Source: Rosistilla ulvae (GTDB lineage: Bacteria; Planctomycetota; Planctomycetia; Pirellulales; Pirellulaceae). Taken from it: 64,000 nt of DNA. The stretch lies in assembly GCF_007741475.1 (NCBI RefSeq), contig NZ_CP036261.1, forward strand, positions 6,883,798 to 6,947,797, given 5' to 3'. Below the pieces are notes generated by a model, which did not search any database, was not told where the DNA came from, and saw nothing but the letters and a program-made list of their open reading frames with translations. Every line of letters starts with the position of its first letter. Position 1 is the first letter of the stretch. This document shows positions 1 through 64,000 of this stretch, piece after piece. The translations under genes were made by a program, and so were the position numbers.

Positions 1-762
1 GGGCGCAGCGGGTCGTCGATTCCGATCTCCGCGATCGCCACGATCGGATTGGAAGCCGACAGCGCCGAGATCCCGCGACTCGATGGCCAGCGCATGAACG
101 AGATTCAAGGCTTCATCCCCGCGGGCATGCTGCCTTCGACAGTCATCGACGATTTCAAACGCAGGATCGCAAGAGCCAACATTCAATTGCCCACGGGGTA
201 CAGCATTTCGTTTGGAGGCGAAGAGAAGACCCGCAACACCGCCGTCGACAACCTGATGGCCAGCGTCGTGGTGATCGTCGTGCTGATGGTCGCAGCGATG
301 GTGTTGACTTTCGGATCGTTTCGGTTGGCAGCGTTGATCTTTGTTGTCGCCGGTCTCTCGTTCGGCATCAGCCATCTTGCCGTCTGGATTTCCGGATATC
401 CCTTTGGGTTCATGGCGATCGTCGGATCGATGGGTTTGGTCGGCGTTGCGATCAACGATTCGATCGTCGTGCTGGCAGCGATCCGTCAGGATCCCGCGGC
501 GCGAACCGGCGACCACGACGCGTTGGTCGATGTCGTGATGCGATCGACGCGGCACGTCACGGCAACCACTCTGACCACCATCGCTGGTTTTACGCCCCTG
601 TTTTTGGCCGGTGGCGGTTTCTGGCCGCCGTTGGCGATCACGATCGCTGGCGGTGTCGGCGGTGCGACCCTGATCGCATTGTTTTTTGTCCCCGCAGTTT
701 ATGTCTTGATCGCAGCGGCTCAAGAGCAGCCGGAGATCAGCCCGTCCATTCATGCAACATGA
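1..762 (+). CDS. RND-family efflux permease, C-terminal fragment (5' end outside window)
   Basis: The reading frame is open from base 1, so the gene begins before the window; the TTG near 49 is not its real start. The visible 253 residues contain several long hydrophobic segments with an AcrB/MMPL-like layout: a periplasmic stretch ending near 'SISFGGEE', then transmembrane helices rich in V/I/L, a short 'VGVAINDSIV' motif like the RND 'GxxxNxxI' helix, and a last pair of helices. RND proteins are proton-driven inner-membrane exporters that work with a periplasmic adaptor, which would lie upstream. The stop is 76 nt before the polyketide synthase on the same strand, so it may be co-transcribed and export the product. 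Family is fairly sure; substrate is inference. Confidence 0.8.
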   Translation, partial: GRSGSSIPISAIATIGLEADSAEIPRLDGQRMNEIQGFIPAGMLPSTVIDDFKRRIARANIQLPTGYSISFGGEEKTRNTAVDNLMASVVVIVVLMVAAMVLTFGSFRLAALIFVVAGLSFGISHLAVWISGYPFGFMAIVGSMGLVGVAINDSIVVLAAIRQDPAARTGDHDALVDVVMRSTRHVTATTLTTIAGFTPLFLAGGGFWPPLAITIAGGVGGATLIALFFVPAVYVLIAAAQEQPEISPSIHAT

Positions 763-838
763 GCTGCCGGCTGGTGTTGCAGTGTGCAGGTTCGCGTACC
801 GGCAAACCAGCAGGTGATTCACTCGAGAGGAACTTCCA

Positions 839-3800
839 ATGACCGATCAACCGCTTGCAGTCGTAGGGATGGCCTGCCGATTTCCGAAGGGACTCGATAG
901 TATCACGCAACTCTGGGAAGCCCTGAAATCGAGGTTCAACGCGATCGATACGATCCCGGCGGATCGTTGGGATGTCGATCGATATTATTCGTCGAATCCA
1001 GTCTCCAAAGGGAAGGCGTACATTCGGCGTGGCGGCTTTCTTCATCAAGATCCAACAACCTTTGACGCTTCGTTTTTTGGGATCTCGCCGCGCGAAGCCG
1101 AGAACATGGACCCGCAGCAACGCCTGATGTTGGAGGTCGTTTGGGAAGCGTTTGAAAATGCGGGGATCCCGCTGCCCGATCAAGCAGGCAAATCGGTCGG
1201 TGTCTACGTCGGCGGTTTCATGTTGGACCACATGATCACGCAGATGTCGTCGCGGAATCGTTCGCAGATCAACCAGCACAGTGCCGCTGGAATGATGATG
1301 ACGATGCTCTCCAACCGCATCTCGCATACCTACGATCTTCGCGGTCCCAGTCTATCGATCGACACCGCCTGCTCGTCGTCATTGGTCGCGTTCCACTATG
1401 CCTGCCAAGATCTCTGGCGTGGGACGGCGCAGATGGCGATCGTCGGGGGTGTGAATGTGATGATGCGCCCCGAATATCCGATGGGGATGTGCAAGGGACA
1501 CTTCTTGTCGCGCGATGGCGAATCGAAATCGTTCGACGCTCGCGGCGATGGCTATGGGCGTGGCGAAGGAGCGGGCGTTGTGCTGCTGAAGCCGTTGGAA
1601 CACGCGCTCCGCGACGGAGACGAAATCCTCTCGACAGTGATCGGATCGGGAACCAATCAAGACGGCTGCACGGCGGGGATCTCGATGCCCAGCGGCGATG
1701 CCCAACGCGCGTTGATCCAGTCGGTTTGCCAGCGTTACCAGATCCATCCGCTGCAGATCAAATATGTCGAATGCCACGGCACCGGGACCGCGATCGGCGA
1801 TCCCACCGAATGCCAAGCGATCGGCGAAATCTATGGCCAGGGCCGCCATGGCGAAGACCGCGTCGTGATCGGTTCGATCAAAAGCAACACCGGACATATG
1901 GAAGCGTGCGCGGGGATCGCCGGCGTGATCAAAGGCGTGCTGACGACGATCTATCGCCAAGCCGCTCCGCTAGCCAATTTACAAACGCCCAACGAAGCGA
2001 TCGAGTTTGAAAAACTGGGGCTCCGTCTGGCGGACGATCTGATTCCATTGGGCCGCGGCGACGAACCGATCTGTGTCGCAGTGAATTCGTTTGGCTACGG
2101 CGGTTCCAACGCGCACGTGATCTTGCAATCGGCGCCGGCTCACCACCCCCAGCCAAATCTCGCAAAACACCATTGCAATGGAAAGTCACACGCAAACGGG
2201 CATCCGCAGGGCAACGGATCGGTCCATTGCAACGGCAACGGTAACGGTAATGGTAATGGAAAGCCGCTCGATGGGGTCGCTTTGCTTTCGGGAAATGCGA
2301 GTCTCAATCCACACGAACTGCCGCTGATGTTGCCGGTCAGCGCGCGTAGCACGGAAGCCTTAAGAGCTAACGCAGGGAACCTCGAAGCTCGCCTGGCCGA
2401 TCACGTCGAATTGCACGATGTGTTGTATACCGCCGCTCGGCGTCGGCCGCATCTTGCCCAACGGGCCGTTGTGATCGGAAACGATCGCAACGAATTGCGG
2501 CAAGGGCTTCGCTCGCTCGCCGAAGGGCAGGACTCACCGCATGTCGTCGTCGATTCGCAGCCATTCCAAGGACGTCGCGAGTGTGTCTTTGTCTTCACCG
2601 GGATGGGGCCGCAGTGGTGGGGCATGGGGCGGGAACTCTATCGAAAATCGGATATCTACCAGCAAGCGGTCGCGCAAGCCGACATGCTCTTCCAGGAGAT
2701 CGCTGGCTTTTCGATCCTGACCGAAATGCTCAAGGGCGAATCGAGCTCGCGGATCTCGCGAACCCAATACGCTCAACCAGCGAACCTGTTGATCCAAATC
2801 GGGCTGTTGGAGATGTTGGAAGACGCCGGCGTCACCCCCGCCGCCTGTGTCGGCCATTCGGTTGGTGAACTCGGTTCGGCCTATGCCGCGGGGATGCTGA
2901 GTCTCGAAGATGTCTTGACTGTCAGTTTTCATCGCAGCCAATTGCAAGCGACGACGGCCGGAACCGGTTCGATGCTGGCGGTCGGGATTGGCAAACAGGA
3001 AGCGTTGCAGCGAATCGCGGGAATGGGCGATCTCGTTTCGCTGGCAGCTGTTAATGGAACCAACACCGTAACGTTGGCGGGGGACACCGACACGCTGACC
3101 GAACTGTCGCGTCAATTTACGGCGGCCGAGATCTTCAACAAAATGTTGACCGTTGAAGTTCCCTACCACAGCCCGTTGATGGATCCATTGATGGCAGCGT
3201 TGGAACGCCGGCTGTCCGGTTTGCAGACAAGCGCTGCCAAGATCCCGCTCTATTCGACAGTCACCGGTCGCTTGGTGACCGAGGCTTCGTTCGACGCGTC
3301 GTATTGGCCGCTGAACATCCGCCAGCCCGTTGAATTTGCCGATGCGGTCGATTCGATTCTGGACGACGGATACAACACGTTTCTGGAAGTCGGTCCGCAC
3401 CCCGTGCTGTCGTCGGCGCTCCGCGATTGCATCAATGCCGCGGGGAAGGAATGTCGGTTGGTGCACACGCTGCATCGCAAGCAGCCCGAAATCCAAAGCG
3501 TTCACCGCTCCATCGCCGGAGTTTTTACGGCCGGATGCGAATACGAATGGTCCCGCCTGTATCGCACCGGAAAACTGGTTTCGTTGCCCAATTACGCCTG
3601 GCAGCGCGAGCGATTGTGGTTGGAAAACGACCGCGCCGCGCAGGACCGCATCAACCCGATCATCCATCCCATTTTGGGAACCCAAGAAGCGCTCTCGGCT
3701 CCCGTTTGGCGAAACGACTTCGACCACGAAGCCGTTGCCTACTTGAGAGATCACATCGTCGCCGGCATCCCCGTGTTGCCAGCGGCTGCCTACATCGAAT

Positions 3801-6800
3801 CGCTGCTGGAACTTGCGGCGATCCAGTTCCCCGACGCGGCGAAGTTGGCGATTCGCGATTTGCAGATCGCGGCGCCGATGATCATCGCTCCCGACCGTGG
3901 ACTCGATTTCACGACCACCTACGACGCGTCCCGGCAATCCGCCCAAATCCGCAGCTTGGAAAATGGACGTCTCGGCACGGGGCAGGTCCATGTCACCGCG
4001 TCGATCGCTCCGCTTCCACATTCGCAAACGCAGGCGATCGATCTGCCCGACCTGCTTGCGAAGTTCGCCAAGCCGGCGGATGTCGATTCGTTTTACAGGG
4101 AACTGCGGCAGGTCGGATTGATGTATGGGCCCTATTTCCAAGCGGTCAAAGAGCTTCGCATCGGTCGAACCGATCGTCAGGTGCTGGCCCGGGTCGAAAT
4201 CGACGACACGCTACGCGAACATCCTGCCAAATACAAAATGCATCCGACGCTGTTGGATGGTTGCTTCCAAACGTTGATGTCGCTGTTGGTCCATTCGGAG
4301 ACAACCTATCTGCCAACACAGATCGGTGAACTCTGCCTGTATGTCGATTCGCTGCCCGACACGATCTGGTGCCTCGGCAAAATGACAGCCCAAACCGATC
4401 GGCAGATCACTTGCGACCTGACCCTTTGCGACGACCAGGGGCAGGTCGTCGGCGTGGTCCGTTCGCTACTGGCGACCGCCGCCAACCGGCCTCAACGGAC
4501 CGACCAGTTCGGCGACGTCGTCAAGCGACAGATCCTCGATTACCAATGGCGAATCGCCGACACACTCGACGAGCCACGGCGACTGGGGCATTGGTTGGTG
4601 GTGGGAGCTTCCAACGATGTGGCTCAACAGGTTTCGATGCAGATCGAAAACTACGGCGCGATGATTTCGGGAAGAGTCGAGTTTGGCGATGCCTTTGTCG
4701 ACGACGGCGGCCTGTTTTGTATCCGTCCCGATTCGATCGACGATGCGCGGCAGGTATTAAATCGCTGTGGCGAACTGGACGGCGTCGTCTTCTTCAACAG
4801 CCTCGACGTGATGGTTGCCGAGCAAGATCCGACGGGGGAACAATCGATCGCAGCCCTCGTCACGATGACACAAGCGATGTTGGAGATCGATCCCACGAAA
4901 CGACCACGAGCCTATGTTGTCACTCAGTCGGCGTTTGCTGTCGATGAAGAAGATACCCCAGTCGAACCACGTCAGACGGCTGTGAACGGATTCGTTCGCG
5001 TCGCCGCCAACGAACTCGAAGGCTTCCAGTTCACGTCGGTCGATCTACCGGCATCGACCGATTCGGCGACCTGCGACGCCGTCGCGTTGGAACTGTTGTG
5101 CGACGCCGTGGAAGACGAAGTTGCGATTCGCAATCTGGCCCGTTGGACCAGCGAGTTGCTGGAATCGCCTTGCCTGGACGACGATCGAATCGAATATCGA
5201 ATCCCCGACGATCAGCATCCGATTCTGATCCGACCGCTGCGGCCCGATACCGAACAGGTTGGAACGGTCCGAATTCTAGCCGCTCCCCAACCGGCGATCG
5301 GTCCCAGCGACGTGCGGGTTCGCGTGGAAAAGTCGTTGCTGCCACTGAATTTGGTTTTGGATCAATTGGCGGATCATATCGAACAACCGCTGATCGAAAT
5401 CGTCGGGACGATTCTCGAAGCAGGCGACGAAGTCGACGATTTGCGTGCCGGGATGCAGGTCTGCGGGTTTGCGCCCGCCGATCTCGCTAGCCAGCTATCC
5501 GGTCGCCGAGATCGCTTTCATCTGGTCGAAATTCCATCGACGGACCATGCACCCCAGTTGGTTGCCAACGTTGGGATCCGTGTTCGAGCACGATGTGCCC
5601 TGCATGGGATCGATCTCGAATCGGGCGACGCGGCGCTCGTCGATACGAACCCGATGTCGCTGGCTGTTGCTGAATTGCTCGCCGCCCGCGGCGTTCGCGT
5701 CACGGTGGTGACACAGGACACAGCGTCGGCCATGCAAAATCTGCCGTCGAATTACAACATCGTCCCCGCTTGTCCGGAGAGCCTTCATGACGCGGTGCAG
5801 CAGGAAACGGGAGGGCGTGGTTTTGCGGTTCTGGTCGCGGGGATGCAGGCTTGGCTGGCATCGTTTGATCTACGTGTAATCGTCGCTGGAGGAGCGGTGA
5901 TCGATACCGACGACACGCCTCAAGCGTTCTCCTTGCCGCCGACCGTCGCCTCGATTGCCCGAACCGCTCTGTCCGTCTTGGCGGCCAAACCGGGACGGCT
6001 TCGCGCGGCGCTGGAGCATGTTGTCGGCGAGCTGCTGAAAAACGAATCGCCCGAGTGTTCAGCGCTAGAAGTTTCGGTGGTCGATGTCGCTTGGCAAGTT
6101 TTGCCGCTGCGTGAAACCAAAACGCAAGTTGTGATCTCCTACGACACCCGCGGCCAAGATCTGCCGATTGTGCAACGCGACGATCTGCGTTTGCGAGCCG
6201 ACGCAACTTATCTGATCACCGGTGGATTTGGGGGCTTCGGCCGCAAGACCGCTCGTTGGTTGATCGAACAAGGCGCCCGGCATCTCGTGTTAACCGGACG
6301 CGCCAGCGCCGACGATGACGACAAAAAAGCGTTCGTGCAGGAACTCGAAAGCCTCGGCGCATCGGTTCAAGCTGCAGCGTGTGATACATCCGATTTTTCC
6401 CAGGTCCAGTCGCTGTTGGGTGCGATCCAAAACCAGATGCCTGCACTGAAAGGAGTCTTCCATTCGGCAGCGGTGATCATGGATCAAGCGATTGCTGACA
6501 TCGAGCTTTCCAACCTGCAAAGCGTGCTGCGCAGCAAGGCCCTGGGCGCATGGAATCTGCACCTCGCTACCGAGGATCTCGACCTCGATCACTTTGTGCT
6601 CTATTCCTCGCTGGCCAATCAAGTTGGCAACAGCCGGCAAGCGGCCTATTGTGCGGCCAACGGTTTCCTGAACGGTTTGGCTCATCATCGCAAGGCGATC
6701 GGGCTGCCCGCGACAAGCGTCTGTTGGGGAGCGATCTCGGATGTCGGCGTCGTCGCTCGAGATGAAAAACTGGAGCAGTTCCTGCGGTATGTCGGTCTGC

Positions 6801-7342
6801 GTGGGCTGCCATCGGCCGAGGCGTTGGGCTTGCTGCGGCAAGGGCTCGCGCGCGACGTGACGCAGTTCGGCATGGTCCTGATCACCTCCTGGGCCGATTG
6901 GGCGAGGTTCGAAACCTTGGGTGGCAAGTCGCCTCGCTTTGCCGCATTGATCGAAGCCGATTCGGCACCGCAAGACAACGCCTTGCGCGATCAATTGATC
7001 GAAGAACTCTCGGGGCTCAGCGACGCCGACCAGATCGATCTGGTTGCCGGCCTGATTCGCGAGATCGTTGGCGTCGTCCTCAAGTCGGCTCCCGAAGCGA
7101 TCGCCGTGGATCGGCCGGTCAGCGAATTGGGAGTCGATTCGTTGATGGCGACCGAGATCCAACAAATGTTCGATAGCCAGCTGGGATTAAAAGTCTCGGT
7201 CCTCGAATTGGTCGGTGAAGCCACGATCCGATCGCTGGCCGTCGGATCACTCGCTTCCCTTGGAACGGCAACCTCGCTGCCAAGCAAGTCGGACAGTCGA
7301 CCGGCAGCGTCGCTGGATCCCACAGCGGCCGCTCCTGTGTAA
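839..7342 (+). CDS. Iterative type I polyketide synthase (KS-AT-DH-psiKR-ER*-KR-ACP)
   Basis: This 2167-residue cytosolic megasynthase would build a reduced polyketide or fatty chain. Domains in order: ketosynthase (about 3-430) with active Cys in 'DTACSSS' near 178, 'HGTGT' near 313 and 'NTGH' near 350; an NG-rich linker (about 445-480); acyltransferase (about 580-880) with 'GHSVGE' near 672; dehydratase (about 940-1210) with an intact HxxxGxxxxP at about 972 and a later DxxxQ ('DGCFQ'); a structural KR half (about 1225-1450); an ER-like stretch (about 1465-1770) without a recognisable NADPH glycine loop; ketoreductase (about 1785-2010) with 'TGGFGGFG', 'YSS' and 'AAYCAAN'; and one ACP whose attachment Ser is 2101 in 'GVDSL'. 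There is no thioesterase. The ATG has a good GAGGA ribosome site 8 nt upstream. A single module with one ACP implies iterative use. Product is unknown. Confidence 0.95.
2231..2260 (+). repeat. Hexanucleotide repeat coding an Asn-Gly linker in the PKS
   Basis: Five tandem copies of an aacggt-like hexamer (variants aacggc, aatggt, aatgga) encode alternating Asn-Gly. They sit in the flexible linker between the ketosynthase and acyltransferase domains, where repeat length can change without breaking the frame. Confidence 0.75.
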
Positions 7343-7427
7343 ACGCCTGCCCTAAAATTGCCAGTGACCGGTTCCGCCGCGACGCCAGACCACAACATGA
7401 AGATGCAGCAACAAGAGGACAACCAAG

Positions 7428-8774
7428 ATGAGCGTTAAATCGAGCCTCGAGCGATTGAAGATGCAGATCCGGCGGGAGAGTTCCGATTCGGAAGAGGATA
7501 ACGCCGCGAACAAACCGCCCCAATCGCGCGGCGAAGTCAAAGCTTCGCCAGCCTTCTATCAATTCGACAAGTTTCCCGAATACAAAGAATTCACCACGAT
7601 GGAGTGGTACCTGGATAAGGAGAAATATCCACGCACCCAGTTCCTCAAGCGGCTGTCGGCTTCCGATGCGACAGTGAATCTCGAAGGTCGCGAGATGATC
7701 AACTATTCGACCTACAACTACCTCGGGCTGGCTGGAGACGCCCGTGTGAAAGAGGCGGCCAAACGAGCGGTCGACACTTTTGGAACCAGCACCGGTTCGG
7801 GGCGTTCGATCACCGGCGAGATCGAATTGCACCGTGCGTTTGAAACAGAGATCTGCGAGGTTCTGGGAACCGAAGATGCCGTGCTGTCGGTCGGCGGATA
7901 CAGCACCAACACGTTTGCCATCGGTTATCTGTGTCGCAACAAAGATTTAATCCTCTACGACGAACTGATCCACAATTCGGCGTTGGCCGGCTGCAAGATG
8001 ACCGCGGCGCGACGAATCGGTTTTCCACACAACGACTACGAAGCGTTGGAGGCTCTGCTAGCCGAGAACCGCGGTAAATTTGAACGCGTGTTGATCCTGG
8101 TCGAAGGGGTCTACAGCATGGATGGCGACATCCCCGCCCTGCCTCGGTTGATCGATATCAAACGAAGGTACAAGGCGTTGTTGATGGTCGACGAAGCACA
8201 TTCCTTTGGGATCATCGGCCCCAACGGTTTAGGCGTCACCGACTATTTTGACTTCGATCCGCACGACGTCGACATCTACTTTGGTTCGCTGAGTAAATCG
8301 TTTGGAACGTGCGGAGGCTACATCGCTGGCCCGGGGCCGCTGATCGCGATGCTCAAGTATTTCGCTCCTGGCGTGTTGTTGTACGGCGCCGCGCCGACCC
8401 CCGCCAACACCGCTGCGGGGCTGGAATCGCTGCGGATTATGCGGGCCGAACCCGAGCGGGCGCGGCGGCTTGTCGACAACGCCCGCTACTTTATCGAGCG
8501 TGCCAAAGCCGCGGGGCTAGACACTTACAACAGCCACGATTCGGCAGTCGTTCCGCTGATGTGCCGCGATTCTGAACTGGCGTTATGGCTTTCGATGGCG
8601 TTGTTTGTACAGGGAATCTGCGTCTACCCGATGCTGCATCCGATCGTCCCTCGCGACAAATCTCGCCTGCGATTTTTCATCAACACGTTTCATACGCACG
8701 AACAACTCGATTACACGATCCAGTGCATCGTCGACAATTTGCGAGTCGCACCGAAGTCGAAGGGGGTGTTCTAG
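7428..8774 (+). CDS. PLP-dependent alpha-oxoamine synthase (AONS/SPT/KBL family)
   Basis: These 448 residues match the fold-type I aminotransferase family that condenses an acyl thioester with an amino acid, losing CO2 (8-amino-7-oxononanoate synthase, serine palmitoyltransferase, 2-amino-3-ketobutyrate ligase). Visible marks are 'NYLGL', the glycine-rich 'GTSTGSGRSITG', the 'DEAHSFG' cofactor Asp-His segment and the PLP lysine at residue 290 in 'GSLSKSFG'. An N-terminal extension of about 75 residues, charged at first, precedes the core. The ATG follows an AAGAGGA ribosome site. It starts 85 nt after a PKS that lacks a thioesterase, so it probably offloads the ACP-bound chain onto an amino acid. 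The amino acid used cannot be read from sequence. It is unlikely to be BioF because no biotin genes are nearby. Confidence 0.93.
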   Translation: MSVKSSLERLKMQIRRESSDSEEDNAANKPPQSRGEVKASPAFYQFDKFPEYKEFTTMEWYLDKEKYPRTQFLKRLSASDATVNLEGREMINYSTYNYLGLAGDARVKEAAKRAVDTFGTSTGSGRSITGEIELHRAFETEICEVLGTEDAVLSVGGYSTNTFAIGYLCRNKDLILYDELIHNSALAGCKMTAARRIGFPHNDYEALEALLAENRGKFERVLILVEGVYSMDGDIPALPRLIDIKRRYKALLMVDEAHSFGIIGPNGLGVTDYFDFDPHDVDIYFGSLSKSFGTCGGYIAGPGPLIAMLKYFAPGVLLYGAAPTPANTAAGLESLRIMRAEPERARRLVDNARYFIERAKAAGLDTYNSHDSAVVPLMCRDSELALWLSMALFVQGICVYPMLHPIVPRDKSRLRFFINTFHTHEQLDYTIQCIVDNLRVAPKSKGVF

Positions 8775-9775
8775 TGTCCGGCATGAAACAGATTCGATTT
8801 GAAAAATTTGGCCCGCCAAGCCAAGTCGCCAAATGCGTGACCGTCGATGCGGTGGGGGAACCGTCGGCGTGGGAGGTGGTTGTCGACATCGAAGCGTTCC
8901 CGATCAACCCAGCCGACCTGGCGACATTGGCGGGCCGCTACGGATCGCTTCCCAAATTGCCCGCCGCGATCGGGATGGAAGCTGTCGGACGGGTGGCGCG
9001 GTGCGGCGAAGCTGTCAAAGATTTGCAAGTCGGCGACCGCGTGATGGTGACCGCCAACAACAACTGGGCTCAACAGCGAAAGGTCCCCGCCGCGGCCGTG
9101 CACAAATTGCCTGCCGACGGGGATCTGCATCAGTTTGCGTTGATGAAAGTGAATCCGGCGACGGCGCTACTGTTGTTAGAGCACGATGGTCAATTGAAGC
9201 CCAAGGATTGGTTGATTCAGAACGCGCCGCTATCGAGCGTCGGTCGCTGCATCATGCAGATCGCGCGGGTCCAAGGACTGCGGACGATCAATGTCGTACG
9301 ACGCCCCGAATCGATCGACCACGTCAAACGTTTCGGTGGCGATGTCGCGGTTGTCGACGGGCCCCAGTTGGAACAACGCGTCCGCGAAGCGATCAAGAAC
9401 CAACCCTTGCGACTGGGACTCGATGCTGTCGCCGGAACAAGCACCAGTCGCTTGGCCGCGTGTCTTAGCGAAGGATCAACGATCGTCAACTATGGAATGC
9501 TGTCGGGCGAGGAGTGTAGCGTCGGCGGCGACCAGTTGATCTTCCGCGGCATCCGCCTGGAGGGCTTCTGGCTTTCCAAGCGTTTGAATCGCATGACCTT
9601 GCCACAGCGAACGGCACTCTACGACGCGATCAGCGAGATGATCGCACGAAAGACGCTGCAATTCGAAGTCGATTCGTCCTTCGCGATGGATGAGATCGCC
9701 GCCGCGCTGGCTCGCGCCGAAGAACCGGGCCGCAGTGGCAAAGTGATCGTTTCGGTCGCCGGACAATCCGCCTGA
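8774..9775 (+). CDS. Stand-alone MDR-family enoyl reductase-like oxidoreductase (MECR/quinone-oxidoreductase type)
   Basis: The protein of 333 residues is a medium-chain dehydrogenase/reductase without the catalytic zinc pattern, close in layout to mitochondrial 2-enoyl thioester reductase and quinone oxidoreductase: an N-terminal GroES-like half ('INPADL', 'GMEAVGRV', 'VGDRV') and a nucleotide-binding half ('QNAPLSSVGRCIMQIA'). The GTG at 8774 overlaps the TAG of the oxoamine synthase by one base and has a GAAGGGGG ribosome site; the ATG at 8783 is the alternative. Coupled to a PKS whose own ER domain looks inactive, it most likely acts in trans as the enoyl reductase, using NAD(P)H. The role in trans is inference. 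Confidence 0.85.
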   Translation: MSGMKQIRFEKFGPPSQVAKCVTVDAVGEPSAWEVVVDIEAFPINPADLATLAGRYGSLPKLPAAIGMEAVGRVARCGEAVKDLQVGDRVMVTANNNWAQQRKVPAAAVHKLPADGDLHQFALMKVNPATALLLLEHDGQLKPKDWLIQNAPLSSVGRCIMQIARVQGLRTINVVRRPESIDHVKRFGGDVAVVDGPQLEQRVREAIKNQPLRLGLDAVAGTSTSRLAACLSEGSTIVNYGMLSGEECSVGGDQLIFRGIRLEGFWLSKRLNRMTLPQRTALYDAISEMIARKTLQFEVDSSFAMDEIAAALARAEEPGRSGKVIVSVAGQSA

Positions 9776-9788
9776 TTTTGATTTCCCA

Positions 9789-10979
9789 ATGCAAAGAACC
9801 CAACGCCTGCCGACATCCGAAGAAGCTGCCAAATCGCAGCACCATGCCGACGCTGCGCCCACGACGGTGGAAGCAGTTCGCGCGATCGACGCCATCGCTC
9901 CCGCAACCGGTACCGCGGGGCAGGTCGCCGAAGGCGTCTGGTGGATTCGTCTGCCCGTTGCTGCGGGTCCGGGGCATGTCAATGTCTATGCGTTGCAAGA
10001 TCGCGATGGCATCGTGTTGGTCGACACCGGAACCAACGCGCCGCAAACACTGCAGGCTTTGACGGAGGCACTTCGATTTTTAAAATCAAGCTGCGGCACG
10101 GTTCGCCGCGTTGTGATGACGCACCACCATCCCGATCACATCGGGCTGGCGGGCTGGTTCGCCGAGCAAGGAGCCGAGATCGTGGCGACGCGAGGCACCC
10201 TCGCCGTGGCGCGTCGCATGTTGCACGACAAGACGTTGCTGCGGACGCCCGAAGAGATCGATTTTGCGGTACTATCCGGCATGAAGGATCTGGAATTGGC
10301 TGCCTTCATCCGACGTCCCAAGCGACGGTATGCCGATGCGGTGGCTATGTTGCCCAACGCGACCAGCGTCATCGCCGACGGGGAAACCTTACAAATTGGA
10401 AGACGTTGCTGGAGAGCCATCGTTGGCAACGGGCACGCGGTCGATCACCTGACGCTCTGCTCCAACGACGGGCTGGTGATCAGCGGCGATCAGATCTTGC
10501 CCGGTATGTCGACGAACCTGAACGTTCCCGCGGACCACCCCAATCTGGATCCCATCGCCGCCTGGCGATACACCTGCCGCCGTATTGGAGAACGGATCGA
10601 CGACCGATCGATCTGCCTGCCCGGACACCACACTCCGTTCACGGGAATCGCGATTCGATCTCGGCAGATGATCGCCAGCCAAGAAGCGGTCGCGTCTCGG
10701 TTGCTGGAACATTTGCAGCGTCCTCGGACGGCGATCGATTGCCTGGCGGCGATCTATCGACGGACGTTAAGCCTTGCAGAACGAACGCTGCTGTTCCCCG
10801 AAGCGGTCGGCTACATGAACCATCTGGCCACCCGTGGCGAGGTCGTTGGCCTGCCGCGTGGCAAAACGATCGTCTGGCAAAAACAGCGTCGCCCGCGCGG
10901 TGATGCGATCCGGCGTGATGCCTCGCAGACAATCTCGCGTCTGTACAACTTCTCTTCCGAGGTCGATGAAACCCGATGA
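9789..10979 (+). CDS. Metallo-beta-lactamase-fold hydrolase (LACTB2-like, possible thioesterase)
   Basis: This 396-residue protein has the metal-binding signature 'THHHPDH' (HxHxDH), a later 'GNGHAVDHL' histidine and 'SGDQIL' aspartate, and 'LPGHHTPF' near the end of the core, as expected for a two-metal hydrolase. A C-terminal region of about 100 residues resembles the winged-helix tail of LACTB2-type enzymes. Such enzymes act as stand-alone thioesterases for some fungal non-reducing PKSs, so it may hydrolyse stalled chains or the product; that role is inferred only from position. It starts 13 nt after the reductase without a clear ribosome site, and its stop overlaps the next start by 4 nt (ATGA). 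The first 40 residues are polar and low in conservation, so the true start may be later. Confidence 0.88.
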   Translation: MQRTQRLPTSEEAAKSQHHADAAPTTVEAVRAIDAIAPATGTAGQVAEGVWWIRLPVAAGPGHVNVYALQDRDGIVLVDTGTNAPQTLQALTEALRFLKSSCGTVRRVVMTHHHPDHIGLAGWFAEQGAEIVATRGTLAVARRMLHDKTLLRTPEEIDFAVLSGMKDLELAAFIRRPKRRYADAVAMLPNATSVIADGETLQIGRRCWRAIVGNGHAVDHLTLCSNDGLVISGDQILPGMSTNLNVPADHPNLDPIAAWRYTCRRIGERIDDRSICLPGHHTPFTGIAIRSRQMIASQEAVASRLLEHLQRPRTAIDCLAAIYRRTLSLAERTLLFPEAVGYMNHLATRGEVVGLPRGKTIVWQKQRRPRGDAIRRDASQTISRLYNFSSEVDETR

Positions 10980-12619
10980 AAAACGAACAGACAGATCGAT
11001 ACGATGCCATCATCATCGGTTCGGGCTTGGGCGGACTGGCGACCGCCAGCCTGTTGGCGCAGATGGCTGGAAAACGCGTGCTGGTGTTGGAACGCCACTC
11101 AAAGCTGGGTGGCTTTACGCACTGCTTCCGCCGCAAGCATCACGAATGGGATACCGGAGTCCACTACGTCGGCGAGATGCAATATGGATCGCAAACCCGC
11201 CAGGTGATGGACTTTGTCACCGGCGGCGGGATTCAATGGAACTCGCTGGGCGATCCCTTCGAACACTTCGTCTTTCCTCAAGAGACGTTTGATCTCCCGG
11301 ACAACCAGCCCGATATTCTCGCAGCGCTCGTGAAACGTTTCCCCGACGAACAAGCTGCGTTGGAACAATACTTCCGCGACATTCAAAAGATGCGCGACTG
11401 GATGGTCCGTTGGTACGTCGGCAAGACGCTGCCCGATTGGATGGCGTCGCTGTTGACGATGTTTCGACGCCGGATGGCGACGATGAACACGGGAGAATAT
11501 CTAGCCAAGCAATTCCGGGATCCGTTTCTCCGCGCGGTGATCGCAGCTCAGTGGCCCGACTTTGGGACGCCGCCGTCGGACAGCAGCTTCGCCTTTCATG
11601 GGATCGTCAGCGGCGACTTCCTCAACGGCGGCTACTTTCCCGCCGGCGGTGGAACGGTGCTGGCGGAGCATACAAAAAAAGTGATCGAAGACCGTGGTGG
11701 AACCTGTTTGATCAATCGGTCGGTGAAAAACATCCTGATCGAAAATGGGAAAGCGACAGGTGTTGTGGCGATTCATAAAGAGAAGGAAGTGACCTACCGA
11801 GCACCGATCGTGATCTCGAACGCTGGTGGCGTGATCACGTTTGGGAAACTGTGCCCCGAAGGGCATGGCATCCGCGAGCGTAAACGCATCGCGCGAATGA
11901 CGCCTGGCCCATCGGTCAACGTCTTGTACTTGGGGCTGAAAGAGGATCCGCGGAAGCATGGCTTCGACGCCGGCAACTATTGGTTGTACGCGCGGACCGA
12001 CCACAACTTGGAAGCCGATCCGAACAATCCCGAACAGGTCGATGGATGTTACTTCGGTTTCGGTTCGCTGCGCAATCCAGGACAGGAACCGCACACCGCG
12101 CAGATCATCAGCTTCAGCGAGGACCGACACTGGTCGCGGTGGGACAACACGAAATGGAAGCGTCGCGGCGAGGACTACGAACAGAAGAAAGCCGCGACGG
12201 CCGAGGCGTTACTGGATCACGTGGAGCTGTTTTTTTCCGGCTTTCGCGAGCTGATCGACTACCAAGAACTCTCCACTCCGTTAACCGTAAAAACCTTTAC
12301 CGACCACTGGCACGGCACGATCTACGGCAGCGTTTGCAATCAACATCGACTGTATCGCGACCGCTGGCCAGTGAAGACATCGGTCAAGAATCTGTATCTG
12401 ACCGGCAGCGATGTGGGAATTCCAGGTGTCAACGGTGCGCTGATGTCAGGCGTGATGACAGCCGGAACCTTACTGGCCCCGCTGGGACTTGGTGTCGCGC
12501 GGATCATGATGCGCGCCGAACGGGAACACAAGCAGCGAGCAAAGCAGACGGCCGACACATCACCATCGACAGCTGGTGCTGTTACAACCATCGATCGCAA
12601 GGAAGAGGTGAGCGTCTGA
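10976..12619 (+). CDS. FAD-dependent oxidoreductase of the RetSat/CrtISO/phytoene-desaturase family
   Basis: The 547-residue protein opens with a dinucleotide-binding fold ('IIGSGLGGLATA' at about 12-25, then 'VLVLERHSKLGG') and ends with the family's FAD-contact segment ('LYLTGSDVGIPGVNGA'). This layout is shared by retinol saturase, carotenoid isomerase and phytoene desaturase, which reduce, isomerise or oxidise long conjugated chains. It is the last gene of the polyketide operon, linked by an ATGA overlap, so it probably tailors double bonds of the polyketide chain. A hydrophobic patch near the C-terminus suggests membrane contact. No carotenoid synthesis genes are close by. Direction of the reaction cannot be told from sequence. 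Confidence 0.9.
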   Translation: MKNEQTDRYDAIIIGSGLGGLATASLLAQMAGKRVLVLERHSKLGGFTHCFRRKHHEWDTGVHYVGEMQYGSQTRQVMDFVTGGGIQWNSLGDPFEHFVFPQETFDLPDNQPDILAALVKRFPDEQAALEQYFRDIQKMRDWMVRWYVGKTLPDWMASLLTMFRRRMATMNTGEYLAKQFRDPFLRAVIAAQWPDFGTPPSDSSFAFHGIVSGDFLNGGYFPAGGGTVLAEHTKKVIEDRGGTCLINRSVKNILIENGKATGVVAIHKEKEVTYRAPIVISNAGGVITFGKLCPEGHGIRERKRIARMTPGPSVNVLYLGLKEDPRKHGFDAGNYWLYARTDHNLEADPNNPEQVDGCYFGFGSLRNPGQEPHTAQIISFSEDRHWSRWDNTKWKRRGEDYEQKKAATAEALLDHVELFFSGFRELIDYQELSTPLTVKTFTDHWHGTIYGSVCNQHRLYRDRWPVKTSVKNLYLTGSDVGIPGVNGALMSGVMTAGTLLAPLGLGVARIMMRAEREHKQRAKQTADTSPSTAGAVTTIDRKEEVSV

Positions 12620-12848
12620 AGAACGTGTCCTTGGAGCATTCCCCCTAGGACTGCCCACACCTCGGTTCAATGCAGCTTTTCCGATGCGAGCATCGACGCG
12701 ATTGCGATCCTGAAGAGGACTCCAACGGCAAGCTTTATCGAACCGAGGTGAGTTCAGCGACCGTCACTTCAACACCCGGCCACGCCGGGGTGAATGGTTG
12801 CGAGGATCGGTCGAACGCGACATTTATAAGCATGCCGACGCAGACCGC

Positions 12849-14663
12849 TCACTCCGTTGGAACCAATGCTGCCGAAGCGGCTTGGTCTTTGGGTTGACTG
12901 GGAGCCGAATCTTTCATCTCGGGTTGTTCCGCCGGAGCTTGGTCCAATCGGATCGTAAACGATTGATCTTGCTCGAGCATGTAGCGGTCGTGCAGCGGAC
13001 TGTACGCGAGCACGTGCACCGTATTGCCATCGGGATCGAATTCCAACAGCCGCAGGTAGGCTTCGCCGCCAAGTTCTCGCATCTGGTAGTTCGCCAACAT
13101 TTGGTGGACCAGCTGGCCGGTGTCGTTGGGGTCGGCGCGATAGCCCGTTCCGTCGTTGAGCACATGGCCGTTGAAGGTGAAGACAAAGTTGTGCTTGCGA
13201 ACCAATTTGTCCCACAATTCCTGGCCGTCGTTGACGCCACCGGGAGTTCGGTAGTGGTGCGGATTCCAGTGATTGGGATTTACCTTGTCGGTCGCATCGT
13301 AGCGACGAGAGTTCGAGAAGAGGTAGGCGTGGGTCACAAGGATCCCTTTGTGATCGGGATGCTTGGTCATCACATCGTTAGCCCATGCGATCGTCTCGTC
13401 GCGCGGCCCCCATTCCAACGCCAGGACGATCCACTTTTGACCTCCCGCTTCGAACAGATGGTACGTGTTGTCAAGCTTTCCCGCTTCGAAGGCTCCGCCA
13501 AACCCTGGCATCGCGGCTGTTTTTTCGTAAGGAAAATACTCATTCAACAGCGTGTCGCGCGTCGATGCGTCGCCCGAAGGGCCGTAATCGTGATTGCCAC
13601 CAACGATCGCATAGGGGACGTGGCCGTCGAGCAATTGCATCGATTCGGCCGCTCTCTCCCATTCCTTTCTGGTGTTGTTGTTGGTGATGTCACCCAGGTG
13701 CAGAACGTATTGAATGTTGCGTTGTTTCGCATGAGCACGCAGCCAAGCTGTCTGAGCTGAAAACAAACCCGGGAAGCGGACCGAGTAGACTTGTGTGTCG
13801 GGCAGTAGGGCCAAAGTCCAGGAGCCCTCGATAAAGCTGCCTTGAACGCGAGGTGCCGGCGTGACCTGGATCGGAACGGCACGACGGGCTTCGACATCCT
13901 GGACGTGTTGCAGCAGGTTCTTGGCAAACTGTTGCCCCAGCCGATCGAGATGTTCTTCGGCGGAAGGCTTGCCGTCGGCGTCGATTCGCTTATCGAAGTG
14001 CATCGCCGCGAGCACAATCCGCCCCTGGCCGTAGGCCCCTTCCATCAAGATCGGGTGGCTGGCGTAAGCGTCGGAACTGATCACGACTTCAAATCCCCCG
14101 TGCCGATCAAACGTCTCCCACCCCAGGCGGTCGCCGGTCAGTTGAGCAGAGCCGTCGGTTTTGGCAAACCCTTGCGCGAGCGTGTGGCCTTCGGAGAGCA
14201 CGTGCATCTTCCCCGAATCCACATCGCACCGCCGCGCTTCCAGCGTTGTGGGTAGAAACGGAGGGCGATCTTCGGTCTGATCGGCCTGCGTCATTTGGAC
14301 CAGGACATTGCCGTCGTCGACGAATTTATAGAGGTCTTTGGCGTACTTCTTCATGTAGGGTTGGTAGGCGGGGTCTTCGCTGGCAAAGCTACCGATAAAA
14401 ACCAGCCCCGAGAGGCCCCAGGGAGAACTGGCCTTTGGCAAGGGATGGACCTCGAATCCGGCTTCGGTCAACAACTGGGACGCTCCAACGCGGTTGGTCC
14501 ATGGATCGAGATAGTCCCAGACAAACGCTTTGACAACAGCAGGGGCTTTTTCTGCGGCATCGAGGGAAGACAGATTCCCAAAAAGGCTGGCAGTCATGAT
14601 CGCAATAACACTCGCTAGATTTACCAAGGTGGCTCCGCTGGCCCAAAGACGGACGTCGGACAT
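12849..14663 (-). CDS. Secreted metallophosphoesterase with N-terminal ThuA/GATase-like domain
   Basis: The 604-residue protein has a signal peptide (about 1-36, ending in an 'LDAAEK' cleavage-like site). Residues about 40-270 look like a ThuA or glutamine-amidotransferase-like domain ('VFIGSFAS', 'GQGRIVLAAMHFD'). Residues about 290-560 carry a calcineurin-like phosphoesterase core: 'LPDTQ', 'HLGDITNNN', 'GGNHDYG', 'VTHAYLF' and 'FNGHV', the usual metal ligands in order. The start at 14663 is chosen over one 31 codons upstream because it has a GGAG ribosome site at 8 nt and directly gives a signal peptide. A perfect TATAAT lies about 56 nt upstream on the minus strand (14719-14724) without a good -35. 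Probably periplasmic or exported; substrate unknown. Confidence 0.87.
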   Translation of the reverse strand: MSDVRLWASGATLVNLASVIAIMTASLFGNLSSLDAAEKAPAVVKAFVWDYLDPWTNRVGASQLLTEAGFEVHPLPKASSPWGLSGLVFIGSFASEDPAYQPYMKKYAKDLYKFVDDGNVLVQMTQADQTEDRPPFLPTTLEARRCDVDSGKMHVLSEGHTLAQGFAKTDGSAQLTGDRLGWETFDRHGGFEVVISSDAYASHPILMEGAYGQGRIVLAAMHFDKRIDADGKPSAEEHLDRLGQQFAKNLLQHVQDVEARRAVPIQVTPAPRVQGSFIEGSWTLALLPDTQVYSVRFPGLFSAQTAWLRAHAKQRNIQYVLHLGDITNNNTRKEWERAAESMQLLDGHVPYAIVGGNHDYGPSGDASTRDTLLNEYFPYEKTAAMPGFGGAFEAGKLDNTYHLFEAGGQKWIVLALEWGPRDETIAWANDVMTKHPDHKGILVTHAYLFSNSRRYDATDKVNPNHWNPHHYRTPGGVNDGQELWDKLVRKHNFVFTFNGHVLNDGTGYRADPNDTGQLVHQMLANYQMRELGGEAYLRLLEFDPDGNTVHVLAYSPLHDRYMLEQDQSFTIRLDQAPAEQPEMKDSAPSQPKDQAASAALVPTE

Positions 14664-15183
14664 ACTGTTTCTCCACGGTTGAGGCGTGACCGATCGTTTG
14701 CGACGGCATCGGCTGGACATTATATTCGACTGCACGGAAGCCGATTTCGATCGCATTTTCTATATCAAGAATTTTGGCACGACAATTCAAAACACCTAGC
14801 CCGCCCGACAATTCACTTCAACTTAACCTGCACTGGATATTAAATCCTCCCTAGTGGCCCGGCGATGGCACCGGGAAGCGGATGGCGTCAGACGAACAGG
14901 GCAAATCCGTGTTTCAATTTGCGGCACCAGTCGGCACGCGCCAGCGTCCGGTTCCCCTGAAGAACGCCGCGCTCGCGCGTGCCTTCGTTCATTCGCCCGA
15001 GCCCCAACACTTTATTAGCCCCTGTTTAGATGAAGTTCGTGTGAAGGAGTCGACGACGATCCCCGGTACGATTACGCTCGGCGGTTCGTCGCGTCAAAAT
15101 GGATGAAGCGAGCGTGCGATCCATGTCCGTTCACCCCTAACCTGTCCCCGCGATCTCTCCCTAACCGACGCTGTGAACTTTTG
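14664..15183. other. Intergenic region between divergent genes, no gene seen
   Basis: This 520-nt stretch separates the metallophosphoesterase (-) from the RpiR regulator (+) and should hold both promoters. The half next to the phosphoesterase is AT-richer and includes a TATAAT on the minus strand. A 74-codon reading frame at 14882-15106 has no ribosome site, no recognisable domain and arginine/proline-rich composition typical of chance frames, so it is not called. Confidence 0.5.
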
Positions 15184-16035
15184 ATGAGTACCCCTGCCGC
15201 CCAAAGCTCCTCCTACCCCGATGAATCCTGGCGGAAGAAGTTTCGTCGCCTGCATGGCGAACTGACCAACGCAGAACAGCGGGCTGGCGAATATTTCGAG
15301 AAGCATCCCGAGTCGGCATACCATTCGATCACCGAAGTCGTTGCGATCAGTGGGATCGGATACGGAACCGTGATTCGTTTTTGCCAGAAGCTGGGCTGCA
15401 AGGGCTTTCAAGACTTCAAGCTGATGCTGGCAACCGACGAAGCGGTCAACGTGCGCGCCGAACGCGATCCGAACGATCGCCAGGGGAGCGAGGTTGAGCG
15501 ACGGCTGAAGAACGATCTCAGTGAAACCCTGAGACTGCTGGACGACCACGACTTGCAATTGGCGGCCGAGCGTCTGCTGGCCTGCCGAGTTGTTCAAATC
15601 GTGGGTGTTGCCAGCTCTGCACCGTTGGTGACAGGATTGGCCTGGAAGCTCGTCCGGATTGGTATCGACGCCCGCCCATCGACCGAAGGGTATGTGATGG
15701 CGGTCAACGCGACGCTGCTCGACGAATCGGATGTCCTCATCGCGATCAGTTCATCGGGCGCGACGAAGGACATCCTGCACGCGGCGAGCGTTGCCGAAAC
15801 ACAGCAGGCAACGGTGATCGCCCTCACAAATTTCCCCAACTCACCGCTCAGTCAAATAGCGGATATTTCGCTGATCACCACCGCAAATCGCGACCCGATC
15901 AAGGCCGAGATCCCGTCGATCATCGCGGGGGAAGCTGTCGCAGAGATGCTCCTGGACCGACTGCTCACCCTCGCCCCGGAACGCCTCGATCACATTCTCC
16001 AATCCTCCAAAGCCGTATCGGATCGAAAGCTCTAA
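15184..16035 (+). CDS. MurR/RpiR-family transcriptional regulator (HTH + SIS)
   Basis: The 283-residue protein has an N-terminal RpiR helix-turn-helix (about 15-90: 'LTNAEQRAGEYF', 'GYGTVIRFCQKLGCKGFQDFK') and a C-terminal sugar-isomerase (SIS) effector domain (about 125-265: 'VGVASSAPLV', 'ISSSGATKDIL'). Members bind phosphosugars and control sugar or amino-sugar catabolism. The ATG at 15184 begins just before the family's conserved region; a longer frame from 15103 would add an unconserved 27 residues and is rejected. No sugar-catabolic operon adjoins it, since the next gene is convergent, so its targets are probably elsewhere. Confidence 0.9.
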   Translation: MSTPAAQSSSYPDESWRKKFRRLHGELTNAEQRAGEYFEKHPESAYHSITEVVAISGIGYGTVIRFCQKLGCKGFQDFKLMLATDEAVNVRAERDPNDRQGSEVERRLKNDLSETLRLLDDHDLQLAAERLLACRVVQIVGVASSAPLVTGLAWKLVRIGIDARPSTEGYVMAVNATLLDESDVLIAISSSGATKDILHAASVAETQQATVIALTNFPNSPLSQIADISLITTANRDPIKAEIPSIIAGEAVAEMLLDRLLTLAPERLDHILQSSKAVSDRKL

Positions 16036-16149
16036 CGCCGTCCGATTCGGCCCTCAAACGCACCAGTCCATACAGGAAAGTCCTTCCACCAGAGCTTAAT
16101 GTTGGGTGGTAATGCAATCCGAGCACAAACACAAACGCGGGCTCACCGG

Positions 16150-17670
16150 TTAGGGCTTGTCTGTGCGACGGCGCTGCACTTGAGGCCGAATTTGCATTAC
16201 TGCAGGCAGGTCCAAATCGAGCACGGTCTCCCACTGATCCAACGGCGCAGTCCAACCTTCCGATCGGAAAGGTTCCGATAGTGGAACAATCCAAGGCTGC
16301 GGAGCCCATTGGCGCTCGACCGCAGCGTAATCGATCGTCGGGTCCATCAGCAGTTGCGCCTTGCGGCCGTTCAATGCGGCGAGATTAAGGACGTAGATCT
16401 CCAGCTTTCGGTCCTGCAGTTCGAGATAGTGATCACGAACATGGTGGACAAAATCGATTACCATGTCGGCGTCTTTTCCCATCCGACTCAACTGTCGCTC
16501 GTTCAGAAAGTCTTCGACCCGAATCAAACCGCGCTCGCCAGAGGAAGGATCGACGACGTAGAAGCGAATCCCTACATCCTTCTCGCGCAACATCATGTGC
16601 CAGGCGAAATGGTGCCCTTCCTCGGACCAGCTGACATCGCCTGGGTAGAGATAATGTCGAAACGGCAGCAACAATTGCCAGCTGCAAAACAACGCGAGCC
16701 CCGCCAATTGAAGCTTCTGTAAACGTGTCGTCGATCGCGGCGGCGGGTCGGATTGTACATCGATCGGTGGAAACCGAAACAGCTTCCGCAGGCTCTCCGC
16801 CGGGAAGAAGATCAACGTCGCGCCGATCATGAACCATGGAAAGATCCCGATGTCCCAGAGCAACGCGTTCATCAGGTGAAAACAGAGTGCTGCGAGATAG
16901 GCCAACGGTCGCGTTGGTCGCCACAGCAGTGCAGGGACAATAAGCAGGTCGAGCAAGATGCCGCCGTAGGAGAACAGGAACGGGGCCTGTTCGTTTGTCA
17001 ACAAACTGCCGACGAGGGGCGCGTCGTGCCGCCGGGCCAGCCAGAGCGTGAGTGGCTGCGAGTGCAACCAGTCGTAATTCAGCTTTGCCAAGCCACCATA
17101 GAAATAGGGGATGCCCAGCTGCAGACGCAACAACCACAGCGCCCAAGTTGGCGCCGCGTTCGACTGCCGGACAATTCCAAAGTAGGCATCGAGCGACCCG
17201 GCGCGGTGTGCGGGGATCACGATCATCAGGCCGCTGAGCAGGCAGATCAGGTAGCAATGGTTTTGATATAGCGCCTTTTCAATCAGAAACAGGTGGGTGT
17301 AGCCCAAGAAAAAGGCGACCGCGCTGCAGCGATAAAATAGCCCGACGGTAATCCCTGCGGCCGCAATCCCCATCACGGCAACATGGTAGTACATCCCATC
17401 CCCAGGCCACGGCTTAACCCACTCAAAACCGGGATAGGTGAAATGGAAATCGGGCAAGACGTAGAAGAAATGGATCCAGTGGTCGATCGTCATGCAGTAG
17501 AGGTGATACAGCATCATCCCGCCAAAGAAGATGCGGAACAGAACCAGCGGGGCGATCGACTGAGGCGAGAAGAGTCGCCCCACCACGTCTAATGATCCGC
17601 AAGTCGCTGCCCGAGGACTTGCGGTTGGTTCGGATATCTGTGGTTCCGGTCCAGCTTCTGCGATCGCCAC
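16150..17670 (-). CDS. HTTM-domain membrane protein (vitamin K-dependent gamma-carboxylase-like)
   Basis: This 506-residue protein starts with GTG and has a cluster of hydrophobic helices from about residue 40 to 330, with 'PLVLFRIFFGGMMLYHLY', 'HCYLICLLSGLMIVIPAHR' and 'QLGIPYFYGGLAKLNYDWL', all characteristic of HTTM proteins, the bacterial relatives of vitamin K-dependent gamma-carboxylase. A soluble C-terminal part of about 170 residues follows, containing 'WSEEGHHFAWHMMLREKD', a segment also typical of the family. Animal members carboxylate glutamate, but the role of bacterial members is mostly unknown. It is monocistronic or leads no obvious operon, and faces the RpiR gene tail to tail. 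Confidence 0.85.
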   Translation of the reverse strand: MAIAEAGPEPQISEPTASPRAATCGSLDVVGRLFSPQSIAPLVLFRIFFGGMMLYHLYCMTIDHWIHFFYVLPDFHFTYPGFEWVKPWPGDGMYYHVAVMGIAAAGITVGLFYRCSAVAFFLGYTHLFLIEKALYQNHCYLICLLSGLMIVIPAHRAGSLDAYFGIVRQSNAAPTWALWLLRLQLGIPYFYGGLAKLNYDWLHSQPLTLWLARRHDAPLVGSLLTNEQAPFLFSYGGILLDLLIVPALLWRPTRPLAYLAALCFHLMNALLWDIGIFPWFMIGATLIFFPAESLRKLFRFPPIDVQSDPPPRSTTRLQKLQLAGLALFCSWQLLLPFRHYLYPGDVSWSEEGHHFAWHMMLREKDVGIRFYVVDPSSGERGLIRVEDFLNERQLSRMGKDADMVIDFVHHVRDHYLELQDRKLEIYVLNLAALNGRKAQLLMDPTIDYAAVERQWAPQPWIVPLSEPFRSEGWTAPLDQWETVLDLDLPAVMQIRPQVQRRRTDKP

Positions 17671-17766
17671 GTGCGTATCCAGGCGTTGAAGTTGAGACGA
17701 CTTTCGCAGTTGCCTGTGGCAGGGAGCGAATATTGGCGGCGGGACGATCAGGAGAGCGGGGGCGAC

Positions 17767-18213
17767 TTAGCTGCCGTGCGTGATTTCGGCTTCCCCTTTC
17801 GCGTGCAGGTGGATCTCCAGGTTGTTGCCGTCTGGCTTCACTTCAACCTTTAAGGATGTTCCACCTGGGATATAAGGGTCCTTCAGGATCACGTCGTCGT
17901 CTTCAGGGTCGGGGCGGAAGAAGTTGACAGTGTGCATGCCGATAACAGCTCCATCACTGTCGCCGTAGGTTGAGAGCTGAAACCTGCCGTCGCTGTCGAT
18001 CGTCCCGCTGGCCGATTTGCCCGATTCGAGCGGATCCGATCCGCTCGATACGTCTGGCGTGAACATCACGTAACCTTCCGTGACCGGCGATCCGTCCAGC
18101 AACACCGTGCCGTCGACCGGCGAAACCTCCATCATGTGGGCTTCGCGGCCACAACCGATCGCTGCCAAAACCATTAAGAAGGCGGCGCAAGTTGTCATCA
18201 TTCTTCGTAGCAT
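17767..18213 (-). CDS. Small lipoprotein with carboxypeptidase-regulatory/transthyretin-like fold
   Basis: The ATG at 18213 gives a 148-residue protein with a lipoprotein signal ('FLMVLAAIGCG', Cys near 21); the ATG seven codons upstream is less suitable. The mature part begins 'VSPVDGTVLLDGSPVTEGYVMFTPD' in style, the small beta-sandwich pattern common in planctomycete surface lipoproteins, with 'SGTIDSDGRFQLSTY' and a conserved 'G.HTVNFF' strand. It lies 144 nt downstream of a DUF1559 gene on the same strand, the recurring pair of this window. Location is inferred to be the outer face of a membrane; function unknown. Confidence 0.8.
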   Translation of the reverse strand: MLRRMMTTCAAFLMVLAAIGCGREAHMMEVSPVDGTVLLDGSPVTEGYVMFTPDVSSGSDPLESGKSASGTIDSDGRFQLSTYGDSDGAVIGMHTVNFFRPDPEDDDVILKDPYIPGGTSLKVEVKPDGNNLEIHLHAKGEAEITHGS

Positions 18214-18357
18214 CGTAGATTCCCAAGGCTCCAATAATCGGCGGGCTCACCGCGGACGGGAAGCTGGCCGGTTCGCGGGGCGTGGTGAAAGGGGGGGCAA
18301 GAAACGCAGCGCAATAGAGAGAGGACCACCTATTGCGCTGCGGCGATTCAGTGCGAG

Positions 18358-19224
18358 TTACGGTCGCTGAACGACTTCTCCATCCGCTTTGTCGGCCAGA
18401 CGGCCAAAGGTGACCATATCGATGTTTTCCGAAACGAAAGACACCGAACCATCGGCAAAGCTAAATTGCACACCGCCGGGATGTTGGCTAGCAAAGGAGT
18501 CGTCGCGCGTTCCGTTCAACACGTGCGCGATCCCCGCTTCGGCGACGACGTTCTGGTGCTGGTTATTGGTACCGATCCAGACTTTGAAGTCTTGCGAGTT
18601 GCTGTGCGATGGGCCGTCGATCTGGCGTTGGAATTCGGTATAGGCTTCGCCCACAGCGATCGTATTGCTGGTGCCATCGAGCACGTCGCGAATCTTCGTT
18701 GTGCGATAGGTGGTCCCGATCTTTCCAAACATTCCCGTGATCGAACCGCCTCCCGATCCCAAGCTGCCGCTGTAATCGTTGCGTGCATGACCGCCCTGAG
18801 TATCCGACTGGTAGGGGCTGTGCATCAACGACATTGAATTTGTCGGGCAGATATAGGTGCTGACCACCTGATCCGTGACGCCAACCTGCAGCTTGAGCGC
18901 CACGTCCGGCGCTTGCGCTGTAAAATCGATCTGATCGTAGAGGGTGCTTAGCTCCAGTTGCGGCAGGATCATGCAGGCCCAACCGTATTCGTCGTCACCG
19001 TAGAGACTTCCCGGCGGGAATGAGCGAACCGAATCGTGGTAATTGTGCAAGGCAAGGCCGATTTGCTTGAGATTATTGCTGCATTGCATCCGCCGTGCGG
19101 CTTCGCGTGCGCTTTGCACGGCAGGCAGCAGCAGGCCAACCAAGATTCCAATAACGGCAATCACGACTAGCAGTTCGACGAGGGTGAAGCCGCGATTTTG
19201 TGCTCGCGTGTCCATGATTCGCAT
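18358..19224 (-). CDS. DUF1559 pseudopilin-like protein, copy 1
   Basis: The 288-residue protein has a type IV pilin/type II pseudopilin N-terminus: short basic leader, then '[20 protein letters not shown]' as prepilin peptidase site and hydrophobic helix, then the DUF1559 signature '[19 protein letters not shown]'. The C-terminal part has 'HPGGVQFSFADGSVSFVS', the usual DUF1559 end motif. The ATG at 19224 has an AAAGGA ribosome site; a further upstream frame of 43 codons is unconserved. DUF1559 proteins are greatly expanded in planctomycetes and their function is unknown, perhaps surface fibres or secretion substrates. A lipoprotein gene follows. Confidence 0.93.
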   Translation of the reverse strand: MRIMDTRAQNRGFTLVELLVVIAVIGILVGLLLPAVQSAREAARRMQCSNNLKQIGLALHNYHDSVRSFPPGSLYGDDEYGWACMILPQLELSTLYDQIDFTAQAPDVALKLQVGVTDQVVSTYICPTNSMSLMHSPYQSDTQGGHARNDYSGSLGSGGGSITGMFGKIGTTYRTTKIRDVLDGTSNTIAVGEAYTEFQRQIDGPSHSNSQDFKVWIGTNNQHQNVVAEAGIAHVLNGTRDDSFASQHPGGVQFSFADGSVSFVSENIDMVTFGRLADKADGEVVQRP

Positions 19225-19711
19225 CGGTTTTCCTTTGTTGTTCGTAGAGGGAGAGTGGTCGTTGTGTTTTAAAGGCAAGTCGTTCCCCAATATCACGACG
19301 ACACGAGTTGTCAAAGTCGAGGTTGAGGGGAAAGCGACCGAACCGCACGTCACAACAGATAGCCAACACGACGCGTCAGCGTGTGACTGCCGGTTGATTT
19401 GGTAGGTACTCTAGCGACTGCCTCTCGAAACTTAGCGAAGGTTCCGTTAAGACTCCGCTAGTAATTGCGATAGCTGCGAGATATTCGTAGTGGCTTAAAT
19501 GCAATCAGTTACTGTTGCATTCTGCCGGCAGCCATATTGGTGGTGTCCGTGGTGGTGCAGCATCGATAGCATGGCCAAGAATTCACACGGAGATGCTCTC
19601 AAACGCTGCACGTATGTAAGCTCGGCTATTGCTCCGATGATGAAGTTCGATAGCGACTCGCCTTGCCTTCCATTAAAACTCCACGTCCGACTCCCCTCCA
19701 GGTGCAACAAC
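19225..19711. other. Divergent intergenic region between DUF1559 copy 1 and the LRR gene
   Basis: These 487 nt separate two divergent genes. The LRR reading frame stays open from 19499, but the first 71 codons of that extension are rich in Cys/Trp/His and carry no domain, so I treat them as untranslated. No riboswitch, hairpin or repeat was recognised. Confidence 0.45.
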
Positions 19712-20698
19712 ATGTCCTCTGAAGCTAGCCTTGGCGTGAACGCGCCGCGCCGTCGAAACCTTGTTGCTGCAACGCTAATCTTGTTGCCATGCTTCGTTGG
19801 AGGTGGCTGGGCATTTCAGGCCTTCTATGGCGGCATGCCACGAGGTGAACGCCGAGCTGTCGCCGCACTGAATCAACTGGCGCCGGTTGATGTCACAACG
19901 AACGACTCGGGTTCGGTGATAGCGTTGAAAGCCAATTCACCAGCGTTGACCGACGCCGCAGCACCCTATCTGGCAAAGCTGCATTTTCTGCAACGAATCG
20001 ATCTCAACCAGAGTGGCGTTGGCGACGGGGCAATGGCGGCGATCAGCGAACTGCCGGAGCTGAAGTCGATCTACCTCAACCAGACGGGCGTAACATCCAA
20101 GGGGATTGCCGCGTTAGCCAGTTGTGGGACGATCGAAGAATTGACCCTGTCGCAATGCCCCATCGATGACGAAGCGCTCGTTGCGATCGCAAAAATGAAA
20201 CACTTGAAACTGCTGGATCTTAGCAAAACAGCGATCACCAACACGGGAATGTCTCACCTGGAAACACTCACTCGATTGCATACCCTCTACTTGCGGGAAA
20301 CCTCGGTTACAGGCGATGGTTTCGCGATGCTACGGAATTCGTCGGAACTAAGATTGGTGGATCTTGGCGATTCGCAAATCGACCAAGCAACGATCGAGGC
20401 GCTGCGATTCTTTCCACGGCTGGACAGACTGCATTTGGGGCATACGATGCTGACCGATACGATGCTTCCTGAGTTCTTAGAAATACTGATCGATTCGTGC
20501 CCCGAATTGCGTGGGCTGGCGATTCAACAGACGCCATTGTCCGACGTCGCGGTTGAGCCGCTGAAACGATTGGCTGAGCTTCCCAACCTGGCGGTGGTCG
20601 ACTTGCGCGACACAAAGATTACCAAGTCGGCGTACCTACAGTTAACCCAAGCGGTTCCCGAAGTGAATTTCACCGCGTCATACTCCATCGAAGACTAA
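19712..20698 (+). CDS. Membrane-anchored leucine-rich-repeat protein
   Basis: From the ATG at 19712 the protein has 328 residues: a short basic tail, one transmembrane or signal-anchor helix ('NLVAATLILLPCFVGGGWAF', about 16-35), then leucine-rich repeats of about 24 residues of the cysteine-free planctomycete type ('L..L..L.L..T.VTDAGL'-like, for example 'LPELKSIYLNQTGVTSKGIAAL' in part). At least eight repeats can be followed to the C-terminus. An AGGTG sequence precedes the ATG. Such proteins probably bind partners at the cell surface; no enzyme domain is visible. It precedes a metallophosphoesterase by 57 nt, so the two may be co-transcribed. Confidence 0.8.
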   Translation: MSSEASLGVNAPRRRNLVAATLILLPCFVGGGWAFQAFYGGMPRGERRAVAALNQLAPVDVTTNDSGSVIALKANSPALTDAAAPYLAKLHFLQRIDLNQSGVGDGAMAAISELPELKSIYLNQTGVTSKGIAALASCGTIEELTLSQCPIDDEALVAIAKMKHLKLLDLSKTAITNTGMSHLETLTRLHTLYLRETSVTGDGFAMLRNSSELRLVDLGDSQIDQATIEALRFFPRLDRLHLGHTMLTDTMLPEFLEILIDSCPELRGLAIQQTPLSDVAVEPLKRLAELPNLAVVDLRDTKITKSAYLQLTQAVPEVNFTASYSIED

Positions 20699-20755
20699 AC
20701 GCTTCTAACCGACAACCAACCAGACTATTTAACTAAACATTAACAAGGATCACCG

Positions 20756-22201
20756 ATGCTGCTCTCGAGAACATTTTTACTTGCCTGCTTCGCTCTGCTG
20801 CAGATTCCCCAGTGGGGCATCGCGCACGAGGGAGAACATGGCCATTCGCACGCTCCCATCGCCGTGAAGCCCGATGAAATGTACGAACCGACGGCGATGC
20901 CCGATCGGATCATCTTGACCTGGGACGGCGATCCACGCACCTCCCAGGCTGTCACTTGGCGAACATCGACCGCTGTCAACATCGGGCTTGCCGAAATCGC
21001 CGTCGCTGAAGCGGGCCCCGGCTTCCCGGCGAAAGCGGAGCAGATCGCGGCGGTCTCCGAGGCGTTGAAGACCGACCTGAACACGGCGCACTTTCACAGC
21101 GTCAGCTTTCGCGACCTGACCCCAGGCACGCGTTACGCCTATCGCGTCGGCGATGGCGTGAACTGGAGCGAGTGGTTTCACTTCTCCACCGCGGCCGACA
21201 AGCCCGAGCCGTTTTCGTTTGTCTACTTTGGCGACGCGCAAAACAACCTGCGTTCGATGTGGTCGCGCGTGATTCGCGAAGCCTATCGCGACGCTCCCAA
21301 GGCGGCGTTCCTGCTGCACGCTGGCGATCTCGTGAACCGAGCCAATGCGGACGCCGAGTGGGGCGAGTGGTTTGGCGCTGGAGCGTGGCTCAACGCGATG
21401 ACTCCCAGCATCGCAGTCCCTGGCAACCACGAGCAATCCAAGACGCCCGATGGGAAAAAGCGACAGTTGACATCGCATTGGCGTCCTTCGTTCACGCTGC
21501 CTCAAAACGGCCCCAAGGGGCTTGAGGAAAGCTGCTACACGCTCGTCTATCAGAACCTTCGCGTGATCGCTCTGAATAGCAACGAAATGCAGAAGGAGCA
21601 GGCGGTTTGGCTCGAAGAGGTCTTGGCCAGTAACACGTCTGAGTGGGTTGTCTGCACCTTTCATCATCCGATCTTTTCGACCGGCAAGGGACGCGACAAC
21701 AGCTCGCTGCGAGCCGCTTGGAAACCGATCCTGGACAAATATAAAGTCGACCTCGTGCTGCAGGGGCACGACCACACTTACGGCCGGACCGGCTTCAACG
21801 TTCCCGGAGTCGAGGTGTCAGAGAAAGAGTTCTCGACGTTTGGAGCCGACGACAAGGCGGCGACCGAGCCTGGCGACAAGGAGATCAGCGTCGGCACGGT
21901 CAACGTTCCCACGGGCGTGCAAAGCGTCGATCCCGAGCACGGGACTGTCTACGTCGTTTCGGTCAGCGGGCCGAAGATGTACGACAATACGCGTTGGCCG
22001 TTCATGAAGCGTTTGGCCGAGGATACTCAACTGTATCAAGTGATTCACATCGATGGCGATCAGCTTCGTTTCGAAGCGCGCACGGCGATCGGAGAGCTGT
22101 ACGACGCGTTCGAGTTGTACAAGCAAGGCGATGGCGAGATCAACAAGATGGTTGAAATCGAAGTCGAGATGCCGCAGAACCTGCGACCGAAGAAAGACTA
22201 G
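20756..22201 (+). CDS. Secreted purple-acid-phosphatase-like metallophosphoesterase
   Basis: This 481-residue protein has a signal peptide (about 1-23, cleavage before 'HEGEHGHSH'), a His-rich mature N-terminus, a fibronectin III-like domain (about 50-145, 'TPGTRYAYRVGDG') and a calcineurin-like metallophosphoesterase domain (about 150-400) with 'YFGDAQ', 'HAGDLVN', 'PGNHE', 'FHHPIFS' and 'QGHDHTYGRTG'. This order is that of bacterial purple acid phosphatases, which hydrolyse phosphate esters outside the cytoplasm. The ATG follows an AAGGA ribosome site. The His-rich segment could assist metal loading. A strong terminator lies just downstream. Confidence 0.9.
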   Translation: MLLSRTFLLACFALLQIPQWGIAHEGEHGHSHAPIAVKPDEMYEPTAMPDRIILTWDGDPRTSQAVTWRTSTAVNIGLAEIAVAEAGPGFPAKAEQIAAVSEALKTDLNTAHFHSVSFRDLTPGTRYAYRVGDGVNWSEWFHFSTAADKPEPFSFVYFGDAQNNLRSMWSRVIREAYRDAPKAAFLLHAGDLVNRANADAEWGEWFGAGAWLNAMTPSIAVPGNHEQSKTPDGKKRQLTSHWRPSFTLPQNGPKGLEESCYTLVYQNLRVIALNSNEMQKEQAVWLEEVLASNTSEWVVCTFHHPIFSTGKGRDNSSLRAAWKPILDKYKVDLVLQGHDHTYGRTGFNVPGVEVSEKEFSTFGADDKAATEPGDKEISVGTVNVPTGVQSVDPEHGTVYVVSVSGPKMYDNTRWPFMKRLAEDTQLYQVIHIDGDQLRFEARTAIGELYDAFELYKQGDGEINKMVEIEVEMPQNLRPKKD

Positions 22202-22230
22202 TCCGCCCCCAAGCGGCCACCGTTTGACGA

Positions 22231-22260
22231 CTTGTTGCAAGGCGAGATCCTTGCAACAAG
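22231..22260. repeat. Perfect 12-bp inverted repeat
   Basis: Arms of cttgttgcaagg and ccttgcaacaag enclose a 6-nt loop. It lies between convergent genes, 30 nt after the phosphatase stop, and is not followed by a T run on either strand. It could stabilise the 3' end or act together with the terminator directly downstream. Confidence 0.75.
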
Positions 22261-22270
22261 TGAATCGATC

Positions 22271-22306
22271 GGTCGCGGCAGGCTGATGCTGCCGCGACCT
22301 TCTTTT
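22271..22306 (+). terminator. Rho-independent terminator of the phosphatase transcript
   Basis: A perfect 11-bp GC-rich stem (ggtcgcggcag / ctgccgcgacc, loop of 7) is followed by ttctttt on the plus strand. It is placed right for the metallophosphoesterase ending at 22201. On the minus strand no T run follows, so gltD is not clearly served by it. Confidence 0.8.
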
Positions 22307-22325
22307 GTGCTCGGAACCTGACAGC

Positions 22326-23825
22326 TTAAGTTGCCGACAGTTCGGTTCCCATCGTCGTTCCTGGAGCTGGCAGAACGCTGCTGCCCTGCAGGAAGATGTC
22401 GATCGCACGGGCGGCACCGCGGCCTTCGTTGATCGCCCAGACGACAAGGCTCTGTCCGCGACGGCAGTCACCGGCGGCGAAGACGCCTTCGATGCTGGTC
22501 GTGAACTTGCCATGCTCGGCTTTGTAGTTCGATCGGTTGTCGGTCTCGAAGCCCATCGATTCGACAAGGTACTGTTCCGGGCCCAGGAAGCCCATCGCCA
22601 GGTAGACGCGTTGTGCGGGCCAAACCTTTTCCGAGCCTTCGATCTCGCTCATCGCCCAGCCGCCATCGGGCTTCTTCGTCCATTCGACACCCACGGTGCG
22701 AATGCCCGACAGGTTGCCCTGGCCGTCGTCGATGAATTCCTTCGACAGGATGCAATACGTCCGCGGATCCTTGCCGAACTTGGCTGCCGCTTCTTCGTGA
22801 CCGTAATCGGTGCGGAAGACGCGCGGCCATTCGGGCCAAGGATTGTCGGGAGCACGCTCTTCGGGCGGCTGAGGCAGCAGCTCGAAGTTGACCATGCTCT
22901 TGCAGCCGTGGCGGATCGAAGTGCCGATACAGTCGGTGCCGGTATCGCCACCGCCGATCACGATAACATCTTTCCCTTCGGAGTTGATGAACTCGGCCGT
23001 GTCGGTCTTGTCGAGAACCTTCTTGGTGTTACCGGTCAGGTAATCCATCGCAAAGTGGACGCCCTTCAGGTCGCGGCCGGGAATCGGCAGGTCGCGTGGC
23101 TTGGTCGCACCGGTCGACAGGAGGACTGCATCAAAATCCTTCTGCAAGTCCTTCGGGTCGATGTCGACGCCGACGTTGGCGTTGGTCTTGAAGGTGACCC
23201 CTTCGGCTGTCATCTTCTCGACGCGGCGAGCGACCTGGTTCTTGTCCAGCTTCATGTTAGGGATGCCGTACATCAGCAACCCTCCGATGCGGCTGGCGCG
23301 TTCGAAGACGGTGACCAGGTGGCCGGCGCGGTTCAGTTGATCCGCGGCGGCGAGGCCAGCGGGTCCCGAACCGATGATCGCTACCTTTTTGCCTGTCCGT
23401 GCGTTTGGCGGTTCGGGCTTAATCCAGCCCTCCTGCCAAGCGCGGTCGACGATCGCGTTCTCGATGTTCTTGATGGTCACGGGCGGATTGGTGATGCCCA
23501 AAACGCACGACCCTTCGCACGGCGCGGGGCAGACCCGACCGGTGAACTCGGGGAAGTTGTTCGTCTTGTGCAGACGCTGGATCGCGTCTTCCCAGCGACC
23601 GTTGTAGACCAGGTCGTTCCACTCGGGGATCAGGTTGTCGATCGGACAACCGCTGGACGATTGGCAGAACGGCACACCGCAATCCATACACCGGGCACCC
23701 TGCTCGCGGAGCAGTTCTTCTTTGGGTTCGGTGTAGATTTCCTGGTAGTCGTTGATGCGGACAACTGGCAGTCGCCAAGGCACTTTTTTGCGGTCAAACT
23801 CTTTGAATCCAGTTGGCTTACCCAT
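22326..23825 (-). CDS. gltD: Glutamate synthase (NADPH) small subunit
   Basis: The 499-residue protein is the beta subunit that passes electrons from NADPH to the large subunit in the GOGAT reaction (2-oxoglutarate + glutamine to two glutamates). The N-terminal domain carries two Cys groups for [4Fe-4S] clusters ('CMDCGVPFC' and '[12 protein letters not shown]'). Next come an FAD-binding site ('[12 protein letters not shown]', then '[11 protein letters not shown]') and an NADPH-binding site ('[11 protein letters not shown]'), ending in '[18 protein letters not shown]'. Length and order match the family. It lies 111 nt downstream of gltB on the same strand and is probably co-transcribed. Confidence 0.97.
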
Positions 23826-23936
23826 CGTGATACTCTCAATTTTAAAAGGCGAATTGTGTGAGGCGTCGTCGGCCCCGTTGTGCGTGCCTGGGCAGATCGA
23901 CTGCCCAGGCTGCGTCCACGTGTTGCTTGGCTATGA

Positions 23937-26900
23937 CTAGACGTTGACCGTCTGGTTTGCTTCGGCCAGTTCTTGCAAGACACGCTTGTAATCGGTTGGC
24001 ATAACTTTGACACACTGCTTCACGAAGGTGTCCCAATCGTCCAGGGCTTCCTGCCCGACCGTGCTGCCCGTGTAGCGAACATGCTTCTCGATCAATTCCT
24101 TGATCTCGTCCTGTTCCGCTTCGGTTTCGATCTTCTCGAGCTCTACCGTTCCCAGGTTGCAGTTCAGGCTGAAGTCGCCCGCCTTGTCCCAGATGTAGGC
24201 GATACCGCCCGACATACCGGCAGCAAAGTTGCGTCCGGTGGCACCGAGGATCACCACGCGACCGCCGGTCATGTATTCACAGCCGTGATCGCCGACACCT
24301 TCGATAACGGTGTTGGCACCACTGTTGCGAACCGAGAAGCGTTCGGCAGCCCGACCGCGGAAGAAGGCTTCGCCCATCGTGGCACCATACAGGCAGACGT
24401 TGCCGACCAGGATGTTGTCTTCGGCGGTGAACGAACTGACCTTCGGTGGGTAGATCACGATCCGACCGCCCGAGAGGCCCTTGCCGACGAAATCGTTAGC
24501 GTCGCCGTCGAGTTCGATCGTGATTCCCTTGGCCAACCACGCTCCCAAGCTCTGTCCGGCCGAACCGGTCAGCTTGATGTGGATCGTGTCTTCGGGAAGA
24601 CCCGTTTGGCCGTACCGCTTGGCGACCTCGTGGCTGAGGATCGTACCGACGGTTCGGTTGATGTTCACGATCGGCGATTCGATCACGACAGGTTCCTTGG
24701 TCTCCAGCGTCTTCATCGCCTGAGGCAAGATGACGGTATTGTCCAAGGCGTGCTCGAGTCCGTGATCCTGAGCGATGGTGCAACGCGTTTCGACGTCGGC
24801 GTGCATCTTGGTCGCTGGGCGTAGGATCGGAGTCAGGTCCAATCCGTCGGACTTCCAGTGGCGGATCGCATCGTCGGTCTTCAACACGTCGCTGCGGCCG
24901 ACCATTTCGTCGATCGATCGGAAGCCGAGCTTGGCCATCAATTGACGTGCATCCTCGGCGACCATGAACAGGTAATTGACCACGTGTTCCGGCTTGCCTG
25001 CGAACTTCTTTCGCAGATCGGGATCTTGCGTCGCGATGCCGACTGGGCAGGTGTTCAAGTGACACTTACGCATCATGATGCAGCCCAGCGCGATCAGCGG
25101 CGCGGTCGAGAAGCCGAACTCTTCAGCTCCCAGCAACGCGGCGATGACGACGTCGCGGCCGGTCTTCAGACCACCATCGGTTTGCAGAACCACGCGGCTG
25201 CGGAGGTTGTTCAGAACCAGAACCTGATGGGTTTCGGCAATTCCCAATTCCCATGGCAGACCGGCATGCTTGATGCTGGTCAGCGGCGAGGCACCCGTAC
25301 CGCCCGAATCGCCCGAGATCAGGATGTGATCGGCGTGTGCTTTCGCCACGCCCGAAGCGACCACGCCAACACCAACTTCGCTGACCAGCTTCACGCTGAT
25401 CCGCGCCGCGGGGTTGCTGTTCTTCAGGTCGTGGATCAATTGCGACAGATCCTCGATCGAATAGATATCGTGGTGCGGCGGCGGACTGATCAAGCCAACA
25501 CCCGGGGTGCTGTAGCGAATCCGGGCGATGTTCTGGTCGACCTTCTTGCCCGGCAGCTCTCCACCTTCGCCCGGCTTGGCACCCTGGCTGACCTTGATCT
25601 GAATCTCGTCGGCGTTGGCCAGATATTCGATCGTCACGCCAAAGCGTCCGCTGGCGACCTGCTTGATCGCCGAACGCTTGCTGTCGCCATTGGCCAACGG
25701 CAGGAACCGCGTCGGATCTTCGCCGCCTTCGCCGGTGTTGCTCTTACCGCCCAAGCGATTCATCGCCACGGCAAGCGTTTCGTGCGATTCGGCGCTGATC
25801 GAACCAAAGCTCATCGCCCCGGTGCAGAATCGCTTGACGATCTCCGACGCGGGCTGAACTTCGTCCAACGGCACCTCGGGACCCGCCCCGGCCTCGTTGA
25901 AGTCGAGCAGGCCACGCAGTGTCCAGCGGGTCTTGTTGTCGTGGTTGATGAAGTTGGCAAACTTCCAGTACGCATCCTTGTTGCCGGTTCGAGCGGCGGC
26001 TTGCAGCGATGCGATCGATTCGGGAGCCCAAGCGTGCTTTTCGCCTTCGGCACGCCAGTGGAATTCACCGACGTTGGGCAGCTGTGGCAGCTGAGCCGAT
26101 TTGACGTCGGGATATCCCAGGTGATGGCGACGCAGCGTCTCTTCGGCGACCAGTTGGAAGTTGACGCCTTCGATGCGGCTGGCGGTGTTGGTGAAGCAGA
26201 GGTCGATCACGTCGTGATTCAAACCGATCGCTTCGAAAATCTGAGCACCCTTGTAACTTTGCAGCGTGCTGATGCCCATCTTGGCCATCACCTTGAGCAT
26301 CCCCTTGGCGACACCCTTGCGGTAGGCGGCAACGATCTTGTCGTCGTCGTCCAGTTTGCCGGTTAGCAGGCCGTCGCGACGCGATTGCCACAGCGATTCG
26401 AAGGCCAAGTAGGGGTTGATCGCGTCGGCACCGTAGCCGATCAACAGGCAGTGGTGATGGACTTCGCGAGCTTCGCCCGATTCGACAACGACGCCGATCT
26501 GCGTACGCTTGGCCTTGCGGACCAAGTGTTGGTGGACCGCACCAGCAGCCAACAGCGAGCTGACTGGAACGCGGTCGTGGCTGACCTCACGGTCCGACAG
26601 CACGATGATCGAGAAGCCAGCGTCGACGGCCGCTTCCGCTTCGGCAGCGATTCGCAGCAAGGCGTTGCGGAGGCCATCGGTTCCTTCGGATCGATCGAAG
26701 GTGATGTCGATCGTTTGCGACTTCCAGCCGCGATGGTCCAGGTGCTTGAGTGCCGCCAATTCTTCATTGGTCAGGATTGGGTGAGGTACCAGCAAGCGAT
26801 GGCAGTGTTCTTCGGTCGCTTCAAGCAGGTTCAGCTCGGGCCCGATGTAACACTCAAGCGACATGATGATCTCTTCGCGGATCGAATCGATCGCGGGGTT

Positions 26901-28514
26901 CGTCACCTGAGCAAACAGCTGCTTGAAGTAGTCGTAGATCATTCGCGGCTTGTCGCTCAGACAGGCCAACGCGGAATCGTTCCCCATCGACCCGACCGGA
27001 TCGCGGAGTTCGGTGACCAACGGACGCAACATGAACTGCATCGTTTCGATTGTGTATCCAAACGCTTGCATCCGCTGCAGCAAGGTGTCGGCGTCGAAAC
27101 CGTGTGGTTCCTGTTCGGGGTGCAGGTCCGACAGTTGGATGCGTTGGTTTTTGAGCCACTTGCCGTACGGAGCTCGCTTGGCGAATTCGGTCTTCAGTTC
27201 TTCGTCGGCGATCACGCGACCGGCTTCGAAATCGACAAGGAACATCTTGCCAGGTTGCAGACGGCCCTTCTCTTTGACGATCGCCGGATCGACTGGCAGC
27301 ACGCCGACTTCACTGGCCATGATCACGCGATCATCGGTCGTGATGTAATAGCGGCTAGGTCGCAGACCGTTGCGGTCGAGAACCGCACCGATGTAATGGC
27401 CGTCGGTAAACGCGATCGACGCGGGGCCGTCCCACGGTTCCATCATGCCGCTGAAGTATTCGTAGAAGGCACGCTTCTCTTCGGGCATCGTGTCGTGCTT
27501 CTGCCAAGCTTCGGGAACCATCATCATGACAGCTTCTTGCAGCGTGCGGCCGTTCATCAACAGGAACTCTAACACGTTGTCGAACGTGCCCGAATCGCTG
27601 CACTCGGGCTCGACGACAGGGAACAAACTTTGCAGTTCGTCGCCAAAGGCTTCGCTGCGGGCGGTTCCTTCGCGAGCGGCCATCCAGTTCTTGTTGCCGC
27701 GGACCGTGTTAATCTCGCCGTTGTGGCTCATGAATCGCAGCGGTTGGGCGCGATCCCAGCTGGGGAAGGTGTTCGTCGAGAACCGGCTGTGAACCATCGC
27801 CAGATGGGTTTCAAAGTCGGGATCGGTGAGGTCGGGGTAATACGGCAGCAACTGTGCCGGTGTCAGCATGCCCTTGTAGATGATGACCTTGGTGGACAGC
27901 GAGCAGATGTAGAACATCTTCGCCTGGACCAATGTCTCGCTGCCACGCAGTTGATGGCTGGCACGCTTGCGGATGCTGTACAGCTTGCGTTCAAACGCGT
28001 CGCCTTCGATGCCGTCGGCCGCAGCGACAAACAGCTGTTCGATGTTCGGTTCGCTCTTGCGGGCGGTGGGGCCAACATCGGCGGCATCGGTGTTTTGGGG
28101 AACGTTACGCCAACCGACGAGGGTCTGCCCCGCTTCGGTGATCAGCTTTTCGATCTCCTGCTTGCAATGCGCTCGTTCGGCGTCGTCTTGCGGCAGGAAG
28201 ACCAAACCGGCGGCGAAACGCCCCGGTTCGGGAAGCGTTGCGCCAAATTCAGCTTTGGCCACGCGAGCCAGGAAGCGGTGGGGCAAGCCCATCATGATTC
28301 CCGATCCGTCGCCGGTGTTGGTTTCGCAACCGCAGGCGCCGCGGTGGTCCATGTTCTTCAGGATCGTGTCGGCATCCAACACGATCTGGTGGCTGGGCTG
28401 GCCTTTGATGTGCGCCACAAAGCCAACACCACAACTGTCTTTCTCATGGGCTGGGTCGTAGAGTCCCTGCTTTGGCGGAAAGTGGAAGTCGGTATTCATA
28501 GGGCTAACTTTCAT
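23937..28514 (-). CDS. gltB: Glutamate synthase large subunit
   Basis: At 1525 residues this is full length for the GOGAT alpha subunit. The N-terminal class II glutamine amidotransferase domain starts at Cys28 in 'DSCGVGF', which would become the catalytic N-terminal Cys after removal of a 27-residue leader. The central domain is followed by the FMN/2-oxoglutarate synthase domain with the three-cysteine [3Fe-4S] motif 'CIMMRKCHLNTCPVG', and the C-terminal GXGXG beta-helix domain ('GGRVVILGATGRNFAAGMSGG'-like, shown in part). The first ATG at 28514 is used; the ATG five codons later (28499) is equally possible since neither has a Shine-Dalgarno. A LysR-type gene lies 106 nt upstream. Confidence 0.97.
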   Translation of the reverse strand: MKVSPMNTDFHFPPKQGLYDPAHEKDSCGVGFVAHIKGQPSHQIVLDADTILKNMDHRGACGCETNTGDGSGIMMGLPHRFLARVAKAEFGATLPEPGRFAAGLVFLPQDDAERAHCKQEIEKLITEAGQTLVGWRNVPQNTDAADVGPTARKSEPNIEQLFVAAADGIEGDAFERKLYSIRKRASHQLRGSETLVQAKMFYICSLSTKVIIYKGMLTPAQLLPYYPDLTDPDFETHLAMVHSRFSTNTFPSWDRAQPLRFMSHNGEINTVRGNKNWMAAREGTARSEAFGDELQSLFPVVEPECSDSGTFDNVLEFLLMNGRTLQEAVMMMVPEAWQKHDTMPEEKRAFYEYFSGMMEPWDGPASIAFTDGHYIGAVLDRNGLRPSRYYITTDDRVIMASEVGVLPVDPAIVKEKGRLQPGKMFLVDFEAGRVIADEELKTEFAKRAPYGKWLKNQRIQLSDLHPEQEPHGFDADTLLQRMQAFGYTIETMQFMLRPLVTELRDPVGSMGNDSALACLSDKPRMIYDYFKQLFAQVTNPAIDSIREEIIMSLECYIGPELNLLEATEEHCHRLLVPHPILTNEELAALKHLDHRGWKSQTIDITFDRSEGTDGLRNALLRIAAEAEAAVDAGFSIIVLSDREVSHDRVPVSSLLAAGAVHQHLVRKAKRTQIGVVVESGEAREVHHHCLLIGYGADAINPYLAFESLWQSRRDGLLTGKLDDDDKIVAAYRKGVAKGMLKVMAKMGISTLQSYKGAQIFEAIGLNHDVIDLCFTNTASRIEGVNFQLVAEETLRRHHLGYPDVKSAQLPQLPNVGEFHWRAEGEKHAWAPESIASLQAAARTGNKDAYWKFANFINHDNKTRWTLRGLLDFNEAGAGPEVPLDEVQPASEIVKRFCTGAMSFGSISAESHETLAVAMNRLGGKSNTGEGGEDPTRFLPLANGDSKRSAIKQVASGRFGVTIEYLANADEIQIKVSQGAKPGEGGELPGKKVDQNIARIRYSTPGVGLISPPPHHDIYSIEDLSQLIHDLKNSNPAARISVKLVSEVGVGVVASGVAKAHADHILISGDSGGTGASPLTSIKHAGLPWELGIAETHQVLVLNNLRSRVVLQTDGGLKTGRDVVIAALLGAEEFGFSTAPLIALGCIMMRKCHLNTCPVGIATQDPDLRKKFAGKPEHVVNYLFMVAEDARQLMAKLGFRSIDEMVGRSDVLKTDDAIRHWKSDGLDLTPILRPATKMHADVETRCTIAQDHGLEHALDNTVILPQAMKTLETKEPVVIESPIVNINRTVGTILSHEVAKRYGQTGLPEDTIHIKLTGSAGQSLGAWLAKGITIELDGDANDFVGKGLSGGRIVIYPPKVSSFTAEDNILVGNVCLYGATMGEAFFRGRAAERFSVRNSGANTVIEGVGDHGCEYMTGGRVVILGATGRNFAAGMSGGIAYIWDKAGDFSLNCNLGTVELEKIETEAEQDEIKELIEKHVRYTGSTVGQEALDDWDTFVKQCVKVMPTDYKRVLQELAEANQTVNV

Positions 28515-28620
28515 GTTTACGTGTAACGGTTACGTTCGGTGCAGCCGTCCGTGGAGCAACGATCTGCAGCGATCCATCGTGCAGAGGCGGTGGCGGGAAC
28601 CGAGAGGGTCCCGCGCTGGC

Positions 28621-29583
28621 CTAGGTCGCGGCCGAGGCGGCCGGCTGTTTCAATTCAGCGTCGGCACGGCGGCGAATTTCAGAACTCGATTCGTCCGGTT
28701 TTAGAGGACGACCCAACAGAAGAGCACCAAATTCCAACGCTGCCGGCCCGAGTCGGGCTCCGCGACGCCAGATGATGCCAAGTGGTCGAGTGATTTCGAG
28801 GTCGGGGCACTGAATCACACGCAGTGAATCGTTGGCGACCTCGCGTCGGATCGCGGGCTCGGGCAGAATCCCGATCCCGCTGTTCAATTGAATGGCCCGG
28901 ATTAAAGAATCGATATTATCGAAGCCGGTATCAAATTTGGGCCGGATACCGTTTCGTGTTAAGTAGGCAGCGATCTCGCGTTGGACCTTTAACGAAGGAT
29001 CGAAACCCATCATCAGTTGGCCGTCGAGTTCCGCCAGACGGACCTCGCGGCGATTGGCGAAAGGATGATCCGGAGCGCTGATCAACTTCATCGGCTCGCG
29101 CTGCCAGGTGACGCAGTTCAGCGTCCGCGTGCTCTTGGGATACGAGATCAGCCCCAGGTCGGCGGTCCCTTCCATCACCGATTCGTGAACCCGCTCGGGG
29201 ATCACAAATTCGATATGCAGGTCGACGTCGGGGTGACGTTCCGCAAATTCCGATTTGGCCGAGGGCATGTAGCTGAGCCCTACCGAATAGATCGAAGCGA
29301 CCTCGACCTGGCCGGCCAGCCGTTTGCCAAACGAACGAACTTCCTGGTCGAGCGTTTGGAGGTCGAACAGAACCCGCTGCAGCCCCTCGAAATAGAGCTG
29401 TCCGGCGGCGGTCAAGACCAGCGGACGCTTGGAGCGATCGATCAACTGGACCGATAGATCCTGTTCCAGATGATGGACGATCTGGCTAGCCGCGCTCTGA
29501 GTCATGCCATGAGCCGCAGCCGCACGCGAAAAACTGCGTTGGCTGGCGATGTCGCAAAAAACTCGGAGTGCTCGGATCTGCAT
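28621..29583 (-). CDS. LysR-family transcriptional regulator
   Basis: The 320-residue protein has the LysR winged helix at the N-terminus ('MQIRALRVFCDIASQRSFSR', then 'QSAASQIVHHLEQDL') and the two-lobed effector-binding domain (about 90-300), with a Cys-free 'VASIYSVGLSYMP' first strand as in CysB/Cbl-like members. It is encoded just upstream of gltB in the same direction. In Bacillus subtilis the LysR protein GltC controls glutamate synthase, so control of gltBD by this protein is plausible but not shown; here the gene is not divergent as gltC is. No Shine-Dalgarno precedes the ATG. An imperfect hairpin directly follows its stop. Confidence 0.92.
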   Translation of the reverse strand: MQIRALRVFCDIASQRSFSRAAAAHGMTQSAASQIVHHLEQDLSVQLIDRSKRPLVLTAAGQLYFEGLQRVLFDLQTLDQEVRSFGKRLAGQVEVASIYSVGLSYMPSAKSEFAERHPDVDLHIEFVIPERVHESVMEGTADLGLISYPKSTRTLNCVTWQREPMKLISAPDHPFANRREVRLAELDGQLMMGFDPSLKVQREIAAYLTRNGIRPKFDTGFDNIDSLIRAIQLNSGIGILPEPAIRREVANDSLRVIQCPDLEITRPLGIIWRRGARLGPAALEFGALLLGRPLKPDESSSEIRRRADAELKQPAASAAT

Positions 29584-29604
29584 ATACGGAAGATTGTCTC
29601 GTGA

Positions 29605-29630
29605 TATTAGCTGGGCTGTAGTATTAGCTG
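29605..29630 (-). promoter_or_regulatory. Direct repeats upstream of the LysR gene, candidate operator
   Basis: The 9-mer tattagctg occurs at 29605-29613 and 29622-29630, 17 bases start to start, 22-47 nt upstream of the LysR start codon. Spaced repeats at this position fit an autoregulatory binding site, but no classical T-N11-A palindrome was confirmed. Confidence 0.35.
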
Positions 29631-29831
29631 CTCTAATTTAAGGTTGCCGTAGCTTGAATTACTGTGATGCAACCTAATCGACAGAATCCCGATTCGTCAA
29701 CGGTTCTTCTTCAGAACGGACGATAAAATCGGGCAGATAACACGCGATATTAACAATCCCAACCGAGAGCAGCGGTTTGGCAGCCGCCGCATCGGGGATT
29801 CGCGAGAGAGTCGCCGGTTTCAATGGCGATG

Positions 29832-32800
29832 TTACTGATCGACGCTACTGGTCGGTTGTTCATCGACAGCGATCGGTGCGGCAGTTCGCTGCACGGGAGC
29901 GGTTTCGCGGCCCGAGGAAGGCCCGCTTCCCTTGAGCAGCTTGAGGCCGCCGAGCCCCCAGTAAACTGCCAGCAGCACGCAAGCACCCGCTGCCAGGCTG
30001 TAAGGCATCAATTGACGCTGGGCGAGGACGGCGAAGGTGCCGCTGCCCATGATGAACGCTCCCGACAGGAACAGTTTCAGGATCGCCTGGCTGCGCTGTC
30101 GATTGCGAACACTTTTGGCGATCGCTTGCCGTGCAGAACTGTTGGCCAGTTCACGCATCGCATTCAGGTTGGCCGAATGCTCGGGGGCGGCGCTACGGGG
30201 AACATACTCCGATTCATGCATCACCTCCTGCTTGACCTCCTCAACGACCTCCGCAGCGACGACGTCCGTCGCCGCTTCGGGTCGCTGCACCACCGGAGTC
30301 GCCCCCGGTTGCGGTGCTGCGGGAGCTGGTGGTTCGGGCTCATCCGCCCCGCCATGCATCCGCTTGAGCAAGCGGTTCATATAGGCTTCGATCGAATCCT
30401 CATCCTCCTCACCAGCGGCATCGCTAGCGGTCGCCCCCATCCCCTCCTGAACGAGGGCCGATTGCTGGTTCGGTTCGTATAGCGGGACTTCGCGTTGCAG
30501 AAGCGCTGGCTTCTGAGACGACTCGACTTCGCGGGACTCTTCCTCCTGCGACTCCTGAGCGTACGAACCGTAATACGACTCTTCCTGAGGTGGCTCCTGG
30601 TAGGACGCACTGTGCGAATCGTCGATCGTGGAATCGACAACTTGCGACTCTTCGACAGGCTCGCGGTGAGACTCTACCTGGCTCGACTCCTCTTCGGGAC
30701 GCAGACCAAACGCGGCATCAGTCGGCTCCACATCGTCTTGTGGAGCGGCGACCGAATACCCTCCCTCGGGCATCATCTGAGTCTGCCCGGCAAAGTCTTC
30801 GTCGGCTAAATCATTCGACGAATCAGCTTCATCCGTCGCGGCGTCCGCAATTGCTGAAACGGCTTCGTTCGCTGGCGCGTCCTCGTCGGTCGGCGGATCG
30901 AGCGAGGCAGCCGATTGGATGCTTGGGAAGGCTTCTGAAGCCGAACTCCCATCATCCGAAGCGAGGTCCTCCGACTCCGGCGAATCCGCTGGGACCGGGA
31001 ACGAAAAGCCCATCGTCATCGAAGCATCAAATTCCAGAGCCGTCGGATCGTAGGTACTCGATTCAGACAAATCAGCAAACGACCCAGCTTGAGGTGCGTC
31101 GCGATTGAATTCGCCAATCATCTCCGCCGCCAAACCACTCAACGCCTCATCGTCATCCTCGCCCCAAGGAGAGATTTCGTCGGCGTCGTCCCCTTGATCG
31201 ACGACAAGCCCATCCGCAGCGTCGCCCCAAGCGGCTTCGTCGTAGCTGCCGAACGAACTCTCACTAACATTCCCTTCTACCGCCTCGCGTCCATCGTCCC
31301 CCGCGACGGCTTCTTCACCGTACGCCGCCGAACTTTCGGCGTCGATCTCGAAACCCTCAGCAAAGGCGGAGGGGTCGCTGCCAACAATCCCCAACTGACC
31401 GGCATCTTGAACAACGTAAGTATTCGCGACATCCTCGTCATCGGCCCCCGCTTCCCAAGTTGTTTCGCCCCCATCGATCTGCAACGTCCCCTGGTGGTCG
31501 GAGTCGGCATCGGGAGCTGTCATGCTGTGATAGACGCTGCGTTGGCTGTCGGAATCCTCGTCGACAACCGGGGCTCCGGAAGGCCCGGCCAAGCCAGCTT
31601 CGCTCGCCTGGCGCGCCGCATCCACCCCATCCTCACCATGGGAGTCTTCCGGCCGCGAGCCGTCGAATGCATCCGGCGTGGCACAATCTGCAAACGATGG
31701 CTCCGATCCGCTCTGCTCGAGAGGAGCTTCCACAGCCTCGAAGGAACTGGCTTCGCTCTCCAGGTCGCTTGCTTGCAGGTCCACTTCCGGTTCCGCGATG
31801 GAGCTAGCCGATGGAATCGAAAACGCAGCGAGAGGCGCCATTGCGGAGGGGTCGTCGTCGCTGTGGAATGCTGAATCGTGCGAGTCGCCGAACGGCGAAT
31901 CATCTTGTCTCGACGCCAACGGCTCGTCGTCGGCCCCGGAATCGATCCGACCATCCGTCTCACCGTCAACCGACTGCGATGGAGCCTCGGTTTCGTGCGA
32001 TTGATCCTGGTGCAAGCGATTGACCTCCGCTTGCAAGCGAGCGGCCAAGCGATTGGCAACAGTCGCTTCTTCCTGCGGATTGACCGATTCTCGCAGCGCG
32101 GCAAATTGCGACAACTCAGCCGCTTGATGCGAAATTTTGTATTCGAGTTCTTCGCGCTCAAGCTGCCACGAACTTTGCCGCGCGGCCTGTTCAACGCGCA
32201 GCGCCGCCAAGCGATCGTGTGCCTTCTGCAGATCCTCATTCAATTTCGCGGTTTGGTCGAGCACTTCGGCGTCCGCTTCGCTGCTAGCCGCCTCGGCCTC
32301 CGCCAATTCGGTCTGCAGATGATCGGCTCGTTCGCGCTGTTCATTAAACTTGGTTTCCGAAAGCGCCATCTGGCGACCGATCTGTTCGATCGTCGCGTTC
32401 AGCTCCTTCGCTTCCGACTCCCACGCCTGCTGGTGATTCTTGTATTTCGTCACCGCGTCGGACAGCTCGGCTTCCAGATGCGAGATCTTCGCCGCCGCCG
32501 CTTCATTTTGCTCGACGTGATTCGCGATCCCCTGCTGATACTCAGCCTGCTCGCGGGCCAAAGCCTCTTCGTGCTGCGCCAGTTCGTCGGCCAGTTGGGC
32601 CTCGAGCCGCTGCTGCTGCGCCCGCAGATCTTCGATCGTCTGGGCATGGGCTGCTGTTAACGCTTCGTTCTGCTGCCGGTGTTGCGACGCAAGCTCTTCG
32701 ACAACGCGTGCATGTTCCGCCTGCAACTCCTCTTGCCGGGCGACCTGCTTGGCAATCGCTTCGGCATGCTCCGCCGCGGACTTGTCGGCGCTAACGATCG

Positions 32801-33998
32801 CATCGTCCAACTGCTTACGCCACGACAAAGCCGACTTCTGCTGTTGCGCAAGTTCGTCCTGCGCAATCGACAACTGGCGGTTCAGGTCGGCGATCGCGTC
32901 GCGGAGACCGGCCGTCTCCAATTCCCAACTGGCTTGCCGCTCGCTGTGTGCTGCGATCGCGTCGCTCAGCTGAGACTCGAGCTGTTGGATGCGAATCAGC
33001 GCTTGTTCGTGCTTCTCGCGGTGCTGGCGAGCCTCTCGGTTAGCCCTATCGACCGCGGTCTCCAAAACGCTGACGCGATCGGTCAACTGGACAAACGCTT
33101 CCAATTGAGAGGCGTGCTTGGCGTTGGCGGTTTCCAATTGCTGTTGCAAAGCGTCCGACCGCATCCGTTCGGAGTTGTCGGCCAGTTGTTCGAAAAGCGA
33201 ATCCAGCTTGTCGGCCAACGTTTCCACGGCGTGTGTCGACGCGGCGCTCGACGCCATCGCCGCTTCGGCATGCTTGGACGATTGCTCCTGCATCCGCTCG
33301 AGTCGCTTCAGCCGCGCGACTTCCTGAGGATCGGTTGGGCGAAGCTTGGCCGCGGCGGGCTTGCGAGCTGCGGCCAACGGTGTGGCGCGGTGAAAATAGT
33401 CTTCGGCATCAAACGGCATCGCTGTCGTCTTGGATACCAACCGCATTCCATCAGCAAACGACAGACGGCTGGAGGCGGACGCCTCCTCCTTGCGAGGATT
33501 ACGGGAAAGCCGGCTGCTTTCAGCCCCCTCGCGAGGCGAATGAATAAAGTGACGAGCGGCTTCAGCGAAGGGCGAGCCCGGAGGCATTGTCATCGCTGCG
33601 GGTGCCTGCCCCGGTTCGGCTGGCGGTTGCACAACCGATGAGTCCCGCACCCCTTGCAGCAGGGTCAGGGTATAGTCCCCCAGCTGAAGGTTATCCCCCT
33701 CTTCCAACCACGCCTCGGTGACGCGAATCCCATTGACCAGGATGGCGATACCGTACCCGCGGACCAGCAATCGATCCTGTTGGCGGATCAGGATCGCGTG
33801 CGTCTTTCGCAGCGACGAGTCCTCCAGCCGGACCGAGCAACCGTCGCCCGACCCAAAGGTGTAGCTCTGGCCGCTCAATCGCAACCGGCGGCGGGGATGC
33901 CCGACGCGGTCGACCTGGAATTCCAGATAGTCTTCGTTACCGGGGCCACCGGAGCCCAGATCTTGTGTTGGCTTTTGGGTGTTAGCTGGTGCGGACAC
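29832..33998 (-). CDS. Giant FHA-domain, coiled-coil, acidic, C-terminally membrane-anchored protein
   Basis: This 1388-residue protein has four visible parts. An FHA domain (about 25-115: 'GQSYTFGSGDGCSVRLED', 'SLRKTHAIL', 'VNGIRV') would bind phosphothreonine. A long coiled coil (about 230-660) is rich in Gln, Glu, Ala and Lys with many heptads. A very acidic, Ser/Asp/Glu-rich, low-complexity segment (about 665-1230) includes a run of 'ESQEEES'-like repeats. Two hydrophobic helices near the end (about 1303-1360: 'LFLSGAFIMGSGTFAVL', 'AAGACVLLAVYWGLGG') would anchor it. I know no named family with this order. Phosphopeptide binding plus a long arm suggests a scaffold linking kinase signalling to an envelope structure. 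Encoded alone, with no partner on its strand. Confidence 0.8.
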   Translation of the reverse strand: MSAPANTQKPTQDLGSGGPGNEDYLEFQVDRVGHPRRRLRLSGQSYTFGSGDGCSVRLEDSSLRKTHAILIRQQDRLLVRGYGIAILVNGIRVTEAWLEEGDNLQLGDYTLTLLQGVRDSSVVQPPAEPGQAPAAMTMPPGSPFAEAARHFIHSPREGAESSRLSRNPRKEEASASSRLSFADGMRLVSKTTAMPFDAEDYFHRATPLAAARKPAAAKLRPTDPQEVARLKRLERMQEQSSKHAEAAMASSAASTHAVETLADKLDSLFEQLADNSERMRSDALQQQLETANAKHASQLEAFVQLTDRVSVLETAVDRANREARQHREKHEQALIRIQQLESQLSDAIAAHSERQASWELETAGLRDAIADLNRQLSIAQDELAQQQKSALSWRKQLDDAIVSADKSAAEHAEAIAKQVARQEELQAEHARVVEELASQHRQQNEALTAAHAQTIEDLRAQQQRLEAQLADELAQHEEALAREQAEYQQGIANHVEQNEAAAAKISHLEAELSDAVTKYKNHQQAWESEAKELNATIEQIGRQMALSETKFNEQRERADHLQTELAEAEAASSEADAEVLDQTAKLNEDLQKAHDRLAALRVEQAARQSSWQLEREELEYKISHQAAELSQFAALRESVNPQEEATVANRLAARLQAEVNRLHQDQSHETEAPSQSVDGETDGRIDSGADDEPLASRQDDSPFGDSHDSAFHSDDDPSAMAPLAAFSIPSASSIAEPEVDLQASDLESEASSFEAVEAPLEQSGSEPSFADCATPDAFDGSRPEDSHGEDGVDAARQASEAGLAGPSGAPVVDEDSDSQRSVYHSMTAPDADSDHQGTLQIDGGETTWEAGADDEDVANTYVVQDAGQLGIVGSDPSAFAEGFEIDAESSAAYGEEAVAGDDGREAVEGNVSESSFGSYDEAAWGDAADGLVVDQGDDADEISPWGEDDDEALSGLAAEMIGEFNRDAPQAGSFADLSESSTYDPTALEFDASMTMGFSFPVPADSPESEDLASDDGSSASEAFPSIQSAASLDPPTDEDAPANEAVSAIADAATDEADSSNDLADEDFAGQTQMMPEGGYSVAAPQDDVEPTDAAFGLRPEEESSQVESHREPVEESQVVDSTIDDSHSASYQEPPQEESYYGSYAQESQEEESREVESSQKPALLQREVPLYEPNQQSALVQEGMGATASDAAGEEDEDSIEAYMNRLLKRMHGGADEPEPPAPAAPQPGATPVVQRPEAATDVVAAEVVEEVKQEVMHESEYVPRSAAPEHSANLNAMRELANSSARQAIAKSVRNRQRSQAILKLFLSGAFIMGSGTFAVLAQRQLMPYSLAAGACVLLAVYWGLGGLKLLKGSGPSSGRETAPVQRTAAPIAVDEQPTSSVDQ

Positions 33999-34587
33999 GT
34001 CGTTGCCTTCCGATTGATTCCTTCAATGGGGATTATCCCTTCATCTCTTCTATCGGAACGATAACGCTCGTACATTCCTCCAAACCAGACTGATCCGACT
34101 TTCCTTGGATTTCTCAACCTCCTTTTGTCCTAAAAATGCCGATTAGGGCAGGCTAGCAATTGCCTACCCGTCGAATTCATTCGACTCAACCCAAGAAACC
34201 AGCCCAGAAACCGCTAGGTTGAAAAGAGAGTGTGATAGCACGGAATTCAAACTGTCCCACACAAAAAGTTCCCGGAGCAGAACGCTAGACACCCTGGAAA
34301 CGCTATCGCAAGTATCCGTCAGTGAAGGACTTGCGACCCGACTTTACCACCCCGACCAGATGAATTCGAGAATCGCAGTCAAGCCATTTGGCGAAAGCGC
34401 ACTATAGTTAAGTTTGCCTGCGGACAACCCAACGGACCAAGCCGAGGAACACGAGCCTGCGGAATGCTGTCTGACATGTTGAACCGCTGGCGGAAAACGC
34501 TTCAAAGCGACGTCTTCAACAGCAGAAATCGAGACGGCTGCTGGCAATCCAAAGATTAACCATCAATGAACTGAGGCTGTTAGAGAT
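33999..34587. other. Intergenic region between divergent FHA and DksA-like genes
   Basis: These 589 nt are moderately AT-rich. A 62-codon frame at 34219-34407 and a 67-codon frame on the other strand look like chance frames: no ribosome site and no domain. A tatagt hexamer at about 34403 lacks a -35 partner. I see no RNA gene or repeat here, although the length leaves room for a small RNA. Confidence 0.4.
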
Positions 34588-34998
34588 ATGGCACGTACAC
34601 AAGCTATCTTGAAGTTGCGACAATTGCTCGTTCGACGGCGGGATGCACTTCGCCGAGTCCTGGCGGGCGACTTGAGTTCGCTTAACGAATTGCGTGAGCA
34701 AAGCCATGGCGATGCGTTGGATGCCGCGTCGGACACCGCGCGGGACGAATTGAGCAGCCAGTTGGCGGAAGTCGAAAGTCGTGAACTAGGCCAGATCGAC
34801 GAAGCGCTTGTGCGGATGCGAGACGGCTCGTACGGCAGCTGCGATGGGTGTGGCAAAGTGATCCCCGTCGCCCGGCTCCAGATCGTCCCCTATGCGACTG
34901 AGTGCATCGAGTGCAAACGCAAAAGCGAAGGGAGCAATACTGGCGGTGGATGGTCTTGGAACCAACCACAGGGCGGTGCGGAAGTCGATAGCGTTTAG
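34588..34998 (+). CDS. DksA/TraR-family C4 zinc-finger protein
   Basis: The 136-residue protein has an N-terminal helical hairpin and a C-terminal C4 zinc finger with Cys85, Cys88, Cys106 and Cys109 ('SCDGCGKVIP', 'ECIECK'). This is the DksA/TraR pattern. DksA enters the secondary channel of RNA polymerase and works with ppGpp. The coiled-coil tip of true DksA carries two Asp residues; here the region includes 'LDAASDTARDEL', so a functional acidic tip is possible but not certain. The C-terminal tail after the finger is Gly/Ser-rich. A strong terminator follows at 35121. Monocistronic. Confidence 0.88.
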   Translation: MARTQAILKLRQLLVRRRDALRRVLAGDLSSLNELREQSHGDALDAASDTARDELSSQLAEVESRELGQIDEALVRMRDGSYGSCDGCGKVIPVARLQIVPYATECIECKRKSEGSNTGGGWSWNQPQGGAEVDSV

Positions 34999-35120
34999 GT
35001 CGCGAAGCGATTTCTGAACGGATAAAGTGGGCGAACCGCGATCGCCAGCAACGCGACCTATCGATCAGCTATATATAGGTTGCAAACTTGGCTCCGCCAA
35101 CGGCATGAAATATCATTGAT

Positions 35121-35159
35121 AGCGAAGCGTTCCCTGTTTGGGAAACGCTTCGCTTTTTT
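35121..35159 (+). terminator. Rho-independent terminator after the DksA-like gene
   Basis: A long stem (gcgaagcgttccc / gggaaacgcttcgc, one bulged A, loop of about 5) is followed by six T on the plus strand. It ends the DksA-like transcript and isolates the HtrA gene downstream. Confidence 0.92.
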
Positions 35160-35297
35160 CATGTTATGTCGATGCTGCATATCGTCCACGTTAGATCGAC
35201 GCCAGCGAAGTCTAGCCCTCCACAATACCGATGTTCAGTGCAGCAGTGAATGTTCTTCGGCTCATCGACGCTTTCGTATTTCAGGACAAACAGAATA

Positions 35298-36398
35298 ATG
35301 AACCTTTCGAGATGGATCCTGGCAGTCGCGATCATCTGCGGCTCGACGTCGTCAACCTTCGCTCAATTGCAACCAGCGAGCCTGGTCAACGATCGCCCCT
35401 CCCCCCGCCCCGAGGTCGATATCCCAGGCCAAATCGCGGTCTTGCAAAGCATGAGCCGGGTCGTCAAACACGTCGCCCGGACAGCCAAACCTTGCGTGGT
35501 CCATCTCGAAGCGCGCAAGACAGAAACCAAGCGAGGCCGTAGCGAGGAATTCGACGAAGCCGGCTCTGGAGCGATTGTGGCAATCGATGGCCGGAACTAC
35601 GTCGTCACCAACCGGCATGTCGTCTTCGGTGCCAAAGAGTCGCAAGTCACGATCCGCCTGAACGACGGTCGCGAACTCAACCCGATCCGGATCGTCAGCG
35701 ATCCCAGTACCGACGTGGCGATCATGGAGATCCGTGGGGAAGATCTGGAAATCGCCCAACTCGGCGACAGCGATCTTGTCGATATCGGCGACTTTGTCCT
35801 CGCGATCGGCAGCCCCTTTGGCCTCAGCCACTCGGTCACCTTCGGTATCATCAGCGCCAAGGGACGTCGCGACCTGACCTTGGGTGAAGAACGGATTGAA
35901 CTGCAGGACTTCTTTCAAACCGACGCTGCCATCAACCCCGGCAACAGCGGTGGCCCGTTGTTGAATCTTCAAGGGGAAGTGATCGGTCTCAACACCGCGA
36001 TCGCCAGCAGCAGCGGCGGTAGCGAGGGGATCGGTTTTGCAATTCCGATCAACATGGTGATGCTGGTGGCCCGCCAACTTGCCACTACCGGACGACTGCA
36101 GCGATCCTACCTAGGGGTTTCACTGGACCCTGACTTTGGCCCCAAGACAGCCACTCGGTTGGGTGTTCGACGACCACGGGGGGCATTAGTTAAGAAGGTC
36201 ACCCCCAATTCGCCAGCGGCGCAGGGGCGTCTGCAACACGACGACCTGATCCAATCGTTTAATGGCGTTGAGATCGAGGACGATGACCACCTGGTCAACC
36301 AAGTGGGGCTAACTCCTATCGGCCAAGAGGTGGCTGTGGTTCTACTGCGTGAGGGGAAACAATATCAAACCAAGCTGACTGTCACCGCACGCCCCTAG
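35298..36398 (+). CDS. HtrA/DegP-type periplasmic serine protease with one PDZ domain
   Basis: From the ATG at 35298 the protein has 366 residues, with a signal peptide (1-22, ending 'STFA'). The trypsin-like domain (about 60-250) shows the catalytic triad His107 ('TNRHVV'), Asp139 ('STDVAIM') and Ser217 ('NPGNSGGPL'). One PDZ domain follows (about 265-355). This is the DegS/DegP-like layout for quality control of unfolded envelope proteins. The longer frame from 35250 adds 16 residues before an obvious signal peptide and is not used. It stands alone between a terminator and a long non-coding leader of the next gene. Confidence 0.95.
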   Translation: MNLSRWILAVAIICGSTSSTFAQLQPASLVNDRPSPRPEVDIPGQIAVLQSMSRVVKHVARTAKPCVVHLEARKTETKRGRSEEFDEAGSGAIVAIDGRNYVVTNRHVVFGAKESQVTIRLNDGRELNPIRIVSDPSTDVAIMEIRGEDLEIAQLGDSDLVDIGDFVLAIGSPFGLSHSVTFGIISAKGRRDLTLGEERIELQDFFQTDAAINPGNSGGPLLNLQGEVIGLNTAIASSSGGSEGIGFAIPINMVMLVARQLATTGRLQRSYLGVSLDPDFGPKTATRLGVRRPRGALVKKVTPNSPAAQGRLQHDDLIQSFNGVEIEDDDHLVNQVGLTPIGQEVAVVLLREGKQYQTKLTVTARP

Positions 36399-36786
36399 CT
36401 CACGCTGCCGACAAAACGCCCCCAGAACCCACCACGATGGAACACCACTGCGCACCACAGTGCGAACAACCGGGCCAACACAGGGTTGCCTCGCAGGAAA
36501 ATTATTTGAAATTCCATGTCGGGGGAGCGCACCTTACCGTCTCATTCCCCACTGTAATTCGATGCGTGTGCTGTCGATTTCCCCGCTGCGATGTTGCCTG
36601 ATTCTTGAAGATTGCCGTTAACGCTATCTTCACACAAACGCAACGTTCGTCTCACAATCTTCATCTAGCTTGCTCCCGTCGAAAGAAGTCACGCGCAACG
36701 GTCGTTGCGCTCTCTGCGCTAATTAGTTCACTCTCCCCAAGCGCCGACTTCCTTTCATCCGAACTCATATCAGGAGCACCCTCACT
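36399..36786 (+). other. Intergenic leader upstream of DUF1559 copy 2, with a small hairpin
   Basis: These 388 nt carry no gene that I can support. A perfect 7-bp hairpin (gcgcaac-ggtc-gttgcgc, 36693-36710) lies about 75 nt upstream of the GTG start and could be part of an untranslated leader. A 446-codon frame on the other strand overlapping this region is a shadow of the DUF1559 gene. Confidence 0.45.
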
Positions 36787-37890
36787 GTGGATCGTTTTCA
36801 ACAGAAAGCTTCGGCTTCGAGAAGTCACAAGCGTCTTGGTTTTACCTTGGTGGAACTGTTGGTCGTGATCGCGATCATCGGCATCCTCGTCGGGCTGTTG
36901 CTGCCCGCCGTCCAAGCGGCTCGCGAAGCGGCTCGGCGGATGCAATGCCAGAACAACATGAAGCAACTTGGGTTGGCGTTGCACAACCACATGGATACCT
37001 ACAACTCCCTGCCACCGGGCTGGGTCAACTACGACGAATCGGCAAACCGGTATAAGACCGGCGGATGGCAACACGGCCAGAATGAAATGGGGTGGCACTG
37101 GCTGGCAATGCTGCTGCCATACGTCGAACAACCCGGGCTGTGGGAGCTGGTGGAAGAATGTGAAGCCGCTCGGCCGACCGGAACTCAGAATCCATGCGAC
37201 CACTGCGAATCGATGGATCCAAACCATTTCGGGCGTGAACAGTTGCCTGCGTTTTCGCGATGCCCATCGGCAGTGACGCTCTCCAAGCAATTCAGCGACG
37301 GCGGCTACGGCCTCGAAGCTCTGGGCAAAGGTAGCAACTATGCTGCCAGCTGGGGATCGGGCAACATGCTCTCCTGGGAAAGCAGTGCCACCCGCGGTGC
37401 ATTTGGCACCTACTACACGACGCAGGAAAAGTTTAACACTCCCGCTGTTTCCAGAGCCGATCGCTACCAGCATTCCAAGGGGATGGGCAGCCAAGACTTT
37501 ATCGATGGCTTGAGCAACACAGTGGCATTGAGCGAGATCATTGGCAGCGACGGGCTGACGGGAACCTCCAGCACCGACATCCGCGGCGTTTGGATGTCGC
37601 CAGCGATGGGAGCCACGATTTTCAGCGCCTTCCTGAATCCCAACTCGCGCGAGCGTGATGTGATCGCCGCCTGCGATGAAACGATCCCAGACGACCGTTT
37701 TCCTCTGTTGGCTTGTACCGAAGAACGCGACACCGAAAACGTCTATGCCGCGGCGAGAAGCTTTCATCCCGGAGGCGTCAACACCGCGATGGCCGATGGA
37801 TCGGTTCGTTTCTTCTCCGAGACCGTCGATAACGTCGCCGTCTGGCGTCCGTTGAACACCGCCCAAAACGGCGAAGTCGTCGCGGAATAA
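36787..37890 (+). CDS. DUF1559 pseudopilin-like protein, copy 2
   Basis: The GTG start gives a 367-residue protein with a basic leader, the pilin-type site and helix '[20 protein letters not shown]', the DUF1559 motif '[19 protein letters not shown]', and the end motif 'HPGGVNTAMADGSVRFFS'. It is longer than copies 1 and 3, mostly in the middle, with a Cys-containing stretch ('NPCDHCESMD', 'SRCPSA'). It is followed after 158 nt by a small lipoprotein and then by a multihaem cytochrome operon on the same strand. A perfect 8-bp hairpin (37924-37943) without a T run lies between them. Function unknown; exposure on the cell surface is inferred. Confidence 0.93.
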   Translation: MDRFQQKASASRSHKRLGFTLVELLVVIAIIGILVGLLLPAVQAAREAARRMQCQNNMKQLGLALHNHMDTYNSLPPGWVNYDESANRYKTGGWQHGQNEMGWHWLAMLLPYVEQPGLWELVEECEAARPTGTQNPCDHCESMDPNHFGREQLPAFSRCPSAVTLSKQFSDGGYGLEALGKGSNYAASWGSGNMLSWESSATRGAFGTYYTTQEKFNTPAVSRADRYQHSKGMGSQDFIDGLSNTVALSEIIGSDGLTGTSSTDIRGVWMSPAMGATIFSAFLNPNSRERDVIAACDETIPDDRFPLLACTEERDTENVYAAARSFHPGGVNTAMADGSVRFFSETVDNVAVWRPLNTAQNGEVVAE

Positions 37891-38048
37891 GTCACAACGA
37901 AACGATGGCGACACACGGGGCGAGCTGCTGGGATTCCAGCAGCCGACCTCGGTCGCGAGGCAACGATCGCCCGCGCCGCTAGTTGTTTGTTGTCGCCCCA
38001 TGAATCCTCCCCCATAAAACTCAAACTCCCTTAAACACTTTTAGGTCC

Positions 38049-38459
38049 ATGAAAAACGTTAGCCAATTGTTTATCGTTGCTCTGTTGGTCGCTCCCGTCC
38101 TGATCGGCTGCGGTTCAACCGATCCGGTCCAAGTGACCGATGCTCAAAACTTGAATGCTCAAGTCGAAGGCTTGGGCGACGCCGCGGGCGATGAAGCAAG
38201 CTTTGCCAAAGCATTTGTCGCCGGGGCTGCTCCCGAAAATCGCAAAGACTACGGAGCGCGTGGCTTCCAAGTTGTCGGCGATGCGACAGTCGACGGTGAC
38301 AGCGCAACCGTGCCAGTCAAAATCTTCGGCGGTGTCTACAGCACAACCGGAAAAGATGGTGGCAGCAAAAAGCCTTCCGATGCAACCGAGACCGAACAGG
38401 TCTGGACATTGCAGCGAAATGGCGACACTTGGAAGATCAAAGACGCACCGTTGGGCTAG
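38049..38459 (+). CDS. Small lipoprotein downstream of DUF1559 copy 2
   Basis: The 136-residue protein has a lipobox signal ('VALLVAPVLIGCG', Cys near 22). The mature part is Gly/Asp/Ala-rich, with a central 'VVGDATVDGDSATVPVKIFGG' like a small beta-rich domain and the ending 'VWTLQRNGDTWKIKDAPLG', a pattern similar to DUF4878/SnoaL-like lipoproteins in which a Trp-Lys-Ile strand closes the fold. It precedes a TTG-started multihaem cytochrome by 3 nt, so it is the likely first gene of that operon. Function unknown. Confidence 0.78.
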   Translation: MKNVSQLFIVALLVAPVLIGCGSTDPVQVTDAQNLNAQVEGLGDAAGDEASFAKAFVAGAAPENRKDYGARGFQVVGDATVDGDSATVPVKIFGGVYSTTGKDGGSKKPSDATETEQVWTLQRNGDTWKIKDAPLG

Positions 38460-38462
38460 TCG

Positions 38463-39731
38463 TTGAAACGCGAAAAAGTTAGTCCAAAGACGCGGACGGT
38501 TGCAGCGGCGGGTGAAAACGCCTCGCCGCGAATTCGTCCGACGACCAAGATTCCGGCCGCTGCGGCGATCGGAATCTTGTTGGCGTTTGGCGTCGTCGCG
38601 ATCTTTGTGGCCGATGCAATCTGGCCGGTCCCCCCCGTCCAATCGGCCGACGCGTCGGCGGTTGCGTCGACATCCGGATCGCCGGCGGAATCCCCACAAG
38701 CGGCCGCCTGGAAGCGAATGATCGACCAGCATTTTGCCGGCGATGCGGCGTGTGCCAGTTGTCATCCCAAGCAGGCTGCGGCGCAGCGACGCTCGGGACA
38801 CTCTCGCACCGCAGTGGCGATGCTCGAATCGGACTTCGCATCCGAACTGCTGGCGGGCCAGCCCTACCGCGACTCGCGGCGTTCCCAGACGTTTGAGTTC
38901 ACTTCGCACAGCAATCGCTTCATGGTTCGCGACGCCGACGATCCCGATCTGCCAGCGCTGCCGGTCACCTGGCTGCTCGGTTCGGGGACGCATGCTCAGA
39001 CGCCGATCTTCGTCGACCAACAAGCTCAACGCGGGGTGGAAATGCGTTGGTCCTTCCTTGCCAATCGAGACGGGATCGGGCTGACACCGGAACACGAAAA
39101 GTTCGATCAATACGAAGCCAAATCGCTGCAGTGTTACGGTCGGCCGATGGACGCCGGTGATGTTCGCAGCTGCCTTGGTTGCCACACCACCGTCGGCCCG
39201 CCGGCTCAGCTGCCGATTCAAAACGATCTGTATGTCGCCAACGTAGGTTGCGAACGCTGTCACGGGCCGCGGAAGCAGCACGCTTTACTCGCGCATCAGG
39301 GACGCGGCGAAGAATCCAAACCGTTGGTCCAGTATGCATCTGCCGAGGCTTATATCGATGCCTGTGCCCAGTGTCATCGCGACGAGAGTTCGGTCTCGCC
39401 GACGGCGCAGCCGCACGAACTGGTTCGTTTCCAGCCGTATGGTTTGAAACGCAGTCGTTGTTATCTCGAATCGCCCGACAAACTAACCTGTTCGACCTGC
39501 CACGATCCTCACGACACCGTCTCGCACGACCGCACCGTCTACATCCAGCAATGCCAGCAGTGCCATCAACCGGGCCGCGATTCATTGTGCACCGCCAGCC
39601 CCCAAGGGGATTGCATCGATTGTCATATGCCCGCCACCGAGTGGACGGCGGGGATCGCGTTCCATGATCACGAGATCCGAATTCACGAGGCTCTCGCACC
39701 AAAACACTCCACGCCGCAGGTGAAGCCTTGA
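38463..39731 (+). CDS. Membrane-anchored heptahaem c-type cytochrome
   Basis: The 422-residue protein has an N-terminal anchor helix (about 30-52) and seven CxxCH haem c sites: CASCH (about 97), CLGCH (237), CERCH (263), CAQCH (300), CSTCH (343), CQQCH (364) and CIDCH (385). The spacing of the last six resembles the cytochrome c554/NrfB-like multihaem group found widely in planctomycetes. It should lie on the periplasmic face and carry electrons, but its donor and acceptor are not visible. The TTG at 38463 is 3 nt after the lipoprotein stop; its stop overlaps the TTG start of the next gene by 3 nt (ttga), so translation is coupled. Confidence 0.85.
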   Translation: MKREKVSPKTRTVAAAGENASPRIRPTTKIPAAAAIGILLAFGVVAIFVADAIWPVPPVQSADASAVASTSGSPAESPQAAAWKRMIDQHFAGDAACASCHPKQAAAQRRSGHSRTAVAMLESDFASELLAGQPYRDSRRSQTFEFTSHSNRFMVRDADDPDLPALPVTWLLGSGTHAQTPIFVDQQAQRGVEMRWSFLANRDGIGLTPEHEKFDQYEAKSLQCYGRPMDAGDVRSCLGCHTTVGPPAQLPIQNDLYVANVGCERCHGPRKQHALLAHQGRGEESKPLVQYASAEAYIDACAQCHRDESSVSPTAQPHELVRFQPYGLKRSRCYLESPDKLTCSTCHDPHDTVSHDRTVYIQQCQQCHQPGRDSLCTASPQGDCIDCHMPATEWTAGIAFHDHEIRIHEALAPKHSTPQVKP

Positions 39732-40795
39732 GCGCCGAAGTTTCCCCGATGCCCGTGCGATCGCGCGTCGCAGCAGTTCCCGCGGCGCGGGATCAGGCCA
39801 GCGGTTTCCTGTTCTCGCCGCTGATCGATCTGCTGTTCATCGCCAACATCTGCTGGCCGTTGATCCTGTTTATCGATGGTTTCGGCGGCGCGACGACGCA
39901 TCAGAGCCTCACGTTTTGGCAGATCTACTTTATCACCACGCCGCATCGATGGATCACGTTGGTTCTCGTGGGTCTGGACAAAAAGAAGACAGCCGACCGG
40001 CGAGGGCTCTTTATCGGACTGGCGCTAGCGATCGTTGCCGGTTGTTTGTGTCTGCGATTCGGAACCGGCACGCTGTTGTGCCTGGGCGTGATCGATTACA
40101 TCTGGAACGCCTGGCACTTTTCGTCTCAACATCACGGCATCTATCGGATCTACCAGCGTCGACAACCGCAGCATCGCGATAACGGAGCGTCTTGGGGCGA
40201 GAAGGCGTTGTTTCGTGGATTCGTGTTGTATGTGATCGCTCGCGTGGCCGGGTGGGGATGGACCGAGGGACCCTTTCCCGGATCGGATGCCTTCGCGCCG
40301 CTGGATCTGATCGTTGCCGGCATCCCGCTCTACTTCGTGCTGCGGCAGTTGTTCCAGATGCATTCGCTAGCCGCTTCAGGTATCGCCAGCTTTGCCTACC
40401 TGGCCAGCATGATGGGGTTGTTCACCGCGATGTTGTACGCAAGCCATCTGCAAGACAGTCAATTGGTTCTCCGCCTCGCCTTGGCGTCGGCGATCTTCCA
40501 TTCGCTGGAATACCTGGCGATCGTCACCTGGAGCGTGCAGCAGTCGCGAGGCAAGACCGCGAGTGCTGGCGAAGCCCAGCCTGGCGTGTTCGCTTATCTG
40601 GCCGGGATGTGGATGCTGTTCTTGGTCGCGTTTGTAGTGCTGATCGGCGTGGGCAATTACCTGTTGTCACGCGGTTACTTTGAGGTCTGGTTGTTGGTCA
40701 ACATGATCGTTGCCTTTTGGCACTATTGTTTCGACGGCCTGATCTGGAAGTCGCCCAAACGATCCCGCGCGGACCTGGCGGTGGAGGCTGCATGA
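39728..40795 (+). CDS. Polytopic membrane protein, unknown function
   Basis: The 355-residue protein begins with TTG overlapping the cytochrome stop and shows about eight or nine hydrophobic helices, such as 'LIDLLFIANICWPLILFI', 'LALAIVAGCLCLRFGTGTLL' and 'YLAGMWMLFLVAFVVLIG'. Histidines occur in loops and helix ends ('NAWHFSSQHHGIYRIYQ', 'FWHYCFDG'), which could bind haem or metal. Its stop overlaps the next start (ATGA). Position between a multihaem cytochrome and a TPR protein suggests a membrane partner of the cytochrome, but this is inference. I do not recognise the family. Confidence 0.75.
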   Translation: MSAEVSPMPVRSRVAAVPAARDQASGFLFSPLIDLLFIANICWPLILFIDGFGGATTHQSLTFWQIYFITTPHRWITLVLVGLDKKKTADRRGLFIGLALAIVAGCLCLRFGTGTLLCLGVIDYIWNAWHFSSQHHGIYRIYQRRQPQHRDNGASWGEKALFRGFVLYVIARVAGWGWTEGPFPGSDAFAPLDLIVAGIPLYFVLRQLFQMHSLAASGIASFAYLASMMGLFTAMLYASHLQDSQLVLRLALASAIFHSLEYLAIVTWSVQQSRGKTASAGEAQPGVFAYLAGMWMLFLVAFVVLIGVGNYLLSRGYFEVWLLVNMIVAFWHYCFDGLIWKSPKRSRADLAVEAA

Positions 40796-42030
40796 TGTCG
40801 CCGGTTCAACCTGCCGTTAGAATGTTACTCCCCCACGCGGTCGCGTTGCTCGCGGTCGCCTCGTCGGTCGGTCTGCTGTTGCAATGGCGGACGCCAGCCG
40901 GCGATGCGATCCTCGTTTTTGCGCGAGTCGACGTTTTGGTGTGCTCGCTATTTTTGAGTCTTCCGTTGGCGTTGGAGTTACTGCGCCGTGGGCGTTCCGC
41001 TTCGCTGGGGATTAGCGCCGCGGCGATGTTCTGCGGCTGGGGGAGCGCCGTCGCGCTGATGGTTTGGGCCAGCAGTACCCCGCCGCGCGGTGAGATCAGC
41101 GAGTGGAGTCTCGTTGCGATTCGGGGAGCGATCGGTTTGTGTGTGGCTAGCGGTTCGGTTGGTTTTGCGAACCTGGTCGCTCGCCTCGCTGGCGATCGTC
41201 GCAAGCGCGACCAGCCACAGTCGTTTCACGGCGCTATCGAACGCGTCGTTTCGGCGTGGCCGCGTCGGGCGATCTTTGCGGGGCTGTGGATCTTGGTTCC
41301 CGCAGTTTACGCGCACGCGGTCGCCACCGACTTACAGAAAGCGTTGACCGAATCGCTGCAGAACCAGCGGATTGCGTTGGCCGCGCGACAAGCGGATCAA
41401 TTGAGTCAGCTGGCGCCAACGCAAACGATTGACGGGACTCCGCTTGTGACTCTGTTGCCGCAGTTGCAACAGCGACGCACTCAATTGATCGATCAACTGG
41501 CAACCGCGACGGAGCCGACTTCGTTGGGAGAGCTTGCCCAGCAGATCACGACGCTGGTCCAATTGGAACGCCACGACGAAGCGCTGCGGCGGATCGAGCC
41601 GTTGACCCGCGGAGCCAACTTCCATCCGGTGGCCCTCGATTATCAGGGGCTCTGTTTCCAGCGGATGGAGCGGCCCGAAGAGAGCATGGCGGCTTACCGG
41701 CGGTCGCTGGAGTTCTGGATGTCGCAGCCCGATGGCGATGCCAAGCGGTCGGGACTGGTCAGCGGATACAAAGGTGTTGGATTCGCCGCCCGGCGACTGC
41801 AGATGCGATTGCTGGAAGAGCAGGCGTATCAGCAGCTTGTCGAAATCGCACCGACTGGCGAGCATCACTTTCTGTTGGCCCAGTGTTATCGCGAGCATCA
41901 AAAGACGCGGCTGGCGGCCGAGCAATTTAGGGCCGCGATGCAGCAAGATCCAAGCATGCAAAGTCAGATCGAAGCGATCCTGGCGACGCTGTCGATGGAT
42001 CATTTTAGTTGTCTGAGCGTCCCGCGATGA
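40792..42030 (+). CDS. Membrane protein with C-terminal TPR-like repeats
   Basis: From the ATG at 40792 (4-nt overlap with the previous gene) the protein has 412 residues. Four hydrophobic helices cover about 10-190 ('MLLPHAVALLAVASSVGLLL', 'RAIFAGLWILVPAVYAHAV'). The soluble part (about 195-405) has a coiled segment and then TPR-like pairs of helices ('HPVALDYQGLCFQRMERPEE', 'HHFLLAQCYREHQKTRLAAE'). TPR proteins serve as assembly platforms; here it may help assemble or tether the cytochrome. A longer frame from 40717 lies inside the previous gene and is rejected. It closes the operon. Confidence 0.78.
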   Translation: MMSPVQPAVRMLLPHAVALLAVASSVGLLLQWRTPAGDAILVFARVDVLVCSLFLSLPLALELLRRGRSASLGISAAAMFCGWGSAVALMVWASSTPPRGEISEWSLVAIRGAIGLCVASGSVGFANLVARLAGDRRKRDQPQSFHGAIERVVSAWPRRAIFAGLWILVPAVYAHAVATDLQKALTESLQNQRIALAARQADQLSQLAPTQTIDGTPLVTLLPQLQQRRTQLIDQLATATEPTSLGELAQQITTLVQLERHDEALRRIEPLTRGANFHPVALDYQGLCFQRMERPEESMAAYRRSLEFWMSQPDGDAKRSGLVSGYKGVGFAARRLQMRLLEEQAYQQLVEIAPTGEHHFLLAQCYREHQKTRLAAEQFRAAMQQDPSMQSQIEAILATLSMDHFSCLSVPR

Positions 42031-42123
42031 GCGTGCTTTCCGGGGGGGATCCATCCCCGCCGCGGAAGATGCTGCGTTCGCGAATCGGCCGACCAACCGC
42101 AAGCTGCCACGCGAGATCAGCGA

Positions 42124-42151
42124 TTGACTGTCGCAGGGCCGCTGTTAGAAT
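42124..42151 (+). promoter_or_regulatory. Sigma70-like promoter of the cobalamin riboswitch transcript
   Basis: A -35 box TTGACT (42124-42129) and a -10 box TAGAAT (42146-42151) are separated by 16 nt. Predicted initiation near 42158 falls exactly at the first base-paired position of the riboswitch P1 stem, which supports both calls. Confidence 0.75.
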
Positions 42152-42156
42152 CGACC

Positions 42157-42355
42157 GCGACATGGGTGCCGGGCGTCGACTTGTGGTCCGCTCGGAGAAT
42201 AGGGAAAACGGTGCAAATCCGTTGCGGTCCCGCCGCTGTAACCGGGGACGAGGCTTAACTCACTGCCACTGTGACCGATGCGATCATGAAGATCGCGGTT
42301 GCGGGAAGGCATAAGCCGAGGCTGAACCGGGAGCCAGAAGACCTGCCCAGCTGTC
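42157..42355 (+). promoter_or_regulatory. Cobalamin (B12) riboswitch
   Basis: The stretch has the ordered conserved blocks of the adenosylcobalamin aptamer: 'gaatagggaaaacggtgcaaa' (P3-side block, about 42196-42216), then 'tcccgccgctgtaacc' (about 42228-42243), 'gccact' with 'gcgggaaggc' (L5-side, about 42265 and 42301) and the B12 box 'agccagaagacctgccca' (about 42332-42349). P1 closes by gacatggg (42159-42166) with ccca/tgtc (42346-42349, 42352-42355). The next gene on the strand is the DUF1559 copy 3, 192 nt downstream. I see no convincing intrinsic terminator between them, so the mechanism may be translational or use a weaker hairpin. Such RNAs normally repress B12 synthesis or uptake genes when cobalamin is plentiful. 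Confidence 0.93.
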
Positions 42356-42547
42356 ATCGCACAATAGCGTCGTACCCTCGGGGAACAGGGAGCGGACGTG
42401 ATTTTTCAGACGCGCTCGCGCTGCAACGGCACTGGCCGGCAATCGTGCGAGCGACGAAAGATCTCGATCTTCGCTCATGCTCTGTGCCGGTAGGGGCTGC
42501 GAACCGTAGAGCCACCGTGGCAGTCGGCTCGAAAGATCTTTCCATCC

Positions 42548-43441
42548 ATGAAAATGAACAACACGCGCCGCGCCGGCTTCACGCTGGTCGAACTGCTGGT
42601 CGTGATCGCAATCATCGGCATCCTAGTTGGATTGCTGTTACCCGCCGTGCAACAAGCCCGTGAAGCAGCTCGCCGCATGCAGTGCAAAAACCGACTGAAA
42701 CAGATCGCATTGGCGCTGCATAATTATGCCGACACCTACCGCGAGACGATGATCCCCTACGTCGTCGAAGATCAAGCCCGGATCAATTACTTGGCGACCT
42801 ACTCGGGAGCTCAGGGCAAGGCACAGTTCTGGTTCGGAACCGTCGACTACGACCAACCCGATCCGAACCAACAACTCGATTACACCCAAGGCCCTTTGGC
42901 CCCGTTCATCGAGACCAGCTACACATCGTTCCAATGCCCCGACTTTGGCCCCGGCCAGATGGACACCGTCAAATACGGCTTGCCCGCGTCGGGCTTTGGA
43001 TTCAACGGCTACAACCTCTCGCGGTCCTCGGGGGTCGATTGGTTGCCGCCAACTTACGCCGCGGTCCCCAATCCCGAACCGATGGTCCGCCGTTTTGCCG
43101 AGGTCCGTTCGATGAGTGCAACAGTCGCTTTTGCCGACAGCGCCCAAGTCAAACTTGTCTCCTTCTCGCCGCCAGCTTACAGCTTTGAAGAGAACTGGTT
43201 GTTGGACCCTCCCAGCCACAACTTCCCCAACGTTCACTTCCGCCATCACGGCGCAGCGAACGTTGCCTTCCTGGACGGACACGTCGAATCGCGGCAGCGA
43301 CATTTCAAGATCGATGTCCCCGGCACCAACTACATGTCAGCCGAACAAGCCGCACTAATCGACGAGAAAAAGCTGGGTTATGTCAGCGGCGGACACTTGG
43401 ACGATCCTGCGTTGCAAGACGAACTGTACGATCGCGAGTAG
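42548..43441 (+). CDS. DUF1559 pseudopilin-like protein, copy 3, downstream of a B12 riboswitch
   Basis: The 297-residue protein begins at '[19 protein letters not shown]', with the pilin-type cleavage site and the DUF1559 motif '[19 protein letters not shown]'; the ATG two codons later is the alternative start. The middle is unlike copies 1 and 2 and rich in Tyr, Phe and Pro. The DUF1559 end motif is present as '[18 protein letters not shown]'. It is the first gene after the cobalamin riboswitch and is followed after 58 nt by a small lipoprotein. Surface display and a link to corrinoid supply are inference from position; no corrinoid-binding motif was seen. Confidence 0.93.
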
Positions 43442-43499
43442 GCACGCCAGCCCGCCGAGTTCCTATTCGCACCCAACGCCTTCCCTGGAAGTTCGATCG

Positions 43500-43835
43500 A
43501 TGTCCGCCAAAGTAAACATCCGCCAAGCTGCCGCCTGCCTATTTCTGCTAACTGCAATCGGCTGCGGCGAGACCGCACCGCCGGTCGCCGAGGTCACTCA
43601 ATCGGTCTACGTCGACATCGACACGATGCAAGCGGTTGTCGCCGACACCGTCATGCAAACTCCCGCCGTCCACCCGGTCACCGGCAAACGGACATTGCAA
43701 CCGGCACTCTATTGCCCAAAGTGCCAGCAGTGGCACGCGATCCCATCGGTCGAACAGATCAACCGAAAACCAGGCGCCACCCGCTGCCCCAAGACCGGCG
43801 CCGAAATGACCGCCGACGGCCCTTGGCCCGAATAG
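43500..43835 (+). CDS. Small lipoprotein with Cys-rich C-terminal half, downstream of DUF1559 copy 3
   Basis: From the ATG at 43500 the protein has 111 residues: a lipobox signal ('CLFLLTAIGCG', Cys near 22) and a mature part with 'YCPKCQQWH' and a later Cys ('ATRCPKTGAEM'). The CxxC and the further Cys/His could bind a metal or a corrin, but a two-Cys zinc knuckle is also possible. An upstream extension of the frame overlaps the DUF1559 gene and is not used. It is the second gene after the riboswitch, 58 nt behind copy 3, probably co-transcribed. I know no named family for it. Confidence 0.75.
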   Translation: MSAKVNIRQAAACLFLLTAIGCGETAPPVAEVTQSVYVDIDTMQAVVADTVMQTPAVHPVTGKRTLQPALYCPKCQQWHAIPSVEQINRKPGATRCPKTGAEMTADGPWPE

Positions 43836-43877
43836 CGTTCGGCGGCCAATGGACTGCGAAGCGGCCCCAGAAGGTAG

Positions 43878-43986
43878 CCGGTGGTTTGAGCGCAGCGAAT
43901 ACCACCGGAACGAATCGCGAAATCGAACGCCGTCCCCGACGGGGGCGCACATCGATCTGCGATCCCTTCGGGGACGGGTTGCGTTC
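43878..43986. repeat. REP-like palindromes between the riboswitch operon and the toxin-antitoxin module
   Basis: Two inverted repeats follow each other: ccggtggt (43878-43885) with accaccgg (43901-43908), loop 15; and cgtccccg (43931-43938) with cggggacg (43979-43986). The first, with its 'tttgagcgcagcgaata' loop, looks like a dispersed intergenic palindrome; a genome-wide count would decide. No gene is seen in 43836-44136. Confidence 0.65.
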
Positions 43987-44090
43987 CACATATTCGCAGA
44001 TAGCAAGTGGCGGATCGACCATCCAGTAGAACGATTTGCTAGGATATACCCGTGGAGAAAGGGCAGGCCCGGGGGACAGAAGTTCCCAAA

Positions 44091-44109
44091 ACGGGAACTT
44101 TCACATTGA
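44091..44109. promoter_or_regulatory. Palindrome upstream of higB, candidate autoregulatory operator
   Basis: A perfect 7-bp inverted repeat agttccc-aaaac-gggaact ends 27 nt before the toxin start. Antitoxins with a helix-turn-helix usually repress their own operon through such palindromes. Just after it, ttgact (44106-44111) and gataat (44129-44134), 17 nt apart, resemble a sigma70 promoter, but transcription would then begin inside the toxin start region. Confidence 0.5.
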
Positions 44110-44136
44110 CTTCGCCCAGGGAGCAACCGATAATTC

Positions 44137-44430
44137 ATGAGGATCATCGCCCGCAAAACCTTGGTCGAGTTCTGGACGAAATACCCTCGGGCTGAGGAGC
44201 AACTGAAGGCCTGGTATGCAGAAGCCGACGCAGCCAGCTGGACCTCGCCTGCCGACGTCAAAGCCAAGTATGGCAACGCAAGCATCCTCAAGGACGGACG
44301 AGTTGTGTTCAATATCTGCGGCAACGGTTACCGATTGGTCGCCTGGATCAAATACGAGTACTACACCGTCTATATCCGCTTCATTGGAACGCATGCAGAA
44401 TATGACAAAATCGACGCGCAAAAGGTCTGA
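44137..44430 (+). CDS. higB: HigB-type mRNA interferase toxin
   Basis: The 97-residue protein fits the HigB toxin family of the RelE superfamily: N-terminal 'MRIIARKTLVEFW' and 'LKAWYAEADAASWTSPADVKA', the core strand 'VFNICGNGYRLVAWIKYEYYTVYIRFIGTHAEYDKID' (shown here only to locate it near 55-92; key residues Arg65, Tyr and His82 area). HigB cleaves mRNA on the ribosome. Toxin first, antitoxin second and overlapping is the usual higBA order. The start at 44137 matches the family. No Shine-Dalgarno is visible. Confidence 0.93.
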   Translation: MRIIARKTLVEFWTKYPRAEEQLKAWYAEADAASWTSPADVKAKYGNASILKDGRVVFNICGNGYRLVAWIKYEYYTVYIRFIGTHAEYDKIDAQKV

Positions 44431-44821
44431 GCCATTACATCCAAGGCTCATCAAGTCGGCCGCGGAGCATGATCGCGCGCTCGCCCGAGTCGAAGAACTG
44501 TTCACCGCAAAGCCGGGCACAGCCGAAGGCGACGAGCTAGAGCTCTGGTTGCTACTCATCGGCGCTTATGAGAGCAAGGAGTTCCCGATCGATTTGCCCG
44601 ACCCCATCGAAGCGATCCGTTTTCGGATGGAGCAGGGAAACCTTAAGCAAAAAGACCTGGTGCCAATCTTTGGCAGCAAGGGCAAAGTGTCCGAAGTCCT
44701 CAACGGCAAACGAGAGCTTTCGCTGACGATGATTCGAAATCTAGTCAACCAGCTGGGCATTCCCGCTGAAGTCCTGCTGCAGCAGCGAACCGCTAAGATG
44801 TCGCCTTCGCTGAGCGAATGA
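44402..44821 (+). CDS. higA: HigA-type antitoxin (helix-turn-helix)
   Basis: From the ATG at 44402 the protein has 139 residues and overlaps higB by 29 nt in another frame; the ATG at 44393 is the alternative. The C-terminal half contains an XRE-like helix-turn-helix ('QGNLKQKDLVPIFGSKGKVSEVLNGKRELSLTMI' region, about 76-110) with 'IPAEVLL' after it, as in HigA antitoxins that also bind DNA. The N-terminal half would bind the toxin. Upstream frame extension inside higB is unlikely to be translated. Likely binds the palindrome at 44091-44109. Confidence 0.9.
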   Translation: MTKSTRKRSEPLHPRLIKSAAEHDRALARVEELFTAKPGTAEGDELELWLLLIGAYESKEFPIDLPDPIEAIRFRMEQGNLKQKDLVPIFGSKGKVSEVLNGKRELSLTMIRNLVNQLGIPAEVLLQQRTAKMSPSLSE

Positions 44822-44861
44822 ATGGTCTAGCGACGAACGGAGTTATCTCAGTGTTCCGGAT

Positions 44862-45061
44862 GCCGGGCCGAAGGCCCGGCGATTTGCCTTGCCCAGGCCA
44901 ACGGCCTGGGAACACATCGCGCCCAGGCACCGCGAGGGCCAACGGTCCGGCGATTTGTTCGCCGATCGATCCGAACGCAACAAATTGCCGGGCCATTGGC
45001 CCTACCGATCGGATGCTACGATCACCATTCCCAGGCCGTTGGCCTGGGCTAGGCAAATTGC
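44862..45061. repeat. Nested palindromic repeat cluster with about 33-bp inverted arms
   Basis: The stretch holds perfect hairpins gccgggcc-gaa-ggcccggc (44862-44880), cccaggcc-aac-ggcctggg (44892-44910), gggcca-t-tggccc (44990-45002) and cccaggcc-gtt-ggcctggg (45030-45048). The arm 44881-44913 is repeated inverted at 45028-45061 with only a few differences, and an inner pair (44946-44961 with 44977-44992) is nested in it. This looks like a BIME/REP-type or MITE-like element; the rest of 44822-45125 holds no gene. Confidence 0.8.
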
Positions 45062-45125
45062 TGGAGCTTCGCCCCGCCAAACCCAACCAGGCTCCAAACG
45101 TTCCGACGGCCATTGGACCGGAGCT

Positions 45126-46019
45126 CTAAAACCGCGATTGACGGCTGGCGAGGTATTCCGTGAGGGCTTTGTCGAAGGGCATGCTGGTGTCCAGCGGCAC
45201 GTAATCGACTCGCAACTTGCTGCACCGCTCGCGATAGCCTTCGCGAAACTCTTCGATCGCTTCCAGGTAATCCTGGCGGATCTCGGTCGCATCGACAGGC
45301 ATCTTTTGTCCCGTTTCGGGATCCTCGAATTCGACGGGCCCATCGTACGGGAAATGGACTTCGGATTCGTCCAAGATGTGAAACAGAATCACGTCGTGCC
45401 CGGCGTGTCGCAATTGCGCAAGGGCTCGATAAACCGGCTCGGGATCACCCAGCAGATCGGAGAAGATCATCAACAGACTGCGGTGTGGCAACATCGCCGC
45501 GACGCGGTGCAAGCTGTCGCCGAGGTCGGTCTCCCCTTCGGGCTTCAGCCGCGAAAGCTGGGCCAACAGATCGGTCACCTGGCTGCGACGACTGCGGGCC
45601 GGCAGATTCGCTCGCAACTTGTCACTGAACGTCAGCAGCCCCACCGGATCCTGCTGCATGATCATCAGATAGCAGAGCGACGCGGCCAGGCAGATCGAAT
45701 ATTCAAACTTCGAAAACTGCTGGCGATGCGTAAACCCCATCGATCGACTGAGGTCCATCATCAGATAGCCTGTCAGATTCGTTTCCGATTCGTATCGTTT
45801 GACGTAATACTTGTCGGTCTTGGCGTAGACCAGCCAATCGATCGTCTTGGGGTCGTCCCCTTTGCTGTAGCGGCGATGCTCGCTGAACTCGACCGAAAAC
45901 CCGTGGTATGGGCTGGCGTGCAGGCCCTGCAAAAAACCGCGAACGACCATCTGAGCGCGTAGATCCAGACGCTTGATCTGGTTCAGAACTTCCGGCTTCA
46001 GATAGCTTTCGGCGGACAT
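45126..46019 (-). CDS. DUF58 protein with VWA-like MIDAS motif
   Basis: The 297-residue protein carries the DUF58 signature 'GDDPKTIDWLVYAKTDKYYVKRYE' (about 57-80), preceded by 'RGFLQGLHASPYHGFSVEF'. A von Willebrand A-like fold follows with a MIDAS pattern 'DLSRSMG' (DxSxS). DUF58 proteins are the usual partners of MoxR ATPases, acting in assembly or metal insertion for other complexes. It lies 23 nt downstream of moxR on the same strand and is the last gene of the operon; the BatA/BatB-type membrane VWA genes that often follow are missing here and replaced by palindromic repeats. Confidence 0.9.
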   Translation of the reverse strand: MSAESYLKPEVLNQIKRLDLRAQMVVRGFLQGLHASPYHGFSVEFSEHRRYSKGDDPKTIDWLVYAKTDKYYVKRYESETNLTGYLMMDLSRSMGFTHRQQFSKFEYSICLAASLCYLMIMQQDPVGLLTFSDKLRANLPARSRRSQVTDLLAQLSRLKPEGETDLGDSLHRVAAMLPHRSLLMIFSDLLGDPEPVYRALAQLRHAGHDVILFHILDESEVHFPYDGPVEFEDPETGQKMPVDATEIRQDYLEAIEEFREGYRERCSKLRVDYVPLDTSMPFDKALTEYLASRQSRF

Positions 46020-46042
46020 TGGGTTTCGAACCTAACGGTGGA

Positions 46043-47071
46043 TCATTGAGCGAACTTGGGGGCTTCGGGAACGGGGACGTCTTTGATCAGTCGAGCGACC
46101 AAGTCGTCGGTCGTCACCCCTTCGGCCTGGGCCTGGAAGTTCGTGCTGACGCGATGCCGCAGGATCGGAACGGCCACGTGCCGCATATCGTCGATGTCGA
46201 CGCTGAAGCGTCCATCCATCGCGGCGATCGCTTTGCCACCGTTGATCAGAAACTGACCAGCTCGCGGACCAGCACCCCAGTCGACCATCTCCTTGATGTA
46301 ATCGGGAGCCGACGGATCGCGAGGCCGCGTGGCGCGGACCAACATCGATGCGTATTTGATCGCATACGGGCTGACCGCCACGCTTTGCACCAACTTCTGC
46401 ACGTTCAGAATCGCCCGCCCCGACAGGACCTTGTTCGGTACCACGATCTCGCCGCGGGTGGAGTTGGTCAGGATCTGTTCCTCCTCAGCCGCCGACGGAT
46501 AGTCGACTTTGATGTTGAACATGAAGCGATCCAGTTGAGCTTCGGGCAACGGATACGTTCCCTCTTGCTCGACAGGGTTCTGCGTGGCGATCGTAAAAAA
46601 CGGATCGGGCAGACTGTAAGTCGTATTGCCGACACTGACCTCGCGTTCCTGCATCGCTTGCAGCAACGCCGCTTGGGTCTTGGGCGGAGTCCGGTTGATC
46701 TCGTCGGCCAACAAGACGTTGGTGAAGATCGGCCCTTCCATAAAGCGGAATTCGCGGCGGCCGTTCGGGTCCTCCTCCATCACGTTGGTGCCGGTGATGT
46801 CCGACGGCATCAGGTCGGGAGTAAACTGGACCCGCTTGAAATCGACGTCCAAGATCTTCGCAAGCGTGCTGACCATCAGCGTCTTAGCCAGGCCGGGAAC
46901 ACCTTCTAACAGACAGTGGCCGCGAGTGAAGATCGCCGCCAGCAATTGCTCGACAACCTCGTTCTGCCCCACGATCACCTTGCTCAATTCCTGCCGCATC
47001 GTCTGTTGATGCTGAGCGAATTCTCGCAGCACGTCGCCCAGGTTGCGTGGCTTGTTGGTTGGAGTGTTCAT
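46043..47071 (-). CDS. MoxR-family AAA+ ATPase
   Basis: The 342-residue protein shows the AAA+ core: Walker A '[11 protein letters not shown]' (about 55-65), Walker B '[19 protein letters not shown]' (about 120-138), sensor 1 '[20 protein letters not shown]' region and a C-terminal lid with '[26 protein letters not shown]'. These are typical of MoxR/RavA chaperone-like ATPases that activate partner proteins with VWA domains. It is followed by a DUF58 gene, its normal partner. The client is unknown; the genes upstream in the operon do not reveal it. Confidence 0.95.
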
Positions 47072-47104
47072 GCGGCGTACCTGCCTGAGGGTTGGGTGGT
47101 TCCG

Positions 47105-47437
47105 TTACTCTTTCGCCAGCGACTTGACGAATTCCACGAAGATCTCGATCTGCTTGGGCGAATCGGTCCGATCGACAACGCGGTACAAATGCTTGGCGGT
47201 GCCCGACTGCTTGCCGTCCAACGGAACTCCGCCCGCCAACAGGTCGCCGATCGTGCCGCCACCGGTCGTCTTCAGCGTCCGCCCGATCTTGCCACCTTGA
47301 GTCATCGCCCAAAAGGTAGTCGCGGCGTTGGTGCTGTCGCGATCGGTCGCCACGTCGGATCGAACCGTGTCGCCTTGCAGCGGTCCGTCGCGGAAGTGAA
47401 AGATGATCACGCCACCTTCGATTTGATTCACAGTCAT
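47105..47437 (-). CDS. Conserved-looking small protein, unknown function
   Basis: From the ATG at 47437, two bases after the stop of the methyltransferase-like gene, the protein has 110 residues. It begins 'MTVNQIEGGVIIFHFRDGPL' and ends 'IEIFVEFVKSLAKE'; the middle has 'GGGTIGDLLAGGVPLDG'. There is no signal peptide or membrane helix, so it is probably cytosolic. The tight spacing (2 nt before, 33 nt to moxR) supports a real gene. I do not recognise a family. A longer frame to 47485 would overlap the upstream gene. Confidence 0.7.
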   Translation of the reverse strand: MTVNQIEGGVIIFHFRDGPLQGDTVRSDVATDRDSTNAATTFWAMTQGGKIGRTLKTTGGGTIGDLLAGGVPLDGKQSGTAKHLYRVVDRTDSPKQIEIFVEFVKSLAKE

Positions 47438-47439
47438 AT

Positions 47440-48057
47440 TTATCTGGGCACTTTGCGAACGAGTCTCATGTCGTAGGGGCCGCAAAAGGTTAAAAAGCAG
47501 GCCCCGTTTTCGGCGTACTTTTCAAACACCGTCTCTAAAAAGTCGCCTTCCCCCGGCCAAGGGTAGGCGAAGATCAGATCGAAGTCATCCACATACAAAC
47601 CAATTTCCGGATACACACTATCCTCGGAATGTCCCAGCGAGGGTAGCCCCAGGTCGTCGGCCAGTCGCTCGCTGCCATCGGGCAGAAAGTTTCCGTGCCA
47701 CAATTCGACCGACGCTTGCAGGTCGGCGATCGTCCGCCGCGCCTCGACGATCAGATCGGCTTCAGCTTCGATCCCGATCACGTCCCAGCCCAGTTCGTCC
47801 GCCAGGCAACTGACGACAGCAAAACCGCAGCCCCATTCGCAGAAGCGATTCCCCGAGACGATCCGCTGGCTGCGGATCAGGTCGAGCGACTGGTGAACCA
47901 GTTCAAAATCGGAGGCGACAAACTGTTCGATCGGCGCGCGATCCCAACGATCTTGAAAACGCTGGATTCGATCGCTAGCTCGCTGCAGCCAATCGATCGT
48001 CGCCTGCGGGGGCTCGCGGTCCAGATCGATCGGCAGGTCGATTTCTATCAGAGGCAC
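47440..48057 (-). CDS. SAM-dependent methyltransferase-like protein
   Basis: The 205-residue protein has a class I methyltransferase core: motif I 'FCEWGCGFAVVSCLADELG' (about 73-90), an acidic end of strand 2 ('VIGIEAEADLI'), and a motif IV-like 'DDFDLIFAYPWPGE'. The N-terminal 65 residues form a helical cap. The substrate is not evident. The catalytic-like 'YPWPGE' differs from DNA/RNA N-methylase 'NPPY' motifs. It is the second gene of a minus-strand operon that continues to moxR and DUF58. A small-molecule or protein substrate is more likely than nucleic acid, but this is inference. Confidence 0.75.
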   Translation of the reverse strand: MPLIEIDLPIDLDREPPQATIDWLQRASDRIQRFQDRWDRAPIEQFVASDFELVHQSLDLIRSQRIVSGNRFCEWGCGFAVVSCLADELGWDVIGIEAEADLIVEARRTIADLQASVELWHGNFLPDGSERLADDLGLPSLGHSEDSVYPEIGLYVDDFDLIFAYPWPGEGDFLETVFEKYAENGACFLTFCGPYDMRLVRKVPR

Positions 48058-48084
48058 AGAGGGTGACTTTCGAAGGTTGCCAGC

Positions 48085-48867
48085 TTACATATTGGCCAGA
48101 TAACCGACGGCGTCGGCGATCTCGGCGATTGGATCGGCGGCGCCGCTGCGTTGCACCACGACCCAACCTTGATAGTGATAGTTTTCCATGTAGCCGAGGA
48201 TGTCGTGAAAATCGGCAAGCCCCTGACCAAGAGGAACTTCGATCCCGCGACCCGCCGCCAGATCTTGAACCCCATCGCGAGCGCAGATCAATCGAACCCG
48301 ATCGCCCAAAACGCGGAGGGCTTCGCCGGCGGAGAAGCGGTTGATGATCAGGTTACCCGGATTGAAGGCGACCGGCGTAAACGATTCCTCGTTGGCGTCC
48401 AACAACCGCAACAGATCCGCTCCCTCTTCGGTCCCCGTTTCGGGAGTCAAGAAGGCACCGATGTGCGCGCCATAGCGATTGATATCATCCAACACGGTGC
48501 GAAGCTGATCCCAGGCGGCGCTCTCCGGATCGCTGGGAACTTGGCCGATTTGGTTGACGACGACATCGGTCCCCAACCGGAACGCCATCCGCAACGTCTG
48601 CTTGGTCGCTTCGACGCGGCGGTCCAGATCGTCGGCGACGTCGTAGCCGCGGCGGGTTTGAAAACGGATCGAACTAATCCGCAAATTCAGATCATCCAGC
48701 ATCTTCCGGAACTGCCGAACACCTGTATCGGTTAGTTCGGCTGGACGCAGCTCGGTTCTGGCGTCGATTTCGACAGCACCGGCTCCCATCTTTGCCGCCA
48801 TAAGCAAAGCTTTCTTAAAGGGCAGGTTCAGAGATCCAAGTCGGACGGCGATACGAGTTTGAGACAC
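48085..48867 (-). CDS. Sugar phosphate isomerase/epimerase-like TIM-barrel protein
   Basis: Starting at the GTG 48867 the protein has 260 residues and follows the xylose-isomerase-like TIM barrel: 'AVRLGSLNLPFKKAL', 'AVEIDA', 'GTDVVVNQIGQVP', 'GAFLTPETGTEEG', 'FNPGNLI' and 'ICARDGVQDL' in order, with Glu/Asp/His that often bind a divalent metal. An upstream extension of 47 codons has no conserved features. It is the first gene of the minus-strand operon, with its promoter in the divergent 113-nt gap to 48981. Substrate unknown. Confidence 0.85.
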   Translation of the reverse strand: MSQTRIAVRLGSLNLPFKKALLMAAKMGAGAVEIDARTELRPAELTDTGVRQFRKMLDDLNLRISSIRFQTRRGYDVADDLDRRVEATKQTLRMAFRLGTDVVVNQIGQVPSDPESAAWDQLRTVLDDINRYGAHIGAFLTPETGTEEGADLLRLLDANEESFTPVAFNPGNLIINRFSAGEALRVLGDRVRLICARDGVQDLAAGRGIEVPLGQGLADFHDILGYMENYHYQGWVVVQRSGAADPIAEIADAVGYLANM

Positions 48868-48980
48868 GTTAGTTTCGTTAGACTCCGCGCGGTGAGGACT
48901 GACCCGATTTGTGTCAGCCCCAATACTAGAAAGGCGCCACTTTAAGCGGCATCGAGGCCAACAGAAAGTGGATTGAGATT

Positions 48981-51764
48981 TTGAAACGAAAATCGCTCCC
49001 CAACGCATCGATCGCAGCCCCCAGAGGCTGCCGGTTCGTTCCGCCAGCGGCGGTGCGATTGCTTGCGATATTCGTCGCTACAATTTTAATCGCCAGCCCC
49101 GCCGCTGCGAAGGGATCCACTCCGGCTGCCAAAACGGTCACCCAGTGGTCGTTCGATCAAAGCAACGACGTCAATTACGACAACTGGCCCGACAATTGGC
49201 GACGACGCCAGGGGCCGCAGTACCCGGCCTACCTGTCGATTGAAATCGTCCCCAAGTCGACCGAACTGATGGAAGCGGCGATTCGGGCGGACCACCAATT
49301 TAGGCCCTACCGAAAGTTCGCCGAGCGAATGGGGATGCCCCGAGATTGGCTGTTTGCCGAACAGTTGGTCGACCGCTACCTGCGAGTCCAGTTAAACGGC
49401 GGAGCGGCGGTGGTGCAAAGCCCCCCCGTCCCGGTCGATTCGATCTACAGTTATCGTTTTGTCGGTTCAATCTCCACAAAAGGGCTGCAGCACGATTCAG
49501 CCTGGATCGAGTTCCTGTTTGTCGATGCCGACGGCGAGGTCGTCGGAACCCATGCGACCCCCAAGTTCAGTGGTGATACCAACTGGACCCAGGTCTCCCT
49601 GCCGGCGGTCCCCCCGCCGCACGAGGCCGCCAACATCATCGCCCGACTGCACGTCGAACCGCGTGGCGAAGCGGACATCTACGGCGAAGCGGGCTTCGAC
49701 AACATTCGCATCGAAAGCTTGCCCCAACTGCAAGTTACCACCGACCAACCGCGAGGGATCTATTCGGTCGGGCAACCCGCCATGGCCACCTGCCACGTCT
49801 CGGGATTGGCCGAACCTGTCACGCGCTTGCGTTTTCGATTGCACGGCTCGATGGGGGAACCACTGGCCCAGTACGAGGCACCGCTGACCGACGACGCAAC
49901 AGCCCAACAACTACATGGCCCGCGGCCCAAGCAAGACCCCACCGCCACGACAAAGCAATCGCTGACACAAACCTGGAAACTGCCATCGCTGGGGCCAGGA
50001 TTTTACCGAGTACACGTCGACCTGTACGCCGACCAAACGCAAACGCATACCTCCACGGCGACGCTGGCCGTCCTGGAGCCGCTGACGGGGCAGAGCGGTC
50101 CGTTCGGATGGACGCTCGGTTCGGGACACGCGCCGGTTTCCCGCCGCGAACTGCCACTGTGGCTGCAACAATGTGGCGTCGGTTGGGTGAAATATCCTTG
50201 CTGGCTGGAGCAGGACGATGCCCAAGGTGCCGACGATTTGGCTTGGCTGATGGAGCGATTGCAGGAACGGGGCATCAAAAGCGTGGGGATGTTGGACCAA
50301 CCGCCTCACGAACCACGCACTCACAACGACCCGCTGGCTCGAAAGCCGTTGGCGCCGCTGCTGCGCGACCCGGCCCACTGGCAACCCCAGTTGGAAGCCC
50401 TATTAACGCGTCTCTCGATGCGAACCACATGGTGGCAAATCGGTGGCGAAGGGGATTACAGTTTCCTGCGACATCCGAATCTCGCCGACACGATCGATGA
50501 GATCCGCCGCGGGCTGCAAGGTTTTGGGCAACCGATTCGCGTCGCCCTGCCGTGGCCGTGGTTGGATCCGATGCCAACCGATTATACCGGCGGCTGGAAA
50601 GCGATCTGTTTGTCCGAAACCGAACCGTACACCAGCGCCGAACTCGATGCGAACTTGCAGGCGATGGATCCCGACGGCTTGGAAAAATGGCTCACGCTCG
50701 ACCCGTTGCGCGCCGATCGCTACAGCCTGGAGGATCGCATTCGCGACCTGGTCGGTCGGATGCTGACGGTCCGTCGCCACAACGTGCCGATCGCATTTGT
50801 CTCCAACCCGTTCAATTCGGAACTGGGCATCTTAAATCCCGACGCGACGCCGGGCGAGATGCTGTTGCCCTGGCGAACGACCGCAACCCTAATCGGTGCG
50901 ATGAAGCACGAGGGTTCGCTTCAGATGCCCAACCGCAGCAACAATGTCGTGATGTCCGGCGACGACCAAGCCGTGATGGTGCTCTGGAATCAAGAACCGA
51001 CCGAGGAACGAATCTATCTGGGCGACCGCGTCCAACAGATCGACGTCTGGGGGCGGACCAGCGACGTGGCCACCGATGCCGACGGACGCCAGATCATTCC
51101 GGTCGGAACGCTGCCAACGTTTCTAACCAACATCCACCCAGCGATCGCCAAATTCCGCTTGGCGGCCGATCTGCAACCGACGCGATTGGAGAGTCTGCCC
51201 GGACGACGCCAAACGCTGCATCTGCGTTTAAAGAACACGTTCGAATCGGCGATCAACGGTCGCTATACGCTGCAGACCCCCGTCACCTGGGAAGGGCAGC
51301 AACAGCCGACGACCGTCAATATCGCCAACAACGCGACGGTCGATGCGTCGGTCGACGTGGCGCTCCGCAGCAATGCGGCGATCGGCCGCGAACGGGTTCG
51401 CTTCGACTTCCTGATCGATGTCGAAAAACGCTTCCGTTTCAGCATCTGGCGCGACCTGGACGTCGGCCCCGAAGACATTCAAATCGAACCGAGCATCCGC
51501 TTTGATCCCTCGGGCGCATTGATCGTAAACGTCAATTTGATCAACTTGTCCGACCACCAACAGGACTACAATTGCTATATGTTGACCCAGTCGCAGACGC
51601 GGCGTCATCAGCGGCACCAATTGACCGTGGGGCCTCAACAACAGGTTGCCAAAGACTTTGTCTGGGAGAACGGCAAGGAACTGCTGGGGACCACGATGAC
51701 CCTGCAAGCCGAGGATCGCAACAGCAAACGAGTATTGATCTACCCGATTGCGATCGAACGCTGA
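48981..51764 (+). CDS. Large secreted protein with a glycosidase-like TIM-barrel middle
   Basis: The TTG start gives 927 residues with a signal sequence (about 20-43, 'LLAIFVATILIASPAAA'). The N-terminal part (about 55-250) resembles a carbohydrate-binding beta-sandwich ('ARLHVEPRGEADIYGEAGFDNIRI'-like, shown in part). A middle barrel-like region (about 370-660) has 'GVGWVKYPCWLEQ', 'WWQIGGEGDYSFL' and 'VALPWPWLDP', reminiscent of family GH39/GH5-like folds with possible catalytic Glu in 'GGEGD'. The C-terminal third is beta-rich and may be Ig-like. Exact GH family unknown. It diverges from the isomerase gene. Confidence 0.65.
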   Translation: MKRKSLPNASIAAPRGCRFVPPAAVRLLAIFVATILIASPAAAKGSTPAAKTVTQWSFDQSNDVNYDNWPDNWRRRQGPQYPAYLSIEIVPKSTELMEAAIRADHQFRPYRKFAERMGMPRDWLFAEQLVDRYLRVQLNGGAAVVQSPPVPVDSIYSYRFVGSISTKGLQHDSAWIEFLFVDADGEVVGTHATPKFSGDTNWTQVSLPAVPPPHEAANIIARLHVEPRGEADIYGEAGFDNIRIESLPQLQVTTDQPRGIYSVGQPAMATCHVSGLAEPVTRLRFRLHGSMGEPLAQYEAPLTDDATAQQLHGPRPKQDPTATTKQSLTQTWKLPSLGPGFYRVHVDLYADQTQTHTSTATLAVLEPLTGQSGPFGWTLGSGHAPVSRRELPLWLQQCGVGWVKYPCWLEQDDAQGADDLAWLMERLQERGIKSVGMLDQPPHEPRTHNDPLARKPLAPLLRDPAHWQPQLEALLTRLSMRTTWWQIGGEGDYSFLRHPNLADTIDEIRRGLQGFGQPIRVALPWPWLDPMPTDYTGGWKAICLSETEPYTSAELDANLQAMDPDGLEKWLTLDPLRADRYSLEDRIRDLVGRMLTVRRHNVPIAFVSNPFNSELGILNPDATPGEMLLPWRTTATLIGAMKHEGSLQMPNRSNNVVMSGDDQAVMVLWNQEPTEERIYLGDRVQQIDVWGRTSDVATDADGRQIIPVGTLPTFLTNIHPAIAKFRLAADLQPTRLESLPGRRQTLHLRLKNTFESAINGRYTLQTPVTWEGQQQPTTVNIANNATVDASVDVALRSNAAIGRERVRFDFLIDVEKRFRFSIWRDLDVGPEDIQIEPSIRFDPSGALIVNVNLINLSDHQQDYNCYMLTQSQTRRHQRHQLTVGPQQQVAKDFVWENGKELLGTTMTLQAEDRNSKRVLIYPIAIER

Positions 51765-51907
51765 TCCCCGGTGGCTGTCAGCCGTCTGTCCAGGCGGTAT
51801 GCTGAAGTCACCGCCCCCAACGCCCGTCCCGCGACGATCCTCGACGCACACGCCAGGCTGCGATCGTCAACCAATTTTCCTAAGCCCCAGTAAATTAGAA
51901 CTCATCC

Positions 51908-53038
51908 ATGATGTCGCGCCGCTTCAAGCTGGGAACTTTCTTTGGTATCGCACTGTTCATCCACTGGAGCTTCTTTCTGTTGCCCGCTTGGATCGCGTAT
52001 TCCGAATGGAGCAACGGGGGCCAATGGATCGACGTCCTGCTGACTCTCGGTTTTGTCGTACTGCTGTTCACGTGTGTGATCCTGCACGAATACGGACACG
52101 TGCTGGCAGCTCGCGCCTTTGGCGTCGGGACGCGCGACATCACGATGCTGCCGATCGGCGGTGTCGCCCGACTAGAACGGATGCCGCAAGAACCGTGGCA
52201 AGAATTGATCGTGGCCGTTGCCGGGCCGGCCGTCAACGTGTTGATCGCAACCTGCCTGGGGATCGGGATCATCGCGGTCTACGGTTTCAATCTTTCCGAC
52301 AGCGGCGACAGCAACATGTTCGCCCATCGTTTGTTTGCGGTGAACATCGCGCTGATCGTGTTTAACATGATCCCCGCCTTCCCGATGGATGGCGGCCGCG
52401 TCTTCCGTTCGATCGCATCGATGTTTACCAACCATCGCCGGGCCACATGGATGGCGATGCGATTGGGGCAAGTGATTGCGGTCGTGCTGTTTGTCCTCGG
52501 CCTAACCTACAACCAGCCCTTCATTCCACTGATCGCCGCCTTTATCTTCTGGGTTGGAATGATGGAGTATCGGCAGGTCGATATCGCATCACAAGTGAAG
52601 GATCTTCGCGTCCGCGATGCCATGCTGCGGCAATTCTGCGTCGCATCGATCGACAGCCCCGTCGCCGAGTTCGCGGAGCGCGCGGCAGATCAATTGCAAC
52701 GCACCTTCCCCGTCGTCGATAACGGCGTCTATCGTGGAGTGCTGCCGTTGGAACAATTGGCCACCGCGATGCAAACCAACACCTCACAGCAAACCGTCGG
52801 ACAGATCATGCAATGGGACACGATCACAGTCGACGAAAACGACCTGTTAGAAGAGGTCTTGGTCGGGATGCCGCGTGGCACCACACAAATCCCCGTCCTC
52901 GACAGCGACCATAAAGTGGTTGGGCTGCTGGATACCGACACCTGCCTGCGACGGGTCGCGTTGCGGTCGGGACGACAGACCGATCCCGATGCCGTCTCCA
53001 GCATCGATTATTATTCTCCCGCCGGCGACGAGCGTTAG
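51908..53038 (+). CDS. Site-2-type intramembrane metalloprotease with CBS domains
   Basis: The 376-residue protein is an M50 peptidase: zinc ligands in 'HEYGHVLAARAFG' (HExxH, about 62-66), the second ligand motif 'NMIPAFPMDGGRVFRS' (Asp in 'MDGG', about 158-170) and about five transmembrane helices. A pair of CBS domains follows (about 235-365), ending 'VVGLLDTDTCLRRVA'. The CBS pair would bind adenosyl ligands and regulate proteolysis. This order, M50 then CBS, is known in bacteria and archaea. The ATG at 51908 has an alternative one codon later. No obvious substrate gene adjoins it. Confidence 0.93.
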   Translation: MMSRRFKLGTFFGIALFIHWSFFLLPAWIAYSEWSNGGQWIDVLLTLGFVVLLFTCVILHEYGHVLAARAFGVGTRDITMLPIGGVARLERMPQEPWQELIVAVAGPAVNVLIATCLGIGIIAVYGFNLSDSGDSNMFAHRLFAVNIALIVFNMIPAFPMDGGRVFRSIASMFTNHRRATWMAMRLGQVIAVVLFVLGLTYNQPFIPLIAAFIFWVGMMEYRQVDIASQVKDLRVRDAMLRQFCVASIDSPVAEFAERAADQLQRTFPVVDNGVYRGVLPLEQLATAMQTNTSQQTVGQIMQWDTITVDENDLLEEVLVGMPRGTTQIPVLDSDHKVVGLLDTDTCLRRVALRSGRQTDPDAVSSIDYYSPAGDER

Positions 53039-53083
53039 CGAGTTCGCCTCCCCCCTCCCTCGACTTACCCACCGGAGTCTCGA

Positions 53084-55516
53084 ATGAAAAGTGTTCCGCC
53101 TGCGCTGCTGTTAGTGCTGGGAATTTTCGGTACCGCCACGGCGGACGAATCGATCCAAACGAGGTCTCTCAAGCCGGCGGCTCAAACGCCAACGGCAACC
53201 TCCAATCTCCAGTGGTCCAACGATCCGGAGCGGCGTTTGGTGTCGTGGCCCCAAGATCCCGCCGCGGCGATGGTCGCCGGGATCGATCGGTTCCTGTTGC
53301 ACCAGCTCGATGCGGCGGCCCAGTCGCGGCCACAACACTGGCGAGATGCCGATTCGGTCGCCAAAAACGTTCGCTTTCTGAGCCAGCAACTGGGACTGGA
53401 ACCGCAGCGTTACCCAAGCGACCTGCAATGGGATTCCCCGCCGCAACTTCGCAGCGACCGCTTCGAAGTCCATGCCGTCCGCTGGCCCGTCCTCTCTCAT
53501 CCCGCCCCTCCCAGTGTCGTCGAACCGGGCACGCCCGCCGGCTTGCAACTGCAACCATCGCTGTGGGGCGAAGGCCTGCTGTGGCTGCCTCGCCAAGCCA
53601 ACGGATCGTCCGTCGTGATGCTCTCCCACGATGGCGAACCGTCGCTTTGGTCCGATCCGATTGCCGTCGACCAACGCGTCCGATGCGAGGCGCTCGCCGC
53701 CCAGGGCTTCACCGTTTTGGAAGTTGCCACGACCGGACACGACCGGATCCAGCATGGCGGAGCCAAATTGCCACGGCGAGAATTCCTTAATCGAACCGCC
53801 TTTGAACTAGGGCGAACCTTGGTCGGCTACGAAATTCAAACCGTCCAATCGGCGATCGATTGGCTGGCTCAACAGCCTGCGGCAACCGAAGTCGCCGACG
53901 CCAAAATCACCCTCGCCGGCTGGGGCGAAGGGGGCCGAACAGCGCTGCTTTGCGGAGTGCTGGAACCGCGGATCGACCTGACGATCGTCGCCGGTTACTT
54001 TGGACCGCGCGACCTCGTCTGGCAAGAGCCAGCCGACCGCAACGTCTTCGGTCTGCAGAACCGATTCGCCGACGCGGAACTCGCCGTCGCGATCGCGCCG
54101 CGAAAACTTGTCGTCCAAACCGAGCCCCGCTTCACGCTCGAAGAATCGGGGGATGCCGGCGCCGCGCCCGCCCAATGGCAATCGCCCAGCCGCGAAGAAG
54201 CGCAGCGGGAGTTCGACCGGATCGCAAGCGTGCTCGCGGGGATCGGCCAACCAGCGGGGACGCCGCCACACGCCAAACTGATCTCCGACGAAACGTCCGA
54301 TCTACTGAACGACATCATCTGCCCATCACTAAAACTGCCGGTCCCGCCAGCGGTCGCGGTGAAGTACGCAAAGACCGAGGCCAACGGAACGGAGGCTTCC
54401 GATGATCGAACAGCGATCGATCGGCGAGCTCGACGACTGGCGATGATCGATCGCTACAACCAAGAGTTGCTGGAAGAGAGCGAATACGAGCGCGGCAAGT
54501 TCATGAACCTGGGACACTCGCGCACGATCGCCAACAACGCTCACAACAAACTCGATACGTCCTCCCCCGCCGCTTACGAAAAATCGGTGGAGCGGTTCCG
54601 CCAGATCTTTCGCCAAGAAGTCGTCGGTTGGTACGACCAGCCGCGATTGGCGGCCAACGCCCGATCGATGCCAACCCACCAAGGCGAAGGCTGGACGGGG
54701 CACGACGTCGTCTTGGATGTCTTCCCCGATGTCTTTGCGTACGGCGTGCTGCTAGTCCCCGACAACATCCCCGCGGGAGAGCAGCGTCCGGTCGTCGTCT
54801 GCCAACATGGACTGGAAGGGCAACCGCGTGACACCTTTGCCGACAACCATCGCGCCTATCACGACTATGCGGCCAAACTGGCCGAGGCGGGCTACATCGT
54901 CTTCGCGCCACAGAACCCTTACAAAGGCAAAGACGCGTTCCGCACGCTGCAACGTAAATCGTACCCCGTCGGCAAGACGCTGTTTTCGATCATCGCGTCG
55001 CAGCACCAACAGTTACTCGACTGGTTGAAAACGATCCCCAGCGTCGATCCCCAGCGGATCGCGTTTTACGGTTTGTCATACGGGGGCAAATCGGCGATGC
55101 GATTGCCTGCCTTGCTGCCCGATTATTGCCTGTCGATCTGTAGCGCCGACTTCAACGACTGGATCTGGAAAAACGCCTCGACCCGAGCCCGATACAGCTA
55201 CATCGGCACCGGGGAATACGAGATCTATGAGTTTGGTCTGGGGAAGACCTTCAACTATGCAGAGATGGCGGCACTGATCGCGCCGCGGCCGTTCATGGTC
55301 GAACGAGGGCATTACGATGGCGTAGGGCCGGACGATCGCGTGGCGAAGGAGTTTGCCAAAGCGAGATTCCTGTACGCGGCGCGGTTGAAGATGCCCGAGC
55401 GATGCGAGATCGAATGGTTCGACGGACCGCACATGATCAACGCCGTCGGCAGCTTTGAATTCCTCGATCGCCATCTGCGAAGCGGCGGCGACACACCGCA
55501 GCCGTCGGAAAATTAA
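53084..55516 (+). CDS. Secreted tandem alpha/beta-hydrolase protein, N-terminal half catalytically degenerate
   Basis: The 810-residue protein has a signal peptide (1-20). Two alpha/beta-hydrolase domains follow. In the first (about 90-450) the nucleophile elbow reads 'GWGEGG', so the Ser of GxSxG is replaced. In the second (about 500-800) it reads 'GLSYGG', with an intact Ser, and 'MVERGHYDG' and 'FDGPHMIN' supply Asp/His candidates. The second domain resembles acetyl xylan esterase or dienelactone hydrolase-like enzymes of planctomycetes. Likely a secreted esterase; the first half may be structural. It overlaps the kinase gene tail to tail by 4 nt. Confidence 0.82.
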   Translation: MKSVPPALLLVLGIFGTATADESIQTRSLKPAAQTPTATSNLQWSNDPERRLVSWPQDPAAAMVAGIDRFLLHQLDAAAQSRPQHWRDADSVAKNVRFLSQQLGLEPQRYPSDLQWDSPPQLRSDRFEVHAVRWPVLSHPAPPSVVEPGTPAGLQLQPSLWGEGLLWLPRQANGSSVVMLSHDGEPSLWSDPIAVDQRVRCEALAAQGFTVLEVATTGHDRIQHGGAKLPRREFLNRTAFELGRTLVGYEIQTVQSAIDWLAQQPAATEVADAKITLAGWGEGGRTALLCGVLEPRIDLTIVAGYFGPRDLVWQEPADRNVFGLQNRFADAELAVAIAPRKLVVQTEPRFTLEESGDAGAAPAQWQSPSREEAQREFDRIASVLAGIGQPAGTPPHAKLISDETSDLLNDIICPSLKLPVPPAVAVKYAKTEANGTEASDDRTAIDRRARRLAMIDRYNQELLEESEYERGKFMNLGHSRTIANNAHNKLDTSSPAAYEKSVERFRQIFRQEVVGWYDQPRLAANARSMPTHQGEGWTGHDVVLDVFPDVFAYGVLLVPDNIPAGEQRPVVVCQHGLEGQPRDTFADNHRAYHDYAAKLAEAGYIVFAPQNPYKGKDAFRTLQRKSYPVGKTLFSIIASQHQQLLDWLKTIPSVDPQRIAFYGLSYGGKSAMRLPALLPDYCLSICSADFNDWIWKNASTRARYSYIGTGEYEIYEFGLGKTFNYAEMAALIAPRPFMVERGHYDGVGPDDRVAKEFAKARFLYAARLKMPERCEIEWFDGPHMINAVGSFEFLDRHLRSGGDTPQPSEN

Positions 55517-57261
55517 CTCGGCTCGTGACCACGCGCCGCCGCATTGAGACGCTCGTTGCGGCGGCGCTGACGATAGTACTTCAGCCCCGGAAAGAAGAAC
55601 GATCCGGCGGCGACGACGCCGAAGATCAGATGGGCTTGCGCTGGCCAAACCGCCATCGCCACAGCCGACAACAAGAGCGCGGCGACTTGGATGTAGAACG
55701 CACCGCTCAACATCGCCGCTTTGACGACAAAGACCATCGCCGCGATCACGCCCACCAACGGCGTCAGGCTCAGCACCGGCAGCCCCAAACTGGCCTCCAT
55801 CGGAAACAACGCCGCGATCCCCAACATGCTGGCGCCCCAGACGTGCGCGATCTGCCGCTCGACAAAGGTCACCGGCCCCATCCGTCGTCGCAAGACCCAG
55901 AAGACGGTCGCCCAAGCGACCCAGCCAACGGTCCAGAGCGAGGCGAAGGCGAGATGGTTCGTGATCCCATAGGCTTGCAATCTCCACGTAAACGCACACG
56001 CGACAAACAGCACCAGACTGTGCCACATCCACAACACGCCCCAATTCTCTAGCACCGCCGCGTGATGCGTTTCGCGAAGCGCCCGGGCGACGACCTGAGC
56101 GAACCTTCCGCTCCGCGCGGCCACCGGTTCGCTGTTCAGGAAGGCATCGAGATCGTCGGCCAATTCCGCGGCGGTGGCATACCGTAAATCCGCTGGTTTC
56201 TGGAGGCATTTGATCACGATCATCTCCAAATCGCGATCGATCCCCTGACGCAAAGCGCGTGGTGGCAACGGCTCCTGCTCCAACACCATCATCACCATCT
56301 CGACAACCGAATCGGAAACCAATGGCGGCCGGCCGACCAACGCGTGATACAGCACGCAGCCCAGGCTGTAGACATCGCTTGCCGGTCCGATCAATCCTCG
56401 TCGGCCGGCGGCCTGTTCGGGCGACATATAACAGGGCGTCCCGATCACCGCCCCGCTGCGGGTGACATGGGTCTCATCGGCAATCTGTTTTGCCAAACCG
56501 AAATCGGTGACCAGCGGTCGCCCATGAGAATCGATCAATATGTTCGACGGTTTGAGATCGCGATGCAGAACGCCTCGAGAATGGGCGAACTCGACAGCTC
56601 GGGCCACCTGGCTAACGATCCGCGCCGCCTCGCGCTGCGGCAGCAAGCCGTCCTGGATCCGATCGGCCAGCGTCGGACCAGGAACATATTGCATACTGAA
56701 AAAAGAACGCCCCTCAAACTCGGCGACGTCGAATACCGGGACGATCCCCGGATGCTCCAACTTGGCCGCCGAGATCGCTTCGGAATCGAAACGAGCTTGA
56801 TCGCTGTCGCTAGCCAAACGCCCCTGAGCCATCATTTTGACAGCAACTTCGCGGCCCAGGCTGATCTGCCGAGCCCGATAGACGACTCCCATCCCGCCGC
56901 GGCCAATCTCCTGCAGCAATTCATAATCGCCAACACGCTGGGGCAATTGAAACATCCGATCGTTGATCTCTGCGGTCTTCGCGCCGCCGTCGATCTCGTC
57001 CTGGTACGTCTCGCCCACGGCACCTGCGACGACAACGGCCCCCCAAAGATTCCGTAGATCGTCGGACAATCCAGGATGCTGGCGGCAAACCTGTTCCAAA
57101 TCGACCGGCACGTTGCGAGCTACGCGGTCGGCCAGATCGGACAACAGCTCAGCCAGCTGCTGATCGCTATCGATATCGTTGTCGCCAGTCGGCTCTGTCA
57201 CCTGTGGTCTCCTGAACGACCCATTTGAACGATTTAAAACGCGCATCCCGCACATCCCCAT
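55513..57261 (-). CDS. Membrane serine/threonine protein kinase
   Basis: From the ATG at 57261 the protein has 582 residues. A short acidic N-terminal domain ('RNVPVDLEQVCRQHPGLSDDLRNLW') typical of planctomycete kinases precedes the Hanks kinase domain (about 115-385): 'IGRGGMGVVYRAR', 'VAVKMM', 'HRDLKPSNIL', 'DFGLA' and 'GTPCYMSPEQ', all intact. The C-terminal 180 residues form about six transmembrane helices. Nearby ATGs at 57255 and 57246 are alternatives; the longer frame to 57459 crosses the divergent gene's start. Divergent to another kinase gene. Targets unknown. Confidence 0.93.
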   Translation of the reverse strand: MGMCGMRVLNRSNGSFRRPQVTEPTGDNDIDSDQQLAELLSDLADRVARNVPVDLEQVCRQHPGLSDDLRNLWGAVVVAGAVGETYQDEIDGGAKTAEINDRMFQLPQRVGDYELLQEIGRGGMGVVYRARQISLGREVAVKMMAQGRLASDSDQARFDSEAISAAKLEHPGIVPVFDVAEFEGRSFFSMQYVPGPTLADRIQDGLLPQREAARIVSQVARAVEFAHSRGVLHRDLKPSNILIDSHGRPLVTDFGLAKQIADETHVTRSGAVIGTPCYMSPEQAAGRRGLIGPASDVYSLGCVLYHALVGRPPLVSDSVVEMVMMVLEQEPLPPRALRQGIDRDLEMIVIKCLQKPADLRYATAAELADDLDAFLNSEPVAARSGRFAQVVARALRETHHAAVLENWGVLWMWHSLVLFVACAFTWRLQAYGITNHLAFASLWTVGWVAWATVFWVLRRRMGPVTFVERQIAHVWGASMLGIAALFPMEASLGLPVLSLTPLVGVIAAMVFVVKAAMLSGAFYIQVAALLLSAVAMAVWPAQAHLIFGVVAAGSFFFPGLKYYRQRRRNERLNAAARGHEPS

Positions 57262-57419
57262 TATCAGGAAACATTCAACGCCAGTCGAGCGTCCGCAGGA
57301 GCTGCACTTATCCGCTACTAGCAGCCAGGCATGCCGGAACCTAAAATGGCGGCAACACCCTTTGCGGTTGCGTCTCGCCCTGCTGGGGGGGGTGACGTTT
57401 GGAGGTAAGGAACGCGATT

Positions 57420-60400
57420 GTGAGTCTTGGACACAGAACCCAACAAGCGCAAAACGCATTGACGACCCTTCTGACCCGGGTGGATGTCGAAGGGGGAACC
57501 AATGCCAATCTCCCGGTCATCAGTCCTTCAAATGACGCGATTTCCCAGGTTCTAAGCGAGTTTCGGAACGAAACCGATGAAGAGCAGCTGGATCTTCTGA
57601 CCGATCTGATCATCCAAGACATGAAGCTTGGTTGGCGGAGCGGTTGTTGCAAGGAACTGGAATCCTATCTGAGCCGATGGCCCCAGCTGGTCGATCGCCC
57701 GTTTGCGATCCGGCGGATGTTAGCGGCTGAGATCACGTTTCGGGCGGCGTTTGCCCGGCCGATCCCCCAGCAACTGATCGACCAACGTTTTCCCGATTTT
57801 GCGATCTCGAGCGAAGAATACGAGTCGCTATGCGAAACCGGGGTCCAGTTGGGGGCGGAGGAGAGCTATCAAGGAACCGGCCGTTTTTTCCTGCTCCGCG
57901 AGATCGGATCCGGTGGGATGGGAGTCGTCTACATGGCGTTCGACCGCCAACGCTCCCAACGCGTCGCCTTAAAGGTATTGCCGACGACGAGCAGTCGATC
58001 GCTGCAATATTTCAAACGAGAATTCCGATCGCTATCGGATCTGGTCCACCCTAATCTCGTCGTGTTGTATGAACTGTTTGTCGAAGCGAACAGCTGGTTC
58101 TACACGATGGAATTGATCGATGGCCGCGATCTGTGGAAACATCTGGGGGCGTCGAATTTCATCCCACTGGACGGGGCGCTGATCTCCACCGATTCGTTGA
58201 ACCAAACCAAGTCGGAGATCAGCAGTGTGCAAGCTGCCGACCCGCGCCTTCATCCGCTGCCGGGCAGCCATTCGGTCGCCAGCCATTCCGCCACCCAACG
58301 CGTGCCGCTGGACTACGGTATGCTGCGTCAATTGTTCGCGCAGATCGCCGATGGGGTCGGGGTGCTGCATGCATCGCGCAAACTGCACCGCGACTTGAAG
58401 CCATCGAATATCGTCGTTCGCAAGGATGGCAGCCTGGTGATCGTCGACTTTGGTCTGGCGATTCCGTTGGACGATGCCGACGACAGCTCCCAACGTCCGC
58501 GGATCGCGTCGGACAATGAAATCACCGACATGCACGCCGCCGGGACGGTCCCCTACATGTCGCCCGAACAGACGCGAGGCGAAAAGCTAACGCCGGCAAG
58601 CGATTGGTTTTCGGTCGGGGTGATGTTGTGCGAAGCCTTGGCGGGGCAGCCGCTGTTTCGGGGAGCGCGCGGATTGATTCTGCAGCAGAAGCGAGAAAAC
58701 TACACGACCCCCGAGATCCATTTCCCCGACGACGTCCCCGACGATCTGAAGCAACTGGGACTCGGGCTGCTCAGCGGCGATCCGGCAGCGCGGCCGACGG
58801 GCAGCGTGATCGGGAAGGTCTTGGGAGCGGCCACGGGACAAGCGACGGACAACAAACGATTCGATCCACCCGAGCCGACGGGACAGCTCCCTTTTGTTGG
58901 CCGAACCAGCGACCTGGAAAAACTGACCGACGGCCTTGCCAAAATGCTGCAAGGAAAAAATGTGATCGCCCACGTCCAGGGCAATTCAGGATCGGGAAAG
59001 AGTCGCTTGATCGATCACTTCCTCGAACACAACCGCTTGGGGGCCGAAGCCTGCATCCTCAGCGGTCGGTGTTACGAAGGTGAATCGGTCCCCTACAAAG
59101 CGATCGATGCACTCGTCGACGCATTGTGCCGGTATCTGCTCCGGTTGACCGAAGATCAGGTTGCGTCGATGCTGCCCCGAAACATCGCCTCGCTCTGCCG
59201 CATCTTCCCGACGCTGAATCGGGTGGAGGCGATCGCGCGATCACCGCGGCACGACAGCCGCCAACGAGAGGCCCAGGAGCAGCGCCGGATCGCGTTTGAG
59301 GCGCTGCGGGATCTGTTGCATGCCATCGGACAACGATCTCCATTGATATTGCACGTCGACGATATGCAGTGGGGCGACATCGACAGCGCGGCGAGTCTGT
59401 CGGAGCTGGTCTCGGGTCCCAACCCGCCGCGGCTGATGTTGCTGCTGAGTTATCGCAGCGAAAATGCCGAGAACAATCCGTGCTTGCAGACGCTGCGCGA
59501 CGTGGGCGATGCCGATCGGATCACGCTGCATGTCGGCGCTCTTGCGATCGAAGAAGCGCGGCAACTGGCGCTGGAGTTGCTGCCGGCGGGGATTCCTGAT
59601 GCCGAAGCGATTGCCGATGGAATCGTCCGCGAATCGCAAGGCATTCCGTTCTTCATCTCGGAATTGACGCACAGCCACCACGGCGACAGCGCGCCCGTCG
59701 CTGCCGATCTGGACGAGGTCCTGTACCAGCGGATCGGTCGGCTGCCCCAACAGGCGCAAAAACTCTTGGAAGTGATCTCGGTCGCCGCCCAGCCGATCCG
59801 AACCCGCGTTGCACTGCAGTCGTCCGATATGGACAGTTCCCAGGAGAGTCTGCTGGGGCTGCTGCGGACCGAGCGATTGATCCGCACGACCGGACGCGAT
59901 ATCGGTGACGACGTCTGCACCTACCACGATCGCATTCGAGAGACGGTCGTCGGGCGTCTATCGAGCGGAGGGCGCGTCGGCCATCACGTGCGATTGGCTC
60001 AGGCCTTGCAACAGGAGACCGATTCCGACCCCGAACAGATCGGCGTTCACTTTGAATCGGCGGGAGAGCATGCCCAGGCGGGGATCTACTACTGCACGGC
60101 GGCCGATCTGGCGGCCGACAAGCTGGCGTTCAACCGCGCCGTGCGGCTGTACCAATCGAGCCTGTCGCTGCAACAGCTCTCGCCAGCCGCAGCGCGCCAG
60201 CTGGGGACTCGTTTAGCCGACGCGCTGGCCAACGCGGGGCGTGGCAGCGAAGCGGCCCAACAGTACCAAGCGGCGATCGATCCGACCGACGCGGACGCCG
60301 CCTTGCAGCTGGAACGCAAAGCGGCCTACCAATATTGCATCAGCGGACACATCCCCGAAGGCCGCGCGGCGCTCGCCCGCGTTCTGCAGCACAGCGGAAT

Positions 60401-61682
60401 GCGGCTTTCGAAATCGCCGCGTCGGGCGCTACTGTCGATGCTCGGCCAGCAAGCGATGCTGCGGCTGCGCGGTCTGAAATTCCGAACCCGCAACGAGGAT
60501 CAAGTCGATCCGGCCGACCTCACGCGGATCGACGTCGCCTGGGCCGCGTCGGCCGGCCTGAGCATGTTTGATGTCGTCGAAGGGGCCAGCTTTCAAACGC
60601 GAAACCTGCGGATGGCGCTGCGGGTTGGCGAGCCGACTCGCCTGGCCCGCGCGCTGGCATGGGAAGCAGCACACACCTCCAACGCTGGAGGCCACACACA
60701 AGGTCGCGTCAACAAACTGTTAGGACTTTCCAAAGACCTAGCTGCCGGAACCGACGATCCCTACGTGCATGTGATCACAGCCCTTTCCGATGGCGTCCAA
60801 CATTGGACCAACGGACGCTGGCAAAATTCCCTCGACGCATTGATCGATGCCGAACATCGGCTGCGGAACCAGTGCGCCGGCGTCGCCTGGGAACTGGACA
60901 CAGCCCACACCTTCATCCTCTGGGGACTCTTCTACCTGGGGCAGATGGATGAATTCAGCACCCGTTCCGAAGCCTGGATGACCCAGGCCAAGCAGCGCGG
61001 AGACCTGTACGCCGAAACGACCCACGGTTCGTTCAGCGTGCCGATTGCAAAATTGGTGCATGACGATCCAGCGGCCGGGCGGATTGCGATCAACGATGCG
61101 CTAAACAAATGGACCTACCCGGGATTCCATGTTCAGCACAGTATCGCCCTGATGGCCAACACCTACATCGATCTCTACTGCGGAAACGGCGTCGATGCAT
61201 GGAACCGCTACGAACAGCAATGGCCTCTGCTAAAGGCGTCCAACCTGCTGCATGTGCAAACCATCCGGATGTTCAACCTGCATCTGCGAAGTCGCGCGGC
61301 GCTGGCTGCGGTCGCCCAATCGGGCAACCACATCTCCGGACGCGACGCCAACGCGATGCTGGCTCGGGTGGAACGCGACGCGCGATCGATCCTCCATTCG
61401 AAGATGGCCTACTGTATCCCCCACGGAAAACATCTGTTGGCGGGAGTCGCCGCGGCGCGGGGCAACCGCGAGACGGCGACCGGATTGTTGGAACAAGCCG
61501 AACAAGGCTATCTGGCTGTCGACATGCAGATCTTCGCCGCCGCCATGCGTTGGCGACGCGGGCAGCTGATAGGCGGCGATCAAGGCGATGAACTGATCCG
61601 CAGCGGGCAGCAAGCGATGCTGGCGCAAAAGGTTCAAAACCCCACAGCCCTATGCGACGCTTTTGCCGTCAGGCTGGTCTAG
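57420..61682 (+). CDS. PknK-like fusion: serine/threonine kinase + AAA ATPase + TPR
   Basis: The GTG at 57420, 8 nt after an AAGGA ribosome site, gives 1420 residues. The kinase domain (about 155-470) has 'IGSGGMGVVYMAF', 'VALKVL', 'HRDLKPSNIVV', 'DFGLA' and 'GTVPYMSPEQ', with an unusual insertion of about 50 residues before the catalytic loop. Then comes a STAND-like ATPase ('VQGNSGSGKSR' Walker A near 527, 'ILHVDDMQWGD' Walker B), followed by a long helical region with TPR-like repeats to the end. This order matches the PknK/transcriptional-regulator kinases. It probably integrates signals in the cytosol. The role is unknown. Confidence 0.9.
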   Translation: MSLGHRTQQAQNALTTLLTRVDVEGGTNANLPVISPSNDAISQVLSEFRNETDEEQLDLLTDLIIQDMKLGWRSGCCKELESYLSRWPQLVDRPFAIRRMLAAEITFRAAFARPIPQQLIDQRFPDFAISSEEYESLCETGVQLGAEESYQGTGRFFLLREIGSGGMGVVYMAFDRQRSQRVALKVLPTTSSRSLQYFKREFRSLSDLVHPNLVVLYELFVEANSWFYTMELIDGRDLWKHLGASNFIPLDGALISTDSLNQTKSEISSVQAADPRLHPLPGSHSVASHSATQRVPLDYGMLRQLFAQIADGVGVLHASRKLHRDLKPSNIVVRKDGSLVIVDFGLAIPLDDADDSSQRPRIASDNEITDMHAAGTVPYMSPEQTRGEKLTPASDWFSVGVMLCEALAGQPLFRGARGLILQQKRENYTTPEIHFPDDVPDDLKQLGLGLLSGDPAARPTGSVIGKVLGAATGQATDNKRFDPPEPTGQLPFVGRTSDLEKLTDGLAKMLQGKNVIAHVQGNSGSGKSRLIDHFLEHNRLGAEACILSGRCYEGESVPYKAIDALVDALCRYLLRLTEDQVASMLPRNIASLCRIFPTLNRVEAIARSPRHDSRQREAQEQRRIAFEALRDLLHAIGQRSPLILHVDDMQWGDIDSAASLSELVSGPNPPRLMLLLSYRSENAENNPCLQTLRDVGDADRITLHVGALAIEEARQLALELLPAGIPDAEAIADGIVRESQGIPFFISELTHSHHGDSAPVAADLDEVLYQRIGRLPQQAQKLLEVISVAAQPIRTRVALQSSDMDSSQESLLGLLRTERLIRTTGRDIGDDVCTYHDRIRETVVGRLSSGGRVGHHVRLAQALQQETDSDPEQIGVHFESAGEHAQAGIYYCTAADLAADKLAFNRAVRLYQSSLSLQQLSPAAARQLGTRLADALANAGRGSEAAQQYQAAIDPTDADAALQLERKAAYQYCISGHIPEGRAALARVLQHSGMRLSKSPRRALLSMLGQQAMLRLRGLKFRTRNEDQVDPADLTRIDVAWAASAGLSMFDVVEGASFQTRNLRMALRVGEPTRLARALAWEAAHTSNAGGHTQGRVNKLLGLSKDLAAGTDDPYVHVITALSDGVQHWTNGRWQNSLDALIDAEHRLRNQCAGVAWELDTAHTFILWGLFYLGQMDEFSTRSEAWMTQAKQRGDLYAETTHGSFSVPIAKLVHDDPAAGRIAINDALNKWTYPGFHVQHSIALMANTYIDLYCGNGVDAWNRYEQQWPLLKASNLLHVQTIRMFNLHLRSRAALAAVAQSGNHISGRDANAMLARVERDARSILHSKMAYCIPHGKHLLAGVAAARGNRETATGLLEQAEQGYLAVDMQIFAAAMRWRRGQLIGGDQGDELIRSGQQAMLAQKVQNPTALCDAFAVRLV

Positions 61683-61963
61683 CTGGGGCTGGTCCTCCAC
61701 CCCCAATGCCTCCCATAGCAACGCCACAAATCGCATGATCCAGACGCCCACCACCTCTGGAACAAACGCCCCCCCCAACACTGCGACTTCCCTAGTAATT
61801 GCACCACCCAGAATGGCAATCTGTTCCGGTTGTACGATCCTCCCCCCCGAAAAACAGGGCGTTTCGCTGCCATCGCCCCTATAGCAATCACCGAAACAAA
61901 CGTTGCAACCGAAACAACCAGAGGAAGGGTGAGGCGTGCCCCCCCGTAGTGAGCGTTTTTCAT
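61650..61963 (-). pseudogene. Possible small membrane protein gene with a frameshift in a G7 run
   Basis: On the minus strand an ATG at 61963 opens 'MKNAHYGGARLTLPLVVSVA', a membrane helix up to 'AIGAMAAKRPVF'. After a run of seven G (61842-61848) the frame loses its protein-like look, but the other frame continues as 'RIVQPEQIAILGGAITREVA', then a second hydrophobic stretch 'VVGVWIMRFVALLWEALGV' and a stop at 61650. One added base in the G run would join both parts into about 104 residues. It could be a decayed gene, a sequencing slip or a phase-variable site, or chance. No ribosome site is seen. Confidence 0.25.
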
Positions 61964-61975
61964 TTTGAGTGCTGC

Positions 61976-63295
61976 ATGAAAACTCTAATCATCCCCCAAA
62001 TATTCGCCACCACAGTGGCATTTCTAGTCGCGGGTTCACTGTCCGCTCAAGGGATCGTGCTTCCTGGGGCAGGACCAATCAATCGCTCGATGGGGGGCGC
62101 GTCGACAGCCGCTCCGATCGACGCCGCCGGAGCGTTGCTCTGGAATCCCGGTTCGATCACCGCTTTGGGCAGTTCGCAGATGATGTTTGGCGCCGAGTTC
62201 CTGTACACGCGGACGACGCTCGATTCGTCGCTGCCAGCCGATGCGTTTGGCCCCGCCATCCCCACAGTCCCGATCGGGGGCTCCAGCGACAGTCACTCGG
62301 GCGTTCCCGTGCTGCCAACGATTGCGTTGGTCTTCACCGAGCCCGATTCGGATTTTGCCTTTGGCCTGGGCGTCTTTACGATCGGCGGTTTTGGAGTCAA
62401 TTACTCCGCCAGCGCAACCAATCCGCTGCTGACGCCTCAGCCCCCCAACGGATTTGGAATCGGCAACGCTTACTCGCGACTGAACCTGCTGCAGATCGCC
62501 CCCACCGTCGCGGTGCAACTGATCGACGGCCTGTCGGTCGGATTTGCCCCGACCGTCACGATGGGCGACCTGGCCCTGGCACCAGCGCTGTTCGCCGCAC
62601 CCGACAATGCTGATGGCGGCCTGCCGACCTATTCCGACGCCCAGAACGGACGCTGGCGATACGCGCTCGGCTTCCAAGTTGGCGTCTATCTGGAAACAAT
62701 GTCGGGCTGGAACTTTGGCGCTTCGTTCAAGAGCAAGCAATGGTTTGAAGAGTTTGAATTCCAATCGGCCGGAGAGACCGGGGCACCACGGACACTCACC
62801 GCCAATCCGGAATATCCGATGATCATCAGCCTCGGCACATCGTTTACCGGATTTGAAGGTTGGGTCAGCGCGGTCGACGTCCGCTACATCGACTACGCCA
62901 ACGCATCGGTCTTCGGCGACGATGCGGCATTCCAAGCTGACGGCTCGGTGCCGGGACTGGGTTGGGATAGCACCGTCGGGGTCGCCTTGGGCCTGCAACG
63001 CGAGTTCCAAAACGGCGTCAGCTTGCGGGCCGGTTACGACTTTGGCCAGTCGCCGATCTCCAACGACAAGACCGGGTTCAACGTCCTGTCGTCGGCGCTT
63101 TGGAATCACGCAGTCACCACCGGAGCGACGCTGCCGGTGAACCACGCGTTATCGATGTCGCTGGCCTATGTTCACGTCTTCGAGGCTTCCAGCAACGGAG
63201 CGATCCAAACGCCCGCGGGCCCGATTCCGGGTTCATCGGTCGAGATCACCCAGGTCAGCGATACGCTGTCGATGGGCTTTGACGTGAAATTCTAA
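61976..63295 (+). CDS. FadL/OmpP1-like outer-membrane protein
   Basis: From the ATG at 61976 the protein has 439 residues with a signal peptide (1-23, 'FLVAGSLSAQG'). The mature N-terminus has the family's 'NRSMGGASTAAPIDAAGALLWNPG' segment, typical of FadL-type proteins (hatch region 'GxGxAstA...NPA'). The rest has alternating beta-strand pattern and ends in Phe ('SMGFDVKF'), as expected for an outer-membrane barrel. FadL proteins carry hydrophobic compounds across the outer membrane. An upstream frame extension to 61799 is unconserved. Substrate unknown. Confidence 0.85.
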   Translation: MKTLIIPQIFATTVAFLVAGSLSAQGIVLPGAGPINRSMGGASTAAPIDAAGALLWNPGSITALGSSQMMFGAEFLYTRTTLDSSLPADAFGPAIPTVPIGGSSDSHSGVPVLPTIALVFTEPDSDFAFGLGVFTIGGFGVNYSASATNPLLTPQPPNGFGIGNAYSRLNLLQIAPTVAVQLIDGLSVGFAPTVTMGDLALAPALFAAPDNADGGLPTYSDAQNGRWRYALGFQVGVYLETMSGWNFGASFKSKQWFEEFEFQSAGETGAPRTLTANPEYPMIISLGTSFTGFEGWVSAVDVRYIDYANASVFGDDAAFQADGSVPGLGWDSTVGVALGLQREFQNGVSLRAGYDFGQSPISNDKTGFNVLSSALWNHAVTTGATLPVNHALSMSLAYVHVFEASSNGAIQTPAGPIPGSSVEITQVSDTLSMGFDVKF

Positions 63296-63391
63296 CCGAC
63301 TGCCGTAACGCGGCACCCAACGTCGAGCTAGCTTGCGACGAACGAAATGCCATTCCAACGGGCGTGGCAGCGCGATCTGGCGCCAGCCCGC

Positions 63392-64000
63392 TCAGGGACG
63401 ACGCGGGACGAACCTTTCCGCTTTCACACGAATCGCCATCTGCTGCCGCTCGTGCAGCTCAATGACGATGTCGCTGCCCAGCACATTCGCCGTCACCGTC
63501 CCCTTCGCCGAAAACCACTCGTGCGCGGTGGTTACACGCTCGCTGCGCGTATCAAAGACGATCTGTCCGTCGGCTCGTTCGGCGACAAATTTGGCGTCGC
63601 GAACTTGCAACGCCGTCGCCGGCTTTGCGTCCTTCGCGTCGTTGCCGGGTGGTAGATATTGCAACTGACGAACAAAACCGAAGCCCTGCAACTTCCCTCT
63701 TCGCTTGCCACGTTGGAAGCGCGTATCGCCATACCAACTGCCTAAGCTTCCCCAATCGTGCCGCGTCGGTTGGTCGAATGGCTTGGCCCCAGGAGAATCC
63801 TTGGGGGGCTGGAAAAGTGTCAACAGAGCCAACTCTTTCCATCCATCTTCATCGATCACGTTGGAAACCAACATTCCCGTGACGTCCTCCGCGGCGACGT
63901 TCACAGGATCCTGCCTGTTAACATATCCCGTGAATTGAAAGATCGAGCCGTCGGCCGCCACACGATACTTCAACTGACGTCCCTTCAGTTGTGCAAGGGC
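63392..64000 (-). CDS. Unknown protein, 5' end outside window
   Basis: The minus-strand frame is open to base 64000, so the gene starts beyond the window; the TTG at 63973 is just an in-frame codon. The visible 202 residues begin 'ALAQLKGRQLKYRVAADGSI' and contain 'EDVTGMLVSNVIDEDGWKEL', 'GWYGD'-like and 'HEWFSAKGTVTANVLGSDIV' segments, ending 'RVKAERFVPRRP'. It looks soluble and beta-rich. I do not recognise the family. It is convergent with the FadL-like gene, 96 nt away. Confidence 0.7.
   Translation of the reverse strand, partial: ALAQLKGRQLKYRVAADGSIFQFTGYVNRQDPVNVAAEDVTGMLVSNVIDEDGWKELALLTLFQPPKDSPGAKPFDQPTRHDWGSLGSWYGDTRFQRGKRRGKLQGFGFVRQLQYLPPGNDAKDAKPATALQVRDAKFVAERADGQIVFDTRSERVTTAHEWFSAKGTVTANVLGSDIVIELHERQQMAIRVKAERFVPRRP

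Follow-up and report, generated by a model that had tools for sequence, protein, structure and literature searches.

The closest described counterpart of the locus analysed here is the B12 uptake system of Bacteroides, in which BtuB and BtuFCD are accompanied by the accessory surface lipoproteins BtuG, BtuH, BtuJ and BtuK (PMC12751083, PMC13398666). DUF4465 proteins bind B12 in vitro, one of the tested members coming from a planctomycete, Mucisphaera calidilacus, and DUF4465 genes lie near TonB-dependent barrels in many genomes (PMC13398666); the words planctomyc, DUF1559 and pilin are absent from the main text of that report. DUF1559 itself is the largest paralogous family in Planctopirus limnophila, with 68 copies of unknown function, two of them essential (PMC10632474), and the family has also been spoken of as solute binding proteins (PMC2754498). 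A cobalamin riboswitch has been reported in Thermogutta terrifontis (PMC5673643). In the parts of the literature covered by our searches we found neither a link between DUF1559 and a riboswitch nor a paper joining cobalamin riboswitches and planctomycetes by those words. The locus and its host, Rosistilla ulvae, resemble the Bacteroides system in riboswitch control, in the presence of envelope proteins alongside BtuF/BtuC/BtuD and in the DUF4465 (BtuJ-type) genes of sister loci. They differ in that no BtuB was found in the host, a prepilin-type DUF1559 protein comes first and the lipoprotein has no significant match in the PDB. The riboswitch itself is ordinary; its place ahead of a DUF1559–lipoprotein unit is not.

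The window is a 64-kb stretch of the R. ulvae genome (7.48 Mb, the host genome in what follows), and coordinates below 64,000 are window positions. A covariance-model search placed a cobalamin riboswitch aptamer (RF00174) at 42147–42364 on the + strand. It scores 104.4 bits (gathering threshold 31.5; E 4.6e-25) and spans model positions 1–189 of 189. This is the sole Rfam match at gathering thresholds within the window, and the aptamer is conserved in four further genomes (G001, G002, G029 and G020). A sigma-70-like promoter, TTGACT-16-TAGAAT (42124–42151, + strand; 10 of 12 matches, TG upstream), ends just 5′ of aptamer P1 and also occurs in two congeners, G001 and G002. Transcription would be expected to start a few bases past 42151, in the first bases of P1, which the covariance-model alignment puts at about 42155. 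Promoter-like sites numbered two between 41900 and 44000, versus 0.6 in shuffles, and in a survey of 73 of the 77 riboswitch sites from the host and related genomes (four with short upstream sequence were dropped) a promoter score of at least 10 adjoined the aptamer at 31 of 73 sites, and was reached at none of the 73 in a control region lying farther 5′. These data bear out the sigma70-like promoter, with a start predicted in P1, and the full set of aptamer blocks that the first-pass annotation had described. The leader or expression platform, from aptamer to start codon, occupies 42365–42547 (+); no terminator-like site was found in it on the + strand, and the fold of 42365–42575 is no better than that of shuffles (z -0.30), with no excess structure. 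The window riboswitch shares with other RF00174 riboswitches a full-length match over the gathering score and a position directly behind a promoter-like site, and differs in preceding a DUF1559 pseudopilin and a lipoprotein rather than btuB, cob/cbi or B12-independent enzymes. Neither the open reading frame list nor the Pfam analysis of both genes revealed a btuB, cob or isoenzyme gene in 42157–43836, in agreement with the earlier reading, and the gene pair it had named, a DUF1559 gene followed by a lipoprotein-like gene with a CxxC...C pattern, was likewise confirmed.

The first gene of the pair (42548–43441, +) encodes a 297-residue pseudopilin-like protein that matches PF07596 with 60.6 bits (cut-off 23.3), the match covering only profile positions 1–32 of 268. 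The end of a type IV prepilin leader and the hydrophobic segment behind it are encoded at 42572–42640 (+), where the N-terminal cleavage/methylation motif exceeds the cut-offs of both PF07963 N_methyl (33.3 bits; cut-off 21.2) and TIGR02532 (28.0; cut-off 16.3). Near the C-terminus (43238–43288, +) stands an H-X9-DG motif that scores 17.4 bits with TIGR04294, just under the cut-off of 19, and of which H233, D243 and G244 are invariant in 25 aligned sequences. Among 24 aligned relatives, 17 share 53–99% identity with it and the other seven 36–47%; for 13 of 14 proteins from other families of the class the figure is 53–68%, and the ectodomain is strongly conserved. The predicted structure was unusable (pLDDT 36). 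Neither this protein nor the lipoprotein matches PF07715 or PF00593, the plug and beta-barrel domains of BtuB-type receptors. We would expect prepilin peptidase to cleave this type IV prepilin-like protein, which would then be assembled into a pseudopilus. It has the prepilin leader and PF07596 N-terminal region in common with the planctomycete DUF1559 paralogues, and differs from them in its strongly conserved ectodomain and in belonging to a separate branch under a B12 riboswitch.

The second gene (43500–43835, +) encodes a predicted lipoprotein of 111 residues with a lipobox-like LTAIGC, recognized by eye, whose cysteine two of 10 aligned sequences (L035, L151) lack. C72, C75 and C96 are invariant in all 10 of these sequences, the window protein included, and the codons from Cys72 to Cys96 (43713–43787, +) would form a putative zinc-ribbon-like knuckle. 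No match was found in Pfam, PF14717 (DUF4465/BtuJ-type) included, or in NCBIfam, and none of significance among PDB sequences. The AlphaFold model shows a small beta fold (pLDDT 78) whose fold matches are weak and mostly zinc fingers; the protein could therefore equally be an assembly partner or a binder. A profile built from 10 sequences and run against 148 class genomes (the class taken as Planctomycetia) gave exactly one match in each of 19. The match in G333 was weak (22 bits) and the other 18 were strong; 17 of the 18 strong copies lie in a cobalamin riboswitch locus: 16 on the same strand and shortly 3′ of a listed riboswitch, and that of G217 by separate confirmation. The exception, in G275 (L266), sits on a 5.5-kb fragment without riboswitch and without DUF1559. 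Three more copies, taken from named records that include one of a Fuerstiella sp., all stand in the order riboswitch–DUF1559–lipoprotein. The family is single-copy and tied to cobalamin riboswitch loci. At L267, the genes that come after the orthologous pair encode Diphthami_syn_2, DUF6580 and a BtuF-like Peripla_BP_2 protein (Pfam).

In the host genome, all three cobalamin riboswitches have DUF1559 as first gene. The unit at 2529748 continues with the genome's only DUF4465 match. That at 7251801 continues with GATase_3/CbiA (cobQ), CobO/BtuR, CobU, Peripla_BP_2 (btuF), FecCD (btuC), ABC_tran (btuD) and CobD_Cbib (cbiB-like), the domains being Pfam assignments and the btu names resting on gene order. 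PF07596 has 109 matches in the host genome, in about 105 genes. By a loose pattern test, 11 of 46 host DUF1559 genes examined are followed by a small lipoprotein gene, about eight convincingly by eye (loci L107–L136 and L270–L289; also 36787–37890 with 38049–38459 in the window), and DUF1559–lipoprotein pairing may be a general module.

We then compared the genes behind cobalamin riboswitches at the level of the order, in 60 genomes including the host, a number of them drafts. Riboswitches occurred in 52 of the 60, at 77 sites with 75 distinct first genes (the second site of G022, below the cut-off, shares its gene, and in G026 the gene caller placed none within 1.5 kb). By Pfam, these first genes comprised 44 DUF1559, 12 TonB receptors, 6 NrdA and 4 DUF4465, with DUF6580 and TonB_C twice each, MetE, CobU, CbiX and Peripla_BP_2 once each and some more. 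The DUF1559 genes start 58–465 nt (median 184) 3′ of the aptamer, by the starts of the gene caller used. Second genes (n=56) included 19 DUF4465 and 13 PEP-CTERM, and every one of the 28 DUF4465 domains, from 24 of the 60 genomes, has a cobalamin riboswitch 0.35–4.7 kb upstream in the same orientation. Some riboswitch–DUF1559 operons run on into btuF/btuC/btuD, cobU/cobO/cobQ or DUF4465 genes. The first-pass annotation had held that its reading would be refuted if relatives carried btuB or cob here; such genes were found in part, 12 riboswitches of relatives having a TonB receptor immediately behind them and the L267 pair a btuF-like gene on its 3′ side, and we take them to support rather than refute a role in B12 uptake.

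Several minor patterns recur in these loci. DUF6580 membrane proteins, a candidate for a small B12 permease of unknown kind, appear at L038, L048, L081, L105, L178, L250, L256, L257, L262 and L267, some adjoining btuF or DUF1559. Members of a methyltransferase-like family and secreted PEP-CTERM proteins are found repeatedly 3′ of DUF1559/DUF4465 (L050, L061, L067, L071, L077, L082, L093). Ribonucleotide reductase genes nrdA and nrdB follow the riboswitch at L036, L040, L046, L052, L058 and L099, with metE between in two. Genes with a TonB C-terminal domain stand directly 3′ of the riboswitch at L055 and L075, in two BtuB-bearing genomes (loci assigned from gene calls), and two riboswitch matches lie near each other within one locus at L048 (175381, 175549), L061 and L075, one of the pair in G022 being below the cut-off.

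At the level of the phylum, 226 of 244 genomes contained a riboswitch match. Gene labels here and in the class survey came from purpose-built profiles, not Pfam, and were assigned to the best 70 sites of a score-ranked list, passing over seven entries and those already seen. Within the class and outside the order, DUF1559 was the first labelled gene at 16 of 18 of these best-scoring sites, and a further 18 top-of-list sites from other families of the class (one entry passed over) had DUF1559 at 13, in one possibly as second gene; the one site in the order, from G267, carried no label. Outside the class, 51 of the best-scoring sites yielded 16 BtuB labels, 3 DUF1559 (one not first) and 23 without label. 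The DUF1559–riboswitch link is thus rare outside the class (3 of 51 sites). Class operons of the form riboswitch–DUF1559–(DUF6580)–(cobU)–btuF–(btuC) are exemplified by L250 and L264.

Phylogenetic trees set many of the riboswitch-linked DUF1559 proteins apart from their paralogues. We built a tree of 71 linked proteins (42 of the 44 that the order survey gave, 18 of the 19 of the phylum survey and 11 of the 13 of the class survey, the remainder being without usable sequence or too far downstream) with 29 host paralogues, and a second tree to which the 20 lowest-scoring paralogues were added (49 in total). The window protein falls in a branch of 38 linked proteins with no host paralogue (SH-aLRT 100), unchanged and with the same support in the second tree, where the linked proteins occupy three branches of 38, 27 and 4 members with support of 100, 78 and 99. 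One single branch for all linked proteins was not rejected (p-AU 0.63), and both trees come from quick searches and contain some long branches.

A profile of 12 planctomycete BtuB-like proteins, of which the one scanned against NCBIfam had as its best match TIGR01779 TonB-B12, under that model's cut-off, found no BtuB in the host genome, the best match being 74 bits to the plug region only. Strong BtuB (at least 400 bits) is present in 16 of the 60 genomes of the order and a riboswitch with DUF1559 as first gene in 36, with both in two (Fisher p 8.6e-6, uncorrected for kinship). The separation is not strict, since two genomes have both (G010 and G025, the latter with a completeness of 78% and a contamination of 6%) and ten have neither as counted; among those ten, DUF1559 stands second behind DUF4465 in G045 and further downstream in G026, and DUF4465 comes first in G011 and G044. 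CbiC/CobH is required for synthesis of the corrin ring. CbiC occurs in 3 of the 60 genomes and the MetH activation domain in all 60, suggesting that the majority would depend on corrinoid import, although many of the genomes are drafts; the host has the MetH B12 activation domain and no CbiC match.

Taken as a whole, the locus is probably best explained as a riboswitch-controlled two-gene envelope module, with a DUF1559 pseudopilin in the position that BtuB usually takes. That the pair belongs to the acquisition of B12 or other corrinoids we regard as highly probable; whether it performs a pilin-type capture or transfer step is, in our estimate, an evenly balanced matter. The first-pass annotation had assigned the pair to corrinoid capture at the cell surface in the role of BtuB. 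The acquisition context it proposed is upheld by the btuF/C/D, cob and DUF4465 neighbours, by the near-confinement of the lipoprotein to such loci and by the absence of BtuB from most genomes with riboswitch–DUF1559 units; capture by these two proteins themselves is our inference, the DUF1559 model being unusable and the lipoprotein model giving weak matches to zinc-finger-type folds. By analogy with the riboswitch class, the leader would permit expression of the pair when B12 is scarce, and when B12 is plentiful the aptamer would bind it and expression would drop. The DUF1559 protein, once processed by prepilin peptidase, would be built into an envelope pseudopilus or pilus-type structure, with the lipoprotein as its dedicated partner. 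Presumably by binding B12 or other corrinoids and transferring them across the outer membrane, the pair would carry them from the surface to a BtuF/BtuC/BtuD-type importer encoded elsewhere in the host genome under another riboswitch–DUF1559 unit, and so would do the step performed by BtuB–TonB in other bacteria. We propose this uptake mechanism because of the recurring link with btuF, cobU and DUF4465 and because of the lack of BtuB.

The main alternative casts the DUF1559 protein as a cargo-specific pseudopilin of a secretion machine: it would help to export or display a neighbouring surface protein linked to B12 (the lipoprotein in this locus, DUF4465 in others) and would not itself handle corrinoid. 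Its N-terminus is indeed GspG-like (NCBIfam), the neighbours are often secreted, as the 19 DUF4465 and 13 PEP-CTERM proteins among the 56 second genes illustrate, and small lipoproteins adjoin some other host DUF1559 genes as well (the 11 of 46 by the loose test, with about eight convincing). However, some units have no adjoining surface protein and lead straight to cobQ–cobO–cobU–btuF–btuC or btuF–btuC. A DUF1559 gene directly before cobQ or btuF has been kept without cargo, which speaks against export as the only role, and we consider this explanation unlikely.

A role of the lipoprotein and DUF1559 protein in cobalt or zinc handling tied to B12 status, instead of corrinoid uptake, would account for the invariant CxxC...C of the lipoprotein and its zinc-finger-type fold matches, and B12 riboswitches have been reported to precede some cobalt or nickel transporters (PMC2667541). 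With CbiC in only 3 of 60 genomes, however, most of these organisms would need little cobalt for corrin synthesis, and the genes next to the sister and orthologous units belong to corrinoid uptake and salvage, making this reading very improbable. Less probable still is that the pair takes part in a response substituting for a B12-dependent process, in the manner of NrdA and MetE: these enzymes account for six and one of the 75 first genes, but no enzyme match was found in either protein of the pair (Pfam, NCBIfam) and the DUF1559 label is absent from the six nrd operons. Chance placement, conceivable in a genome with about 105 DUF1559 genes, is ruled out at this level by the 44 of 75 first genes, which have a naive binomial probability near 1e-56 (105 of about 5900 genes, the gene number being assumed and relatedness ignored), and by the linked proteins forming their own branches.

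Riboswitch-controlled uptake by the pair would have consequences beyond this locus. The pattern points to an undescribed route of B12 uptake and bears on the vitamin supply of planctomycetes that are not expected to make the corrin ring, keep a B12-dependent methionine synthase and have no BtuB that we could find. For one part of the DUF1559 family the riboswitch names the metabolite, so that function becomes directly testable with B12. We tentatively extend this to the possibility that planctomycetes of the class do without TonB-dependent receptors for corrinoids and move them across the outer membrane by DUF1559 pseudopilins, each specific for its substrate, together with partner lipoproteins. 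If that were true, the large DUF1559 family would consist of capture pilins for different solutes, and the branch under B12 control would be the first whose solute is known.

On the 3′ side of the pair in the window, 44137–44821 (+) encodes a HigB-like toxin (PF09907, 111.7 bits) and a protein with sub-threshold helix-turn-helix matches; the toxin is absent at this place from the gene calls of the congeners G001 and G002 and may therefore be a recent insertion. On the 5′ side of the riboswitch, 38049–42030 (+) forms an operon-like run of genes for a lipoprotein-like protein, a multihaem cytochrome c (PF14537, PF13435), a membrane-like protein without Pfam match and a TPR protein.
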